Below are positions 1 through 64,000 of a stretch of DNA of 64,000 bases, in pieces (the first letter of the stretch is position 1; each line of letters starts with the position of its first letter). The position numbers and the translations under genes were made by a program. This DNA is from Fusobacterium necrogenes (GTDB lineage Bacteria > Fusobacteriota > Fusobacteriia > Fusobacteriales > Fusobacteriaceae), in the NCBI RefSeq assembly GCF_900450765.1, contig NZ_UGGU01000003.1, forward strand, positions 434,001 through 498,000, written 5' to 3'. The notes under the pieces are model-generated. The model made no database searches. It was not told the origin of the DNA and saw only the letters and a program-made list of their open reading frames with translations.

Positions 1-59
1 TCAAACTTAAACCAGCAGGACATCACAGACTTTATGGAGTAAAATTTAAATCAAATTAG
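1..59 (+). CDS. 3' end of a peptide ABC transporter substrate-binding protein (partial)
   Basis: Only the last 18 codons are present, in frame from base 3 to the TAG at 57-59. They read K-L-K-P-A-G-H-H-R-L-Y-G-V-K-F-K-S-N. Endings of this kind, with R-L-Y-G-V, are typical of DppA/OppA family 5 solute-binding proteins. The call rests mostly on position: dppBCDF follow directly in the same direction, and the binding protein is usually first in such operons. In a diderm it would bind di- or oligopeptides in the periplasm. The 5' part lies outside the window. Confidence 0.6.
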   Translation, partial: KLKPAGHHRLYGVKFKSN

Positions 60-75
60 GTTATGAAGTGTTAAT

Positions 76-109
76 AAAAAGGCTGTGTCTTAATTGACAC
101 AGCCTTTTT
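76..109 (+). terminator. Intrinsic terminator between binding-protein gene and dppB
   Basis: A 14-nt left arm (76-89, AAAAAGGCTGTGTC) pairs perfectly with 96-109 around a 6-nt loop, and the right arm ends in a U run. It sits between the binding-protein stop and dppB. Partial termination here would give more binding protein than permease, a common arrangement in peptide ABC operons. Confidence 0.85.
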
Positions 110-158
110 ATAAAATCAATAGAGAAAGGAGAAGGCACCTAAGATGTAGAGTGTCAAA

Positions 159-1091
159 ATGAATATGCACAAGTATGTATTAAAAAGAATTTTACTACTT
201 ATTCCTGTATTATTAGGAGTATCATTATTAGTTTTCGCTATAATGTCATTAACACCTGGAGATCCAGCACAGTTAATATTAGGGGAAAATGCACCAAAAG
301 AAGCTGTATTAAAATTAAGAGAAGAGATGGGATTAAATGATCCATTCTTTATACAGTATTTTAGATTTGTTAAAAATGCAATTATGGGAGATTTTGGAAG
401 ATCATATACTACTGGAAGGGAAGTATTTGGAGAGATATTTGCTAGATTCCCAAATACTCTTATATTAGCAGTAATTGGTATCATAATATCTGTATGTATT
501 GGTATACCAATAGGTATAATTTCAGCTACTAGACAATACTCTTTCTTAGATAGCTTTAGTATGGTAATAGCTCTTTTAGGAGTTTCTATGCCAGTATTCT
601 GGTTAGGGCTTATGTTAATCTTAACTTTCTCTGTAAAATTAGGATGGCTACCATCTGGAGGATTTGATGGTTTGAAGAGTATTATTCTACCAGCTATAAC
701 TCTAGGAGTTGGTTCAGCAGCTATTATTACAAGAATGACTCGTTCATCTATGCTAGAGGTAATAAGACAAGACTATATTAGAACAGCTAGAGCTAAAGGA
801 GTGGCAGAAAAAGTTGTTATCAATAAACATGCTCTTAAAAATGCTCTTATTCCTATCATTACAGTTGTAGGATTACAATTTGGACATCTATTAGGAGGAG
901 CTGTACTTACTGAGTCAGTATACTCTTGGCCAGGTGTAGGAAGATTGATGGTAGATGCAATTAGACAAAAAGATACACCTACTGTATTAGCAGCTGTTGT
1001 TTTCTTAGCTGCAGCATTCAGTGTTGTAAACTTATTGGTAGATATATTATATGCTTATGTTGACCCTAGAATTAAATCTCAATATAAGTAA
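159..1091 (+). CDS. dppB: Peptide ABC transporter permease, DppB type
   Basis: Inner-membrane permease of a di/oligopeptide ABC importer, 310 residues, normal for DppB/OppB. It opens with the typical pattern of a basic residue, an R-I-L stretch and a long hydrophobic helix, followed by S-L-T-P-G-D-P. The EAA loop that contacts the ATPases is visible near residues 205-225 (R-T-A-R-A-K-G). The C terminus Y-V-D-P-R-I-K is also standard. ATG 159 is the first start after an in-frame TAG at 147; its ribosome binding site is weak, and ATG 165 is an alternative. dppC follows after 15 nt. Substrate class is inferred from family only. Confidence 0.9.
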   Translation: MNMHKYVLKRILLLIPVLLGVSLLVFAIMSLTPGDPAQLILGENAPKEAVLKLREEMGLNDPFFIQYFRFVKNAIMGDFGRSYTTGREVFGEIFARFPNTLILAVIGIIISVCIGIPIGIISATRQYSFLDSFSMVIALLGVSMPVFWLGLMLILTFSVKLGWLPSGGFDGLKSIILPAITLGVGSAAIITRMTRSSMLEVIRQDYIRTARAKGVAEKVVINKHALKNALIPIITVVGLQFGHLLGGAVLTESVYSWPGVGRLMVDAIRQKDTPTVLAAVVFLAAAFSVVNLLVDILYAYVDPRIKSQYK

Positions 1092-1106
1092 TAAGGGGGA
1101 AAAATA

Positions 1107-1982
1107 ATGTCGAATATAAATACTTCAAATAAAAAGAGAAGTCAGTGGGTAGAGGTATGGAGAAGACTAAAAAGAAATAAGATGGCTGTTTTAGGACTAA
1201 TTATTTTAATTATTCTTGTCTTACTTGCTGTATTTGCTGATGTTATAGCCAACTATGATAATGTAGTTATAAAACAAAATCTAGCTCATAGATTACAAGG
1301 ACCAAGTGCAGCACACTGGCTTGGAACAGATGAGTTTGGTAGAGATATATTTGCAAGACTTGTACATGGAACAAGAGTATCATTACAAGTAGGTATAGTA
1401 GCTGTTGGAATATCAATAGTTATTGGAGGAATTTTAGGAGCAGTAGCTGGATATTATGGTGGAAAATTAGATAATACTATAATGAGGGTTATGGATATTT
1501 TCCTAGCAGTACCAAGTATCTTACTTGCAATAGCAATAGTTTCAGCATTAGGACCAAGTATTATCAACCTTATGTTAGCTATTAGTATTTCAAGTGTACC
1601 TAGTTATGCCAGAATAGTTAGAGCTTCTGTACTTTCTATTAGAGACCAAGAGTTTATAGAAGCAGCCAAGGCTATTGGAGCAAGCAATACAAGAATAATA
1701 TTTAGACATATAATTCCTAATTCTTTAGCTCCTGTTATTGTACAAGCTACATTAGGAGTAGCAAGTGCAATCTTATCAACAGCGGGACTAAGTTTTATCG
1801 GACTAGGAATTCAACCACCAGCACCTGAGTGGGGTTCTATGCTATCTGGAGGTAGACAATACCTAAGATATGCTTGGTGGGTAACAACATTCCCAGGAGT
1901 AGCTATAATGATAACAATTCTTTCTCTTAACCTATTAGGAGATGGATTGAGAGATGCCTTAGACCCAAGGTTGAAACAGTAG
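1107..1982 (+). CDS. dppC: Peptide ABC transporter permease, DppC type
   Basis: Second inner-membrane permease of the importer, 291 residues. It has the N-terminal cytoplasmic stretch and first helix of the OppC_N region, the G-T-D-E-F-G-R-D-I-F motif near residues 73-82, and an EAA loop near 188-205 (E-A-A-K-A-I-G-A). The end, D-G-L-R-D-A-L-D-P-R, is diagnostic for DppC/OppC. AAGGGGG lies just upstream of the ATG. It pairs with DppB to form the channel, driven by DppD and DppF encoded next. Confidence 0.92.
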   Translation: MSNINTSNKKRSQWVEVWRRLKRNKMAVLGLIILIILVLLAVFADVIANYDNVVIKQNLAHRLQGPSAAHWLGTDEFGRDIFARLVHGTRVSLQVGIVAVGISIVIGGILGAVAGYYGGKLDNTIMRVMDIFLAVPSILLAIAIVSALGPSIINLMLAISISSVPSYARIVRASVLSIRDQEFIEAAKAIGASNTRIIFRHIIPNSLAPVIVQATLGVASAILSTAGLSFIGLGIQPPAPEWGSMLSGGRQYLRYAWWVTTFPGVAIMITILSLNLLGDGLRDALDPRLKQ

Positions 1983-2003
1983 TTAATTTAGGAGGAAGTG
2001 TCG

Positions 2004-2993
2004 ATGAGTAATTTATTAGAGATAAAAGATTTAACTATACAGTATGTTACTGAAGATGAAGTAGTATCTGCTGTAAATGGATTAGAAATAGAGTTAGCAG
2101 AAGGAGAAACAATAGGACTAGTTGGAGAGACTGGAGCAGGAAAAACTACAACTGCTCTAGGAATAATGGGATTAGTTCCTAACCCACCTGGAAAAATATT
2201 AAGTGGAAAAATAACTTTTGAAGGTAAAGATTTACTTTCATTACATGAAGAAGAGATGAGAAAAATCAGAGGAAATAAAATCTCTATGATTTTCCAAGAC
2301 CCTATGACATCATTAAACCCAGTTATGACAGTAGGAGAGCAAATTGCTGAGGTTATAGAGATACATGAGCAATTGGGAAAAGAAAAATCTTTTGAAAAAG
2401 CAAAAGAGATGTTAGAGTTAGTTGGAATACCTGGTGCAAGAGCTAATGATTTCCCACACCAATTTTCTGGTGGAATGAAACAAAGGGTTGTTATAGCTAT
2501 TGCCTTGGCTTGTAACCCAAAACTTTTAATAGCTGACGAGCCGACAACTGCTCTAGATGTTACTATTCAAGCTCAAGTACTAGATCTTATGAATGATTTA
2601 AAAGAGAAATTTAAAACTGCTATGATACTTATAACACATGACCTTGGAGTAGTTGCTCAAGTATGTGATAAGGTAGCTATTATGTATGCTGGAGAGATTG
2701 TAGAAGCAGGTAGCTTAGTAGATGTATTTGAAAATCCTAAACACCCATATACTCTTGGATTATTTGGTTCTATTCCTAGCCTTGATGAAGAGTGTGATAG
2801 ATTAAAACCAATACAAGGACTTATGCCAGACCCTACTAACTTACCATCAGGATGTAAATTCCACCCTAGATGTCCACATGCTACAGAACTTTGTTCAAAA
2901 GAGCAACCAAAAGTTACTGAAATAGAGAAAGGACATAAAGTAAGATGCCTTATTTGTGAAGGAAAAGTAAAAGAGATAGGGGAGGAAAAATAA
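2004..2993 (+). CDS. dppD: Peptide ABC transporter ATPase, DppD type
   Basis: Cytoplasmic ATPase subunit, 329 residues. Walker A is G-E-T-G-A-G-K-T, the Q-loop reads I-F-Q-D-P, the signature is F-S-G-G-M-K-Q-R and Walker B is L-L-I-A-D-E-P. The C-terminal oligopeptide-transporter extension has C-x-F-H-P-R-C-P-H-A followed by more cysteines, a conserved cluster in this family. A GTG at 1998 is in frame, but GGAGGA at 1991-1996 is only 1 nt from it and 7 nt from ATG 2004, so ATG 2004 is preferred. dppF starts 2 nt after the stop. Confidence 0.92.
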
Positions 2994-2995
2994 TA

Positions 2996-3970
2996 ATGGA
3001 AAACAAAGTATTATTAGAAGTAAAAAATCTAAAGAAATATTTTAATACTCCTAAAGGACTTTTACATGCAGTAGATGATATCAACTTTACTATTTGTGAA
3101 GGAAAAACTCTAGGAGTAGTTGGAGAGTCTGGTTGTGGAAAATCTACAACAGGAAGAGTTATCTTAAGACTTCTTGAGGCAACAGATGGAGAGATACTAT
3201 TTGAAGGAGAAAACATCAGAAACTACTCAAAAGAGCAAATGAGAGAGATGAGAAAAAAGATGCAAATTATTTTCCAAGACCCATTTGCTTCTCTTAATCC
3301 AAGAATGACAGTAAGTGAGATAATTGCTGAGCCATTAATTATACATAAAATGTGTAAATCAAAAGAAGAATTAGAAGCTAGAGTAAAAGAGCTTATGGAT
3401 ACAGTTGGACTTAGTGAAAGACTTATGAATACTTATCCACATGAACTAGATGGAGGAAGAAGACAAAGAATAGGTATAGCTAGAGCATTAGCATTAAAAC
3501 CTAAATTTATAGTTTGTGATGAGCCAGTATCAGCTCTTGACGTATCAATTCAAGCTCAAGTTCTAAACCTAATGAAAGATCTACAAGAAGAGTTTGGACT
3601 TACATATATGTTCATAACCCATGACTTATCAGTTGTAAAACACTTCTCTGATGATATAGCTGTAATGTATCTTGGACAATTAGTTGAAAAAGCGCCATCT
3701 AAGATGCTTTTCAAAAACCCAATACACCCATATACAAAAGCACTTTTATCGGCTATACCAGTACCAAGTGTAAAGAAAAAAATGGAAAGAATAAAACTTC
3801 AAGGAGAGATTACTTCTCCAATTAATCCGGATAAAGGATGTAGATTTGCTAAAAGATGTGTATATGCAAAAGATATTTGTAGACAGCAAGAGCCAGTATT
3901 AAAAGAGATAGGCGAAGGACATTTTTTTGCTTGTCATCTAGCTAAAGAGTTAGGATTTGTAGAGAAATAA
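2996..3970 (+). CDS. dppF: Peptide ABC transporter ATPase, DppF type
   Basis: Second ATPase of the importer, 324 residues. Walker A is G-E-S-G-C-G-K-S, the Q-loop F-Q-D-P-F-A-S-L-N-P-R is characteristic of DppF, Walker B ends V-C-D-E-P, and the H-loop is I-T-H-D-L-S. The ABC signature reads L-D-G-G-R-R-Q-R instead of L-S-G-G-Q-R-Q-R, so the usual serine is aspartate. I recall similar L-D-G-G variants in other DppF proteins, so it may still be active. The C-terminal Cys cluster (C-R-F-A-K-R-C) is present. It is the last gene of the operon, followed by a terminator. Confidence 0.92.
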   Translation: MENKVLLEVKNLKKYFNTPKGLLHAVDDINFTICEGKTLGVVGESGCGKSTTGRVILRLLEATDGEILFEGENIRNYSKEQMREMRKKMQIIFQDPFASLNPRMTVSEIIAEPLIIHKMCKSKEELEARVKELMDTVGLSERLMNTYPHELDGGRRQRIGIARALALKPKFIVCDEPVSALDVSIQAQVLNLMKDLQEEFGLTYMFITHDLSVVKHFSDDIAVMYLGQLVEKAPSKMLFKNPIHPYTKALLSAIPVPSVKKKMERIKLQGEITSPINPDKGCRFAKRCVYAKDICRQQEPVLKEIGEGHFFACHLAKELGFVEK

Positions 3971-3980
3971 ATTAAATGAG

Positions 3981-4016
3981 GGATTATTATAATTTGAAAA
4001 CTATAATAACCTTTTT
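3981..4016 (+). terminator. Terminator of the dpp operon
   Basis: GG-A-TTATTATA (3981-3991) pairs with TATAATAACC (4002-4011), leaving one bulged A, with a short loop and TTTTT at 4012-4016. It lies immediately after dppF and ends the transporter operon. Confidence 0.65.
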
Positions 4017-4090
4017 CAATGAGATTTATAATTTACTTAGATATTAAAAATTATTCAAAAGTGAAAAGAATAAGAAGGAGTGAAACATAT

Positions 4091-5554
4091 ATGGTAAAAT
4101 TTAAAGCTAAAAAATATTCTACAACTTTAAAATTGGTATTGTTAAAGTCTATAAATGATATTTTTCCAAATAAAGAGGTAATTATTGATAACTCCTTAAA
4201 TAATGGTGTGTATGGTTATATAGAAGAATTTTCTTTATCAGAAGAAGATGTAAAGAAAATTTCTAATAGAATGAAAGAGATAATAGAAAAAAATTATCCA
4301 ATAGAGTTAATTAGTAATAACAATGAAAAATTAAAAGCTAAAAGTTCTGAGATTACTAGGAAAGATGTAAGAAAGCTTTTAGATAATAGTGGTTGGACAA
4401 GTATAATGGAATATGAAATAGATGGCTATCATGACTATGTTTATGAAAGACCATATAAATTTACTGGAGATGTAGATTTATTTGAATTAACAAAATATAA
4501 TGATGGATTTATTTTAAAATATCCCCTTACAGAGGAAAAAGTATTACCGCCTAGAATAGATACCCCTAAGATAGCAAAAATATTTGATGAAGCAGGAAGA
4601 TGGAATCAAATATTAGGAGTAGATACTTTAGGAAGTCTAAATGAAAAAGTTTTACACAAGGAGATAGGAGAATTAATAAGAGTAAATGAAGCTTTACATC
4701 ATAAAGAAATAGCTAAAATAGCAGAGAAAATCTCAAAAAATGATAAGATAAAATTAGTTACAATAGCAGGACCATCATCATCTGGTAAAACAACATTTAG
4801 TAAAAGATTATACATCCATTTGAGAGCTAATGGAATAAATCCAATAGTAATATCACTAGATAACTATTATATTGGAAGAGCTAATGTTCCCTTAGATGAA
4901 AATGGGCAAAAAGATTTTGAAACAATAGAAGCTCTTGATTTAAAACTTTTAAACCAAAATTTGAAAGAGTTAATAGCAGGAAGAGAAGTAGAGATACCTG
5001 AATATAATTTTATTACAGGAGAAAGAGAAGAAATAGGAAATATGATGAAAGTTCCTGAGAAAAATGGAATAATCATAATAGAGGGAATACATGGATTAAA
5101 TGAAAGACTTACTTCTGAAATTCCTAGAGAAAATAAATTTAAAATATATATCAGTTGTCTAACTCAATTAAATATAGATAAACATAATAGAATATCTACA
5201 AGTGATGTAAGAGAGATAAGAAGATTAGTTAGAGATAGTCTCTCAAGAGAGGAAAAAGGAGAAGGGACTCTTGCTATGTGGCAATCTGTAAGAAGAGGTG
5301 AAGAAAAGCATATCTTTCCTTACCAGGAAGAAGCTGATGCCTTATTTAATAGCAATCTTGTATATGAGTTAGGAGTATTAAAAAGTTATGCTCTAAGAGA
5401 GCTTATAAAAATAAGTCCAAATAGTTTATATTATGAAGAAGCAAAGAGAATAATGAGATTTTTATATTGTTTTGTAGATATAAAGCCAGATTTGGTCCCA
5501 GATGATTCTATTTTAAAAGAATTTATTGGGGGAAGTATTTTTTATAAATATTAG
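4091..5554 (+). CDS. Nucleoside kinase (uridine kinase-like) with ThrRS-like N-terminal region
   Basis: Predicted cytoplasmic ATP-dependent nucleoside kinase, 487 residues. The N-terminal half resembles the TGS/second additional domain region of threonyl-tRNA synthetase, as in the long Thermotoga and Clostridium uridine-kinase-like proteins. The C-terminal half is a phosphoribulokinase/uridine kinase P-loop domain: Walker A G-P-S-S-S-G-K-T, then I-S-L-D-N-Y-Y, and I-I-I-E-G-I-H-G. AAGGAG at 4075-4080 with 10-nt spacing selects ATG 4091 over an in-frame ATG at 4019 that has no ribosome binding site. The gene stands alone between two terminators. Substrate is not determined by sequence; uridine/cytidine salvage is the likeliest role. 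Confidence 0.85.
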   Translation: MVKFKAKKYSTTLKLVLLKSINDIFPNKEVIIDNSLNNGVYGYIEEFSLSEEDVKKISNRMKEIIEKNYPIELISNNNEKLKAKSSEITRKDVRKLLDNSGWTSIMEYEIDGYHDYVYERPYKFTGDVDLFELTKYNDGFILKYPLTEEKVLPPRIDTPKIAKIFDEAGRWNQILGVDTLGSLNEKVLHKEIGELIRVNEALHHKEIAKIAEKISKNDKIKLVTIAGPSSSGKTTFSKRLYIHLRANGINPIVISLDNYYIGRANVPLDENGQKDFETIEALDLKLLNQNLKELIAGREVEIPEYNFITGEREEIGNMMKVPEKNGIIIIEGIHGLNERLTSEIPRENKFKIYISCLTQLNIDKHNRISTSDVREIRRLVRDSLSREEKGEGTLAMWQSVRRGEEKHIFPYQEEADALFNSNLVYELGVLKSYALRELIKISPNSLYYEEAKRIMRFLYCFVDIKPDLVPDDSILKEFIGGSIFYKY

Positions 5555-5639
5555 AGTATATAATTAATCAGTTGCTATAAAAGAATTTTTTAATATACTT
5601 TAGATAAAGGTTAGTATCTAAAAAATAATTAAAATAAAA

Positions 5640-5682
5640 AACAAGGATTAACACCTGGAAAATACAGGAATCAATCCTTGTT
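5640..5682 (-). terminator. Terminator of the TonB receptor gene
   Basis: AACAAGGATT (5640-5649) pairs with AATCCTTGTT (5673-5682), and inside it CCTG pairs with CAGG. On the minus strand the stem is followed by a T-rich run (TTTTTTATTTT). It lies between two convergent genes and terminates the minus-strand receptor gene. Confidence 0.8.
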
Positions 5683-5739
5683 AACTAATAATTAAATATT
5701 AAGATCAAAGAAAATAGAAATTATTATATATTATATAGT

Positions 5740-7932
5740 TTAAAATTTTAGCGATATCCCTACATAATAGTTTCTTTCAGGGGCTGGAATAGCTGTTGTT
5801 TCTGTTTCAAAATAGTTGTATTGTTCATTGAAAATGTTATTAATTCCAACTTTCAATGATAAGTAGTCTTTTATATTATATTTTCCATATATGTCGGTTA
5901 CTCCAAAGTCGGAAATTTTATGCTTTACATAAGACTCTAATTCTCTTTTTTCATAACCACTATTATATATATAAGTTGCTCCTAGTAAAAATTTATTAGT
6001 GAGATTATAATCAATACCTAAGGTTATTTTCCATTCAGGAACCATTGGAACTTTATCTCCTTTTTTCAACCATTCATTGTTATTAACTTTATTTATTTTA
6101 GCGTTTGTATAAGATACAGATTCAGTCAAAGTAAGTTTATTAAAATAATGTTGAGCAAAAATTTCACTTCCATATCTTCTTGTTTGTTCAATATTTTCAA
6201 ATCTCCATTCTTTTAATGCTGGATTATTAGCATTTCTATCTAATGTTGTTATCTCATTATTAGTTTGAGAAAAGAAAAATGAAGCTGTGATAAGTGTATC
6301 TCCAATAACATCTTTTGCTCCAAATTCAATACTATCAATAGTTTCAGATTTTAAATTACTATTTGTATAGATTTGATTTTCTTTATTTGTTAATTGACTT
6401 GGAAGAGGAGAAATAAATCCTCTTTCATACCTTGTATAGAGGCTTCTAACATCACTAAATTTATAATTGAATCCAATCTCACCAGCAAGATTATCTGTGT
6501 TTTCATTTATATTTGAATGATTATTCATAAGATTTCTACTTGGGGTATTATTTGGAAATAGTAATCCACCTAAGCTTCCACCATTTTCTAAATTATAGCC
6601 CTCTATATTACCTAAAGAATTTCTGTAACCACTATATTTTGAGTATTCATATCTAAGTCCAGTAGTAAAATCAAGATTTTTAGTTAAATTATAATTATTA
6701 AGCAGATATAGTGCATGGGTCTCTTTGTCAATATCTAAATTATTTTTTATAGTAACTACACCTTCAAGAGTACCAAGGAGATTAGGGGGAATAGGAAAAT
6801 TCCCAATACTTGCATTTGAAAACTTAAATCTATCTGTTGTGACTAAACTATCTCTTTTAACATTAGTATTAATGTAATCATATCCAGCTACTAAAGTTCC
6901 GTTATCATATTCAAATTTTGATTTCAATTTAATTCCTTGCGATTTTTCAATAAATTTTCCATTTAAAGTAGATTTTAAATTTTTTATTACAGGTGAAAAG
7001 GGCATGTTAGGTGAGAATCTAGGAATAGTAAAATCTCTAGTATCATTTTGTAAAAAATTTCTTTCATATTCTGTTTGGAAAATATTAGCATATAAGGTCA
7101 AAGATTCACTAGGCTTATATTCATAATCCAAAGATAAAGAACTTCTTTTATTATCAAAATCAATATTTTCTCCTTTTGCTTTTCTATTTAAAACCATTAG
7201 AGATTTTTTTATTTCAGTAGATGTGTTCCCTTCATCTTCAAAGTAAAGTCCCTGGAATTTAAATCTATGTTTTGGATTAATTATATAGTCTAATGTTCCA
7301 TTAAAACTTTTTCCTTTAAAATCATCTCCATCTCTATATCCTTTTTTATTAGAATGCTGTGAAGCAAGACTTAAGTAGAGTTTTTCAGATATATTTTGTC
7401 CAATTGCAAAATCTAAATCTTTATTATAATATGAAGCAAACTTGAAGTCTGCAGAGAAAAAATTATTTCTACTATCTGCTAATGTGATTATATTAACTAC
7501 TCCTCCAGTTGTTCCACTACCATATAAAGTAGCTCCACCACCAGGAATTATTTCAATTTTTTCAATAGAGCTAATTGGAATAGAATTTATAGGTAAGCTT
7601 CCCATTGTTTCTTCTAGTGGAGTTAAACTAATCCCATCTATCATGACTTTTACTCTACTCATTGAACGTTCTCCGCTTCCACGAAGGTTGATAGTTGGAC
7701 CAAATTGTGAATTTGTAATAACTATATTGGGAATATCTCGTAAAATACTCTCAACATCATTATACTGCTTTTTAGAAATTTCTTCTTTTGTAATTAAGGT
7801 AATATTTTTATTAGTTTCAACTAATGGTGTATTTAAACCAGAAGTTGTAGTAATACTTGTTGGAGATAATCGAATTTCATTTCCTAAAGCTACAATATTT
7901 ACAGCTAAAATCATAAAAATTATTTTCTTCAT
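5740..7932 (-). CDS. TonB-dependent outer-membrane receptor
   Basis: Outer-membrane ligand-gated porin of 730 residues. A short signal peptide (about residues 1-17) precedes a plug domain at roughly 40-150, with I-L-R-D-I-P-N-I, N-L-R-G-S-G, V-M-I-D-G-I and G-G-G-A-T-L-Y-G-S-G-T-T-G-G-V-V-N-I-I. The rest is a 22-strand-type barrel with repeated aromatic beta strands. It ends in F, as expected for Bam-dependent insertion. AAAGGAG lies about 10 nt upstream of the ATG. Ligand cannot be read from the sequence; siderophore, haem or cobalamin are all possible. It is divergent from a haemoglobin gene and the shared region holds a 14-bp palindrome. Confidence 0.92.
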   Translation of the reverse strand: MKKIIFMILAVNIVALGNEIRLSPTSITTTSGLNTPLVETNKNITLITKEEISKKQYNDVESILRDIPNIVITNSQFGPTINLRGSGERSMSRVKVMIDGISLTPLEETMGSLPINSIPISSIEKIEIIPGGGATLYGSGTTGGVVNIITLADSRNNFFSADFKFASYYNKDLDFAIGQNISEKLYLSLASQHSNKKGYRDGDDFKGKSFNGTLDYIINPKHRFKFQGLYFEDEGNTSTEIKKSLMVLNRKAKGENIDFDNKRSSLSLDYEYKPSESLTLYANIFQTEYERNFLQNDTRDFTIPRFSPNMPFSPVIKNLKSTLNGKFIEKSQGIKLKSKFEYDNGTLVAGYDYINTNVKRDSLVTTDRFKFSNASIGNFPIPPNLLGTLEGVVTIKNNLDIDKETHALYLLNNYNLTKNLDFTTGLRYEYSKYSGYRNSLGNIEGYNLENGGSLGGLLFPNNTPSRNLMNNHSNINENTDNLAGEIGFNYKFSDVRSLYTRYERGFISPLPSQLTNKENQIYTNSNLKSETIDSIEFGAKDVIGDTLITASFFFSQTNNEITTLDRNANNPALKEWRFENIEQTRRYGSEIFAQHYFNKLTLTESVSYTNAKINKVNNNEWLKKGDKVPMVPEWKITLGIDYNLTNKFLLGATYIYNSGYEKRELESYVKHKISDFGVTDIYGKYNIKDYLSLKVGINNIFNEQYNYFETETTAIPAPERNYYVGISLKF

Positions 7933-7992
7933 TTAAATTGAACTCCTTTCATATTTTTATCTAAAGTCTACTAAAAAAAATAAAATTAGTCA

Positions 7993-8034
7993 GTAACATA
8001 TGTTACCGATTTTTTTTAAAAAATATAATATACT
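7993..8034 (+). promoter_or_regulatory. 14-bp palindromic operator and promoter of the haemoglobin gene
   Basis: GTAACATATGTTAC (7993-8006) is a perfect palindrome of the GTAAC-N4-GTTAC form. Two -10 candidates follow: TATAAT (8024-8029) and TATACT (8029-8034). If TATACT is used with a start at 8041, the palindrome is centred at -41.5, the classic class II position for CRP/FNR-family activators. From memory, GTAAC-N4-GTTAC resembles sites assigned to HcpR, a CRP/FNR-type regulator of nitrosative stress genes. It could also act on the divergent receptor gene. Confidence 0.6.
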
Positions 8035-8067
8035 AGAAATATCTAAATTTATTAAGGAGGAAAATAA

Positions 8068-8511
8068 ATGTTATCACAAAAAACAATAGATATAGTAAAG
8101 GCAACAGTACCTGTTTTAAAAGAAAGGGGAGAAGATATAACTAAAGTATTTTATAAAAATATGTTAGGAGAAAATCCAGATATAAGAGCTATGTTTGATC
8201 CAGAGAAACAAAAAGATGGATCTCAGCCAAAAGCTTTGGCTATGACAGTATTAGCAGCAGCTCAAAATATAGAAAATTTAGCTGTTCTAGCTCCAGCTGT
8301 ACAAAAAATTGGAAAAGTTCATGTTGATTTAAATGTTAAACCAGAACATTATCCTATAGTAGGGAAGTATCTTTTAGGGGCAATTAAAGAGGTACTAGGG
8401 GATATGGCAACTGATGATATTATAAATGCTTGGGCAGAAGCCTATGGAGTAATAGCTGATATTTTTATAGGAGTAGAAGCTGATATGTATGCTAAAAGAG
8501 CAAATAATTAA
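8068..8511 (+). CDS. Single-domain haemoglobin (Vitreoscilla/Hmp globin type)
   Basis: Cytoplasmic haem globin of 147 residues, the length of Vitreoscilla haemoglobin and of the globin part of flavohaemoprotein Hmp. It aligns with Hmp throughout. Key residues are visible: Tyr29 (B10), Gln53 (E7), the proximal His85 (F8) and Tyr95 in K-P-E-H-Y-P-I-V-G. There is no flavin reductase domain, and no reductase gene nearby, so an external electron donor would be needed for NO dioxygenation. AGGAGG lies 7 nt upstream of the ATG. The family is linked to NO detoxification or oxygen binding; a role in nitrosative or oxygen stress of an anaerobe is inferred and is consistent with the upstream palindrome. 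Confidence 0.92.
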
Positions 8512-8515
8512 TTAA

Positions 8516-8550
8516 AAGGGGCTGTTATAGCAGCCCTTAAAGATTTTTTA
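8516..8550 (+). terminator. Terminator of the haemoglobin gene
   Basis: GGGCTG (8519-8524) pairs with CAGCCC (8531-8536) around a 6-nt loop. A T6 run follows at 8545-8550 after a short gap. It starts 7 nt after the haemoglobin stop codon. Confidence 0.7.
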
Positions 8551-8560
8551 GTAGTTATAA

Positions 8561-10192
8561 TTATTTATTTTTCTTTTTTTCCAAGAAATTTTTTTCTTTT
8601 CTTTTATTTTCTTCAGTAGATTTATCTTTAGCTTTTTCAACTAGAGGTTTTTTACCATTTTTATCTTTATGAAATGTATCTAATATAATTTCAGCTTCAG
8701 TGAATGGGACAGACATAAATGAAAAACTATCAAACACTTCAATATTTTTGATTTTTTTATCATCAATTTTAGATTTTTTTATAACGTAATTTACAAGCTT
8801 TTTAGGTGTCATACCATTTTTTCTACCTAAAGCGATAAATAACCTTACTTTTCCTGATTTTTCTAATTTCACTTCACTAATCTCATTATAGCTATTTTCA
8901 TCTAAAATATCATCATAAGCATGTTTTAATAGGGCAGCGACTAGATCTAATGCTTGTTCTCCATTTAGGAGTTCCTTAGCAAACTCTTTAAAATTATCAT
9001 AATTATTATCAACAAGAATACTATTTAATTCTTCCATAAGTCTAAATTTTTTAGCTTGAATAACATCTTTAATATCAGGAACTCTTTCTTTTCTTATTTC
9101 AGTTTTGACAATTCTTTGGATTTGAAGTAATCTTCTATATTCTTGTGGAGTAATAAAAGTAATTGCGGTGCCTTCTTTTCCAGCTCTTCCTGTTCTACCT
9201 ATTCTATGTACATAACTTTCAGCTTCTTGAGGAATAGAGTAGTTAATGACATGGGATAAATCGTTTACATCTATTCCTCTAGCAGCTACGTCTGTAGCAA
9301 CAAGCACATTTATTTTTTTACTCTTGAATCTCTTAAGAGTAATTTCTCTATAATTTTGACTGATATCTCCATGTAAACCTTCAGCATCGTAACCTCTATC
9401 GTTTAATTTTCCAACTAAATCATTAGCATCATTTTTAGTACGACAAAAAACTATTCCATAAAAATCTTTTGTTAAATCTATAATTCTACAAAGGGCTTCA
9501 AATTTATCTTTTTCATGTACTTCAAAATATATCTGATCAGTTAAATCTGTAGTTAGCTCTCTAGCTTTTACAGCTAATATTTCATAATCTTTCATATACT
9601 TTTTAGCTATTTTCATAATTTCATTAGGCATAGTCGCTGAAAAAAATAGCATTCTTTTATTTTCATTTGTAAAGCTTAAAATTTTTTCTATATCTTCTAA
9701 AAATCCCATATTTAACATTTCATCTGCTTCATCTAAAATAAAATATTTTAGATTTTGTAAATGAATGAGTTTTCTCTCTATTAAATCAATTACTCTTCCA
9801 GGGGTTCCAACTATGATATCAGTTCCTTTTTTTAATTGTTTAATTTGAAATTCAATGGATTGACCACCATATACTGGTGTGATTCTTATTTTCTTTCCAT
9901 GAGCTAAGCTATTCATCTCTTCTGCTACTTGTAAAGCTAGTTCTCTTGTAGGAGCAAGTACAATAGCTTGAACATTTTTTGTAGTTTCAAAACTTTCAAG
10001 GATAGGAAGAGAAAAAGCAGCAGTTTTACCAGTTCCAGTTTGAGCTTGACCAATTATATTTTTATTTCCATTTAATAGAGCTGGGATAGTTAAAGCTTGT
10101 ATAGGTGTAGGCTGTTCATAACCTTTTTTAGCTAGAGCTTTTAGCGTTTTATCACTTAGGCCTAATTTTTTAAATTGTTCTAATTTTTCCAT
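8561..10192 (-). CDS. deaD: DEAD-box ATP-dependent RNA helicase with DbpA-type RNA-binding domain
   Basis: Cytoplasmic RNA helicase of 543 residues for ribosome assembly or mRNA turnover. All core motifs are visible: Q motif near residues 10-35 (G-Y-E-Q-P-T-P-I-Q), A-Q-T-G-T-G-K-T, P-T-R-E-L-A, D-E-A-D, S-A-T, and H-R-I-G-R-T-G-R-A-G near 325-335. Residues about 445-515 look like the DbpA/CsdA RNA-recognition fold, and the last 30 residues are Lys-rich. AAGGAC precedes the ATG. The upstream region contains a 10-bp inverted repeat. The deaD/csdA/cshA names overlap; the C-terminal domain favours deaD. Confidence 0.92.
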   Translation of the reverse strand: MEKLEQFKKLGLSDKTLKALAKKGYEQPTPIQALTIPALLNGNKNIIGQAQTGTGKTAAFSLPILESFETTKNVQAIVLAPTRELALQVAEEMNSLAHGKKIRITPVYGGQSIEFQIKQLKKGTDIIVGTPGRVIDLIERKLIHLQNLKYFILDEADEMLNMGFLEDIEKILSFTNENKRMLFFSATMPNEIMKIAKKYMKDYEILAVKARELTTDLTDQIYFEVHEKDKFEALCRIIDLTKDFYGIVFCRTKNDANDLVGKLNDRGYDAEGLHGDISQNYREITLKRFKSKKINVLVATDVAARGIDVNDLSHVINYSIPQEAESYVHRIGRTGRAGKEGTAITFITPQEYRRLLQIQRIVKTEIRKERVPDIKDVIQAKKFRLMEELNSILVDNNYDNFKEFAKELLNGEQALDLVAALLKHAYDDILDENSYNEISEVKLEKSGKVRLFIALGRKNGMTPKKLVNYVIKKSKIDDKKIKNIEVFDSFSFMSVPFTEAEIILDTFHKDKNGKKPLVEKAKDKSTEENKRKEKNFLEKKKNK

Positions 10193-10504
10193 TATTCACG
10201 TCCTTATAATAAAAATTTTTTTATTGTCCACATTGATATCCTATAATAAATAGGCAACTGTTATATTATAGGAATCCTCTATTCAAATTTTATACAAGCA
10301 TTTAGCGGATAAAAAGACTGATAAATTTAATAATTTATAATTCAGAGAATAAGCCTATACTTTTCTAATACAGTATGATATATTGTATCATATTTTCCAG
10401 ATAATTGTAAACCTTTTTATTTTTCTTTTAAAGATTTTAAAAAATATTTTAAAATTATTGATTGTTTAATTTAAAATGAAAAACCAGTCATCATTATAAC
10501 TGGT
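10193..10504. other. 312-bp intergenic region with inverted repeats
   Basis: No coding sequence is seen. Near the helicase start, TCCTATAATA (10239-10248) and TATTATAGGA (10264-10273) form a perfect 10-bp inverted repeat with a 15-nt spacer. It would lie in the helicase promoter or 5' leader; both arms contain TATAAT. A weaker repeat, TATGATA-N5-TATCATA, lies at about 10374-10392. The nadD terminator occupies the far end. The rest is plain AT-rich DNA. Confidence 0.5.
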
Positions 10505-10506
10505 TT
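10472..10506 (-). terminator. Terminator of the marR-smc-nadD gene cluster
   Basis: On the minus strand AAACCAGT (10506-10499) pairs with ACTGGTTT (10488-10481), then TTTCATTTT follows. The stem overlaps the nadD stop codon and ends the long minus-strand cluster. Confidence 0.75.
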
Positions 10507-11071
10507 ATTGATATAGATTGTTATATTTGATAAATTCTGCTACCTTTTTGGGGAGTAAATCATCAATATTTTCCTTATTGGATAATTTTTTTCTAATTAA
10601 AGTAGATGATATATCATAGTAAGGAGTATTGAGATATATTATGTTCTTATTTTTTATTTCACTTTCATAACCTTTTCTACGAAAAATCACTAATTTACTA
10701 AGAGTTAATATTTGCTTATAATCTTTCCACTTAGGAAAAGTATAGGCAGAATCTTCTCCAACTATTTCATAAAATTCATGGTGTCCACCATAAAAGGATA
10801 TTATTTTTTTTAAGGTATCAATAGTATAAGAGGTTTTTTTATTTTTTATTTCAATATCTGAAACAATTACTTTTTCTTTTCCTTCAAAAGCCAATTCACA
10901 CATCTTTTTTCTAAGTTCTCCACTAAGCATATTGTCATTTCGATGGGAAGGTTTTCCAACAGGAATAATGATTACTTTATCTAGGTTTAATTCTCTTGTT
11001 ATATAATTTACAATTTCTACATGAGCTTTATGTATAGGATTAAAGCTACCACCATAAATTCCTATTTTCAT
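10505..11071 (-). CDS. nadD: Nicotinate-nucleotide adenylyltransferase
   Basis: Makes nicotinate adenine dinucleotide from nicotinate mononucleotide and ATP in NAD synthesis; cytoplasmic. The 188 residues start with the nucleotidyltransferase signature G-G-S-F-N-P-I-H-K-A-H, and the C-terminal I-S-S-T-L-I-R motif closes the active site. Length is normal for NadD. Its ATG overlaps the stop of the upstream EIIA gene by 4 nt (ATGA), so it is probably translationally coupled; no strong independent ribosome binding site is visible. It is the last gene of the cluster. Confidence 0.93.
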   Translation of the reverse strand: MKIGIYGGSFNPIHKAHVEIVNYITRELNLDKVIIIPVGKPSHRNDNMLSGELRKKMCELAFEGKEKVIVSDIEIKNKKTSYTIDTLKKIISFYGGHHEFYEIVGEDSAYTFPKWKDYKQILTLSKLVIFRRKGYESEIKNKNIIYLNTPYYDISSTLIRKKLSNKENIDDLLPKKVAEFIKYNNLYQ

Positions 11072-11517
11072 TTTAGTTCAGCAAGTGATCCTAATAACTC
11101 TTGATAGTTAGAAGCACAAATTATAGATTCTCTAAATTTTTTATCCCTAAAAGTTCTAGTAAGATCTGATACTAAAGATAGATATTCTCTATTTTTTCCT
11201 TTAGGAGCTCCGACTAAAACTATTAGTTTGGCATCTTCACCATCAGGAGCGTTAAAGTTTATCCTGTTTTCGAGTAAGCCAACTGCTACAACTATTTTAT
11301 CTAGTTGCTCACTTCTAGTATGAGGAATAGCTATACCTTGTCCTATCCCAGTACTTCCTAATTCCTCTCTTGCCATGATACTTTCATAGAAATGTTTTTC
11401 ATCCTTTAAGATGTCAGAATTTTTTCCAATTAAATCTACCAAGATTTTTAGAACTTCAGCTTTTGTATGCCTGCCATCTATATAGGTAATTAGTTTACTA
11501 TTAAAATACTCTAACAT
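11068..11517 (-). CDS. PTS EIIA-domain protein (PtsN/fructose type)
   Basis: Single-domain EIIA of 149 residues. The phosphorylated histidine is His66 in G-I-A-I-P-H-T-R, followed by conserved strands ending in L-I-V-L-V-G-A-P. It has no EIIB or EIIC partner nearby, and sits between an unknown gene and nadD. Lone EIIA proteins of this type are often regulatory (EIIA-Ntr), so a signalling role is more likely than sugar uptake. AGGAGG is well placed before the ATG. It overlaps nadD by 4 nt. Confidence 0.85.
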   Translation of the reverse strand: MLEYFNSKLITYIDGRHTKAEVLKILVDLIGKNSDILKDEKHFYESIMAREELGSTGIGQGIAIPHTRSEQLDKIVVAVGLLENRINFNAPDGEDAKLIVLVGAPKGKNREYLSLVSDLTRTFRDKKFRESIICASNYQELLGSLAELK

Positions 11518-11526
11518 TATTACCTC

Positions 11527-12321
11527 CTATAAAAAAATCTCCAGTAACTTTTTCTCAGTATTTCTAAGCTTTGTATATATTTTCTTATTCTCTATTGTAT
11601 ATTTTATCTTTCCTAAAAATTTCTTTCTATTTGTTATGTCTACATCTTCTATCAGTCTAAGCGAAGAGAGTATTTGTAATCCCTCAAAGCTGTCTAAAAG
11701 TTTTTTATTAGAAAATAAAAGATGGTTTAGTTCGTCTATATTTCCTTCATATTCAGGAGTATTTTCATAGATAGAGGTATTATCCCTATATTTTGTCATA
11801 TATTGTATGAAAAGATAGAAAATATTTTCATTATAATCTTTCATAAGTTTTCTTAATCCTAAAACCATGAGTGGTTTTATATTGTCGTCGCCTATTAGAG
11901 CAAAATTAGAGGATATTTTAAAAAATTCATCTTTAGATCTTAAAAAAAGTTCTTTACCATATCTTTTAGAAAATTCTAAATTTCCATTAAAAAGAGTTTT
12001 GATATAATTAAGTTTTATTTTCTCAATATTTAAATTGGAGTATCTTTCTATTTTATCTAATACTTGTCTTTCTTTGATATCACAAGAATGAAAAAATTCT
12101 TCTATTAGTATATCTGTATCATTAAGAAAAGCTACTAAAGGTAGTATAATACTTTCTTTTTTTCTTTTGATATTTCCATTTTTATCGATAGTTACATAGG
12201 CTCTTTTATTTAAAAATTGAGCACATCTAGCTAGAGTTTCTATTTTTCCATATTCATTTAAAAAATTTAAAAATTTAGAACTTTTTTTTTCTTTTATTAT
12301 ATCAAGTATATCATACTGCAT
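11527..12321 (-). CDS. Conserved-looking protein of unknown function in the lpxK operon
   Basis: I do not recognise this 264-residue protein. It is soluble and predicted mostly helical, rich in Lys, Leu, Ile and Asn, with no signal peptide or clear motif. GGAGGA followed 10 nt later by ATG favours the start at 12321; a TTG at 12339 in the same frame lies before that ribosome binding site. The start overlaps the end of lpxK by 11 nt, and the EIIA gene begins 9 nt after its stop, so it is co-transcribed with both. A link to envelope or nitrogen/PTS signalling is only a guess from position. Confidence 0.75.
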   Translation of the reverse strand: MQYDILDIIKEKKSSKFLNFLNEYGKIETLARCAQFLNKRAYVTIDKNGNIKRKKESIILPLVAFLNDTDILIEEFFHSCDIKERQVLDKIERYSNLNIEKIKLNYIKTLFNGNLEFSKRYGKELFLRSKDEFFKISSNFALIGDDNIKPLMVLGLRKLMKDYNENIFYLFIQYMTKYRDNTSIYENTPEYEGNIDELNHLLFSNKKLLDSFEGLQILSSLRLIEDVDITNRKKFLGKIKYTIENKKIYTKLRNTEKKLLEIFL

Positions 12322-13333
12322 TATTAACATTTCCTCCAATTTTCTTCAAACAATTATCTTCTAAAACAGTGAATTCTATCTTTAAAACAAAGAAATTTTC
12401 CATAGATATATTAGATGGTAATTTAACTAGATCTTTTTCTGTCATTATGATAAATGAAGCTTTCATACTATTAGCACGTCTTTGAATAAGCTCTATATCT
12501 TTTCTTTTAAAATTATGGTGATCCATGAAATCAACTCTTTCAATATAGGAAGGTTCTAAAGATATTACAGTTTTTTCAAAGTTCAAAGGATTAGCTAGAC
12601 CTGAAAAAAGTAAAACTCTTTTACCTTTTATCCAAAACAGTGGTTTTTGATTTCCTTTTAGATCGCATAGAGAAGTAACTCCATGTTTTGCAATAGAAAC
12701 TTCTTTTCCTAATTTCTTTTTTAGATATTTTTTTATTCTTTCAACTTCTCTTTCACTTACTAAATCTGCTTTTGTTATTATAAATTCTGAAGCTCTTTTG
12801 GCTCCTTTTTTGAAATCTTCACGTAACATTCCTTTAGGAAGAACTTCTCCCCAACCAAAAGGATTTGTAGCATCTATTAAGACTATATCTCTATCTCTAT
12901 AAAGTTTTCTATGCTGAAATCCATCATCTAAAACTATTGTATCTACATCAAAATGTTTTTTAGCAAATAAACAACCTTTGTATCTATTAGAGCTGACAAC
13001 AATAGGAGCTTTTAAATTAAGTGCATGAATATAAGGTTCATCCCCACTTTCTTTAGCTGTAGCAAAAAGTTGATAACCATCACTTACCAGAAGAGGCTCT
13101 CTTTTTCTTTTACCTCTATATCCTCTAGAAACAACAGCGACATTTTTCCCCATTTTCTGTAATCTTTTTACAAAATATTGTACAGCAGGAGTCTTACCAG
13201 TACCGCCTACAGTAATATTACCTATACAGATAATCTCTACACCCTCTACCCTCCTTATAGGAAGCATTCTCTTATCATAGAGAAAATTCCTCAAAGATGT
13301 GATGAGGTAATATATATATGCTAATATCCTCAT
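12311..13333 (-). CDS. lpxK: Tetraacyldisaccharide 4'-kinase (lipid A)
   Basis: Inner-membrane-associated kinase that phosphorylates the 4' position of the lipid A disaccharide precursor. The 340 residues show an N-terminal hydrophobic segment, Walker A G-N-I-T-V-G-G-T-G-K-T-P near 38-49, and D-D-G-F-Q-H-R near 135-141. All are LpxK hallmarks. GAGGAG precedes the ATG. A likely promoter with -35 TTGACT and -10 TAAAAT is in the 151-nt gap after smc. It proves a lipopolysaccharide-type outer membrane for this host. Confidence 0.95.
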   Translation of the reverse strand: MRILAYIYYLITSLRNFLYDKRMLPIRRVEGVEIICIGNITVGGTGKTPAVQYFVKRLQKMGKNVAVVSRGYRGKRKREPLLVSDGYQLFATAKESGDEPYIHALNLKAPIVVSSNRYKGCLFAKKHFDVDTIVLDDGFQHRKLYRDRDIVLIDATNPFGWGEVLPKGMLREDFKKGAKRASEFIITKADLVSEREVERIKKYLKKKLGKEVSIAKHGVTSLCDLKGNQKPLFWIKGKRVLLFSGLANPLNFEKTVISLEPSYIERVDFMDHHNFKRKDIELIQRRANSMKASFIIMTEKDLVKLPSNISMENFFVLKIEFTVLEDNCLKKIGGNVNNAV

Positions 13334-13366
13334 TATTACTCCTCAAATAAAAATGTTTTACTCTAT

Positions 13367-13396
13367 ATTTTACTCCTAGTAAAAGTAAAAAGTCAA
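13367..13396 (-). promoter_or_regulatory. Candidate promoter for lpxK
   Basis: On the minus strand, TTGACT (13396-13391), an 18-nt spacer and TAAAAT (13372-13367) lie about 30-60 nt upstream of the lpxK ATG. It would allow lpxK and downstream genes to be transcribed separately from smc. Confidence 0.5.
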
Positions 13397-13484
13397 GGAA
13401 TTTTAAAATTACTTATTCTATATTTAAGAGGAAGCTTACTTTTTTATAAATTTTAAAATATTTAGAGAGAATAAGATTTATGTA

Positions 13485-16400
13485 TTAAAACTTTACTGGA
13501 ACTATTTTTGATATTCCTATCTCTTTATTCATTGTAACACCGAAAATACTTTCTGATTCTTTCATAGTATCTTTATTATGGGTAATCAAGATAAATTGGG
13601 ATTTATTTGTAAATTCTTTTAATTTTCCAATGAGTTTTCTGGTGTTTTTTTCATCTAATGCTGCTTCTATTTCATCTAAGAATGTAAAAGGGCTAGGCTT
13701 AAACATGAATATTCCCATGATAAAAGCAATAGCTACCATAGATTTTTCACCTCCAGATAGGAGAGATAAAGATTGTCTTTTTTTATTTTTAAACTTTATA
13801 AAAATCTCAACACCACATTCATCAAAATTATCTGAATTGCTTAAAATAAGCTTACCTTCAGCATTATTAATAGTTTCTATACACATTTTATTAAAATTTT
13901 CATCAATAGCTGTATAAGCAGTAAAAAATCTATTATGGATAATTTCATCTATTTCTTTTATCAAATCAAGTAGAATATTTTTTCCTCTTACTAAATCTTC
14001 TCTTTGAGTATTTAAAAAAGTATATTTTTGATCTAGTTCATTAAATTCTTCAATAGCTAAAAGATTAACTGCTTGGAAATTTTTTAATCTATTATCAAGA
14101 GATTTTAATCTTTCTTTTTCTTCTTTTATAGCTGTGAATAGGATCTCATTAGCTACTATTTCTTTAAGATTATCTAGATTTTCAGTAAGTTTTTCTAAAT
14201 CAATTTTAAGCTTTTCAATTGATTCATTTAATTTGTTAATACTATCTTTTTTATGTAGAAGATAACTATCTAATTCTTTTCTCTTTTTCATAAGTGTTCT
14301 TTCTTCTGTATCTAATTTATCATTTATTTGCTTTTTTTCACTTATCTCGCTGTTTTCATTCTCATATTTTTTTAATTTTTCATTTATTTCTTGAGTTAAT
14401 ATTGATTCAATTTTTTCTAATTCTTTTATTTCATTAGTAAGAATTGTTATTTTTTGAAGGGTTTCTTCTTTTTCTAATGACAGAAGTTTATGTTCTTTTT
14501 TTTCTTTTTCTCTTTCATTTTCTAACTGACTCATTTTATTTTGAATATTTAAATAAATTATTTTTTTATCTGAAAATTCATTTCTTTTTTCTGAAATAAC
14601 TTCATTTATTTTCTGAGATTTTTTTATATTTTCTTCATCTTCTTTTTTTAATTCGTTTATAATAATGAAGATTTTATCCATTTCATTATTAGAAGTTGTA
14701 ATTTTTTTCTCAAATTCTTCATTATATTTTATTTCTTCATCAAGTTCAACTTTGATAGTTCTTATTTCTTTGTTAATTTTTTCTATTTTAGAGTTACAAT
14801 CTTCAAGTTGTTCAGTAACCATTCTTAGTTGTTTTCTTAACTCTTCTTCTGTAGTATCTATCTTATCTAATTCGTTTTCAAAATTTTCTAATTCTTTGCT
14901 TAAAAGATTTTGTTCGAATATTCCTTCAGTAATCTTTCTTTTTAAAATTTCACATTGATTTTGAAGTTGTTTTATTTCTCTTTTTCTTTCAAATAATTGA
15001 CTAGCTGTAGAGTTTCCAAAATCTCCACCAGTAATTCTTCCTCTTGAACTAAGAAGTTCTCCAGCAAGTGTAACTACATTTCCTGTAAAAAGGGAATTTT
15101 TTATAATTTTAAGAGCTACATCCATATTTTCTACAATTAATAAATTTCCTAGTATAAAATCAGCTATTATTTTATATTTAATATCAGTTTCAACCAAGTT
15201 AGAGGCTAAACCTATTACTCCATCCAATTTTATAGTAGGCTCTTTTTTAGGAACTACTTTTATAGTATCTAAAGCTAAAAAAGAAGCTCTTCCTGCTTTT
15301 TTTTCTTTGAGCAAAGAGATGGCTTTTTTTGCTACATCACTAGTAGAAACAATGATATCCTGTATATTTCCTGGTACTCCAGCTTCAATAGCTTTCATAT
15401 ATTTTTCAGGAATATTAACTAAGGATATAAAGACTCCTTCTACTCCAGGGATTTTACTATTTAGTATTTCTTTAACTCCTTTAAAAAAACCATCATTATT
15501 TTCTTCCATTTTGAGAAGTGCTTCTAATTTAGCTGAATATCTTTTTTCATCATATTCGGAAATTCGTATTATTTCAGATAGTTTATTTATTTTTTGACTA
15601 TATTTACTAATTTCGAGCTCTAGAAATTCACCTCTTTTTTTAGTAGCTTCAAGATTTTTAAATTTTTCATTTTTAATCTCTTGGAAATTTAGTAATTCTT
15701 TTTCTACATTGTTTTTCTTTTTAATAGCTATCTCTAATTCATCTTTGAGTGAATTTATTTTATTAGTACTTCCTTTTATTCTTCTATTAGAATTTTCTAT
15801 TTCATTTATAAGTTTCATTCTTTCTAATTCTAATTCCATTATTTTTTTCTTTTTTATTTCTTTAGTAGTTTCAAAGTTTTCTTTAGATTTTTCAAGCTCT
15901 TTTATTTGTTTTTCAAACTCTAGATTTTCTTGTGATATACTTTGTGCTTTTTCTTCTATTGAAATAATATCTTTTTTTAGTTTAGATAATGAATTTTCTT
16001 TTTCACTTATTTTTTTTTCACTCTGTTTTACTCTACTTTCTTTTTCTGTTAATTCTCTTTTATAACTGCAGTATCTTTCAGTTACTCTCACTTTTTCTTT
16101 TTCCTTAGTCTCTATTTCTTTTTTTAGCTCTTCATTTTTAATAGCATTTTCTTCAATATATTTTTTTAAATTAAATTTTTCATGATCTATTATATCTAAC
16201 CTTTTATCGACTGTTTCAAATTCTTTCTGAAGCTTATTATTTTCAATATTAAGGATCTCTTTATTTTGATTACTTTTTTCTAACTCTTGTTTCTTATTTG
16301 TAAATTCACACTCATATATTCCTTTAGCTAAAGCATCTCTTTGGTTTTTTAATTCTAAATATTCTTTAGCTATATGAGCTTGCTTTTCAACTTTTGTCCT

Positions 16401-17003
16401 ATTTCCTTCTACTTCATTTAAAACAACTATTATTTTATCAAGCTCTGTATCTACATTTTCTAGATTTTTTATAGCTTCATTTTTTTGGTTCTGGAATTTT
16501 TTTATACCAGCAGCTTCTTCTATAATACTTTTTATTTCTTTGGAAGAAGAACTTATTATACGTTCTACTTTTCCTTGTCCTATAACTGAATAAGCACTTT
16601 TTCCGATACCTGTATCTAAAAATAGATTAGCTATATCTTTTAATCTAGCTTTAGAATCATTTATATAGTATTCATTTTCTCCAGATAAATATAATTTTCT
16701 TGTAATTTTTATTTCAGTATTTTCTGTATCTAAAAAATTATCAGAATTATCAATATAGAGAGAAACTTCAGCAAAATTCATAGCTTTTTTATTTTTTCCA
16801 CCTGAAAAAATGACATCTCCACTCTCTTTAGCTCTAATACTTTTATAAGATTGTTCTCCTAATACCCAAAGTACAGCATCTAATATATTAGACTTACCAC
16901 TTCCATTTGGTCCAACTATTGATGTAAGACCTCTATTAAACTCTATATATACTTTTTCTCCAAAAGATTTAAAACCAAAAATTTCTACTGCTTTTAAAAA
17001 CAT
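13485..17003 (-). CDS. smc: Chromosome segregation ATPase SMC
   Basis: Cytoplasmic condensin subunit of 1172 residues, normal for bacterial SMC. The N-terminal head holds Walker A G-P-N-G-S-G-K-S near 32-39. Two long coiled coils rich in Glu and Lys flank a hinge at about 500-660 with the conserved G-R-x-x-F-x-x-L-D and G-G-x-x-x-x-R-G-R-I-T-G-G-D motifs. The C-terminal head carries the signature L-S-G-G-E-K-S and Walker B F-T-F-L-D-E-I-E-A-A-L-D. GAGGGGG precedes the ATG. Partners ScpA and ScpB are not in the window. It starts 31 nt after a Cys-rich HTH gene. Confidence 0.96.
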   Translation of the reverse strand: MFLKAVEIFGFKSFGEKVYIEFNRGLTSIVGPNGSGKSNILDAVLWVLGEQSYKSIRAKESGDVIFSGGKNKKAMNFAEVSLYIDNSDNFLDTENTEIKITRKLYLSGENEYYINDSKARLKDIANLFLDTGIGKSAYSVIGQGKVERIISSSSKEIKSIIEEAAGIKKFQNQKNEAIKNLENVDTELDKIIVVLNEVEGNRTKVEKQAHIAKEYLELKNQRDALAKGIYECEFTNKKQELEKSNQNKEILNIENNKLQKEFETVDKRLDIIDHEKFNLKKYIEENAIKNEELKKEIETKEKEKVRVTERYCSYKRELTEKESRVKQSEKKISEKENSLSKLKKDIISIEEKAQSISQENLEFEKQIKELEKSKENFETTKEIKKKKIMELELERMKLINEIENSNRRIKGSTNKINSLKDELEIAIKKKNNVEKELLNFQEIKNEKFKNLEATKKRGEFLELEISKYSQKINKLSEIIRISEYDEKRYSAKLEALLKMEENNDGFFKGVKEILNSKIPGVEGVFISLVNIPEKYMKAIEAGVPGNIQDIIVSTSDVAKKAISLLKEKKAGRASFLALDTIKVVPKKEPTIKLDGVIGLASNLVETDIKYKIIADFILGNLLIVENMDVALKIIKNSLFTGNVVTLAGELLSSRGRITGGDFGNSTASQLFERKREIKQLQNQCEILKRKITEGIFEQNLLSKELENFENELDKIDTTEEELRKQLRMVTEQLEDCNSKIEKINKEIRTIKVELDEEIKYNEEFEKKITTSNNEMDKIFIIINELKKEDEENIKKSQKINEVISEKRNEFSDKKIIYLNIQNKMSQLENEREKEKKEHKLLSLEKEETLQKITILTNEIKELEKIESILTQEINEKLKKYENENSEISEKKQINDKLDTEERTLMKKRKELDSYLLHKKDSINKLNESIEKLKIDLEKLTENLDNLKEIVANEILFTAIKEEKERLKSLDNRLKNFQAVNLLAIEEFNELDQKYTFLNTQREDLVRGKNILLDLIKEIDEIIHNRFFTAYTAIDENFNKMCIETINNAEGKLILSNSDNFDECGVEIFIKFKNKKRQSLSLLSGGEKSMVAIAFIMGIFMFKPSPFTFLDEIEAALDEKNTRKLIGKLKEFTNKSQFILITHNKDTMKESESIFGVTMNKEIGISKIVPVKF

Positions 17004-17034
17004 TTATTTCCCCCTCTTATTATTGTAGAGTTAT

Positions 17035-17358
17035 TTATTCTTGGAACTCATTAATAGCTTTCCAAGTTATTACTTTGACATCTGAATGTTCACTATGTCT
17101 TGAGCAACAACTTCCACAGGAATCATTAACTTTTGTACAACTTCTACAATCAGAGTGTGAAGAACAATTTTCTATTTCTCTTTTTTTATAATCTTCATAT
17201 GTCTCGAGATAACCACTTTTTAAAAGTTTAGAATAGGATTTTTTTAATTTCTCATAAGTGATTCCTAGATTTTTTATTATAGCTAAGTCGCTATATACTC
17301 CAGCTGTTAGTAAAAATTTTATGATTTTTTTATCTATTTCATCTAAATTTGATTTCAT
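17035..17358 (-). CDS. Small winged-helix-like protein with Cys cluster, unknown function
   Basis: 107 residues. Residues 5-60 look like a winged helix: I-D-K-K-I-I-K-F-L-L, a turn, then L-K-K-S-Y-S-K-L-L-K-S-G-Y-L-E. A cysteine cluster follows with C65, C71, C74, C81, C84 and C85 (spacing CX5CX2CX6CX2CC), plus several His. The layout recalls FeoC-like regulators with an Fe-S or metal site, but no feo gene is near and I cannot assign it. AAAGGAG is well placed before the ATG. It sits between marR and smc on the same strand, spaced 21 and 31 nt, suggesting co-transcription. Confidence 0.75.
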   Translation of the reverse strand: MKSNLDEIDKKIIKFLLTAGVYSDLAIIKNLGITYEKLKKSYSKLLKSGYLETYEDYKKREIENCSSHSDCRSCTKVNDSCGSCCSRHSEHSDVKVITWKAINEFQE

Positions 17359-17379
17359 AAGTTCTCCTTTTAAATTTTA

Positions 17380-17799
17380 TTAGTTTTCCTGATTAGCAAT
17401 ATTTAATAGAAAAGTTCTAAATTTTTTTCTTTCTTCTTCTGAAAGTTTATCCAAGAAATGTTTATTTAATTTATTTACAATTTTTTCCACCTCTTCTCTA
17501 AGCTCAAGAGCTTTTTCAGTAGGATAGATTAAAATATTTCTTCTATTATTATTATCTATTTCTCGAATAATAAGGCCATTTTTTTGCATCCTATCTAAGA
17601 CACCAGATATTGAAGAAGCCTCTAAAAATAAAACTTTTCCAATCTGTTTTGGTGTCTGCGGTGAATTTTCCCAAATACATTTTAAAACTCCGTATTGTGA
17701 TGGAGTGAGTTTAAATTGTTTTAGTTCATCACTGAAATATTGAAAAACCTTATTCTGAGAAATTGTTAATAGATAGTTTATACATTCATTAATTTCCAT
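17380..17799 (-). CDS. MarR-family transcriptional regulator
   Basis: DNA-binding protein of 139 residues, the usual MarR size. The winged HTH spans about 30-100: L-T-P-S-Q-Y-G-V-L, P-K-Q-I-G-K-V-L, then the recognition helix S-S-I-S-G-V-L-D-R-M and the wing D-N-N-N-R-R. AAGGAG precedes the ATG. It is divergent from an AcuI/YhdH-type reductase, and an inverted repeat covers both promoters, so it probably represses that gene and itself. The inducer is unknown; MarR proteins beside quinone-type reductases often sense electrophiles or phenolics. Confidence 0.9.
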   Translation of the reverse strand: MEINECINYLLTISQNKVFQYFSDELKQFKLTPSQYGVLKCIWENSPQTPKQIGKVLFLEASSISGVLDRMQKNGLIIREIDNNNRRNILIYPTEKALELREEVEKIVNKLNKHFLDKLSEEERKKFRTFLLNIANQEN

Positions 17800-17829
17800 T
17801 TATATTCTCCTTAATATTACATCTCTATT

Positions 17830-17858
17830 GACATTATAACATTGATATGTTATTATTC
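17830..17858 (+). promoter_or_regulatory. Divergent promoter with MarR-type operator
   Basis: TTGACA (17830-17835), a 17-nt spacer and TATTAT (17853-17858) form a strong promoter for the reductase. On the minus strand TATAAT (17840-17835) can serve marR. ATAACAT-TGAT-ATGTTAT (17838-17855), with 7-bp arms, lies between the -35 and -10 and overlaps both promoters. This is an ideal repressor position. Confidence 0.7.
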
Positions 17859-17922
17859 ATAGTATAAAAATATTTCTTATTAAGTAATATTTTTAAAAAG
17901 TAATATTCTTGGGAGGTATATA

Positions 17923-18924
17923 ATGAAAAAATTTAGGGCTCTAGTTGTAAGGGATATGGATTCAGAGATTAACTATGCTATAGAGGATGTAGATATTAAT
18001 ATGTTGAGTGAGGGTGAACTTATAATAAGAGTAGAGTATTCTTCAGTAAATTATAAAGATATGTTAGCGGTGAAGAAAAATGGAGGAGTGATTAGAAATT
18101 ACCCTATGATTCCTGGAATAGATTTAGCTGGAGAAGTTGTTAATTCTAAAGATGAGAGATTTAAAATAGGAGATCACATACTAGTTACTGGATTTCAAAC
18201 TGGAATGACTCATACAGGAGGATATTCAGAGTATGCCCGTATTCCTGCTGATTGGGTAGTGTTGATACCAAATGGACTTACATCAAAAGAAGTAATGATA
18301 ATAGGAACAGCTGGATTCACAGCGGCTTTATCTATAATTGCTTTGGAAAAAGGAGGTATGTGTGAAAAAAATCAACCTGAAATATTAGTTACAGGGGCAT
18401 CAGGGGGCGTTGGGAGCATAGCTACTCAATTACTTCTGAAAAGTGGATATAAAAATATTTCAGTATTAAGTAAAGATAAAGATGTAGAGGGAGAATTTTT
18501 GAAATCTTTAGGAGTAAAAAATATATATAATTTAGAAGATATCTCTCCAGAATCAGAGAAAGGAAAACCATTAGGAAAACAAAAATTTAACTATATATTG
18601 GATACAGTAGGAGGATTAGTAGCTTCTAGATTGCTTGGAAATATTTATTATGGTGGTAGTATGAGTATGTGTGGAAATGCTGCTGGGATAAAGTTCGAAA
18701 CAACTGTACTTCCTTTTATATTACGTGGGATAAATATTTTAGGAATTGATTCTGTAAATTTTCCAAGAGAAAAAAGAGATGAGATATGGGAAAAATTTAT
18801 AAATGAATGGAATATAATGAAAGAACTTCCATTTCAAGAGGTAAAGTTAGATAATATAGCCGAGGTATTTAAGGCTATTCAAGATGGAAAACATAGTGGA
18901 AGAACAGTGGTAAAAATAGGATAA
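17923..18924 (+). CDS. Zinc-independent medium-chain reductase, YhdH/AcuI family
   Basis: Cytoplasmic NADPH-dependent oxidoreductase of 333 residues. The GroES-like N-terminal domain has S-S-V-N-Y-K-D-M-L and P-G-I-D-L-A-G-E-V, both typical of YhdH/AcuI, which reduces acrylyl-CoA or small quinone-like electrophiles. The Rossmann part has V-T-G-A-S-G-G-V-G-S at about 158-167. It ends with S-G-R-T-V-V, also standard. GGGAGG precedes the ATG. It is single and divergent from marR, so it is probably induced by a small toxic or electrophilic compound. The exact substrate is not shown by sequence. Confidence 0.88.
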   Translation: MKKFRALVVRDMDSEINYAIEDVDINMLSEGELIIRVEYSSVNYKDMLAVKKNGGVIRNYPMIPGIDLAGEVVNSKDERFKIGDHILVTGFQTGMTHTGGYSEYARIPADWVVLIPNGLTSKEVMIIGTAGFTAALSIIALEKGGMCEKNQPEILVTGASGGVGSIATQLLLKSGYKNISVLSKDKDVEGEFLKSLGVKNIYNLEDISPESEKGKPLGKQKFNYILDTVGGLVASRLLGNIYYGGSMSMCGNAAGIKFETTVLPFILRGINILGIDSVNFPREKRDEIWEKFINEWNIMKELPFQEVKLDNIAEVFKAIQDGKHSGRTVVKIG

Positions 18925-19035
18925 ATTAATTTATGAGAAATAATCTAAAATTTATTGTTTATCATGTGAGAAGTTTAGATATAATTGAAAAATGATTGTA
19001 ATATCAAAGAGTTTACTTTTAGGAGTTGAATAAAA

Positions 19036-19069
19036 ATGAGCTTTCTATATTATAGAGAGCTCATTTTTT
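19036..19069. terminator. Bidirectional terminator between convergent genes
   Basis: ATGAGCT (19036-19042) pairs with AGCTCAT (19058-19064), extended inward by TCTAT/ATAGA. It has T6 after it on the plus strand and a T run on the minus strand. It serves both the reductase and the P1 peptidase genes. Confidence 0.85.
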
Positions 19070-19074
19070 CTCTG

Positions 19075-20055
19075 TTAAATAACTTTAGTATCATTTAGAT
19101 CTCGATAAGATTTTAATCCATAAGCAGATTGAGCTTGAGTAACGGCTTTATGTATAGCTTTTTCCATAACATAAGCAGCTAAAGTTCCTAGAATATCTGT
19201 ATTTGTTTCTATTTTTCCAGTTCCTAATGCAAAAATAGTATCTCCATCTAATGATGTATGTACTGGAGATATAGCTCTAGCATATCCATTGTGTGCCATA
19301 GAAGCAATTTTTGTAGCTTGAGCTTTAGTAAGTTTAGCATTAGTCACTATACATCCTATTGTAGTGTTAGTATTTTTTAATGTGTTGTAATTTATATCTA
19401 AGTTTTTCCACATTTCTTCTTTAGTACTTATGATTTTATTTTTTTCTTCATTTAAAAGTCCAGCTAAAAATCTATTTGTTTCATTATCTATAACATTTCC
19501 TATGGCATTGACTCCAACTATTGCTCCCACTTTTAGATTTTTCAATTCTATACAATAGATTCCTAGTCCAGATTTCATAGCTCTATCCATTCCTCTATAT
19601 TTTCCTACACTAGCCCCTGTACCAACTCCATAATTTCCTTCTTGAATACAATTTTTTTCTGAATTACAACAAGCTTGATATCCCATAGCTTTGTCTGGTC
19701 TAATTGTTGAATCTCCTATTCTTAAATCAAAGAGAGAAGCTCCACAGACTATTGGAACTACCCCTATTCCTACATCAAATCCAATCCCTCTCTCTTCTAA
19801 ATACTGCATAACTCCACTAGTAGCTTCTAATCCAAAAGCACTTCCACCAGAAAGAACTATACCATGTACCCTATCCACTGTATTAATTGGATTTAAAAGT
19901 TCTGTTTCATGAGAAGCAGGTCCTCCTCCTCTTACATCTACTCCAGCACAACCACCTTTTTCACAAATAACGACTGTACAACCTGTACCAGCTTCTATAT
20001 TTTGAGCATTTCCTATTCTTATTCCTTCTATATCTGTTATTTTTATTTCCTTCAC
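19075..20055 (-). CDS. P1-family (DmpA-like) peptidase
   Basis: N-terminal-nucleophile aminopeptidase/D-esterase family protein of 326 residues (peptidase S58). Family motifs include G-I-R-I-G-N-A near 10-16, G-T-G-C-T-V-V, V-D-V-R-G-G-G-P, L-S-G-G-S-A-F-G-L and, near 230, N-T-T-I-G-C-I-V-T-N-A. In this family the precursor cleaves itself before a Ser or Thr in that last segment; here Thr occupies the place. GTG is the start, with GGGGGA 9 nt upstream. No signal peptide is seen, so it is likely cytoplasmic. Natural substrates of such enzymes are usually unknown; small amino-terminal peptides or amides are probable. Confidence 0.88.
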   Translation of the reverse strand: MKEIKITDIEGIRIGNAQNIEAGTGCTVVICEKGGCAGVDVRGGGPASHETELLNPINTVDRVHGIVLSGGSAFGLEATSGVMQYLEERGIGFDVGIGVVPIVCGASLFDLRIGDSTIRPDKAMGYQACCNSEKNCIQEGNYGVGTGASVGKYRGMDRAMKSGLGIYCIELKNLKVGAIVGVNAIGNVIDNETNRFLAGLLNEEKNKIISTKEEMWKNLDINYNTLKNTNTTIGCIVTNAKLTKAQATKIASMAHNGYARAISPVHTSLDGDTIFALGTGKIETNTDILGTLAAYVMEKAIHKAVTQAQSAYGLKSYRDLNDTKVI

Positions 20056-20235
20056 TTTTATTTATCCCCCATAGATTTCTCTTAAATCTTTTTTTATATT
20101 AATTTTATCACGAAACAGTTTTAAAATAAACCTTCTATATAATTTTATGTAAAATTAATATTTTTAAAAATATAAATAATTCATTAAAAAAATATTTATC
20201 AATATTGTATATATTATATAATATACTTTCAATTG

Positions 20236-20264
20236 TTGACATTAAAGACGGTTTATAGGATAAT
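20236..20264 (+). promoter_or_regulatory. Promoter of autotransporter 1
   Basis: TTGACA (20236-20241), 17 nt, then GATAAT (20259-20264). The second autotransporter has the same two hexamers with the same spacing, which supports both. Confidence 0.75.
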
Positions 20265-20326
20265 ATAATGAATAAAATATGTTTAAAAATATAGAAAAAG
20301 TATCTATTAAAATAGGGGAGTTACTT

Positions 20327-21676
20327 ATGAAAGAAGATATTAAAAAATCAATAAAAAGATGCCTAAAAAGAAAGGTTACAATAACATTGGGAATGATGGT
20401 AGCCTTTATGATAACAGGGGGAATGGTTTATTCCAATGATGGTGTGATAAATCAAGAAGTAAGTATTAAGGTAGAGAATGGAATAATTACAGTTACTCCA
20501 GAGGGAGCTGGAATAGTAGAAGGAAATACTTGGATTAATAATGGTAAGATAGAGGGAACTAATGGAAATGGAGTTATAATAGAGGGAGATTATGAGGATT
20601 TTAATTTAATAAATAAAGGAATAATTATAGGTAATGGTAGGGGAGAATATTCTGGAAATGGAATATTTAATAAAAAAGCAATGAATATATTAATAAATAA
20701 AGGAATAATATCAGGAAATGGTGATAGTTTAAATATAAATTCTTTAGGAAATGGAATATATAGTTTAAGAGAAATAAACACATTAATAAATGAAGGAATA
20801 ATTTCAGGAAATGCTACTGGTACAGGGAGCGTTTTAGGAAATGGAATATATAGTTTGAGAGAAATAAATACATTAATAAATAAAGGAATAATATCTGGCT
20901 TTTCAGATAATTCAGGAAATTATAGTGGAAATGGAATCATTCAAAATAGTGGAGAGATAATAACATTAACAAATAGTGGAACAATCTCAGGAAATGGTTC
21001 AGGTGGTAGAGCAGGAAGTGGTATACTTATTTATAATAGTAGAGTAGGAGAAATACTTAATAAAGGAATAATAATAGGAAGTAGTTCAACAGGGGAATCA
21101 GGAGCAGGAGTATATTGCCATGGTCAAGAAAGTTATCTTCAAAAAATACTTAACAATGGAGTAATTTCAGGTAATTCTTCTGGAGAGTCTTTTGGAACTG
21201 GAATACTTAATAGAGGAAGAGGGATAGAAGAAATACTTAACAGTGGAATAGTTTCTCCTAAAAATTTAGAATCTAATTTTGGAGCTGGAATTCTTTTTGA
21301 GAATAAAATAGGAAAAATATTTAATAAAGGAGTAATTTTAGGAATTAGTGGAGGAGCGTCTATAGCTTTTGGACAAGGTATTCTTATTCATAATAGTGGA
21401 AATACAGAAGTAATAAGTAACAGTGGAATGATTACAGGAAAAGGCAAAAATGGAAATAGTTTAGGAAATGGAATATATAATTTAGGAATAATAAGTACTC
21501 TAACAAACTATGGAATAATAGCAGGAAGTAATAAGGCTATTTATAATAATAATGGAACTATAACTACTCGAAACAACTATGGACTATTGATAGATGGTGC
21601 TGGAACAGATAATGAAAAAGTAAATGCTGGAGCTAGTGGAGAGATAACAGAAGGGGGGAGTATAAGGGATATATAG
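20327..21676 (+). CDS. Autotransporter 1, N-terminal fragment (frameshifted at G6)
   Basis: N-terminal 449 residues of a surface autotransporter. ATG 20327 with GGGGAG 6 nt upstream matches the start layout of the intact paralogue downstream. A long basic N region precedes a hydrophobic signal helix ending about V-Y-S (residue 36). Residues about 110-405 are ten glycine- and asparagine-rich repeats of 29-31 residues, of the form G-N-G-I...I-N-K-G-I-I-S-G-N, which predict a beta-helix. The frame ends at 21676 with a few unrelated residues after a G6 tract (21653-21658). Adding one G joins it to the downstream frame and matches the paralogue's T-E-E-G-E-Y-K-G-Y. Without a barrel this fragment could not be surface-anchored. 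Confidence 0.85.
   Translation: MKEDIKKSIKRCLKRKVTITLGMMVAFMITGGMVYSNDGVINQEVSIKVENGIITVTPEGAGIVEGNTWINNGKIEGTNGNGVIIEGDYEDFNLINKGIIIGNGRGEYSGNGIFNKKAMNILINKGIISGNGDSLNINSLGNGIYSLREINTLINEGIISGNATGTGSVLGNGIYSLREINTLINKGIISGFSDNSGNYSGNGIIQNSGEIITLTNSGTISGNGSGGRAGSGILIYNSRVGEILNKGIIIGSSSTGESGAGVYCHGQESYLQKILNNGVISGNSSGESFGTGILNRGRGIEEILNSGIVSPKNLESNFGAGILFENKIGKIFNKGVILGISGGASIAFGQGILIHNSGNTEVISNSGMITGKGKNGNSLGNGIYNLGIISTLTNYGIIAGSNKAIYNNNGTITTRNNYGLLIDGAGTDNEKVNAGASGEITEGGSIRDI
20653..21543 (+). repeat. Ten in-frame degenerate repeats in autotransporter 1 passenger
   Basis: Units of about 87-93 bp each encode a G-x-G-I-x-N-x-x-x-I-x-x-L-x-N-x-G-I-I-x-G pattern. The units at about 20749 and 20839 are closest to each other (both contain I-Y-S-L-R-E-I-N-T-L-I-N). 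They predict successive rungs of a beta-helix and could change in number by recombination. Confidence 0.7.
21653..21658 (+). repeat. Homopolymeric G6 tract at the frameshift
   Basis: Six G lie at the exact place where autotransporter 1 leaves frame. The paralogue has GAAGAGGGAGAG here. With seven G the reading is T-E-G-G-E-Y-K-G-Y, continuous with the downstream frame. The start-to-stop length is 5480 nt, one short of a multiple of three. It may be a slipped-strand switch, a fixed mutation or a sequencing error. Confidence 0.8.
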
Positions 21677-21726
21677 TAAAAAATACTATTGAAAATACAA
21701 ATGAGCAATATAAGGATTTAACTACA

Positions 21727-24700
21727 ATGATTGAAAGTGATATTACTTTATCTGGCAATAGTGAAAAATTAATAATCAGTGGCTATAACAAAGGTTTAAA
21801 AGTTAAAAAAGATTTAACTCTTTCCAATTCCATTGTAAATAGTTATACAACAGCTATTAATATTGATGGTGGAAATTTTACAGGAGATAGTATAATTATC
21901 AATGGCGGAATAGATGAAACAAGCGCTACTATTAAAGGGAGTGCCAACGCAGATAATCTAACTTTAACAGGTAATTCAATTATTAATGGTAATATTGATA
22001 TGGGAGATGGGACTGATACAATCAGTTTAACATCTTCTACACTTAATGGAGATATTACAGCTGATGGAGATACTATAACTATGAACACATCAAGTATCAA
22101 TGGTAACTCAAATTTAACTAACAGTAATATGGATTTAACTAGTACAACTTTAAATGGAGATATTACAGCTAATGGGGGGAAAATAAATATCTCTAGAACA
22201 GATAACGGATTATTTAATGTAGGAACTACTACAATCAATGGAGATATTAGCCTTACTAATGGGGAGATATATGTAAAAGATGGTTCAATTATCAACGGAG
22301 ATATCACATTAAATGGTAATAAGACAACTGTTTGGTTAGATAAAAATCAAGCTATCAATGATAAGATTAATATTGCTGATAGTGTTACAGAGAAAGTTTT
22401 AGGGGTTAATTATAATGTAACTGATGATGAGATGACAGCTCTAGTAACTCAAAGCAGTAATTTTAATAGTATAAAATTAAAAGATGGTGGAAATACTATT
22501 ACCTTAATAGATTTAAATATAAGTTCTATTACAGGTGGAAGTGGAGTAGATGTTTTCAAATCTACTATTACTGAATTTGTAGGAAAAACAATAGATGGTG
22601 GGGAAGGTAGTGATACTCTAGCTCTAACTGACAATATCACAGAAGGAAATCAAGTTGATTTTTCAAAGGTAAAAAATGTAGAAAATTTACAACTAGCTGA
22701 TGGTGGAAACACTCTTGATGTTCATGTTTCCCCTTTTACAACTATCATAGGTGGAAGTGGAGATGACAATTTCACTAACGTAGGTTCTACTATTTTATTT
22801 GGAATAAAGGGTGGAGAGGGTACTGACACTATTACTATGAATAAAGTGCTATACTTAAGTAATGATGAAGTAAACACTATATTTGATACCAATAGTATAG
22901 AACAATTAAACCTAGATAATAGTATAAATAACGAGATATTTTTAGATGAATTGACTCATCTTAGTAAGATAAATTTTGGTACAAATGGAAGTAATATACT
23001 TAATTTAGGAAGAGGAAGTAGTGGAATAGAGTTTGATTTTACTCAAGAAAATCTTATTAATGGTAATGTAAAAGTTGACTTACATGGCAATATTGCAATT
23101 CTTAATTCTATATCAAGTGGAAACACTGTTACTATTAGTAAAGATTTTATGGTTGGAGATAGTAATGTAATTTTATATGGGAATACTATTAAACTTAATT
23201 TAAGTCAAGATACAGATTTTTCAAAAGGGATAGAAACTACTTTAACACTAGATAAAAATGGGGTGTTAGGAGGCGATACCACAGTTGAAACCTATGCTTT
23301 CTTAAGAACTGATGGAGATACTATCACTGTTAAGGATTGGAAAGAGCTTTCAGGGGATATAAATGCAACTGACACTGACAGTATAATCTATAACAGTATA
23401 GTTAAAGATTTTAATAAAGATGGAGTGTATGGAGCTTTAACTAAGTGGGAGTCAGATAGTATTGTTAATTGGATAGAAAATGGTGGATTTACATTGGGAG
23501 ATTATACTTTCCAAGATAATAAAGAGCAATATAATGGAATAGTATCTAGTGGAACTTTAACTGTAGATACAGGTGTAGGTGGAGAGTTACAAGGTTTCTC
23601 TATTGAAGATTTGTCATCTAAAGGGTTTGTAATAAAAAATAATACTCAAAATGGAGATGGAACAGTAACTTTTACAGGGGATACAGTAGTTGATGGTAAT
23701 ATTGTCAATAGTTCATCAGAGAATACCAAATTAGTTTTTGGTGGAACAACAACAGTAGGTAATATAGACAGTAGTAAGTCCACAGCTAGCACTACTATTG
23801 ATATAGATAATAAGTTTTCATCTGGAAATATTATATTTAATGGTCAAGATAATAAATTAAATATTGATAACTCATCTAATGTAAATAGTATTGGAACAAT
23901 ATCTGGTAAGGTAGATATTACAATAGATACTATTGGAGAAAATTCTGATGGATTTGATAAAGTCCTTACTGGAGCTAATGCTGGACTAAGTGAAAGCAAA
24001 GATAACAACTCTATCACAGTAACTAACCAAGCTAATGGTTTAGAACTTGATACAGAATATAATGGAACTTTGACATTTAATGGAGCAGATAATAATATTA
24101 TTTTGGGTAGCAATATTGCTAATCTTGTTATGGGAAGTGGAGCTGATATTATCAATTTAGACACTTCTAAATTTGAAGATGAAATATTTGTAAATGTAGA
24201 TGGTAAAGATGGAGATGATATATTCAACATAGGTTCTCATATATTCACTTTAGAAAATAGTATCAATCAAAAATTAGCTGGAAAAACTTTAACAGGAACT
24301 ATCAACTCTTTTGAAGAGATAAATATCAATGAGAGTATTAACCTTGCTAGCGATTTAGAGATTACCGGAGCAAATAAAATAACTATTGGAGCTGGAAAAG
24401 AGTTAGGATTAAATGTAGATTATACTAAAACTGAAGATGGAAAAGTAACTGGACACGCTCTATATGACAATGGAATAGAGGTTAATAATAACAGTGGAAA
24501 AATTGTAGTAGGAACTTCTACAGCTAATGAAGATAGAGTAATTTCAATGGGAAATGGAGATACAGCTTCTACTATAACAAATGGAGAAAATATTGTTATG
24601 TCTGAGTCAATTAATCATAGTGTTGAGTATGATAAAACTAATAATGAATTAGAGGTAAAGGTTAAAAAAGATTTAGAGTTAGGAAAAAATGAAAATGTTA

Positions 24701-25806
24701 AATACTCTCACTTAAATAAAATTTACCAAAGTATAGTTGATGCTGGTAAGATTGGCTTGATGTCACCAAGCTCTACCCTTATAGATAAAACAGAAGATGA
24801 GGCTATCAAAGCTCAATTGGAATTTTATGGAAAAATCTATAATTCAACACCATATGCTTACTCAAATGATATCTCAAGGGAAACAGCTAATATGGTAAAT
24901 GATAGTATAATGGATAGTAGATTTAAAGCAAATGAAGGAAGCTGGCTACACTATGGAGCAATAGCTGGACAGGGGTATGATGATGACAACTCTTACTATG
25001 GTAGAGGATATTACAACTCTGTTGATTTAGGAGTAGCAGAGGTAGATATAGAGTCAGATATCTATTCAGCTTACTATATGGGAGAGTATGGAAAAACAGA
25101 TAAATTAGCTCTTGGATATGTAATAGCTGGAAATAATAGCAATACAGATATAGGAGAGAGCGACTTAAAAGGAAGTGGATATTACTTAGGTGCTTATACT
25201 AAGTACAGCGCAGGAAACCTTAGATTGATAGCTGGATTAGGTTACCAACACAACTATTATAAAGCAGATAGAAGAGTGTCAAATAAGTATCAATTAATGA
25301 CAATTTGGAAAAAATACACTGATGACACATTAACAGCTTATTCTGGAGTAAAATATATCCATAATTTAACTGATGGTTTAACGTTTGAACCATATGCAAG
25401 AGTAAGTTTAACACAGGTTATGCAACATTCTATAAATGAGGCAGATAACGGAGATTTATCTATCTCAGTAGATGGAAAAGGTTTCACTACATTAGATAGT
25501 GAGATAGGAGTAGACTTAGTAAAATCTACAGTAGTAAAGGATGGAAAGGTAAATCTAATAGCTGGAGTTGGAGCAGAGATTATGCTAGATGGATATGAGA
25601 GAGAAAATCTAACAGCCAAAGTCAATGGTTCAAGCAAAACTTTTGATATAGTATCAGAGAAAGAGGAAAACTTTAGAGGGAAGGTTAGCTTAGGAGTAGA
25701 GTATGAAAAAACAAATGGAGTATTCTACAATGCTAAGGGAAGTTATATAAGAACAGAGGATAATAATAACTATAATTTTGAAGTTGGAATAGGATATAAG
25801 TTCTAG
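21727..25806 (+). CDS. Autotransporter 1, C-terminal passenger and beta-barrel (out of frame with its start)
   Basis: 1359 residues counted from the first ATG; homologous coding sequence begins just upstream, after the G6 tract. The passenger continues with beta-helix repeats (I-N-G-D-I-T), then four spaced RTX-like motifs G-G-x-G-x-D at about 22534-22830. The last 280 or so residues form a type Va autotransporter barrel ending G-I-G-Y-K-F, the C-terminal aromatic used by the Bam machinery. It has no signal peptide of its own and no ribosome binding site at 21727, so it is probably produced only when frame is restored. The barrel is nearly identical to that of the next gene. Confidence 0.85.
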   Translation: MIESDITLSGNSEKLIISGYNKGLKVKKDLTLSNSIVNSYTTAINIDGGNFTGDSIIINGGIDETSATIKGSANADNLTLTGNSIINGNIDMGDGTDTISLTSSTLNGDITADGDTITMNTSSINGNSNLTNSNMDLTSTTLNGDITANGGKINISRTDNGLFNVGTTTINGDISLTNGEIYVKDGSIINGDITLNGNKTTVWLDKNQAINDKINIADSVTEKVLGVNYNVTDDEMTALVTQSSNFNSIKLKDGGNTITLIDLNISSITGGSGVDVFKSTITEFVGKTIDGGEGSDTLALTDNITEGNQVDFSKVKNVENLQLADGGNTLDVHVSPFTTIIGGSGDDNFTNVGSTILFGIKGGEGTDTITMNKVLYLSNDEVNTIFDTNSIEQLNLDNSINNEIFLDELTHLSKINFGTNGSNILNLGRGSSGIEFDFTQENLINGNVKVDLHGNIAILNSISSGNTVTISKDFMVGDSNVILYGNTIKLNLSQDTDFSKGIETTLTLDKNGVLGGDTTVETYAFLRTDGDTITVKDWKELSGDINATDTDSIIYNSIVKDFNKDGVYGALTKWESDSIVNWIENGGFTLGDYTFQDNKEQYNGIVSSGTLTVDTGVGGELQGFSIEDLSSKGFVIKNNTQNGDGTVTFTGDTVVDGNIVNSSSENTKLVFGGTTTVGNIDSSKSTASTTIDIDNKFSSGNIIFNGQDNKLNIDNSSNVNSIGTISGKVDITIDTIGENSDGFDKVLTGANAGLSESKDNNSITVTNQANGLELDTEYNGTLTFNGADNNIILGSNIANLVMGSGADIINLDTSKFEDEIFVNVDGKDGDDIFNIGSHIFTLENSINQKLAGKTLTGTINSFEEININESINLASDLEITGANKITIGAGKELGLNVDYTKTEDGKVTGHALYDNGIEVNNNSGKIVVGTSTANEDRVISMGNGDTASTITNGENIVMSESINHSVEYDKTNNELEVKVKKDLELGKNENVKYSHLNKIYQSIVDAGKIGLMSPSSTLIDKTEDEAIKAQLEFYGKIYNSTPYAYSNDISRETANMVNDSIMDSRFKANEGSWLHYGAIAGQGYDDDNSYYGRGYYNSVDLGVAEVDIESDIYSAYYMGEYGKTDKLALGYVIAGNNSNTDIGESDLKGSGYYLGAYTKYSAGNLRLIAGLGYQHNYYKADRRVSNKYQLMTIWKKYTDDTLTAYSGVKYIHNLTDGLTFEPYARVSLTQVMQHSINEADNGDLSISVDGKGFTTLDSEIGVDLVKSTVVKDGKVNLIAGVGAEIMLDGYERENLTAKVNGSSKTFDIVSEKEENFRGKVSLGVEYEKTNGVFYNAKGSYIRTEDNNNYNFEVGIGYKF
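24786..25760 (+). repeat. Direct repeat, barrel copy 1
   Basis: About 970 bp encoding the autotransporter barrel. Compared by eye with the copy 7692 bp downstream, I count about 16 differences, and roughly 340 bp (about 25034-25374) show none. Sequence on both sides diverges quickly. Confidence 0.85.
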
Positions 25807-25831
25807 CTTAAGTTGATAAAAGTTATGAGAG

Positions 25832-25886
25832 AAAAAAGCTATTATAGTTGGGATTAGTTATCAATTTATAGTAGCTTTTTCTTTTT
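25832..25886 (+). terminator. Terminator of autotransporter 1
   Basis: AAAAAGCTATTATA pairs with TATAGTAGCTTTTT through one G-U pair and a loop of about 20 nt, followed by CTTTTTC. Confidence 0.7.
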
Positions 25887-26057
25887 CTAACTAGTTTAAT
25901 TTTTCTTTATAGATTATACAATTCTTCGAGTTTTCTTTAAATTATTTTCACTATCTAAGTAGTTATGATTTCTTTAATAATAAAAATTGATTCTACTAAA
26001 ATTTTAGTAAGAAAAAAGATTTAATAATTACCTTAATTATAGAGTAATTTTTGATTA

Positions 26058-26086
26058 TTGACAGTAAAAATATTTTGTAAGATAAT
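26058..26086 (+). promoter_or_regulatory. Promoter of autotransporter 2
   Basis: TTGACA (26058-26063), 17 nt, GATAAT (26081-26086), matching the promoter of autotransporter 1 in both hexamers and spacing. Confidence 0.75.
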
Positions 26087-26148
26087 GTATTAAAGATAAA
26101 TTTATTGAAAGATAATGGGAAATATTTATTAAAATAGAGGTGCTCACT

Positions 26149-29100
26149 ATGAGAGAGGATATTAAAAAATCAATAAAAAGATGGCTAAAAAGAAAGGTTA
26201 CAATAACATTGGGAATGATGGTGGCCTTTATGATAACAGGAGGAGTGGTTTATTCTAATGATGGTTTGATAAATCAAGAAGTAACTATTAAGGCGGAGAA
26301 TGGAACTATTTTAGTTACTCCAGAGGGAGCTGGGGTACTAGATGGTAATACTTGGACTAATAATGGTAAGATAGATGTAGCTTGGGGAAATGGGGTTAGA
26401 ATAGATAGTAGTGTTACACAGAATTTTAGTTTAATAAATAATGGTGTAATCACAGGGAGTAATAGTCCAGATGATTATAGTGGAAATGGAATATATAATA
26501 ACGGAACAATAGAAACTCTAACAAATAGTGGTGTAATCTCAGGGAATAGTAGTGGTTCAGGATATTATAGTGGAAATGGAATATATAATAACGGAACAAT
26601 AAAAACTCTAACAAACAATGGAATAATATCAGGGAAGAAGAGTAATGACTATTCGACAGTGAATATTGGAAATGGAATATATAATAACGGAACAATAGAA
26701 ACTCTAACAAATAGTGGGTTAATAAAAGGAAATAGTAATAATTCAGGATTTGGAAGTGGCAATGGAATATATAATGAATCTGGAACAATAGAAAGTTTAA
26801 CAAACAATGGAATAATAACAGGAACTACTAAATTAGGGATGAATAATGGAAATGGCAATGGAATATTTAATTGGAAAGGAACAATAGAAAGTTTAATAAA
26901 CAATGGAATAATATCAGGGAATAGTAATTCAGGAAATAGTTATTCAGAAGCTAATAGTGGCAATGGAATATATAATGAATCTGGAACAATAACAACATTA
27001 ACAAATAGTGGGTTAATAAAAGGAAATAGTAATAATTCAGAATATTTTAGTGGCAATGGAATATTTAATGAGAGATATGAAACAATAGAAATTCTAATAA
27101 ACAATGGAATAATAACAGGAACTACCAAATTAGGGATTAATAATAGAAATGGCAATGGAATATATAATGAATCTGGAACAATAATAACATTAACAAATAG
27201 TGGGTTAATAAAAGGAAATAGTAATAATTCAGAATTTGGAAGTGGAATTGGAATATATAATGAATCTGGAACAATAGGAAGTCTAACAAATAATGGAACA
27301 ATAACAGGAAATAGTTATTCAGGAAGTAGTAGTTCAGGAAATTATAGTGGAAATGGAATATATAATGAGATATATGGAACAATAGAAACTCTAACAAACA
27401 ATGGAACAATAACAGGAAATAGTTATTCAGGGACTAGTAATGGAAATGGAATATATAATGAGAGATATGGAACAATAGGAAGTCTAACAAACTATGGAAT
27501 AATAGCAGGAAGTAATAAGGCTATTAATAATCAAGGAACTATAACTACTCAAAATAACTATGGACTATTGATAGATGGGGCTGGAACAGATAATGTAACA
27601 GTTAATGCTGGAGCTGGTGGAGAGATAACAGAAGAGGGAGAGTATAAAGGATATACAGTAAAAAATACTTTTGTAGATACAAATAATCAATATCAAAACT
27701 TAACTTCAATAACTGAAACTGATATCACTCTATCAACTGATAGTGAAAAATTAATAATTAATGGATATAAAAAAGGTTTAAAAGTTAATAAAGATTTAAC
27801 TCTTTCTAACTCCATTATAAATAGTTACACAACAGCTATAAATATAGAGAGTGGAAATTTTACAGGGAATAATATAATTATCAATGGCGGAATAGATGAA
27901 ACAAGCGCTACTATTAAAGGGAATGCCAACACAGATAATCTAACTTTAACAAATAATTCAATTATTAATGGTAACATTGATATGGGAAGTGGGGCTGACA
28001 CAATTAGTTTAACATCATCTACACTTAATGGTGGAGTTATAGCTACTGATGATAATATCACTATGGATAAATCAGATATCAATGGTAACTCAACTCTAAC
28101 TGATAGTGAAATGACATTGACTAGCACAACTTTAAATGGAAATATTATTGCTAATGGTGGAAAGATAAATATAACAGGAAGTAATAATCTCTTTAACGTA
28201 GGGGCTAGTACAATCAATGGTAATATCACTATTGAGAATGGAGAGATATATGTAAAAGATGGCTCAATAATTAATGGAAATATTACTTTAGATGGAACTA
28301 CTACAACTGTTTGGTTAGATAAAAATCAAGCTATCAATGGGAAGATTACTATTGATGAGAGTGTTACAGAGAAATTTTTAGGAGTTAATTATAATATAAA
28401 TACAGATGAAGATATGACATCTTTAAAAAATCAAACTGATAAATTCACTAGTTTTGATGTAAAATTAAAAGATGGTGAAAATACTGTTACCTTAACAGAT
28501 TTAAATATAAATTCTATCACAGGTGGAAATGGAGCAGATAATTTTAAAACTACTATTGCGGGACTTGTTGGAAAAACAATAGTAGGTGTAGGTAATGATA
28601 CCTTGACTCTACTTGATAATATTACAACAGGGAACACTATCGATTTTTCAAATATAAAAAATGTAGAAAATTTACAATTAGCTGATGGTGGAAATACCCT
28701 TAATATTTCTAATTCCTCTTTTCCAATTATCAGAGGTGGAAATGGAGATGACAATTTCAAAATTTATATTACTGGACTTGTTGGAAAAGCAGTATATGGT
28801 GGAGAGGGTAGTGATACCTTAACCCTACTTGATAATATTACAACAGAAAATCAAGGAAGTATTAGTTTTTTTAGGACAAAGAGCATAGAAAATTTACAAC
28901 TAGCTGATGGTGGAAATACCTTTGATATTTCTAATTCCCATATCAAAAATATTTTAGGTGGAAGTGGAGTAGATACTTTCCAAACTTCTATTGATAAGCT
29001 TAATGATAAAACAATAGTAGGTGGGGCAGGTAGTGATGTTTTAGAAATAATATCAGGTGTATTTGATAATACAGAAAATAATATTCTTGAGAATGTAACA

Positions 29101-32100
29101 GAAGTAGAGGAATTAAAACTAGCTAATGCCAACAACAAGGTAGACATAGACAAATTAACAGGATTTAACAAAGTTGTAGGAAATGATGGAGCAGACAATT
29201 TCAAAACTACTATTGATGCACTTAGTGGTAAAGCACTAGTAGGTGGAGAGGGTAATGATGTTTTAGAAATAACATCAGGTGCATTTGATAATACAACAAG
29301 TAATCCATTTACAAGTGTAACAGGGGTAGAGGAATTAAAACTAGCTAATGCCAACAACAAGGTAAATATAGATAAATTTATAGACTTTAATAAAGTTGTA
29401 GGAAATGATGGAATAGATACCTTTATAGGAAATGATAAAGATAAATTTATAAATATGACACTAGATGGTGGAAATGGGGAAGATAATCTTCAATTGGGAT
29501 TTACTGCTGATAACTCAAATATATTTACCAATGTAAGCAACATAGAAAATCTAACTCTAACAGCTTCAAATAATAATTTAATTTTTAATGGAGAGAATGA
29601 TAAATTTGATAATATTTCCTTTGGAAAAGATTCAACAGACAACACTATCTCATTAACTGATGTAGATACCTCTATCAGCTTTGCAACCTCTGGTAACAAT
29701 GTTGTAAATTTAACTGATAGTGATTATAGATTGAGTAACCATATAAGTGGAGCAAACACAATAAATCTACAAGGAGATAAGGAGTGGAGCTTTGAGGGAA
29801 GCAATATCATAGGTGGAAAAGATGTAAATATCAACTCTAGCTCTGGGGTTAATTTAGGTATTACCTATGATGGAGTTATAAAAGTAAATGATAGTTTTAT
29901 TACTGACAACAGTAATGCCATATTAAATGGAGAGGTAAAAATCTCTTTTGATGGAGTGAAAGGAATAACTTTTGATAGTATTGATAATACTCATACTCTA
30001 TCTTTTGGAAAATTATCTCTAGGAGATAGCTCTAAGTTATATATACCAGCTTTCTTAAGCAGTCAAAAAAATAACTCAAATGATTATACTCTATCGGTAA
30101 AAAAATGGAATGAGCTTGTAGGTAATTCAAGCTTAGATATTTATACAGATAGATACAACACAGCTATCACTAAGTACAACCAAGAGGGATATTTAAATTT
30201 AACAACAGCCTTTAATAATTTTTCAAAGGATAGTATAGTTGATTATATCACAGATGACAATGAGTTAGGTTCAAAACTTACATATACCTCTGAAAATAAA
30301 ACTTATGATACTAGGGTGTTTAAAGATGGAGAAACTATCTTAATCAATGGTGGAGATAGCAATTTAACATTTAATGATATAGTTGTTACAGGTATTGATG
30401 TAGCTGTTGAAAATGGTAATAATACGCTTACTCTTGGTGGTACAGAGGAGAGTTCTATAAATGTAGGAACAGAGGGAATAAATGCTGATAACTCAAAGGT
30501 AGCATTAACATTAAATATCTCTGGAGAGAAAAATAATAATATATCTAGTATCTCTATGAAAAACAGCAATAACAATACTATCAATTTAAAAGGAAATAAT
30601 ATCACAGTTGGAGATATTGCCTTTGGTAGTGGAGATAATAACTTAGTGATAGATAAATTATCTAATATTACTTCTGTTGGAGAGATTAGCTCTACTTCTG
30701 GAGATAAAACTAATTCAAATAAAATAACAATCTCTAATGCTATCCAAAAAGAAGAGAGTGAAAAATTATTAAATCTATTAAATCAAACTCAAAACTCTAT
30801 CGGAAGTATCAATCTAACTTCTGAAAGTAAATTTGTAGTTAATTCTCAATATAATTATGATAGAGATATAAATTTAACTTCAAATAACAGTATCACATTG
30901 GAAGAAAATGGAGTATTAAAAGCCGATAACATCAAATTCAATGGAAATAGTAACCAAGTTACTGTAAATGGTGGAGATATAGATGGAACTCTTACATTTG
31001 GAGAGGGAAGTGGAGATATTTTAACAGTTAATACAGGAGATAGACTTACTTACAAGGTAGTAGGTGCTGATACTATCAATCTAGGAAATAATGGAGTTTG
31101 GTCTTTTGCAGATGGAAGTAGTATCCTATCTAATTCAAATGTAAATATATTTACAGGAGAGGGATATGTAAAAATGGAGATCGGAAAAGATGGACAGATA
31201 AGTAGTTATAATCCTTTCCAAAATGGTACTACTGCAAAAATAGACAATTTGAAATTTACACTAGATAGTAGTGTTATATTTGATAATATTAATGAAACAA
31301 TAACTTTAGATACAAACATAATGTCAGATAATCTTATGGTTTCAGATTTCTTAACAAATAACAATGGTACACTTTCAATAAAAAAAGCTGGAGAGTTGGG
31401 AATAGGAACACTATATCAAGGAAATTATGAATACTTAGTAACTAATTACTACAATCGTGATAAAGATGAGAATGGAGTAATCACAGGTATATTTAATGAT
31501 GGAAGTGCTGAGGATATAAAAAATAAGGTTGAAAATATGATAACAGAGGAGCAACACTTCTATTCATTTAAAGGAGAGGTAGATACAAAACTATCTCTAA
31601 GTAAAATATATATAGAAACTACTTCTGATGAAAGTGTAGCAGATAAGAATAATGATATAGTATTCAATGATTTTGCTACAACTGATGACTTTATAGTTAA
31701 TGTTGATAAAGGAACTGAGAATAGTATCTCTATTTTAGGAAATGTGACTTTAGGTAAAGGAATAGATGCTTCTCAATCAGAGGGAAAAATCAATTTAACC
31801 TTAGGTGGAGGAGAGATTTCTAAAAATAATATGAATATTACTCTTGGAAAATCAGATGATATATTAAATATACTTTCAGATATTTCTGCTACATTAGATG
31901 GAAATACTGGAAATAATATTTTAAATATAGGAAAAATAGCTCAAGAAAAATCAGATACTTCAAAAGATACAATTACTTTAGCTGGAGAGATTAAAAATTT
32001 CTCAGAGTTCAATCTTTATCAAAATACGAAATTAGATTCAGGATTAAAACTCTCTATGAATGGAAGTGATAAAAAAATAAACTTAAATAAAAATGATTTA

Positions 32101-33498
32101 ATACTAGGAATTGACTATGAGAAAAAAGATGAAGATGGAAAAGTAATAGGACATGCTTTATATGATAATGGAATAACAGTTAATAATAATGATGGAAATT
32201 TAATAGTTGAAGCTTCTACAGCAAGTAAAAACTCTATTATCTCAATGGGAAAAGAGAATGCTTCTGTTATTGAAAATGGAGAAAATATCTTCCTTTCAGG
32301 TTCAGCTAACCACAATGTAACTTATGATAGAGATAACAACGAAATAAATGTAACTATTAAAGAACATATAATAGGAGAAAATGAGGCTGTGAAGTATGCT
32401 CATCTTGACAGAATTTACCAAAGTATAGTTGATGCTAATAAGATTGGATTAATGGCACCAAGTTCTACTCTTACAGATAAAACAGAAGATGAGGCTATCA
32501 AAGCTCAATTAGAATTCTATGGAAAAATCTATAATTCAACACCATATGCTTACTCAAATGATATCTCAAGGGAAACAGCTAATATGGTAAATGATAGTAT
32601 AATGGACAGCAGATTTAAAGCAGATGAAGGAAGTTGGCTACACTATGGAGCAATAGCTGGACAGGGTTATGATGATGACAACTCTTACTATGGTAGAGGA
32701 TATTACAACTCTGTTGATTTAGGAATAGCAGAGGTAGATATAGAGTCAGATATCTATTCAGCTTACTATATGGGAGAGTATGGAAAAACAGATAAATTAG
32801 CTCTTGGATATGTAATAGCTGGAAATAATAGCAATACAGATATAGGAGAGAGCGACTTAAAAGGAAGTGGATATTACTTAGGTGCTTATACTAAGTACAG
32901 CGCAGGAAACCTTAGATTGATAGCTGGATTAGGTTACCAACACAACTATTATAAAGCAGATAGAAGAGTGTCAAATAAGTATCAATTAATGACAATTTGG
33001 AAAAAATACACTGATGACACATTAACAGCTTATTCTGGAGTAAAATATATCCATAATTTAACTGATGATTTAACGTTTGAACCATATGCAAGAGTAAGTT
33101 TAGCACAGGTTATGCAACATTCTATAAATGAGGCAGATAACGGAGATTTATCTATCTCAGTAGATGGAAAAGGTTTCACTACATTAGATAGTGAGATAGG
33201 AGTAGACTTAGTAAAATCTACAGTAGTAAAAGATGGAAAGGTAAATCTAATAGCTGGAGTTGGAGCAGAGATTATGTTAGATGGATATGGGAGAGAAAAT
33301 CTAACAGCTAAAGTCAATGGTTCAAGCAAAACTTTTGATATAATATCAGAGAAAGAGGAAAACTTTAGAGGGAAGGTTAGCTTAGGAGTAGAGTATGAGA
33401 AAACAAATGGAGTATTCTACAATGCTAAGGGAAGTTATATAAGAACAGAGGATAATGATAATTGTAATTTAGGAATAGGTATAGGTTATAAATTTTAG
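26149..33498 (+). CDS. Giant type V autotransporter, intact paralogue
   Basis: Surface protein of 2449 residues. ATG 26149 with GAGGTG 6 nt upstream is chosen over an in-frame GTG at 26140. A long basic N region and hydrophobic helix form an extended signal peptide ending near V-Y-S. Eleven repeats of 30-35 residues (G-N-G-I-Y-N...G-T-I-E-T-L-T-N) follow, then beta-helix segments and about ten RTX-like G-G-x-G-x-D motifs spaced through codons at 28519-29500. The C-terminal 280 residues are a beta-barrel ending G-I-G-Y-K-F. Function is probably adhesion or host interaction, by analogy with fusobacterial autotransporters; the ligand is unknown. Passenger is much longer than in paralogue 1. Confidence 0.92.
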   Translation: MREDIKKSIKRWLKRKVTITLGMMVAFMITGGVVYSNDGLINQEVTIKAENGTILVTPEGAGVLDGNTWTNNGKIDVAWGNGVRIDSSVTQNFSLINNGVITGSNSPDDYSGNGIYNNGTIETLTNSGVISGNSSGSGYYSGNGIYNNGTIKTLTNNGIISGKKSNDYSTVNIGNGIYNNGTIETLTNSGLIKGNSNNSGFGSGNGIYNESGTIESLTNNGIITGTTKLGMNNGNGNGIFNWKGTIESLINNGIISGNSNSGNSYSEANSGNGIYNESGTITTLTNSGLIKGNSNNSEYFSGNGIFNERYETIEILINNGIITGTTKLGINNRNGNGIYNESGTIITLTNSGLIKGNSNNSEFGSGIGIYNESGTIGSLTNNGTITGNSYSGSSSSGNYSGNGIYNEIYGTIETLTNNGTITGNSYSGTSNGNGIYNERYGTIGSLTNYGIIAGSNKAINNQGTITTQNNYGLLIDGAGTDNVTVNAGAGGEITEEGEYKGYTVKNTFVDTNNQYQNLTSITETDITLSTDSEKLIINGYKKGLKVNKDLTLSNSIINSYTTAINIESGNFTGNNIIINGGIDETSATIKGNANTDNLTLTNNSIINGNIDMGSGADTISLTSSTLNGGVIATDDNITMDKSDINGNSTLTDSEMTLTSTTLNGNIIANGGKINITGSNNLFNVGASTINGNITIENGEIYVKDGSIINGNITLDGTTTTVWLDKNQAINGKITIDESVTEKFLGVNYNINTDEDMTSLKNQTDKFTSFDVKLKDGENTVTLTDLNINSITGGNGADNFKTTIAGLVGKTIVGVGNDTLTLLDNITTGNTIDFSNIKNVENLQLADGGNTLNISNSSFPIIRGGNGDDNFKIYITGLVGKAVYGGEGSDTLTLLDNITTENQGSISFFRTKSIENLQLADGGNTFDISNSHIKNILGGSGVDTFQTSIDKLNDKTIVGGAGSDVLEIISGVFDNTENNILENVTEVEELKLANANNKVDIDKLTGFNKVVGNDGADNFKTTIDALSGKALVGGEGNDVLEITSGAFDNTTSNPFTSVTGVEELKLANANNKVNIDKFIDFNKVVGNDGIDTFIGNDKDKFINMTLDGGNGEDNLQLGFTADNSNIFTNVSNIENLTLTASNNNLIFNGENDKFDNISFGKDSTDNTISLTDVDTSISFATSGNNVVNLTDSDYRLSNHISGANTINLQGDKEWSFEGSNIIGGKDVNINSSSGVNLGITYDGVIKVNDSFITDNSNAILNGEVKISFDGVKGITFDSIDNTHTLSFGKLSLGDSSKLYIPAFLSSQKNNSNDYTLSVKKWNELVGNSSLDIYTDRYNTAITKYNQEGYLNLTTAFNNFSKDSIVDYITDDNELGSKLTYTSENKTYDTRVFKDGETILINGGDSNLTFNDIVVTGIDVAVENGNNTLTLGGTEESSINVGTEGINADNSKVALTLNISGEKNNNISSISMKNSNNNTINLKGNNITVGDIAFGSGDNNLVIDKLSNITSVGEISSTSGDKTNSNKITISNAIQKEESEKLLNLLNQTQNSIGSINLTSESKFVVNSQYNYDRDINLTSNNSITLEENGVLKADNIKFNGNSNQVTVNGGDIDGTLTFGEGSGDILTVNTGDRLTYKVVGADTINLGNNGVWSFADGSSILSNSNVNIFTGEGYVKMEIGKDGQISSYNPFQNGTTAKIDNLKFTLDSSVIFDNINETITLDTNIMSDNLMVSDFLTNNNGTLSIKKAGELGIGTLYQGNYEYLVTNYYNRDKDENGVITGIFNDGSAEDIKNKVENMITEEQHFYSFKGEVDTKLSLSKIYIETTSDESVADKNNDIVFNDFATTDDFIVNVDKGTENSISILGNVTLGKGIDASQSEGKINLTLGGGEISKNNMNITLGKSDDILNILSDISATLDGNTGNNILNIGKIAQEKSDTSKDTITLAGEIKNFSEFNLYQNTKLDSGLKLSMNGSDKKINLNKNDLILGIDYEKKDEDGKVIGHALYDNGITVNNNDGNLIVEASTASKNSIISMGKENASVIENGENIFLSGSANHNVTYDRDNNEINVTIKEHIIGENEAVKYAHLDRIYQSIVDANKIGLMAPSSTLTDKTEDEAIKAQLEFYGKIYNSTPYAYSNDISRETANMVNDSIMDSRFKADEGSWLHYGAIAGQGYDDDNSYYGRGYYNSVDLGIAEVDIESDIYSAYYMGEYGKTDKLALGYVIAGNNSNTDIGESDLKGSGYYLGAYTKYSAGNLRLIAGLGYQHNYYKADRRVSNKYQLMTIWKKYTDDTLTAYSGVKYIHNLTDDLTFEPYARVSLAQVMQHSINEADNGDLSISVDGKGFTTLDSEIGVDLVKSTVVKDGKVNLIAGVGAEIMLDGYGRENLTAKVNGSSKTFDIISEKEENFRGKVSLGVEYEKTNGVFYNAKGSYIRTEDNDNCNLGIGIGYKF
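26482..27525 (+). repeat. Eleven in-frame repeats in autotransporter 2 passenger
   Basis: Units of about 90-105 bp begin with GGAAATGGAATATATAAT or a close variant and encode G-N-G-I-Y-N..G-T-I-x-x-L-T-N-x-G. DNA identity between units is high, with short runs repeated exactly, so slippage or unequal crossing-over could add or remove rungs without breaking frame. Confidence 0.8.
32478..33452 (+). repeat. Direct repeat, barrel copy 2
   Basis: Second copy of the barrel-coding segment, offset 7692 bp from copy 1. Recombination between copies would delete 7.69 kb and fuse the first passenger to this barrel. Confidence 0.85.
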
Positions 33499-33662
33499 CT
33501 TTAATCTAATAAATATACTAACTGTAGCGAATGATTTTGTTTATCTACTTGTAATAACTTTTTAAATTAATAAAAGAAATATTAGAAAAAATTATATTGA
33601 TTATCTCCAATTAAGAAAATAAAATTTTAGTATAATTTTTAGTAAAATATTTTTATATCTTC

Positions 33663-33691
33663 TTTACAACTGAAATATTGTGTGGTATCAT
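33663..33691 (+). promoter_or_regulatory. Promoter of licT
   Basis: TTTACA (33663-33668), a 17-nt spacer and TATCAT (33686-33691), about 85 nt before the licT start. No RAT-like element is seen in this leader, so licT itself is probably not antiterminated. Confidence 0.6.
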
Positions 33692-33774
33692 TTTTAAGAA
33701 GTGATTAATATTCAGATAATATATTTTTTTTAATAGAATTATGTTCTAAAAAATTGCAAATAGAAAGGGATAAG

Positions 33775-34623
33775 ATGAAGTTACGTGTTGTAAAGATTTT
33801 AAATAATAATGCCTTTATATCTAAAGATGAGAATAATAAAGAGATTATTGTTATGGGAAAGGGAATAGCATTTCAAAAGAAAGCAAATGAAGATGTAGAG
33901 CTTCCAGAGAATGTTAAAGTTTTCTCAAGTGATGAAAATCAAATAAATGAAAAGTTAAAAAATACAATTTTAAATATCCCTGAAAAATATTTAGAAATAA
34001 CAGAAAGAATTGTAGAATTATTAAAGGATAGATACAACAAGGAGTTGCACAATATAATCTATGTTTCTTTGACTGAGCATATACATGGGGCAGTGGAGAG
34101 ATATAGAAATGGAATAGAGATAGAAAACCCTCTTTTAAATGAGATAAAGCACCTTTATAGAGAGGAGTATGATGTAGCTCTTGAGGGATTGAAGATAATA
34201 GATGAAAAACTAGGTATAAAATTCCAAAAAGATGAGGCTGGATATATTACAAGTCATATAATCAATGCCCAACTTGATGGGGGAATGAATAATACCACTG
34301 AGATAACAAAAATCGTACAGAAGATTTTAAATATTATAGAGTTTAATATGCTAATAGATATAAATGAGGATAGCATATCTTATGATAGAGTTGTAACACA
34401 CTTAAAGTTTCTTTCATTGAGAGTGTTAAACAATACAGTAAATGATGAAGATGAGGAGCTATTTGAGATTTTTACAAAAAAATATCCTCAAGCTTACAAG
34501 TGTGTAACTGTAATTTATAAATATTTTGAAAAAGAGTACAACTATATTTTAACAAATGCAGAGCAGATGTATCTGATAATATATATTCAAAGATTATACA
34601 AAGAAGCAATTAAAAACAAATAG
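33775..34623 (+). CDS. licT: LicT/BglG-family RNA-binding regulator of beta-glucoside genes
   Basis: Cytoplasmic RNA-binding regulator of 282 residues. Residues 1-55 are the CAT RNA-binding domain (V-V-K-I-L-N-N-N-A, M-G-K-G-I-A-F). Two PTS-regulation domains follow, with likely phosphorylation sites His102 and His161 in PRD1 and His209 in PRD2. The fourth conserved position, usually His in T-I-H-I-E-R, is Tyr270 here (I-I-Y-I-Q-R), so control by phosphorylation may differ. GAAAGGGA selects ATG 33775 over an in-frame TTG at 33754. A RAT sequence recognised by this family lies right after the gene, before the EIIBC gene. Confidence 0.92.
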   Translation: MKLRVVKILNNNAFISKDENNKEIIVMGKGIAFQKKANEDVELPENVKVFSSDENQINEKLKNTILNIPEKYLEITERIVELLKDRYNKELHNIIYVSLTEHIHGAVERYRNGIEIENPLLNEIKHLYREEYDVALEGLKIIDEKLGIKFQKDEAGYITSHIINAQLDGGMNNTTEITKIVQKILNIIEFNMLIDINEDSISYDRVVTHLKFLSLRVLNNTVNDEDEELFEIFTKKYPQAYKCVTVIYKYFEKEYNYILTNAEQMYLIIYIQRLYKEAIKNK

Positions 34624-34669
34624 TATAGATAAATTAGTAGTATAGACGAAAGTCATATTAAATATATTT

Positions 34670-34715
34670 GGATTGTAACTATATTGTGAATGGCCACACA
34701 TATATAGGCAAAACC
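34670..34715 (+). promoter_or_regulatory. RAT (ribonucleic antiterminator) target of LicT, elongated form
   Basis: GGATTGTAACT (34670-34680) and AGGCAAAACC (34706-34715) are the conserved halves of a BglG/LicT RAT. Between them CTATAT-TGTG pairs with CACA-T-ATATAG, lengthening the apical stem, so the element is 46 nt rather than about 30. In known RATs the 5' GG pairs with the 3' CC. That same CC (34714-34715) begins the next hairpin. Confidence 0.85.
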
Positions 34716-34739
34716 TTTAAAAAATAAATTTTTTGGAGG
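34714..34739 (+). promoter_or_regulatory. Hairpin sequestering the Shine-Dalgarno of the EIIBC gene
   Basis: CCTTTAAAAAA (34714-34724) pairs with TTTTTTGGAGG (34729-34739) across a 4-nt loop, giving 11 bp including two G-U pairs. The right arm contains GGAGG, the ribosome binding site for ATG 34747. No U run follows, so it does not look like a terminator. It shares its first CC with the RAT, so the two structures exclude each other. Confidence 0.7.
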
Positions 34740-34746
34740 TAAATAT

Positions 34747-37634
<2,888 letters not shown>

Positions 37635-37638
37635 TTAA

Positions 37639-37682
37639 AATAACTCAAGAATACTTTTTATGAAGAGAATTCTTGAGTTATT
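37639..37682 (+). terminator. Terminator of the beta-glucoside operon
   Basis: AATAACTCAAGAAT (37639-37652) pairs perfectly with ATTCTTGAGTTATT (37669-37682), followed by TTTTATA. A very stable 14-bp stem. Confidence 0.92.
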
Positions 37683-37930
37683 TTTATATATTAGAAAAAA
37701 AGTAAATTCTAATTTAAAACTTGATAAGGTAAATAATTTTGTATGAATAAAAATTTCAATTACACTATCTTGTACTTTATTATCTAAAATTTACATTTCC
37801 CTTATCTCTCTCCTAATCTCTAAATTTGTCGAACATTGAGTAGCTTTTTATAAATATTTTAATATAAAATTGTATTAAAAAGAATTAAATATATAGAAAT
37901 GAAGGATATTCTTTTATAAAATTAATTTTG

Positions 37931-37959
37931 TAGACATAATTAGTAAAACATATTATAAT
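37931..37959 (+). promoter_or_regulatory. Promoter of the TtcA-like pair
   Basis: TAGACA (37931-37936), 17 nt, TATAAT (37954-37959). The leader would be about 27 nt and contains AAGGAGG before ATG 37993. Confidence 0.65.
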
Positions 37960-37992
37960 ATATTGTATTTATTATAGTTATAAGGAGGACAG

Positions 37993-38787
37993 ATGAATAA
38001 AGCAGAATTAGTTTTAGAAAGTATTAGAACTACGTATAGAAAGAAAATATGGAATAAATTTATAAAAGCAATAAAAGATTTTAATTTGATAGAAGATGGA
38101 GATAGAATAGCAGTAGGAGTATCTGGAGGAAAGGATAGTTTACTTCTCTGTAAGCTTTTTCAAGAGTTAAAAAAAGATAAAAGTAAAAACTTTGAGGTAA
38201 CTTTTATCTCTATGAATCCAGGATTTGAAGCTATAGATATAGAACAGTTTAAAAAGAATCTTGAGGAGCTAGATATCCCTTGTGAAATATTTGATGCTAA
38301 TGTTTGGGAAGTAGCTTTTAGAGAAGATCCAGATGGACCATGTTTTTTATGTGCAAAAATGAGAAGAGGAGTATTATATAACAAAGTAGAAGAGTTAGGA
38401 TATAACAAACTTGCTCTAGGGCACCATTTTGATGATGTAGTAGAAACTACTATGATAAATATGTTTTATGCAGGAACTGTGAAGACAATGATACCAAAAG
38501 TGAGTTCGACAAGCGGTAAAATGTCAATAATTAGACCTCTTGTATATGTTAAGGAAAAAGATATTGTAGCTTATACACAAAGAAATGAGATAAAGGCTAT
38601 GAGTTGTGGGTGTCCTATTGAATCTGGAAAAGTAGACTCTAAAAGAAAAGAGATAAAAAATCTTTTAGCTGAGATAGAAAAAACTAATCCCAATGTAAAG
38701 CAAAGTATATTTAATTCTATGAAAAATATAAATATAGATTATGTAATGGGATATACTAGAGGAAATAAAAATAAAGGAGATATGTAA
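37993..38787 (+). CDS. TtcA-like tRNA thiolase, copy 1
   Basis: Cytoplasmic PP-loop ATPase of 264 residues resembling TtcA, which makes 2-thiocytidine at tRNA position 32. The PP-loop S-G-G-K-D-S is at 44-49. An Fe-S cluster would be held by Cys117 and Cys120 (C-F-L-C) and Cys205 or Cys207 (S-C-G-C-P). A-L-G-H-H-F-D-D-V-V at 141-150 is the conserved second motif. AAGGAGG is well placed. Its stop overlaps the next start by one base (TAATG), and that gene is a paralogue. Which tRNA each copy modifies is unknown. Confidence 0.88.
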   Translation: MNKAELVLESIRTTYRKKIWNKFIKAIKDFNLIEDGDRIAVGVSGGKDSLLLCKLFQELKKDKSKNFEVTFISMNPGFEAIDIEQFKKNLEELDIPCEIFDANVWEVAFREDPDGPCFLCAKMRRGVLYNKVEELGYNKLALGHHFDDVVETTMINMFYAGTVKTMIPKVSSTSGKMSIIRPLVYVKEKDIVAYTQRNEIKAMSCGCPIESGKVDSKRKEIKNLLAEIEKTNPNVKQSIFNSMKNINIDYVMGYTRGNKNKGDM

Positions 38788-39542
38788 TGGAGAAAGAGAA
38801 AAATAACTCTATCTTAAAAAATATTGAGGGAAAAGGATTTGGAAAAACTATCTGGAGTCCAATTGGAAGAGCTATGCACAGATATAATATGGTAGAAGCT
38901 GGAGATAGAATAGCAGTGGGAGTGTCTGGTGGAAAGGATAGTATGACTACTTTAAATGCTCTAGTTAGAGTAAAAAAAATAGCTCAGATAGATTTTGAGA
39001 TTATCCCTATTCATATACACTCTAATACTGATAAAGCTTCTTATGAAAAGATTGAAAAATATTGTGAAGAGTTAGGTTTAAAATTACAGGTAGAGCCTAC
39101 TAATCTAAGTGATATGTTATTTGGAGAAAAAGAGGTAAAAAATCCTTGCTTTCTATGTGGAAGAATAAGAAGAGGGATTCTCTATAGAATGATGAAGGAG
39201 CAAAATATAAATAAGCTTGCTTTAGGACATCATAAAGATGATATAATAGAAACTTTTCTTATGAATGTATTTTATCAAGGAAATATGAAGATGATGAAAC
39301 CTAGTTATATATCTGAAGAGTATGGAGTAAGAGTGATAAGACCTCTTGCCTATGTAGAAGAGGCAGATATCATAAGATATGTAAAGAAACAAGAGCTTCC
39401 AGTGGTAGCTTCAGATTGTCCATATGAAACAAGTGAGAACTCAAAAAGATTGAGAGTAAAAAATCTTATAAGAGAGTTAGCACAGGAAAATAAAGATGTT
39501 AGAAGTGTTGTTTTCAACAGTATAAAAGAGATGTTGGATTAA
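38787..39542 (+). CDS. TtcA-like tRNA thiolase, copy 2
   Basis: Paralogue of the gene before it, 251 residues. The PP-loop S-G-G-K-D-S is at 47-52, C-F-L-C gives Cys121 and Cys124, A-L-G-H-H-K-D-D-I-I is at 145-154, and Cys211 (S-D-C-P) is the third possible Fe-S ligand. All catalytic elements are kept, so neither copy looks decayed. The copies differ strongly outside the motifs, so the duplication is old and they may modify different tRNAs or positions. Translation is probably coupled to copy 1. Confidence 0.88.
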   Translation: MEKEKNNSILKNIEGKGFGKTIWSPIGRAMHRYNMVEAGDRIAVGVSGGKDSMTTLNALVRVKKIAQIDFEIIPIHIHSNTDKASYEKIEKYCEELGLKLQVEPTNLSDMLFGEKEVKNPCFLCGRIRRGILYRMMKEQNINKLALGHHKDDIIETFLMNVFYQGNMKMMKPSYISEEYGVRVIRPLAYVEEADIIRYVKKQELPVVASDCPYETSENSKRLRVKNLIRELAQENKDVRSVVFNSIKEMLD

Positions 39543-39544
39543 TA

Positions 39545-39573
39545 TTGGATAAATAATGAAAAAATGATATAAT
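39545..39573 (+). promoter_or_regulatory. Promoter of the response-regulator operon
   Basis: TTGGAT (39545-39550), 17 nt, TATAAT (39568-39573), about 50 nt before the response regulator ATG. No other clear promoter precedes the selenoprotein-like gene, so all four genes may share this one. Confidence 0.65.
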
Positions 39574-39626
39574 TATTGCATAAAGATATTTAAAATTAAA
39601 AAAATAAAATTAGATAGGGTGGCAGG

Positions 39627-40304
39627 ATGAACATTCTTGTTATACAAAGAGAAAAAAAACAAGCTGAATATATAGCTAATGGACTGAAAGAATCAGGGTA
39701 TATGGTTAATTTTACTGATAATTTTGATGAAGGATATCATTTTTTAGATTCTATTTCTTATGATTTAGTTATAATAGATACTATTATTTCTGGAAGATCA
39801 GGATTAGATTTTTGTAAAAGTGTAAAAGAAATAAGTGAAGCAACAGGGATAGTGTTTTTAACTTATGAAGCTGATATCAATCTGAAAATAAAAGCTTTTG
39901 ATTGTGGAGGGGATGATTATATTTTAAAACCTTTTACTTTTTTGGAGTTATTAGCTAGAATAAGAGCTATAATTAGAAGAATAAAATTACAAACAAGAAA
40001 ATATACCGAAAATAAACTTGTCATAAGAGATTTGAGTCTTGACTATCTTACTAGAGAAGTATATAGGGCAGAGAGAAAAATTGAATTGACCTCTAAAGAG
40101 TTTACTCTTTTAGAGTATTTTATGAGAAATAGAAATATAGTTCTTACACGTACTATTTTAAAAGAGCAAATTTGGGGGATAGACTTTATATCTGATACTA
40201 ATATTGTTGATGTATATGTAAAATATCTTAGAGATAAGATAGATAAAAATTTTGAAAGAAAATTTTTTTATACCATAAGAGGAGCAGGTTATATTTTAAA
40301 ATGA
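39627..40304 (+). CDS. Orphan OmpR-family response regulator with altered acidic pocket
   Basis: DNA-binding regulator of 225 residues. The receiver domain (1-115) keeps the phosphoacceptor position Asp51 (I-I-D-T), Thr79 and Lys101 (L-K-P-F). The usual acidic pair after the first strand is missing: the sequence reads I-L-V-I-Q-R-E instead of I-L-V-V-D-D-E. This should weaken magnesium binding and phosphorylation. The C-terminal domain (125-225) is a winged helix of the OmpR/PhoB type, with L-T-S-K-E-F-T-L-L and the end G-A-G-Y-I-L. No histidine kinase gene is near. It starts an operon with a lipid-acylation gene. Confidence 0.9.
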   Translation: MNILVIQREKKQAEYIANGLKESGYMVNFTDNFDEGYHFLDSISYDLVIIDTIISGRSGLDFCKSVKEISEATGIVFLTYEADINLKIKAFDCGGDDYILKPFTFLELLARIRAIIRRIKLQTRKYTENKLVIRDLSLDYLTREVYRAERKIELTSKEFTLLEYFMRNRNIVLTRTILKEQIWGIDFISDTNIVDVYVKYLRDKIDKNFERKFFYTIRGAGYILK

Positions 40305-40322
40305 TAGAAAGGTAGTAGTAAT

Positions 40323-40469
40323 ATGAATTTTTATGAAAAGATGTTAATAAAGATTTTAGAAAAGAGTATGACAGCTCAAGATAGTGAAATACTAAAAAAA
40401 TTAAAATCAGGAGTAGACTTATCAGCTCAGGATAAAAAAGAACTAGAAGAGTTAATTGATAATCTATAA
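40323..40469 (+). CDS. Small 48-residue protein, unknown
   Basis: A short open frame starting ATG-AAT-TTT, rich in Lys, Glu and Leu, predicted as two amphipathic helices. AAAGGTAG lies upstream. It fits exactly between the response regulator and the acyl-ACP synthetase fusion gene; its TAA is followed directly by sequence containing the next ribosome binding site. Base use is like its neighbours, which supports coding. It resembles no family that I know. Confidence 0.6.
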   Translation: MNFYEKMLIKILEKSMTAQDSEILKKLKSGVDLSAQDKKELEELIDNL

Positions 40470-40481
40470 ATGGGAGGAAAA

Positions 40482-42968
40482 ATGAGATTTATATATGATA
40501 GGAATAAGACAGCAGTAATTTTTGGGGATAGAGAGTATAGTTACAAGGAGATAATAAAGGGAGTAAAATATTACTCTACACTTTTAAAAGAGAGTGGAAA
40601 AGTAGTAGTAACTATGGAAAATAGACCTGAAATGATATGTTCTATATTTTCTATTTGGGATAAAAAAGAACCAGCAGTAGTTTTGGACTCTGGATATACA
40701 GGAGAGCAATTTGCCTATGCATTTTCAGATTCAGAGCCAAGATATATTTTTACCTCTAAAAAAGTATATGAGAGAGTAAAAGAAGGAGTGGAGTTATCTA
40801 AACAGAATATAGATATAATTATAGTAGATGAGATTGATGTGCCAGAGGATTTTACTTCAGAAAATTATGAAGTAGTGATAGATGATATGGAAAGGGTAGC
40901 ATTATTACTCTATACATCAGGAACAACAGGAAATCCTAAGGGAGTAGTATTAACTTTTAACAATTTAGAATCAAATATCAGAGCTGTAAGAGAAATAGAG
41001 TTAGTAAATGACCAAGATAGAGTTTTAGCTATACTACCTTATCATCATATCTTACCATTGAACTTAACTTTACTTATGCCAATGTATTTTGGAACATTTT
41101 TAGTAATCTTAGAGGAATTATCATCAGAAGCATTAAAATCAGCTTTAAAAAAACATCAAATAAGTGTAATAATTGGGGTGCCAAGAGTATGGGAGATGCT
41201 ACATAAGGCTATAATGGGAAAAATTAATAGTAATTTTGTAGCTAAAAAACTTTTTAATCTTTGTAAAAAAGTAAATAGTTTAGCTCTTAGCAAGAAAGTA
41301 TTTAAAAAAGTAGCTAATGAACTAGGTGGAAATATGAGAGTTCTTGTTTCTGGGGGAGCAAAACTTGATCTAGAGGTTTCTACTAATTTTAAAATTTTAG
41401 GACTTCCTATTATAGAGGGATATGGTCTTACAGAGACATCTCCAATTATAGCCTTCAATCGTCCAAATAATAATGTTATAGGTTCTGCTGGACAACTTAT
41501 TCCAAATATTGAAGTAAAGATAGCTGAAGATGAGGAGATATTAGTAAGAGGAGCCAATGTAATGAAAGGGTATTATAAAAATCCTCAAGCTACCTCTGAA
41601 GCTATTGATAGTGATGGTTGGTTCCACACTGGAGATCTAGGAAAATTTGAAGGGGATTCTCTATTTATAATTGGAAGAAAAAAAGAGATGATAGTTTTAT
41701 CTAATGGTAAAAATATAAATCCTGGGGATATTGAATCAGCTATTTTAAAAGAAACTGACTTAATAAAAGAGATAGCAGTTATGGAGTACAATAATCATTT
41801 GATGGCTGTAGTTTATCCAGATTTTGATTTGATAAAGAGAAGAAAGATAGCTAATATCAAAGAAACTTTAAAATGGGAAATTATAGATAAATATAATGTG
41901 ACTGCTCCTAAATATAGAAAGATATTAGAAGTGAAAATTGTAAAAGATGAGTTACCAAAAACTAAACTTGGAAAAATTAGAAGATTTATGCTTAAAGATT
42001 TTTTAAGAAAATCTATAGAGAATGGAGAGGAAAATATAGAGAAAAAAGAGGTCGTAGTTATACCATCAGATCTAATTTCGCAGTATAGTCAATTGAAAAA
42101 ATATATAGATTCTAATTTTAATGTTAATTTAGAACCAGATTCACACTTAGAGTTAGATTTAGGATTAGATTCTGTAGATATAGTTGAAATTTTATCCTTT
42201 ATAGAGCTAAATTTTGGAGTGAATATAAATGAAGATGAGTTTAGTAATTTGAAAAATATACTTGATATAGCTAGGTTTATCAAAGAAAAGGGAGGAGAAT
42301 ATCATGAAGAAGATATGGATTGGAAAAGTATCTTAAATCAAAATATAGATACTCCTCTTCCAAAGTCTAGTTTTGTATTAAAAATCATAAATATCATTTT
42401 GAAGCCTATATTTAGTTTATATTTTCATTTACATAAAATAGATACAAATAAAATTATTAAGAATCCAGCTTTATATATAGGAAATCATCAAAGTTTCTTA
42501 GATGCTCTTATATTTAGTCAGGCTATTCCTTTGAATAAGTTAAAAGATACTTACTTTATAGCGATAGTTACTCATTTTAATACACCGTTTAGAAGATATT
42601 TAGCGGATAGAGGAAATATAGTAATAATAGATATAAATAAAAATTTGAAAGAAACATTACAAATTTCAGCGAAAATATTAAAAGAAGGTAAAAATTTAGT
42701 TATATTTCCAGAAGGAGCAAGAACAAGAGATGGAGAATTGCAAGAGTTTAAAAGGACATTTGCAATACTTTCTAAAGAGTTAAATATTCCAATAGTACCA
42801 TTTGCTATAAAAGGAGCTTATGAATGTATGCCTTATGGAAGTAGTTTTCCAAAATCTTCTCCTATTGATATCAAATTTTTTGATAAAGTGGAACCTGGAA
42901 ATTTAACTATTGAAGAAATAGTAGAAAAGACTAAGGGTAAGATAAAAAAATGGTTAGTTGAGGAATAG
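40482..42968 (+). CDS. Acyl-ACP synthetase / acyl carrier / PlsC acyltransferase fusion
   Basis: A three-domain enzyme of 828 residues. Residues 1-500 are an ANL adenylation domain with T-S-G-T-T-G-N-P-K-G, G-Y-G-L-T-E-T-S-P and G-W-F-H-T-G-D-L. Residues about 525-605 are a carrier domain with the pantetheine serine in L-G-L-D-S-V-D. Residues about 640-828 are a PlsC acyltransferase with N-H-Q-S-F-L-D and F-P-E-G-A-R-T-R. The carrier between the two suggests that an activated acyl group is passed internally to a lysophospholipid or similar acceptor. E. coli Aas has the two enzymes without this internal carrier. GGAGGA before ATG 40482 rejects an in-frame ATG at 40470. The selenoprotein-like gene follows after 1 nt. 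Confidence 0.9.
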   Translation: MRFIYDRNKTAVIFGDREYSYKEIIKGVKYYSTLLKESGKVVVTMENRPEMICSIFSIWDKKEPAVVLDSGYTGEQFAYAFSDSEPRYIFTSKKVYERVKEGVELSKQNIDIIIVDEIDVPEDFTSENYEVVIDDMERVALLLYTSGTTGNPKGVVLTFNNLESNIRAVREIELVNDQDRVLAILPYHHILPLNLTLLMPMYFGTFLVILEELSSEALKSALKKHQISVIIGVPRVWEMLHKAIMGKINSNFVAKKLFNLCKKVNSLALSKKVFKKVANELGGNMRVLVSGGAKLDLEVSTNFKILGLPIIEGYGLTETSPIIAFNRPNNNVIGSAGQLIPNIEVKIAEDEEILVRGANVMKGYYKNPQATSEAIDSDGWFHTGDLGKFEGDSLFIIGRKKEMIVLSNGKNINPGDIESAILKETDLIKEIAVMEYNNHLMAVVYPDFDLIKRRKIANIKETLKWEIIDKYNVTAPKYRKILEVKIVKDELPKTKLGKIRRFMLKDFLRKSIENGEENIEKKEVVVIPSDLISQYSQLKKYIDSNFNVNLEPDSHLELDLGLDSVDIVEILSFIELNFGVNINEDEFSNLKNILDIARFIKEKGGEYHEEDMDWKSILNQNIDTPLPKSSFVLKIINIILKPIFSLYFHLHKIDTNKIIKNPALYIGNHQSFLDALIFSQAIPLNKLKDTYFIAIVTHFNTPFRRYLADRGNIVIIDINKNLKETLQISAKILKEGKNLVIFPEGARTRDGELQEFKRTFAILSKELNIPIVPFAIKGAYECMPYGSSFPKSSPIDIKFFDKVEPGNLTIEEIVEKTKGKIKKWLVEE

Positions 42969-42969
42969 A

Positions 42970-43275
42970 ATGAATATTGTAATAGAAAATGCTGTATTAA
43001 AATATATTTTTAAAAAAAATTATGAAGGGCTCCTTTTAAAGAGTCGTAACCAATCTTTTGGTTGAGCAGGTTGTAAAAAAGTAATTCTAGTTGAATTTGT
43101 AAAAGAGTATTCACAAGTAATTGAGAATAAATTTAGCTGCAAAAGTTATAAAGTTAAAGGGATAAAAGTGTTTATTCCATATAAGTTAGAGCTAGAAAAA
43201 GTAAAAGAGTTGAAGGTAGTTGAGGTAGTTGATAGCTCTAGTGAAAAGATGTTTTTAGACGTTGAAATTAAATAA
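42970..43275 (+). CDS. Putative small selenoprotein (HesB-like), UGA at codon 32 as selenocysteine
   Basis: ATG 42970 lies 1 nt after the preceding stop, with GAGGA about 5 nt upstream. The frame runs 101 codons to TAA 43273-43275, interrupted only by TGA at 43063-43065. Codon use on both sides is like neighbouring genes. Read through, the protein has S-F-G-U-A-G-C, a U-x-x-C redox-type motif, and later Y-K-V-K-G-I-K-V-F-I, which resembles the central strand of small HesB/IscA-like selenoproteins. Immediately before the TGA, AACCAA (43048-43053) pairs with TTGGTT (43058-43063). I see no convincing canonical bacterial SECIS downstream by eye. It ends with its own terminator. The alternative is a pseudogene with one nonsense mutation. 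Confidence 0.62.
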
Positions 43276-43304
43276 CCATGGCTTTTTAGTAAAAGAGGTT
43301 ATTT
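43270..43304 (+). terminator. Terminator of the response-regulator/selenoprotein operon
   Basis: AAATAACC (43270-43277) pairs with GGTTATTT (43297-43304), with an inner CTTTT/AAAAG stem, then TAATTTT. The left arm contains the stop codon of the selenoprotein-like gene. Confidence 0.75.
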
Positions 43305-43313
43305 TAATTTTAA

Positions 43314-43350
43314 GAATTAAATTAAATATAGTATATTTAATTTATAATTC
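43314..43350. repeat. AT-rich palindrome
   Basis: Left and right parts centred on base 43331 pair through AATTAAATATA and TATATTTAATT, and the outer GAATTA and TAATTC also pair apart from a 2-nt insertion. No gene is near enough to assign it. It could be a cruciform, an operator or a degraded terminator. Confidence 0.5.
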
Positions 43351-43386
43351 TATGAAGACAAAAACTAGTTAAATTTTAAAATAATT

Positions 43387-43452
43387 AAGGAGAAAATTTT
43401 ACTAAAAGAGTATTGCAACTAGATGAGCAATTGTAAAGTAAGATTTCTCCTT
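43387..43452. repeat. Long interrupted inverted repeat before cobU
   Basis: AAGGAGAAA (43387-43395) pairs with TTTCTCCTT (43444-43452), and inside TTACT pairs with AGTAA and ATTGC with GCAAT. TTTT follows on the plus strand. It lies upstream of the cobU promoter, so it is not a cobU leader, and I see no B12-box. It may be a terminator or a small structured RNA. Confidence 0.5.
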
Positions 43453-43496
43453 TTCTGTTATCAAATTATCTTATATTTTAATTTTAATTTAAGAAT

Positions 43497-43525
43497 TTGC
43501 AACCCTTCTTTATTTGTGATATAAT
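43497..43525 (+). promoter_or_regulatory. Promoter of the cob operon
   Basis: TTGCAA (43497-43502), 17 nt, TATAAT (43520-43525). Transcription would start near 43532, only 25 nt before cobU, too short for a cobalamin riboswitch. Confidence 0.7.
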
Positions 43526-43556
43526 CACTGTAATGAAAAAAGTCAGGAAGTGAAAG

Positions 43557-44120
43557 ATGGGAAAAATAATATATTTTACTGGTGGAGCTAGGAGTGGAAA
43601 AAGTTTTCAAGCTGAACAATATATATCTAATAGGTATTTTTCAGAAAAGATATATATAGCTACTGCTATAGCTTTTGATAAGGAAATGGAGTCAAGAATA
43701 GAAAAACATAAAAAACAGAGAGAAGAGAATTGGCTGGTAGTTGAAGGATATAAAAATTTACAAGTTAAATTGTCTCTGTATATGAAAACTCAAGGTGTTG
43801 TTTTACTAGATTGTCTTACAAATATGGTAAGTAATTTGATGATAGTAGATAAAAATATAAATTGGGATAATATTTCTACAGCTGATTTAGATGAAGTTGA
43901 AGCTGAGATAATAAGAGAGTTAGAAAGTTTTTTAATATTTTTTAAAAGCTCTTCCATGGATTTGGTAGTTGTTTCTAATGAAGTAGGAATGGGAATAGTA
44001 CCAGCTTATCCATTAGGAAGATATTTTAGGGATATTTGTGGAAAAGCTAATCAGCTGGTAGGAAAATATTCAGATGAGGCATATTTAATCATTTCTGGAT
44101 TAAAATTAAAATTGAAATAA
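43557..44120 (+). CDS. cobU: Adenosylcobinamide kinase / adenosylcobinamide-phosphate guanylyltransferase
   Basis: Bifunctional cytoplasmic enzyme of 187 residues that phosphorylates adenosylcobinamide and then attaches GMP. Walker A is G-G-A-R-S-G-K-S near the start. The V-V-S-N-E-V-G-M-G-I-V-P motif near 140 is conserved in CobU, as is L-G-R-Y-F-R-D. AGGAAG precedes the ATG. It begins the nucleotide-loop operon; cobS follows after 15 nt. Upstream corrin ring genes are absent from the window, so the cluster fits either salvage or late synthesis. Confidence 0.94.
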   Translation: MGKIIYFTGGARSGKSFQAEQYISNRYFSEKIYIATAIAFDKEMESRIEKHKKQREENWLVVEGYKNLQVKLSLYMKTQGVVLLDCLTNMVSNLMIVDKNINWDNISTADLDEVEAEIIRELESFLIFFKSSSMDLVVVSNEVGMGIVPAYPLGRYFRDICGKANQLVGKYSDEAYLIISGLKLKLK

Positions 44121-44135
44121 AGATGGAGGAGATAT

Positions 44136-44909
44136 ATGAAGGGAATTATATTACTTTTAAAATTTATGACAAGGTTACCCATAGGAGTTGAACCAAAATT
44201 TGACTCTGACTCTATTGGAAAAAGTATGAAATTTTTTCCAATAGTTGGAATGGTAATAGGACTCATACTCTTTGCTTTTTTCTGGGGATTTAGTGGTATA
44301 ATTTATACACCTATGTTAATGATTGTATTGCTAGTTATAATAGAAGTTATATTAACAGGAGGATTACATTTAGATGGACTTGCGGATACTTTTGATGGAA
44401 TATTTAGCTATAGAAGTAAGCAGAAGATGTTAGATATAATGAAAGATTCAAGTCTTGGAACTAATGGAGGACTAGTACTTATTCTTTATTTTATTTTAAA
44501 GATAGTTCTTATTTATGAATTAGAGATGACAATTGGATTGCCAAGTGGAATAGTATTTTTATTGACACCAGCTATAGCAAGACTTAATAGTGTTATAAAT
44601 TGTGCTAGTGCTCCATACGCTAGAGCTACTGGATTAGGAAAGACATTTGTAGATAATACTAATGGCTTTGGAGTGATAGTAGCTACAGTGTTAGTTTTAT
44701 TATATACAATTGTAATAGGTTATTTGTTTCTTTTACCAGTTGTCATGTTAATAATTATTCCTATTGTTATGTTATTTGGATTTATTTTTGCGAAACTTAT
44801 GACTAGAAAAATTGGTGGAGTGACTGGAGATACTTTAGGAGCTGTAGTTGAGCTTTCAGAAATATTAGTCATATTGCTCATATATATTTTTGCTGTATTG
44901 TTTGTGTAG
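44136..44909 (+). CDS. cobS: Adenosylcobinamide-GDP ribazoletransferase (cobalamin synthase)
   Basis: Polytopic inner-membrane enzyme of 257 residues. It joins alpha-ribazole, made through CobT and CobC, to adenosylcobinamide-GDP made by CobU. The signature H-L-D-G-L-A-D-T-F-D-G is near residues 84-94, and the S-S-L-G-T-N-G motif lies near 110. Several hydrophobic helices fill the C-terminal half. GGAGGAG precedes the ATG. It lies in the expected order cobU-cobS-cobC-cobT. Confidence 0.95.
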   Translation: MKGIILLLKFMTRLPIGVEPKFDSDSIGKSMKFFPIVGMVIGLILFAFFWGFSGIIYTPMLMIVLLVIIEVILTGGLHLDGLADTFDGIFSYRSKQKMLDIMKDSSLGTNGGLVLILYFILKIVLIYELEMTIGLPSGIVFLLTPAIARLNSVINCASAPYARATGLGKTFVDNTNGFGVIVATVLVLLYTIVIGYLFLLPVVMLIIIPIVMLFGFIFAKLMTRKIGGVTGDTLGAVVELSEILVILLIYIFAVLFV

Positions 44910-44916
44910 GTAAAAT

Positions 44917-45498
44917 ATGGGAAAACTTTTAATGGTGCGTCATGGTCAGACGGATATGAATTTAAATAAAATTTATTTTGGTTGGTTAGATCCTGAACTC
45001 AATCAAATTGGGATAAAACAAGCTAAAAATGTAAAAAAAATATTAAAGGAATTTTCTTATGATCATATTTATTCTAGTGATTTGAAAAGAGCTAAAAAAA
45101 CAGCTCAAATAATAAATTATCTTCAAAAAGATATAGTATATGATAAAAGAATTAGAGAATTGAATTTTGGAGTTTTTGAGGGAATGACTTATGAAGAGAT
45201 ATTACTTAAATATCCATCTCAATATGAGCTAAGTTCTAAGGAATGGAAAACGTATGATTTTGAAATTGGAGAAAGTCCAATGAAATTACAAAGAAGAGCT
45301 ATAAATTTTATCGAGAGTTTAGATTTAAAAAAAGATAACTTAGTGATAACTCATTGGGGAGTTATCAATTGTATATTAAGTTGGTATTTTTCAAAAGAGC
45401 TAGATAGTTATTGGAAATATTCTGTTGAAAACGGTGGAATTTGTGTGATAGAGTTTATAGATGGTTTTCCAATACTAAAAGGATTGAATATAAGATGA
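44917..45498 (+). CDS. cobC: Histidine phosphatase, probable alpha-ribazole phosphatase
   Basis: Phosphoglycerate-mutase-like phosphatase of 193 residues. The catalytic motif is V-R-H-G-Q-T near the N terminus; [10 protein letters not shown] and the later T-H-W-G complete the active site. On its own the family is broad. The CobC assignment (removal of phosphate from alpha-ribazole 5'-phosphate) is based on its place between cobS and cobT. Its last codon overlaps the cobT start (ATGA). Confidence 0.88.
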
Positions 45499-46556
45499 TT
45501 GATGTAAAGAGGAAAGAAGACATTATAGGGAAATTAGATGGATTAGATGTTAAAAGTATGCAGCTTATTCAAAAAATTTTAGATAGTAAGATGAAACCTC
45601 AAGGAAGTTTAGGAGCTTTGGAAAAAATAGCTGTAAAAATGGCAGGGATATATGGATATCCTCTAGAAAGAGTAGAAAAGAGATGCCATATTGTGGCTTC
45701 AGCTGATAATGGAATAGTAGCTGAAGGAATTTCTTCTTGCCCTCGTGAATATACTACAATAGTTTCAGAAGCTATGTTGAATAAAGTAGCTTGTATAGGT
45801 CTATTTTGTGAAAGATTAGGAATAGACTTTAATCTTGTAGATATAGGGATGAAAGAATCTATATCAAGAGATTACTCAAATTTATATAATAAAAATATAA
45901 AAAAAGGTACAAATAATTTTTATAAAGAACCGGCTATGAGTAGAAAAGAATGTTTGAGTGCTATTCACGAAGGAATGAATATGATAAAAGAGAAAGCTCA
46001 AGGTATTACAGTCTTTTCTAATGGTGAAATGGGAATAGGGAATACCACTACTAGTTCAGCTGTGCTTTATTCATTAACAAAAAAAGATATAGATAAAATA
46101 GTAGGAAGAGGAGGAGGACTTTCTGATATTGGACTATCTAAGAAAAAAAGTATAATAAAAAAATCTTGTGAGAGATACAATACTTTTGAGATGTCACCTA
46201 TAGATATATTAGCTCACGTTGGAGGTCTTGATATAGCTTATATGGTGGGGCTGTATTTAGGAAGCGTAAAATATAGAAAACTTATGTTAGTAGATGGTTT
46301 TATTTCAGCTGTAGCTTTTTTATCTGCTTATAGGATAGAGCCAAAGGTAAAAGATTTTTCACTTTTTACTCATATGAGTGAGGAACCAGGTATGCAGGTA
46401 ATATTAGATGAAATAGGAGAAAGTGCTTTATTTAATTTAAATATGAGGCTAGGAGAAGGAACTGGAGCAGTTTTAGCTTATCCACTTATAGATTGTGCCT
46501 TAGATATTGTAAATGGAATGAAAACAATTGAAGAAGTATATGAAATGTTTAAATAA
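45495..46556 (+). CDS. cobT: Nicotinate-nucleotide-dimethylbenzimidazole phosphoribosyltransferase
   Basis: Makes alpha-ribazole phosphate, the lower ligand precursor of cobalamin, from nicotinate mononucleotide and a benzimidazole base. The 353 residues show K-P-x-G-S-L-G-A-L-E near 37, A-D-N-G-I-V near 70 and G-E-M-G-I-G-N-T-T near 175, all CobT motifs. The catalytic Glu lies near the C terminus in the R-L-G-E-G-T-G-A motif. ATG 45495 overlaps cobC by 4 nt; an in-frame ATG at 45441 lies deep in cobC and is unlikely. Confidence 0.94.
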
Positions 46557-46578
46557 TCTGATTTTGGGGGAATGTTAG

Positions 46579-47256
46579 ATGGATAAAATTTATCTGGGTC
46601 ATAGAGAGAGAATTAGACAAAAATATTTAAAAGGTGGATTATCTGGTTTTTTGGAATATGAAGTTTTGGAGCTGCTTCTCACCTATGCTATACCTGTTAG
46701 AGATACTAAGCCATTAGCAAAAGAATTGATAGGAAAGTTTGGAAACTTAGATGGAGTAGTAATGGCAAATTTAGAAGAATTAATGAATGTTACTGGGATA
46801 AAACAAAATACAGCTATATTTTTAAAGCTTTTAGGAGATATATCTAAACATCTTTATAAGGGGGATATGAAAAGAGAAGGAGTACAATTAAAAGACAAAG
46901 AATCACTTTTAAAATATTTGAGAAGTGATATAGGCTTTTCTAGTAGAGAGGAATTTAAAGTTATATTTCTAAATAATTATAATATACTTTTAGGAAGTGA
47001 AACACTTTTTGTAGGAACAATAGATAAAAGTGCCGTTTATCCTAGAGAAATATTAGAAAAGGTAATACAATATAAAGCAAAAGGAGTTATATTTGCTCAT
47101 AATCATCCTTCAGGTAATTTACGTCCTTCAAAACAGGATATACAGTTAACGGAACATATGCAAGAGGTTCTAGATATGGTAGATGTAAAATTACTTGAAC
47201 ATATAATAATTACAAAAGATGGACATTTTAGCTTTTTACAAGAAGGTTTAATCTAA
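46579..47256 (+). CDS. radC: RadC-family JAB-domain protein
   Basis: 225 residues. The N-terminal helix-hairpin-helix part (about 1-75) is followed by a JAB/MPN metal domain with H-N-H-P-S-G-N-L-R-P-S-x-x-D near 172-185, the zinc-binding motif. Historically called a DNA repair protein, though its exact activity is uncertain. GGGGGAA precedes the ATG. It starts 22 nt after cobT and may be read through from the cob operon. Confidence 0.92.
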   Translation: MDKIYLGHRERIRQKYLKGGLSGFLEYEVLELLLTYAIPVRDTKPLAKELIGKFGNLDGVVMANLEELMNVTGIKQNTAIFLKLLGDISKHLYKGDMKREGVQLKDKESLLKYLRSDIGFSSREEFKVIFLNNYNILLGSETLFVGTIDKSAVYPREILEKVIQYKAKGVIFAHNHPSGNLRPSKQDIQLTEHMQEVLDMVDVKLLEHIIITKDGHFSFLQEGLI

Positions 47257-47301
47257 AACTTATCTTGTGTAAGAAGCTATGTAAAAATAATGGAGGAATT
47301 A

Positions 47302-48222
47302 ATGGAAGATATAAATAAGGAAGAAATAGATGGAGCTCAAGTGCCAAAATTATATAAAGTTTTAGGAGTTATGTTTGAGGTAACAAAGAAGAGATATTAT
47401 TTTGAAGTAATAGATAATGTAGAATATAAAAAAGGAGATAAGGTAATTGTAGATACAGTTAGAGGAAAGGAAATAGGAGTAGTTTATGGAGAAGCAAGGA
47501 TGATACCTGAAGCTGAGTTAGTTTTGCCGTTAAAACCTGTATTAAAAAAAGCCAGTAGGGAAGAAGAGCAAAGATATAGTCAGATTAAAATAGATTCATT
47601 AGAGGCTAAAAATATTTGTAAAGAGAGAATAAGTTACCATAAATTACCAATGAAATTAGTAGAGACTGAGTATACATTTGATAAAACTAAGCTTATATTT
47701 TATTTTACTGCTGAAGGAAGAATAGATTTTAGAGATCTAGTAAAGGATTTAGCTAATATTTTTAGAGTAAGAATAGAACTAAGACAAATAGGAGTAAGAG
47801 ATGAAGCCAGAATATTAGGAACAGTTGGTTTATGTGGAAAAGAATTATGTTGTAGAACTTTTATTAATAAATTTGATTCTGTTTCTATAAAAATGGCAAG
47901 AGATCAAGGATTAGTAATTAATCCAGCTAAGATATCAGGAGTATGTGGTAGACTTTTGTGTTGTATAAACTATGAATATTATCAATATGAAGAAGCACTT
48001 AGAAATTATCCTGCTGTAAATCAACAAGTAAGAACTCCAAAAGGGGATGGAAAAGTTTCAAGTATAAGTCCACTTAATGGATATTTATTTGTTGATGTAG
48101 AAAATAAAGGATTAATGAAATTTAATGTTGAAGAGGTTAGATTTAATAAAAAAGAAGCAAATAAATTAAAAAATGAAAAAACAGCTGAAGAATTAGCACA
48201 TAAAGAGCTTGAAAAGGAATAG
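47302..48222 (+). CDS. ricT: PSP1-domain protein, RicT/YaaT type
   Basis: Cytoplasmic protein of 306 residues. The PSP1 domain carries two C-G-x-x-x-C-C motifs (C-G-K-E-L-C-C and C-G-R-L-L-C-C near 180-225), which in B. subtilis RicT hold a 4Fe-4S cluster. There the RicA-RicF-RicT complex works with RNase Y in mRNA maturation. RicA and RicF are not seen here. GGAGGA selects ATG 47302 over an in-frame ATG at 47290 that contains this site. The methyltransferase gene follows after 2 nt. Confidence 0.9.
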   Translation: MEDINKEEIDGAQVPKLYKVLGVMFEVTKKRYYFEVIDNVEYKKGDKVIVDTVRGKEIGVVYGEARMIPEAELVLPLKPVLKKASREEEQRYSQIKIDSLEAKNICKERISYHKLPMKLVETEYTFDKTKLIFYFTAEGRIDFRDLVKDLANIFRVRIELRQIGVRDEARILGTVGLCGKELCCRTFINKFDSVSIKMARDQGLVINPAKISGVCGRLLCCINYEYYQYEEALRNYPAVNQQVRTPKGDGKVSSISPLNGYLFVDVENKGLMKFNVEEVRFNKKEANKLKNEKTAEELAHKELEKE

Positions 48223-48224
48223 CC

Positions 48225-48905
48225 ATGTTATATAAGAATGAGGATATGACAATACTCAGAGACAATTTTAAGCTTATTCAAAAGACAAATGGATTTAGAT
48301 TTTCAGTAGATGCTGTAATACTTTCAGATTTTTTTAATCCTCATAAAAATGGAAAAGTTTTGGATATAGGAACAGGTAATGGAATAATTCCCATTTTACT
48401 TTACGCTAAAAATAAATCTAGAAATATAGTAGGTATAGATATACAAAAGGAAAATAGCTCACTAGCTATTAGGAATATAGAGTTAAATAAGTTAGAAAAT
48501 TATATAGAGATAGTAAATTGTGATATCAAAGAATATCCTTTGGGAAACTCTTTTGATTATATAGTTTCAAATCCACCTTATATGAAAGTAGATGGAAAAA
48601 AACAAAATGATTTAAGCAGTAAAGCTATAGCGAGACATGAAATAAAATTAAATTTGTATGATTTAGTAAAAAATACAAAAAGACTTTTAAAACCAACGGG
48701 AAGTTTTAGTTTAGTCCATAGAAGCTATAGATTTATTGAAATTTCAAAACTATTAGAAGAGAGTGGTTTTTCTATAAAAAGAGTAAGATTTGTTTATTTT
48801 TCTAAAGATAAAAATTCAAATCTTGTTCTTATTGAGGCATGGAAAGGAAAAAAATGTCAATTAGAGATTGAACCACCACTTTTTCTTGAGGAGAGTGGTT
48901 ATTAA
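48225..48905 (+). CDS. tRNA1(Val) (adenine37-N6)-methyltransferase-like protein
   Basis: SAM-dependent methyltransferase of 226 residues. The SAM motif is V-L-D-I-G-T-G-N-G-I-I near 45-55, then G-I-D-I-Q, and the catalytic S-N-P-P-Y-M near 120 marks an N6-adenine enzyme. Overall it resembles E. coli TrmN6/YfiC and its Firmicutes counterpart YabB. Nearby ricT-yabB order also occurs in Firmicutes, which supports the call. Substrate tRNA is inferred. Confidence 0.87.
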   Translation: MLYKNEDMTILRDNFKLIQKTNGFRFSVDAVILSDFFNPHKNGKVLDIGTGNGIIPILLYAKNKSRNIVGIDIQKENSSLAIRNIELNKLENYIEIVNCDIKEYPLGNSFDYIVSNPPYMKVDGKKQNDLSSKAIARHEIKLNLYDLVKNTKRLLKPTGSFSLVHRSYRFIEISKLLEESGFSIKRVRFVYFSKDKNSNLVLIEAWKGKKCQLEIEPPLFLEESGY

Positions 48906-48979
48906 AAGGTAAGATATTAGTTTTAGATAACAACAAAAACAATTATAAAAATAGAAGGAGAAAATTTACACGAGCAAAA

Positions 48980-49408
48980 ATGGAACTTTTAAAATTTGTT
49001 GAACAAAATAACTTAGAAGAATTTAAAAATAATTTGGATATGGATTCTATTGAAGAAGTAGATAATAATAAAAATACTATACTTCATCACTGTGTGGAGA
49101 TGGATAAATACGACTTCGTAGATGCTTTACTTTACAATGGAGCTGACCCTAATGTAAAAAATAGAGAGGGAAATACACCATTACATATAGCAGGACAAAA
49201 AAATTATGGGAAAATAATGGAGTTATTATTAGAGTTTGGTGGAGATTTAGAGATAAAAAACAATCATCAAAGAACAGCTGTAAATTTAGCAATAGCTTCA
49301 AAAGCTACTAGTGTGTTAAAAGTTATTGAAAATAGTGGAGCGGACTATGATGCCTTAGGAGCTGGATTTGAAAAAATCAATCACCACAGAAGATTAGAGG
49401 ATTTTTAG
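48980..49408 (+). CDS. Ankyrin-repeat protein
   Basis: 142 residues with no signal peptide. Three to four ankyrin repeats cover residues 30-130: N-T-I-L-H-H-C-V, G-A-D-P-N-V-K-N-R-E-G-N-T-P-L-H-I-A-G, G-G-D-L-E-I-K-N. Such proteins mediate protein-protein contact in the cytoplasm; the partner is unknown. The ribosome binding site AAGGAG is unusually far (about 19 nt) from ATG 48980. A terminator begins at its stop codon. Confidence 0.85.
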   Translation: MELLKFVEQNNLEEFKNNLDMDSIEEVDNNKNTILHHCVEMDKYDFVDALLYNGADPNVKNREGNTPLHIAGQKNYGKIMELLLEFGGDLEIKNNHQRTAVNLAIASKATSVLKVIENSGADYDALGAGFEKINHHRRLEDF

Positions 49409-49432
49409 GAGGGAATTATCCCTCCTCTTTTT
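49408..49432 (+). terminator. Terminator after the ankyrin gene
   Basis: GGAGGGA (49408-49414) pairs with TCCCTCC (49419-49425) around a 4-nt loop, then TCTTTTT. It lies between convergent genes. Confidence 0.85.
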
Positions 49433-49946
49433 ATTTATATTCTAAGTTAGAAGTAAGTAATTTTTCGTAAGCAACCTTTTCTCCAGTAATAAAAACAGTA
49501 CCACAGTACTCATAACCATTTTTATTAAAAAGATGTTTCATCGTTTCATTTTCTGGAGCAGTATCTACTCTAACACTTCTAACATTTTTACTAAGAGCTA
49601 ACTTTTCAGCAAATTTAAAAAGCTCAGTTCCATAACCTTGACCTCTTAACTCTTTATGTATAGCACATCTATGAATAGAAGCATAACTATCAGAAGTTTT
49701 CCATTTTCCTTTTATATTTTTATATATTTCATCATCAGAAAAGTCCACTACCATATAACCTCTAATCAAATTTTCAACAATAAGAACATAGCCTATATTC
49801 TTTTCTATATCATTAATAATAGTTTCTTTATTGGGATAATTTTCATTCCACTGAGTGGAGTTATTTTTTTTTATATACTCTTTTGCATGTGAAATGATTT
49901 TTAAAATATTCTCTATATCTTCTTTTCTAGCTTTTCTAAAATTCAT
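49431..49946 (-). CDS. GNAT-family N-acetyltransferase
   Basis: Acetyl-CoA-dependent transferase of 171 residues. The acetyl-CoA loop reads R-G-Q-G-Y-G-T-E-L near 115-123, preceded by S-I-H-R-C-A-I-H, and the end V-R-V-D-T-A-P-E-N-E-T-M-K-H-L-F-N-K-N-G-Y is typical. AGGAGG precedes the ATG. The substrate cannot be told from sequence or context; it is a single convergent gene. Confidence 0.9.
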   Translation of the reverse strand: MNFRKARKEDIENILKIISHAKEYIKKNNSTQWNENYPNKETIINDIEKNIGYVLIVENLIRGYMVVDFSDDEIYKNIKGKWKTSDSYASIHRCAIHKELRGQGYGTELFKFAEKLALSKNVRSVRVDTAPENETMKHLFNKNGYEYCGTVFITGEKVAYEKLLTSNLEYK

Positions 49947-50100
49947 TTTTCCTCCTAATTTATAGAAAATTTAATAAATTATATAATTATAAAAATTTTA
50001 TGTCAATAAAAAATTTAGATTGTTTTTGCTAAAAGAAAATATAATATCTCAAAAAAGTATGTTATAATGAAAGAGAATAATGGAAGATACAGGTGATAAA

Positions 50101-52083
50101 ATGTTTAAACTATATTCGAAATATACTCCCATGGGAGATCAGCCAGAAGCTATAAAAAAAATTGTTGAAAATATAAATGATGGTATAGCTGATCAAGTAT
50201 TATTAGGAGTGACAGGTTCTGGAAAAACTTTTACTATTGCTAATATTATAAAGGAAACAAATAGGCCAGCACTTATCTTAGCTCCTAATAAAACATTAGC
50301 AGCTCAGTTATATAGTGAATATAAGAGTTTTTTCCCTGAAAATGCTGTAGAGTATTTCGTATCTTATTATGATTATTATCAACCAGAGGCTTATATAGCA
50401 GTAACAGATACATATATAGAAAAGGATTCCTCTATAAATGATGAGATAGAAAAATTAAGACAAGCAGCAACAGCAGCTCTTATAAATAGAAGAGATGTAA
50501 TAATAGTAGCTTCTGTTTCAGCTATCTATGGATTAGGATCAGCAGAAACTTATAAAAAGATGACTATTCCAATAGATAGACAAACGGGAATAGGGAGAAA
50601 AGAGTTAATTCAAAAACTTATAAATATAAGATATGAAAGAAATGATTTAGCTTTTGAAAGAGGGAAGTTTAGAATAAAAGGGGATGTAATCGATATCTAT
50701 CCTTCATATATGGAAACTGGATATAGATTTGAGTTTTGGGATGAAAATTTAGAAGAAATATCTGAAATAAATACATTGACGGGACAAAAAATAAAAAAGA
50801 GTTTAGAGAGAATAACAATATATCCAGCAACTCAATACTTAACAGAAGATGGAGATGTTGAAAGAATAATAACAGAGATACAAAAAGATAAATTAGAAGA
50901 AGTAAAAGCCTTTGAAGATAAGGGAAAACTTTTGGAAGCTCAAAGATTAAAGCAAAGAACAGAATATGATATAGAGATGATAAGAGAGATAGGATATTGT
51001 AAGGGAATAGAAAATTATTCTAGATATCTTTCAGGAAAGAAACCTGGAGAAACTCCAGATACTTTACTCGAATATTTTCCAAAGGATTTCGTAACATATA
51101 TAGATGAATCTCATATATCTATCCCACAAATAAGAGGGATGTATAATGGAGATAGAGCTAGAAAGGAATCTCTTGTAGATAATGGATTTAGACTTAAGGC
51201 AGCATTGGATAATAGACCACTTAAGTTTGAAGAATTTAGGAAGATAACTGGACAAACAGTTTTTGTATCAGCTACACCTGGAGATTTTGAGCTACAAGAG
51301 TCAAATGGAAATATAGCAGAACAACTTATTCGTCCTACGGGAATACTAGATCCAGAAATAGAGGTGAAGCCTACTAAAAATCAGGTTGATGATTTAATGG
51401 AAGAGATAAGAATAAGAGTAGAAAAAAAACAAAGAGTACTTGTTACAACTCTTACTAAAAAAATGGCAGAAGAGTTAACAGAGTATTATTTAGGTTTTGG
51501 ACTTAGAGTAAAATATATGCATTCAGATATAGACACTCTAGAAAGAATAGATATAATCAAAGGACTTCGTAAAGGAGAATTTGATGTACTGGTGGGAATT
51601 AACCTTCTTAGAGAGGGATTAGATATACCTGAGGTATCATTAGTAGCAATTCTTGAAGCTGATAAAGAGGGATTTTTAAGAAGTAGGCGTTCTCTTGTAC
51701 AAACAATAGGAAGAGCAGCAAGAAATATAGAAGGAAGGGTTATCCTTTATGGAGATATTATTACTGACTCTATGAAAGAGGCTATTGATGAAACTAATAG
51801 AAGAAGAAAGATACAAAATCAATATAATATTGAAAATGGAATAGACCCTAAGACTGTAATTAGAGAGATAAGTGAAGATATAATAAATCTTGATTATGGA
51901 TTACCAGATGAAGTTGTAAAAGAAAAAGATAAAAAGGTATTCTCATCTAAGGCAGATATAGAGAAAGAGATAGCTAAACTTCAAAAAGAGATTACTAAAT
52001 TATCTAAGGAGTTGGATTTTGAAAAGGCTATTGTAAAAAGAGATGAGATGATAAAATTAAAAAAATTACTGCTAGAGTTTTAG
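50101..52083 (+). CDS. uvrB: Excinuclease ABC subunit B
   Basis: DNA damage verification helicase of nucleotide excision repair, 660 residues. Walker A is G-V-T-G-S-G-K-T, the beta-hairpin [10 protein letters not shown] is present, and later helicase motifs include [10 protein letters not shown] and [11 protein letters not shown]-terminal UVR motif (about 620-655) binds UvrC. ATG 50101, with AGGTGA upstream, gives the usual N terminus M-F-K; an in-frame ATG at 50080 would add seven residues. xseA follows after 12 nt. Confidence 0.96.
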
Positions 52084-52095
52084 ATAAGGAGATTT

Positions 52096-53298
52096 ATGTT
52101 TGACGAGAGAACTTACACAGTAAGTGAATTTAATAGAATGGTAAAAGGATATATAGAGGAAAATCCTAACTTGAGAGAGTTTTTTTTAGAAGGGGAACTT
52201 TCAGGGGTAACTTATTATAAAAGTGGGCATCTATATTTTAATTTAAAAGATAGAGATGCTCAGATAAAGTGTGTAGCTTTTAAATATAAGTTTAAAAGAA
52301 TAGCTGAAGATTTAAAAGATGGAGATTCAGTAAAACTTTTTGGGGATGTAGGATTTTATGAAAATAGAGGAGATTTTCAGATCTTAGTGAGACATATTGA
52401 AAAGAAAAATATGTTGGGAGATATGTTTGCTAAGTTAGAAGAGCTAAAAAAAACAATGGAGAGAAAGGGATATTTTTCTTCAATTTATAAAAAGCCTTTA
52501 CCAAGATACCCAAGAACCATAGGAGTAGTTACAGCTATAACAGGGGCAGCTGTACAAGATATAATAAAAACTGTAAAAAAGAGAGATAATACTATAGATA
52601 TATATGTCTATCCAGCTAAAGTACAGGGAGTAGGAGCTAGTGATGAGATAGTAAGAGGGATAGAGGTATTGAATAAAATTCCAGAGATAGATATGATAAT
52701 TGCAGGAAGAGGTGGAGGAAGTATAGAAGATTTATGGTCATTTAATGAAGAGAAAACTGCTATGGCTTTCTTCAATTCTAAAAAACCTATTATCTCAGCA
52801 GTAGGACACGAGATAGATAATCTTCTTACAGACTTAGTAGCAGATGTGAGAGCAGCTACACCAACTCAAGCTGTAGAGCTTTCAGTGCCAGAGAGAAGAA
52901 AAAGTATAGAAAGTTTAGAGGATAGAGAGAGATATTTGAAAACTCTTATGAAAAATATTTTAGTTTCTAAAAGAAAAGAGTTAGAAAGTAGAAAAGAAAA
53001 CTATTATTTGAAAAACTTTTCTAAAGTAATAGAGGAGAAAAATAATTTATTAATAGAGAGAGAAAATAGGTTAAGAAGAGTAATTGAATATTATATAGAA
53101 AACAAAAAAAATCAACTTGAAAATAGAGTGCATAGGCTTATAACTCTCAATCCATTAAAGACTTTAGAGAGAGGTTATAGTGTAGTAACTAAAAATGGAG
53201 TTGCTGTAAAGAACATTTCTCAGTTAACAGTAGGAGATGAGATAAATATTAGAGTAAATGATGGAAATATTATAAGTGAAGTAAAAAAAATAATTTAA
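52096..53298 (+). CDS. xseA: Exodeoxyribonuclease VII large subunit
   Basis: Catalytic subunit of a single-strand exonuclease, 400 residues. The N-terminal OB-fold (about 1-105) has the L-E-G-E-L-S-G-V-T and K-S-G-H-L-Y-F-N-L-K-D motifs. The nuclease core has V-T-A-I-T-G-A-A-V-Q-D and R-G-G-G-S-I-E-D-L-W-x-F-N-E, then a long coiled coil. The small subunit xseB is not adjacent, unlike many genomes, and is not seen in the window. AAGGAG precedes the ATG. Confidence 0.94.
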   Translation: MFDERTYTVSEFNRMVKGYIEENPNLREFFLEGELSGVTYYKSGHLYFNLKDRDAQIKCVAFKYKFKRIAEDLKDGDSVKLFGDVGFYENRGDFQILVRHIEKKNMLGDMFAKLEELKKTMERKGYFSSIYKKPLPRYPRTIGVVTAITGAAVQDIIKTVKKRDNTIDIYVYPAKVQGVGASDEIVRGIEVLNKIPEIDMIIAGRGGGSIEDLWSFNEEKTAMAFFNSKKPIISAVGHEIDNLLTDLVADVRAATPTQAVELSVPERRKSIESLEDRERYLKTLMKNILVSKRKELESRKENYYLKNFSKVIEEKNNLLIERENRLRRVIEYYIENKKNQLENRVHRLITLNPLKTLERGYSVVTKNGVAVKNISQLTVGDEINIRVNDGNIISEVKKII

Positions 53299-53346
53299 TA
53301 AATTTTTAGTTTAAAAAATTATAAAAATTTAATATAGGAGTGTTTG

Positions 53347-54045
53347 ATGAAAAAAATAATAGGAGTATTTATATTACTTACAAGTTTAGCTTATGGAGAA
53401 GGATTTTTATTTTTTGGAAATAATTCAAAAGAGAGAGAAAAATTAGAAATTCAAAAACAAGAGATGGCACTAAGGTGGGAAAAAATAAAAGAGTTAGATA
53501 AAAAGATAGCTTTTGATAAAGATAAGGAAAATTTAGAGAAAAACTACAAAGAGTATAAAAAAGAATTTGATATTTATATGGAATACCTAAAACAAGATAG
53601 TGAAGAGTTATTCAAAGTAGGAGACTATTATTTTAGAGATGGAAGATATGAAAAGGCTTATGAAGTTTTTTCTCAAGATAGTACAAACTTAAAAAATGTT
53701 TTTGGAGCAGCTACTACAGCAAGATTTTTAAATGAGTATGACAGTTCTTTAAAGTTTTATACCCAAGCAATAGATATGGTACCAAATTTTTATGAGTCAT
53801 ATTTAGGAAGGGGAATAGTAAATAGAAATATAGGTAATTATCCAGAAGCAATAAATGATTTTAAAAAATATATGGAGTATGTAAAAAGTGAAAGTTCATA
53901 TACAGGTCTTGCAGATTTATACATGGTAACTAAGAATTATGAAGAGGCTAAAAAATTATTGGAAGTAGCTAGAAATAGATATCCTAATTCAAAAATTATA
54001 AAAGATATGTTGATTAGGACATATGCTGAGTTAAAAAATAATTAA
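53347..54045 (+). CDS. Exported TPR-repeat protein
   Basis: 232 residues. A signal peptide (about 1-18, ending near L-A-Y-G) precedes a Lys/Glu-rich coiled-coil stretch at 30-85. Tetratricopeptide repeats follow at about 85-225: Y-F-R-D-G-R-Y-E-K-A-Y-E-V-F, L-K-F-Y-T-Q-A-I-D-M-V-P-N-F, Y-P-E-A-I-N-D-F-K-K-Y. It is probably periplasmic, acting as a scaffold. AGGAG selects ATG 53347 rather than TTG 53344. Its role is unknown; it lies between xseA and dprA in one direction. Confidence 0.82.
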   Translation: MKKIIGVFILLTSLAYGEGFLFFGNNSKEREKLEIQKQEMALRWEKIKELDKKIAFDKDKENLEKNYKEYKKEFDIYMEYLKQDSEELFKVGDYYFRDGRYEKAYEVFSQDSTNLKNVFGAATTARFLNEYDSSLKFYTQAIDMVPNFYESYLGRGIVNRNIGNYPEAINDFKKYMEYVKSESSYTGLADLYMVTKNYEEAKKLLEVARNRYPNSKIIKDMLIRTYAELKNN

Positions 54046-54065
54046 TTAGCAGTGGGGTGAAGATT

Positions 54066-55127
54066 TTGGAATGGTATAGATTAGAGTTAGTAAAACTTAA
54101 AGATAGTAGTTTGAGGAGAGTTTTGGAAAGATTTAATAAATATGAAGATATTTTTAATCTAGATAAAGTATATCTTAAAAAATGTTGTAATCTTAGTAAT
54201 GAAGATGTTGAGAAGATTTACTTATCTTTAGATGTTGATTTAGATGGTGAATTAAAAAAGTTAAAAAAAATGGATATTTCTATACTTTTTATAAATGATA
54301 GAGAGTATCCAGAAGAATTAAGAAATATAGCTAAACCACCAATATTTTTGTATTATCGTGGAGATATTTCTCTTTTATCTAAAAAAAGAATAGCTGTAGT
54401 TGGAACAAGACGAGCTACGTCTTATGGAAAAATAGCTTGTGAAAAAATAGTAAGAGAGTTAGTTGAAAATGGAATAACTACAGTAAGTGGATTAGCTAGT
54501 GGAATAGACAGTATTTGTCATAAAAAAACTTTAGAGTTTGGCGGAAAAACTATAGCAATTGTTGGAAGTGGGTTAGATGTGATTTATCCACAAGAAAATA
54601 AAAAATTATGGGAAGAGATATCTAAAACTGGACTTCTTATAAGTGAATATCCAGTAGGAACAGAACCATTTGCTTATAATTTTCCTATGAGAAATAGAAT
54701 AATAGTAGGTGTTTCTCAAGGTGTAGTAGTAGTAGAAAGTAAGGCAAAAGGGGGAAGTTTAATTACAGCAGAGCTAGCATTAGAAGAGGGACGAGAAGTT
54801 TTTGCTATACCTGGAGAAATATTTTCACCAGCATCTGAAGGGACAAATTTTTTAATCAAGAATGCTTCTGCAAAACTTGTGACTTCAACTGATGATATAT
54901 TGGAAGAGTTTGGATGGAATAAAATAGAAGAAAGTAAAAAAGAAAAATTAAAATTGACAGATTATGAAAAAAAAATATACAATACACTTGTAAGAGAAAA
55001 AAATTTAGATGAAATTATAGAAGAAACCTCGATGAAAGCTGGAGAAGTACTTTCAATTTTAATGGATTTGGAAGTGAGAAAATTAATTACAAGTGTAGCT
55101 GGAGGAAAATATAGGAGAAAATTTTAA
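54066..55127 (+). CDS. dprA: DNA-processing protein DprA
   Basis: Cytoplasmic protein that loads RecA on incoming single-stranded DNA during transformation; 353 residues. The Rossmann-type core has V-G-T-R-R-A-T-S-Y-G, S-G-L-A-S-G-I-D, and F-P-M-R-N-R-I-I, all DprA hallmarks. A winged-helix domain ends the protein. I prefer TTG 54066, with GGGGTGA 5 nt upstream, over a GTG at 54057 inside that site; topA shows the same arrangement. topA follows about 70 nt later. Confidence 0.92.
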   Translation: MEWYRLELVKLKDSSLRRVLERFNKYEDIFNLDKVYLKKCCNLSNEDVEKIYLSLDVDLDGELKKLKKMDISILFINDREYPEELRNIAKPPIFLYYRGDISLLSKKRIAVVGTRRATSYGKIACEKIVRELVENGITTVSGLASGIDSICHKKTLEFGGKTIAIVGSGLDVIYPQENKKLWEEISKTGLLISEYPVGTEPFAYNFPMRNRIIVGVSQGVVVVESKAKGGSLITAELALEEGREVFAIPGEIFSPASEGTNFLIKNASAKLVTSTDDILEEFGWNKIEESKKEKLKLTDYEKKIYNTLVREKNLDEIIEETSMKAGEVLSILMDLEVRKLITSVAGGKYRRKF

Positions 55128-55197
55128 TTGTTGATTTTTTTAATAGAATTTAGTAGAATAAAACGGGAAAGAAGAAAGAGTGATAGGGGTGAGAAAA

Positions 55198-57468
55198 TTG
55201 GCGAAGGCGATAAAAAAAAAGAACTTAGTAATAGTTGAATCACCAGCAAAGGCTAAAACAATTGAAAAGATTTTGGGGAAGGCATTTCAGGTAGTAGCGT
55301 CTTTTGGGCATGTAAGAGATTTACCAAAAAGTAAATTAGGAGTTGATATTGAGAATAATTTTACCCCATCATATTCTACGATTAAAGGAAAGGGAGAGGT
55401 AATCAAGAATTTAAAAGCTTTGGCTAAAAAATCAGATAAAGTATACCTTGCTTCTGACCCTGATAGAGAGGGAGAGGCTATTGCCTGGCATATAGCTCAT
55501 GCACTAAAATTAGATGAGGATAATACTAATAGAATAGAGTTCAATGAGATAACTGAACATGCAATAAAAGATTCTATTACTCATCCTAGAAAAATAGATA
55601 TGAATAAAGTAAATGCTCAACAAGCTAGACGTATTTTAGATAGATTAGTGGGATATGGGATAAGTTCACTGTTATGGAAGAGTGTTGCTTCTAATACGAG
55701 TGCTGGTAGAGTACAATCAGTTGCACTAAAACTTATTTGTGATTTAGAGCAGGAGATAAAGAGATTTGTTCCAGTAAAATTTTGGGAGGTAAAGGGAGAG
55801 TTTAGTAGCAGTTTAAAACTTTCACTTTATAAGATAGAGAATAAAAAAATAGATAAACTTACTGATGAAAATGTTGTAAAAGAGATAAAAAAAACAGAAA
55901 AGAAAGAGTTTAATATTACAGAAGCAAAGATTACTAAAAGAACTAAGAATTCTCCACTTCCGTTAAAGACTAGTACACTACAGCAATTAGCTTCATCATA
56001 TTTAGGTTTCTCAGCTTCAAAAACAATGAGAATAGCTCAAGGGCTATATGAAGGAATAGATGTAAATGGAACTCATAAAGGGCTTATTACTTATATGAGA
56101 ACTGATTCAACAAGAATTTCTGAAGATGCACAAGAGATGGCAAAAAATTATATACTTGAAAACTTTGGGAAAGAATATTTAGGTGTAAAAAAAGAGAGTA
56201 AGAGCAGACAAAAAATTCAAGATGCCCATGAAGCAATTCGTCCAACAGATATTAATCTTACTCCAGATAGGTTAAATAGCTCATTAGATAAAGATCAATT
56301 AAAACTATATAAATTAATATGGGATAGATTTTTAATCTCTCAATTAGCACCAATGAAATATGAGCAGTTTGAACTAGTAGCTACTTATAACGAGTTTGAT
56401 TTTAGAGGAACAATTAATAAGATAATTTTTGATGGATATTATAAAATTTTTAAAGAGGAAGAAGATTTACCACTTGGAGATTTTCCAGAGATAAAAGTAG
56501 GAGATAAAACTAAGTTGGAAAAATTTCATATAAAAGAGGATTTTACAAAACCACCTTCAAGATTTACAGAGTCATCTCTTGTAAAAAAATTAGAAGCTGA
56601 AGGAATAGGAAGACCATCTACTTATGCTACTATAATAGAAACATTGAAAAAAAGAGAGTATGTAAAGATAGAGGGAAAAAGTTTTATACCAACAGAATTA
56701 GGATTTGAAATCGAAGAATCTTTAGATAAAAACTTTCCTAATATAATGAATGTAAAATTTACAGCTGAAATGGAAAATGAATTAGATGAGATAGCTGATG
56801 GAGAAAAAGATTGGATAAAACTTCTTTCAGATTTTTATAAAGAGTTGAAAGAGTATATAGATAAATTTGCCAAAAAAGTAGAAGAGGAGTCTAATCGTAT
56901 TATTGAATCAGATGTTCCTTGCTCTTGTGGAAAAGGGAATATGATTTTGAAAACAGGAAGATTTGGAAGATATTTAGCTTGTCCATGTGTAGATGATAAA
57001 ACAGGATGTCAAGAGAAAATATCTTTAAAAGGAATAGAGATACCTGCTGAAGATATAAAAAATGGAAAAATTTTCGTGAAAAATAAAGTAGAAGAATTGG
57101 TGAAAGCTAAGCAAGGAAAACCAACAGATGTAAAAACAGTAAATGGTGATAGATATCTTCTAAAGACAGGAAGATTTGGAAGTTATTTAGAGAGTGAGAA
57201 ATATTTTGAAGATAATCTAAGAATGCCATTACCGCCAGAGATAAGAAAAGCTTTAGCTAATAATCAAGTTACAGAAAAAGATGGAGTAGTATTAATTAAT
57301 GCTGACCTATCTAAATTGCTAGCTGAAGATGAAAAAATACTGAAAGAAGCTGGAGTTTGTGAAAAGTGTGGAAGACCATTTAAAATTGGTAGAGGTAGAT
57401 GGGGAAAATTTTTAGCTTGTACAGGATATCCAGAGTGTAAGAATATTAGAAAAATAGAAAAAAAATAA
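55198..57468 (+). CDS. topA: DNA topoisomerase I
   Basis: Type IA topoisomerase that relaxes negative supercoils, 756 residues. The TOPRIM domain has I-V-E-S-P-A-K-A-K-T and S-D-P-D-R-E-G-E-A-I-A-W-H. The catalytic tyrosine is in Y-M-R-T-D-S-T-R-I-S. Two or three C-terminal zinc-finger modules end in C-E-K-C-G-R-P and C-T-G-Y-P-E-C. TTG 55198, with GGGGTGA upstream, is the likely start; a GTG at 55180 lies before that site. It opens the conserved topA-trmFO-xerC-hslV cluster. Confidence 0.95.
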   Translation: MAKAIKKKNLVIVESPAKAKTIEKILGKAFQVVASFGHVRDLPKSKLGVDIENNFTPSYSTIKGKGEVIKNLKALAKKSDKVYLASDPDREGEAIAWHIAHALKLDEDNTNRIEFNEITEHAIKDSITHPRKIDMNKVNAQQARRILDRLVGYGISSLLWKSVASNTSAGRVQSVALKLICDLEQEIKRFVPVKFWEVKGEFSSSLKLSLYKIENKKIDKLTDENVVKEIKKTEKKEFNITEAKITKRTKNSPLPLKTSTLQQLASSYLGFSASKTMRIAQGLYEGIDVNGTHKGLITYMRTDSTRISEDAQEMAKNYILENFGKEYLGVKKESKSRQKIQDAHEAIRPTDINLTPDRLNSSLDKDQLKLYKLIWDRFLISQLAPMKYEQFELVATYNEFDFRGTINKIIFDGYYKIFKEEEDLPLGDFPEIKVGDKTKLEKFHIKEDFTKPPSRFTESSLVKKLEAEGIGRPSTYATIIETLKKREYVKIEGKSFIPTELGFEIEESLDKNFPNIMNVKFTAEMENELDEIADGEKDWIKLLSDFYKELKEYIDKFAKKVEEESNRIIESDVPCSCGKGNMILKTGRFGRYLACPCVDDKTGCQEKISLKGIEIPAEDIKNGKIFVKNKVEELVKAKQGKPTDVKTVNGDRYLLKTGRFGSYLESEKYFEDNLRMPLPPEIRKALANNQVTEKDGVVLINADLSKLLAEDEKILKEAGVCEKCGRPFKIGRGRWGKFLACTGYPECKNIRKIEKK

Positions 57469-57478
57469 GGAGCAATTA

Positions 57479-58789
57479 ATGACATATAACAAAGAGGTAG
57501 TAGTAGTTGGAGCTGGATTAGCTGGAAGTGAGGCAGCTTATCAATTAGCAAAAAGAGGTATAAAAGTAAAGCTTTATGAGATGAAAAAAGTAAAAAAAAC
57601 AGAAGCTCATAAAAGTGATAATTTTGCAGAATTGGTTTGTAGTAATTCGCTAGGAGCTAATAATTTAGCTAATGCTTCTGGACTTATGAAAGAAGAGCTT
57701 AGGAGATTAGATTCTTTAGTAATAAAGAGTGCTGATAATAATAGAGTTCCAGCTGGACAAGCACTTGCTGTAGATAGAGATGGTTTTTCTCAAGAGATAA
57801 CATTTATACTAAGAGAAATGGAAAATATAGAGATAATAGAAGAAGAATTGATAGAGATACCAGAGGATAAAATAGTACTTATAGCTTCTGGACCTCTTAC
57901 ATCTGAGGCTCTTTCTAAAAAAATAGGGGAGCTTACTCATAGTGACTATCTATATTTTTATGATGCAGCAGCACCAATAGTTACATTAGAGTCTATTAAT
58001 ATGGATATAGCTTATCGTCAATCTCGTTATGGAAAAGGAGAAGGAGAGTATATCAACTGTCCTATGAATAAGGAGCAATACTATACTTTTTATAATGCAC
58101 TTATCACAGCAGAGAGAGCTCCACTTAAAGCCTTTGAAGAGGAGAAAATTTTTGATGCTTGTATGCCAGTTGAAAGAATAGCTATGACAGGAGAAAAAAC
58201 TTTAGTATTTGGTCCATTAAAACCTAAAGGACTTATAAATCCTAAAACTGATAAGATGGACTATGCTGTAGTTCAACTTAGACAAGATGATAAAGAGGGA
58301 AAACTATATAATATAGTAGGATTTCAAACAAACTTAAAATGGGGAGAGCAAAAAAGAGTATTTTCTATGATACCAGGACTTGAAAATGCTGAATTTATAA
58401 GATATGGTGTTATGCATAGAAATACCTTCATAAATTCTACTCAACTATTAGATGAAACATTAAAATTAAAAACAAGAGATAATATTTATTTTGCTGGACA
58501 GATTACAGGTAGTGAAGGCTATGTTTCTTCAGTGGCAACGGGAATGATGGCAGCTATAAATATAGCTCATAGATTGGAAGAAAAATCTTCATTTATATTA
58601 GATGATAGAAGTTCAATAGGAGCAATGGTAAAATATATTACTGAGGAGAAGAAAAATTTTCAACCTATGGGACCAAATTTTGGAATAATTAGAAGCTTAG
58701 ATGAAAGAATAAGAGATAAAAAAGAAAGATATAATAAAATTTCTAGTATAGCTTTAGAGTATTTAGATATAAAATTAGCTGAAATTTAG
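57479..58789 (+). CDS. trmFO: Methylenetetrahydrofolate-tRNA-(uracil54-C5)-methyltransferase
   Basis: FAD enzyme that makes ribothymidine 54 in tRNA using methylene-THF; 436 residues. The N-terminal FAD loop is V-V-G-A-G-L-A-G-S-E-A. C-S-N-S-L-G-A near 58, the G-P-L-T-S motif, M-P-V-E-R-I-A-M and the C-terminal F-A-G-Q-I-T-G-S-E-G-Y are all diagnostic. Use of TrmFO rather than TrmA is typical of Firmicutes and relatives. AGGAG precedes the ATG; the gene starts 10 nt after topA. Confidence 0.96.
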   Translation: MTYNKEVVVVGAGLAGSEAAYQLAKRGIKVKLYEMKKVKKTEAHKSDNFAELVCSNSLGANNLANASGLMKEELRRLDSLVIKSADNNRVPAGQALAVDRDGFSQEITFILREMENIEIIEEELIEIPEDKIVLIASGPLTSEALSKKIGELTHSDYLYFYDAAAPIVTLESINMDIAYRQSRYGKGEGEYINCPMNKEQYYTFYNALITAERAPLKAFEEEKIFDACMPVERIAMTGEKTLVFGPLKPKGLINPKTDKMDYAVVQLRQDDKEGKLYNIVGFQTNLKWGEQKRVFSMIPGLENAEFIRYGVMHRNTFINSTQLLDETLKLKTRDNIYFAGQITGSEGYVSSVATGMMAAINIAHRLEEKSSFILDDRSSIGAMVKYITEEKKNFQPMGPNFGIIRSLDERIRDKKERYNKISSIALEYLDIKLAEI

Positions 58790-58837
58790 ATAGTGTATCC
58801 TTATTAGAAATTATTATGGTATGGAGTGATATAGAAA

Positions 58838-59701
58838 ATGGAGAACGAAGAAATTAGAAAGGATATAAAAGATTTTCTCTATTTTGCAGAATTTGGTGAG
58901 AATAAAAGTCAAAATACTATAAAATCTATGAAAAAAGATTTATTTCAATTGTCTGATTATTTAAAAGAAATTGAAAAAATAGACAAAAGTATAGAAATAG
59001 ATTCTATTATGCTTAGAGGTTTTATAATAAAGCTTCAGGAGAATGGGATTACTAAGAGAACTATTAATAGAAAGCTTTCATCAATGCGTTCTTTTTTTAA
59101 ATATTTGGTGAGAGAAAAAAGAATCAATCAAAGTCCTATAGAGTTAATAGCTTCACCAATATTTCATTCACAAAAACCTGATATTTTATCACTTGATGAG
59201 ATAAATAAATTGAGAAGTGTAATTTCATTAAAGAATACTAATGGATTAAGAGATCGATTAATACTTGAACTTTTATATTCAAGTGGAATTACATCTATTG
59301 AAATGTTAGGAGTAGGAGAGAGTGTTTTTGATCTAGATAAAAGGGAGCTTTATGTAGCTAATGGAAGAAATAGAAGAGTAGTATTTTTTAGTGAAAGAAC
59401 AAGAGAGCTTATAAAAAAATATGTTGAAGCAAAAAAAAAGAAGTATAAAGAGAAATATAATCCTGATATATTATTTGTAAATGGATCTGCTACAAGATTA
59501 AGTGATAGATCTTTACGAAGGATAATAGATAGATATGCTATGAAAGCTGGAATAAAAAGGGAGATTAGTCCATATAGTTTTAGGCATACTTTTGCTGTAC
59601 ACATGCTTTCACATGGGATGGATATACTATATTTAAAAGAGCTTATGGGACATGTGACACTTGAGAGTACAAGAATATATCAAGACTTAGTAAAAATATA
59701 A
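58838..59701 (+). CDS. XerC/CodV-like tyrosine recombinase with degenerate active site
   Basis: 287 residues. The N-terminal SAM-like DNA-binding domain (10-95) and C-terminal catalytic domain (115-287) have normal length and fold pattern. Retained are Arg249 and His250 (F-R-H), His272 (G-H) and the nucleophile position Tyr281 (R-I-Y). The first catalytic Arg, normally in G-L-R-x-S-E, is Thr152 (S-G-I-T-S-I-E). The beta-hairpin Lys (G-K-G-x-K-x-R) is replaced by N-G-R-N-R-R, and the His of H-x-x-R is Tyr246. Gene order topA-trmFO-here-hslV matches codV of B. subtilis. Strand exchange may be lost or altered. Confidence 0.88.
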   Translation: MENEEIRKDIKDFLYFAEFGENKSQNTIKSMKKDLFQLSDYLKEIEKIDKSIEIDSIMLRGFIIKLQENGITKRTINRKLSSMRSFFKYLVREKRINQSPIELIASPIFHSQKPDILSLDEINKLRSVISLKNTNGLRDRLILELLYSSGITSIEMLGVGESVFDLDKRELYVANGRNRRVVFFSERTRELIKKYVEAKKKKYKEKYNPDILFVNGSATRLSDRSLRRIIDRYAMKAGIKREISPYSFRHTFAVHMLSHGMDILYLKELMGHVTLESTRIYQDLVKI

Positions 59702-59718
59702 AGCAATAAGGAGGAGAG

Positions 59719-60252
59719 ATGATAAAAGCTACTACTATAGTTGCAGTAAAAAAAGATGGTCAAGTTGCAATGGCTGGAGATGGGCAAGTAACTTTCGGAG
59801 AGGTTGTATTTAAGAGTAATGCCAAAAAAATTAGAAGGATTGAAAAATATGATATAATGGCTGGATTTGCTGGTGCTGCTGCTGATGCATTTGCTCTAAT
59901 GGATAAGTTTGAAACTAAATTAGAAGAATTTGGAGGAAACTTAAAAAAATCAGCTGTGGAATTAGCTAAAGATTGGAGAAATGATAAAGCTCTAAGAGTA
60001 TTGGATGCTATGTTAATAGTAGCGAATAAAGATATCATACTTATTCTTTCAGGAAATGGAGATGTGATAGAACCGGATGGTGATATAGCGGCGATAGGAA
60101 GTGGTGGAAATTATGCCTATGCTGCAGCAAGAGCATTACTTTTACATGGAAATGAGTTAACAGTAGAGCAAATAGCTATTGAGGCTATAGCAATAGCTGG
60201 AGAAATGTGTATATATACTAATTCGAATATTACCTATGATGTAATAAAGTAG
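59719..60252 (+). CDS. hslV: ATP-dependent protease peptidase subunit HslV/ClpQ
   Basis: Proteasome-like peptidase of 177 residues. The N terminus [10 protein letters not shown] suggests removal of four residues to expose the catalytic Thr, like the short propeptide of B. subtilis ClpQ. The G-D-G-Q-V-T motif near 20 and G-S-G-G-N-Y-A-x-A-A near 126 are conserved. HslV needs the ATPase HslU, but the next gene is yqeH, so hslU is either elsewhere or missing. AGGAGGAG precedes the ATG. Confidence 0.94.
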
Positions 60253-60265
60253 TGAGGAGAAAAAT

Positions 60266-61381
60266 ATGAGTAAGAAAATTTGTATAGGTTGTGGAATTGA
60301 ATTACAAAGTGATTACCCAGAAAAAAATGGATATCTACCAGTCACAAAATTAGAAGAAAAAGGAGAGCATTATTGTCAAAGATGTTTTAAAATAAAAAAT
60401 TATGGTAAATATATGCCAGTAAGATTAACAAGAGATGATTATAGAAAAGTTGTACAAGAAGAAATGGCAAATTCTCAATTGGCAATAGCTGTTTTTGATA
60501 TAATAGACTTTGAAGGATCTTTTGATGATGAAATATTGGATGTTTTAAGAGAAAAGGATTCTATAGTTGTAATTAATAAACTAGATCTTATTCCAGATGA
60601 AAAACATCCTTCAGAAGTTGCTAATTGGGTAAAAATAAGACTTGCTGAGGAGGGAATAGCTCCTTTAGATATAGCTATTGTAAGTAGTAAAAATGGTTAT
60701 GGAATTAATGGAATATTTAAGAAAATAAAACATTTTTATCCAAATGGAGTAGAGGCATTAGTTTTAGGAGTTACAAATGTTGGGAAATCGAGTATAGTGA
60801 ATAGACTTCTTGGACTAAAAAAAGTAACAGTTTCTAAATATCCAGGAACAACTTTAAAAAGTGTAAGAAATCAAATTCCACATACTAAAATTACTTTAGT
60901 AGATACTCCAGGACTTATTCCAGAGGGAAGAATATCAGATTTGGTATGTGAAAATTGTAATTTAAAAATGGTTCCAGCCAATGAAATTTCAAGAAAAACA
61001 TTTAAAGTTTCAAAAGGAAGGGCTTTAATAATAGGAGAATTGCTATGGTTCAAAGTTTTGAATGAAGATGATATAAAGCCAATATTTTCACTATATGCAG
61101 CTAAAGATGTAACTTTCCATGAGACAAATGAAGAGCGATTAGAAGAGTTGTTAAAAACAGATAGAGGAGATCTATTGACACCACCTTGTGAAGATTGTAT
61201 ACATGATTATCGTAAATTAGAAAAAACAAAACATAAAGTTATAGTTAAAACAGGAGAAGAGCTTGTATTTAAAGGATTGGGGTGGATATCTGTAAAAAGA
61301 GGGCCACTAAATATTGAAATTACAGCTCCTAGAAAAGCAGGAGTGATTATAAGAGATGCTTTTATTAAACCTAAGAGATAA
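60266..61381 (+). CDS. yqeH: Ribosome biogenesis GTPase YqeH
   Basis: Circularly permuted GTPase of 371 residues needed for 30S assembly. An N-terminal zinc finger has C-I-G-C-G and C-Q-R-C. The GTPase motifs appear in permuted order: G4 N-K-L-D near 104, then G1 G-V-T-N-V-G-K-S near 165, then G3 D-T-P-G near 210. A further Cys pair is at about 220-226 and another near 307-310. GAGGAG precedes the ATG. It takes the place where hslU-codY would follow in Firmicutes. Confidence 0.93.
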   Translation: MSKKICIGCGIELQSDYPEKNGYLPVTKLEEKGEHYCQRCFKIKNYGKYMPVRLTRDDYRKVVQEEMANSQLAIAVFDIIDFEGSFDDEILDVLREKDSIVVINKLDLIPDEKHPSEVANWVKIRLAEEGIAPLDIAIVSSKNGYGINGIFKKIKHFYPNGVEALVLGVTNVGKSSIVNRLLGLKKVTVSKYPGTTLKSVRNQIPHTKITLVDTPGLIPEGRISDLVCENCNLKMVPANEISRKTFKVSKGRALIIGELLWFKVLNEDDIKPIFSLYAAKDVTFHETNEERLEELLKTDRGDLLTPPCEDCIHDYRKLEKTKHKVIVKTGEELVFKGLGWISVKRGPLNIEITAPRKAGVIIRDAFIKPKR

Positions 61382-61856
61382 AATAAAGATAAATTTAAGA
61401 GCTTTTATCAGTAGTATTTTATTTGTAATTGTAATAATTGGAGTTATTATTTTAGGTACTTATAATGTAAAAGATTTAAAGGAAGCAAGAAAAGCAGAAG
61501 AAACTTTAAAGAATTTGATAGAGTTGAGGAGTGCTTTAGAAAAATATTATAAATTGACTAATCATTATCCTAATTTGACAAAAATGGGAGTAAAAGATAA
61601 TCTTAAATTATTGGATTATACAGATGAAAATGGAAACTTAATTTCTTTTGCTGAGATTTATGGACATACTTCAATAGCTAAAACAGTAGGAACCGAAAAT
61701 TTATTAGAGAGTAATGAAGTTTATGACATTTCTGATTTCTCTAAAGGGACTGAAAGTGGAGGATGGAATTTTAATTTCTCAGGAAATACAGGAGAGATTC
61801 ATGCTAATCTTCCTAAAAATACTTATTCACAAGGTATTAATTGGTATGAATATTAA
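61356..61856 (+). CDS. Pseudopilin-like membrane-anchored protein, unknown
   Basis: 166 residues. One hydrophobic helix at about 16-36 follows a short basic segment. Then comes a helical stretch with L-I-E-L-R-S-A-L-E-K-Y-Y-K-L-T-N-H-Y-P, which is typical of type II pseudopilins and type IV pilin-like proteins. The usual prepilin cleavage motif (G-F-x-x-x-E) is absent, so the helix may stay as an anchor. The ATG lies 26 nt inside the end of yqeH; no later start would keep the helix. Its globular part (G-G-W-N-F-N-F) faces the periplasm. Function unknown. Confidence 0.7.
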   Translation: MLLLNLRDKIKINLRAFISSILFVIVIIGVIILGTYNVKDLKEARKAEETLKNLIELRSALEKYYKLTNHYPNLTKMGVKDNLKLLDYTDENGNLISFAEIYGHTSIAKTVGTENLLESNEVYDISDFSKGTESGGWNFNFSGNTGEIHANLPKNTYSQGINWYEY

Positions 61857-61882
61857 AATATATAGTGAGAGAGGAATAAAAA

Positions 61883-63271
61883 ATGAAATATGATATTATA
61901 TTTTTAGGTGGAGGACAAGCTGGGATTTTTGGTGCATATGAGGCAATAGAAAAGAGACCAGATTTAAAGATTTTAGTAGTTGACAAGGGAAAAATGTTAA
62001 AACAAAGAGTATGCCCAAAAGAAAAATTAGGAAGATGTGTTAATTGTCCAACTTGTGCAATAATATATGGGGTAAGTGGAGCTGGAGCTTTTTCTGATTC
62101 TAAATTTAACATGGATTATAGAGTTGGAGGAGATCTACATGTTGTAACAGGTAAAAAAATAGTAAATGATACTATAAAAGATGTTGTAGATGTATATAGA
62201 AAATTTGGATTCAATGAAGAGCCTACTGGATTAAAATATAATCCAGCTATGGAGAAGATAAAAAAAGGGTGTATAGAAAATAGAATACAATTGGTTGATA
62301 CTCCGACTATGCATTTAGGAACTGATGGCTCAAGAAAACTTTATGGTCAACTGATAGATTTTCTATTAGAAAAAGGGGTAGAGTTTATAACTGAAAGGGA
62401 AATAGAAAGTTTAATAGTAGAAGATAATCATGTAAAAGGGATTATAGTTACACATAAGGGAAAAGAAGAAAGATACTATTCTGATAATGTTGTAGCTGGA
62501 ATGGGAAGAAGTGGAGCTAAAAAGATGAAAGAGCTTTGTCAAAAGCATAGTATAAAATATGAAAATGGAGCTATTGACATAGGAGTAAGAGCTGAAATTC
62601 CAGATATAATAATGAAAGAGATAAATGAAAACTTTTATGAAGCTAAAATGATTTATTACTCAAGAAACTATAGAGATAAGATGAGAACATTCTGTAGTAA
62701 TCCTAGTGGATTTATTGCAGCAGAAAAGTATGATGATTTTATATTAGCTAATGGACATGCGTATAAGGACAGAAAATCAACTAATACAAATCTAGCTTTA
62801 CTTTGTACAAAAAAATTTACTGAGCCTTTTAATCAACCATTTGAATATGCTACAGCAATAGCTAAGATGTCATCTATGCTTACTGGTGGGAAATTATTAG
62901 TTCAATCATATGCTGATTTAAAAGAAGGAAGAAGATCAACTGATGAAAGATTAGAGAGATTAAACATTGTTCCAACAACTGAAGATTATGTTGCTGGAGA
63001 TATTGCTCTAGCTTGTCCTCAGAGACTTTTAGATAATATAATGGAATTTATTGAAGTATTGGATAAAATAACTCCTGGATTTGCATCTGGAGATTTACTT
63101 TTATATTTTCCGGAGATAAAATTTAGAAGTACAAGATTGGAAATAAATCAAAATATGGAAACATCTATGAAGGGATTATATGCAGTAGGAGACAGCTCTG
63201 GTTATGGAAGTGGACTTAATATTGCAGCAGTGATGGGAATACTTGCTGTTAGATATATTATTAATAGTTAA
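61883..63271 (+). CDS. FAD-dependent oxidoreductase, uncharacterised family
   Basis: Predicted flavoprotein dehydrogenase of 462 residues. The N-terminal dinucleotide loop reads F-L-G-G-G-Q-A-G-I-F-G. A conserved segment with C-P-K near 48 and C-V-N-C-P-T-C near 55-61 follows, and G-V-S-G-A-G-A-F-S-D-S-K near 66-77. The C-terminal flavin motif is Y-A-V-G-D-S-S-G-Y-G-S-G. This pattern fits the COG2509-type FAD dehydrogenases, whose substrate is unknown. The four-Cys segment could bind a metal or Fe-S cluster. GAGGAA precedes the ATG. Confidence 0.85.
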   Translation: MKYDIIFLGGGQAGIFGAYEAIEKRPDLKILVVDKGKMLKQRVCPKEKLGRCVNCPTCAIIYGVSGAGAFSDSKFNMDYRVGGDLHVVTGKKIVNDTIKDVVDVYRKFGFNEEPTGLKYNPAMEKIKKGCIENRIQLVDTPTMHLGTDGSRKLYGQLIDFLLEKGVEFITEREIESLIVEDNHVKGIIVTHKGKEERYYSDNVVAGMGRSGAKKMKELCQKHSIKYENGAIDIGVRAEIPDIIMKEINENFYEAKMIYYSRNYRDKMRTFCSNPSGFIAAEKYDDFILANGHAYKDRKSTNTNLALLCTKKFTEPFNQPFEYATAIAKMSSMLTGGKLLVQSYADLKEGRRSTDERLERLNIVPTTEDYVAGDIALACPQRLLDNIMEFIEVLDKITPGFASGDLLLYFPEIKFRSTRLEINQNMETSMKGLYAVGDSSGYGSGLNIAAVMGILAVRYIINS

Positions 63272-63321
63272 AAAAATGGTGCTTTATTTTTCGTTTTTTG
63301 GAAAAAAAAGCACCATTTTTT
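63271..63321 (+). terminator. Strong terminator before ftsY
   Basis: AAAAAATGGTGCTTT (63271-63285) pairs with AAAGCACCATTTTTT (63307-63321). The stem is 15 bp and ends in a T6 run. Confidence 0.92.
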
Positions 63322-63332
63322 ATAGCTTTGAA

Positions 63333-63361
63333 TTGAAAAAAAATATTTTTTATGCTAGAAT
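63333..63361 (+). promoter_or_regulatory. Promoter of ftsY
   Basis: TTGAAA (63333-63338), 17 nt, TAGAAT (63356-63361), about 30 nt before the ftsY ATG and right after a terminator. Confidence 0.6.
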
Positions 63362-63392
63362 TATATAAAATGACATTTACAGGAGGAAGGGA

Positions 63393-64000
63393 ATGGGTTT
63401 TTTTAACAAACTTTTTGGGAAAAAAAAAGTGGGAGAAAAGAGTGAAAATTTAGAATCAATAGAAATAGAAGAGACATTAAAAAAACAGGATGAGATTGTA
63501 GAAGAAGATAAAAGTGAAGTACAAATAGATCCAAAATCTATTGTTGTTAAGCATAAAAATGAAAAAGATGATGATCAAAGAGTTGAAAATAAAGAGAATA
63601 TTGTTGATGAAAAAGAAGAGAAAAAAGGCTTTTTTAATTCTTTAAAAGAGAAACTTTTCAAATCTAGAGAGGGGCTTTTTGGAACATTAAAATCATTTAT
63701 TCTAGGAAAAAATATTATAGATGATGAGATGTATGAAGAATTAGAAGACATATTGATACAGTCAGATATTGGAATGGATATGACTATTAAGATTGTGAAA
63801 GAGCTTGAAAAAGAGGTGAAAAAAAGAGGGGTAAAGGAAGCAAAGGAAGTTTATACAGTACTTAAAGAAGTAATGACAGGATTTTTGATAACTGAAAATA
63901 ATAAAATTTATATAGAAGAGGGAAGATTAAATGTTATTTTGGTAGTTGGAGTAAATGGAGTTGGAAAGACAACTACAATAGGAAAATTAGCTTCAAAGTA
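63393..64000 (+). CDS. ftsY: Signal recognition particle receptor FtsY (5' part, cut by window edge)
   Basis: SRP-receptor GTPase that docks ribosome-SRP complexes at the inner membrane. About 200 codons are present, still open at the window end. After G-F-F-N-K-L-F-G comes an acidic, Lys/Glu-rich A domain (about 15-75), then the N domain with G-L-F-G-T-L-K-S-F-I, and the GTPase P-loop G-V-N-G-V-G-K-T-T-T at the end. GGAGGAAGGG precedes the ATG. The rest of the G domain lies outside the window. Confidence 0.93.
   Translation, partial: MGFFNKLFGKKKVGEKSENLESIEIEETLKKQDEIVEEDKSEVQIDPKSIVVKHKNEKDDDQRVENKENIVDEKEEKKGFFNSLKEKLFKSREGLFGTLKSFILGKNIIDDEMYEELEDILIQSDIGMDMTIKIVKELEKEVKKRGVKEAKEVYTVLKEVMTGFLITENNKIYIEEGRLNVILVVGVNGVGKTTTIGKLASK

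Follow-up and report, generated by a model that had tools for sequence, protein, structure and literature searches.

A gene of Fusobacterium necrogenes with an internal UGA almost certainly encodes a conserved small selenoprotein with an IscA-like predicted fold

In the window, the 64,000-nucleotide stretch of Fusobacterium necrogenes DNA that was analysed, one forward-strand frame (42970-43272) is interrupted only by the TGA at 43063-43065 and is closed by a TAA codon at 43273-43275. Its read-through translation is MNIVIENAVLKYIFKKNYEGLLLKSRNQSFG-U-AGCKKVILVEF... The preliminary description had reported this single frame with its TGA in an SFG-U-AGC context, and both the positions and the translation match exactly; the ribosome binding site that it claimed was also found, as a GAGG in front of the ATG (Table 1). 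It had further credited the gene with its own terminator, which is unconfirmed because no terminator 3' of the gene passes a consensus scan. When the window was searched outside the standard open reading frames for frames carrying one TGA that is preceded by at least 20 and followed by at least 40 codons, this was the only one found.

A single nucleotide separates the ATG from the TAG (42966-42968) that ends the upstream gene, a large fusion gene with which the selenoprotein gene is probably co-transcribed. In several members of the genus the same fusion gene is the immediate upstream neighbour of the Sec gene, and in several the Sec gene is placed between two AMP-ligase–ACP–acyltransferase fusions; the window is without the second. 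Outside the genus the neighbours of the Sec gene are different, and therefore the context points to no one pathway. A function based on genome context was dropped, since the neighbours differ between genera. At 37993-39542 lie two adjoining PP-loop genes that resemble TtcA, neither of which reaches the TtcA equivalog cut-off, and this pair adjoins a response regulator (39627-40304) that is most like copper/heavy-metal regulators.

Table 1. Features of the selenoprotein locus, in positions of the window
Feature	Positions	Strand	Basis or remark
Upstream gene, 832 codons: fusion of AMP-binding ligase, acyl carrier and PlsC-type acyltransferase	40470..42968	+	Pfam PF00501, PF00550, PF01553
Shine-Dalgarno-like GAGG, 6 nt 5' of ATG	42960..42963	+	Read from sequence
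Putative selenoprotein gene, 101 aa, Sec at residue 32	42970..43275 (stop codon included)	+	Translation; orthologues with TGA at same codon
Upstream 6-bp hairpin, probably incidental	43048..43063	+	Pairing not kept in relatives
In-frame UGA, putative Sec codon, F-G-U-A-G-C	43063..43065	+	Same-column TGA in 10 aligned genus members; TGT in same-family relative without tRNA-Sec
Putative bacterial SECIS core hairpin AATTC-TAGTT-GAATT	43083..43097	+	Starts 17 nt past UGA; stem kept in relatives

We searched 12 Fusobacterium genomes, that of the window included, of which 11 are near complete. The gene was present in all 11 near-complete genomes, each time with one internal TGA at the same codon, thus ruling out a lone nonsense mutation in this strain. 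The orthologues were 32-69% identical and the TGA column was the same in all 10 distinct genus sequences; the orthologue of F. mortiferum An814 (L002) also has TGA at this codon. The Sec motif reads (S/N)FGUAGC in nine sequences and GCGUAGP in genome G004. When 98 genomes of the phylum were searched with a profile, UGA forms appeared in three more genera, giving 28 genomes in total, from which 26 distinct sequences were read. Around the fixed Sec the motif varies (UAGC, UVGC, UCAG/UCSG, KUCP), the second Cys lying three residues past Sec in nearly all genus members and at other nearby positions in relatives. Homologues with Cys in place of Sec were found as well (G026, G037, G038 and G041), so that UGA and Cys both occur at this codon; G026, for example, reads KGSKCCPV where its genus-mates read KGSKUCPV. 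It is Cys, not Trp, that occupies the Sec position in homologues. A literature search, covering mostly titles, abstracts and passages, found no paper linking Fusobacterium to this protein, and a plasmid search with the L005 protein gave no match.

The genes selA, selB, selC and selD, by which the preliminary description proposed to judge the reading, are all present in the genome of the window: selD (TIGR00476), selA, selB and yedF were above cut-off, and the sel cluster also holds a Se/S-carrier-like protein (PF11823) and tRNA-Sec (selC). The selD gene of this genome (L051:3373-4374) is a UGA-containing selenoprotein gene itself (GGUASK) and exceeds the TIGR00476 cut-off when read through. 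The tRNA-Sec was found in 28 of the 28 genomes with the UGA form vs 50 of the 98 phylum genomes overall, a count that is inflated by shared ancestry, although its direction is still clear. Three genomes with the Cys form had no tRNA-Sec (G026, which is 82% complete, G037 and G038), and G041-G043 had tRNA-Sec together with stop-free forms of the gene.

A perfect 6-bp hairpin ending on the U of the UGA had also been pointed out, with no obvious SECIS downstream. The hairpin exists, but only three to six of its six pairs form in relatives; it therefore looks incidental and was rejected as the SECIS. Downstream, on the other hand, a conserved stem was found 17 nt past the UGA. All family sequences have a 4-5-pair stem with a 5-nt loop at the same distance from the UGA and with no gaps; all five pairs form in 21 of the 26 sequences, and at least four pairs in every one. 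The second stem pair (column pair 22/34) is A-U in 17, C-G in 7 and G-C in 2 of the 26 sequences and is never broken. In the SECIS alignment 94.9% of cells were paired, a value that none of 500 shuffles reached, and slid versions gave 14-50%. With synonymous-codon resampling, most single sequences did not stand out (p about 0.2 for the greater part of the genus and as low as 0.002 elsewhere), but taken jointly the stem was improbable, the product over eight diverse representatives, which share ancestry, being 7e-11.

The published criteria for a bacterial SECIS are a small-loop stem, a loop 16-37 nt from the UGA, a G within the first two loop positions and an MFE of -7.5 or lower (PMC13188914). 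The distance from UGA to loop is 22-23 nt, inside this range, and the loops of most relatives (AGGGU/AGGUU) agree with the published pattern. The hairpin of the window is AU-rich and weak (-1.2 kcal/mol alone; MFE of 48 nt, -2.7), with a UAGUU loop that does not follow the N-G-(G/U)-N-N pattern kept by most relatives. Its loop and MFE fall outside the strict filter, and a SECIS scanner is therefore expected to miss it; the spacing and the covarying stem hold in 26 sequences. Judged from this alignment, the conserved hairpin with its compensatory changes is most probably the SECIS.

By the mechanism established for bacteria, SelB carrying Sec-tRNA would read the UGA as Sec once the hairpin enters the ribosome, and comparison of the sequences makes us nearly certain that Sec is inserted at this codon. 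The UGA might be read through in some other way, by a near-cognate tRNA or with insertion of Trp or Cys, and the weakness of the window's SECIS would fit this; it is nevertheless very improbable in view of the complete sel machinery, the invariable co-occurrence of the UGA form with tRNA-Sec, the Cys rather than Trp in homologues and the conserved hairpin at a Sec-typical distance.

The codons downstream of the TGA are under purifying selection. The dN/dS ratio 3' of the UGA (Nei-Gojobori) was 0.2-0.6 in eight of nine pairs; the ninth gave 0.8, in a highly diverged pair whose synonymous rate before the UGA was saturated. It is hardly credible that the UGA is an ordinary stop, leaving a 31-residue peptide or a decaying gene: conservation is somewhat higher in the first 31 codons than past the UGA, and standard annotation ends at such codons (in a Cetobacterium somerae record, L119:1636-1791, the post-UGA part of a relative is annotated as a 51-residue 'hypothetical protein', WP_185892780.1), but the TGA is kept in 28 genomes despite flanks that diverge to about 20-40% identity, selection persists past it, and Cys takes its place in homologues. 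By these sequence comparisons, the short gene seemingly broken by a stop is almost certainly a real, conserved selenoprotein.

When the read-through protein of the window was searched against protein families, no NCBIfam model matched and Pfam gave nothing useful. The family did better, with 24 of its 29 members matching NF041239 (CC/Se motif family (seleno)protein; best E 4.5e-9), albeit below the curated cut-off of 40 bits, which no genome of the phylum reached (best relative scanned singly, 32.6 bits; window protein, no match). A clostridial protein from Acetoanaerobium noterae (L118, motif CSRGUAGP) is an accepted NF041239 member with 61.5 bits. It aligned over its full length with the G004 orthologue (L012), not the window protein, with E 8e-9, 30 of 103 residues identical and Sec on Sec, and the Fusobacteriota proteins would therefore be a divergent branch of the CC/Se kind. 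They share with that family a length of about 100 aa and a profile that is collinear over nearly the whole protein, whereas the second Cys follows Sec here (UAGC) and precedes it in the CSRGU of L118. The first prediction of the CC/Se motif family was in Moorella thermoacetica (PMC13188914, Table 1), and the 2026 review, in which 119 selenoprotein families are tabulated, gives its motif as CxxU and ranks proteins of one architecture as separate subfamilies when their Sec motifs differ (PMC13188914); by this rule, UAGC is a separate subfamily. On sequence grounds we call the window protein a divergent, unannotated UAGC subfamily, with NF041239 as the nearest named family. The CC/Se selenoprotein gene of A. 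noterae (L118:2495-2779; UAGP) lies in a 2.6-Mb record labelled as a plasmid, with four listed features.

A resemblance to small HesB-like selenoproteins had been proposed on first inspection. It held at the level of the fold, through structural matches to IscA and SufA, but not as membership of TIGR01911, which was rejected because the profile matched none of the 12 genus genomes. The HesB-like selenoproteins of TIGR01911 have a UxGP motif (PMC13188914); with them the family shares the small A-type carrier kind of protein, and the UAGP of the orthologue L012 fits this motif.

An AlphaFold2 model was built on the 29-member alignment, which contains family members only, and had a pLDDT of 88.3. 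The top Foldseek matches were Escherichia coli IscA (E 1.9e-4) and SufA (E 2.4e-4), with TM about 0.55. VIA-align against IscA gave Z 8.1 and rmsd 3.0 over 87 residues; these Z values are moderate, unrelated folds starting from Z 4.1, and the ten best VIA-align rows were all A-type carriers or HesB-like relatives. At the sequence level the link is weak: PF01521, the family of the A-type Fe-S carriers IscA/SufA/ErpA, was matched weakly by 5 of the 29 family members, members read individually stayed below its Pfam cut-off, and a PDB sequence search with the profile gave chance matches only. A profile alignment with IscA/SufA/ErpA, also weak (probability 3-7%), places G-U-A-G on their G-C-S-G, and thus Sec32 in place of Cys35. 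The model makes it highly probable that the protein has the carrier-like IscA/SufA/HesB fold.

The predicted fold and the G-(U/C)-x-G register with Cys35 are thus shared with the A-type carriers, and Sec32 is predicted to occupy the cluster-binding Cys35 site. The A-type carriers use three cluster-binding cysteines, Cys35 and those of the CGC tail; the selenoprotein would have Sec at the first site, and the tail, invariant in IscA/SufA/ErpA, is absent. Given the missing CGC ligands and the presence of a second Cys near Sec, the most likely role would be that of a small selenol–thiol redox protein, or of a carrier of soft metal, selenium or sulphur, a classical Fe-S carrier being less likely. 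We consider such a role, suggested by a reactive Sec with a Cys close to it in a carrier-like fold, rather probable. It seems unlikely that the protein is a genuine A-type carrier whose Sec selenolate ligates an Fe-S cluster, for instance one shared by the subunits of an oligomer: the modelled IscA fold and the alignment of Sec with Cys35 would agree with this, but the two other IscA ligands are lost with the tail, and the additional Cys close to Sec speaks for a redox pair. The reading as a whole, a 101-residue selenoprotein with UGA as Sec, an IscA-like predicted fold and an inferred redox or carrier role, is in our judgement very likely. More specifically, the selenolate occupying the Cys35 position might coordinate an Fe-S centre or another soft-metal one, or might carry selenium or sulphur, the second Cys having been shifted by lineage (UAGC, CGU, UC). 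This proposal is unlikely; if true, a selenolate A-type carrier with a moving second Cys would offer a natural series for the rebuilding of Sec active sites.

The analysis adds a conserved selenoprotein, found in every near-complete genus genome. Ordinary gene-finding rules would overlook its gene, which annotation will probably split or omit. A further suggestion is that the SECIS elements of AU-rich genomes are too weak to pass the usual energy filter, and selenoproteomes there are therefore probably undercounted. Linking the CC/Se motif family, so far unexplained, with the IscA fold also gives a testable idea of the family's function.

We also noticed that in genome G001 (L052) the ttcA-ttcA-regulator-ligase-selenoprotein cluster has as its immediate upstream neighbour the sel cluster (selD-selA-selB-yedF-Se/S carrier-selC). 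The selA frame of G001 is seemingly split in two (L052:1471-2831), which a sequencing error or frameshift could explain, and the other genes of its sel cluster look intact. In the genome of the window, unlike G001, the sel cluster and the selenoprotein cluster are about 100 kb apart.
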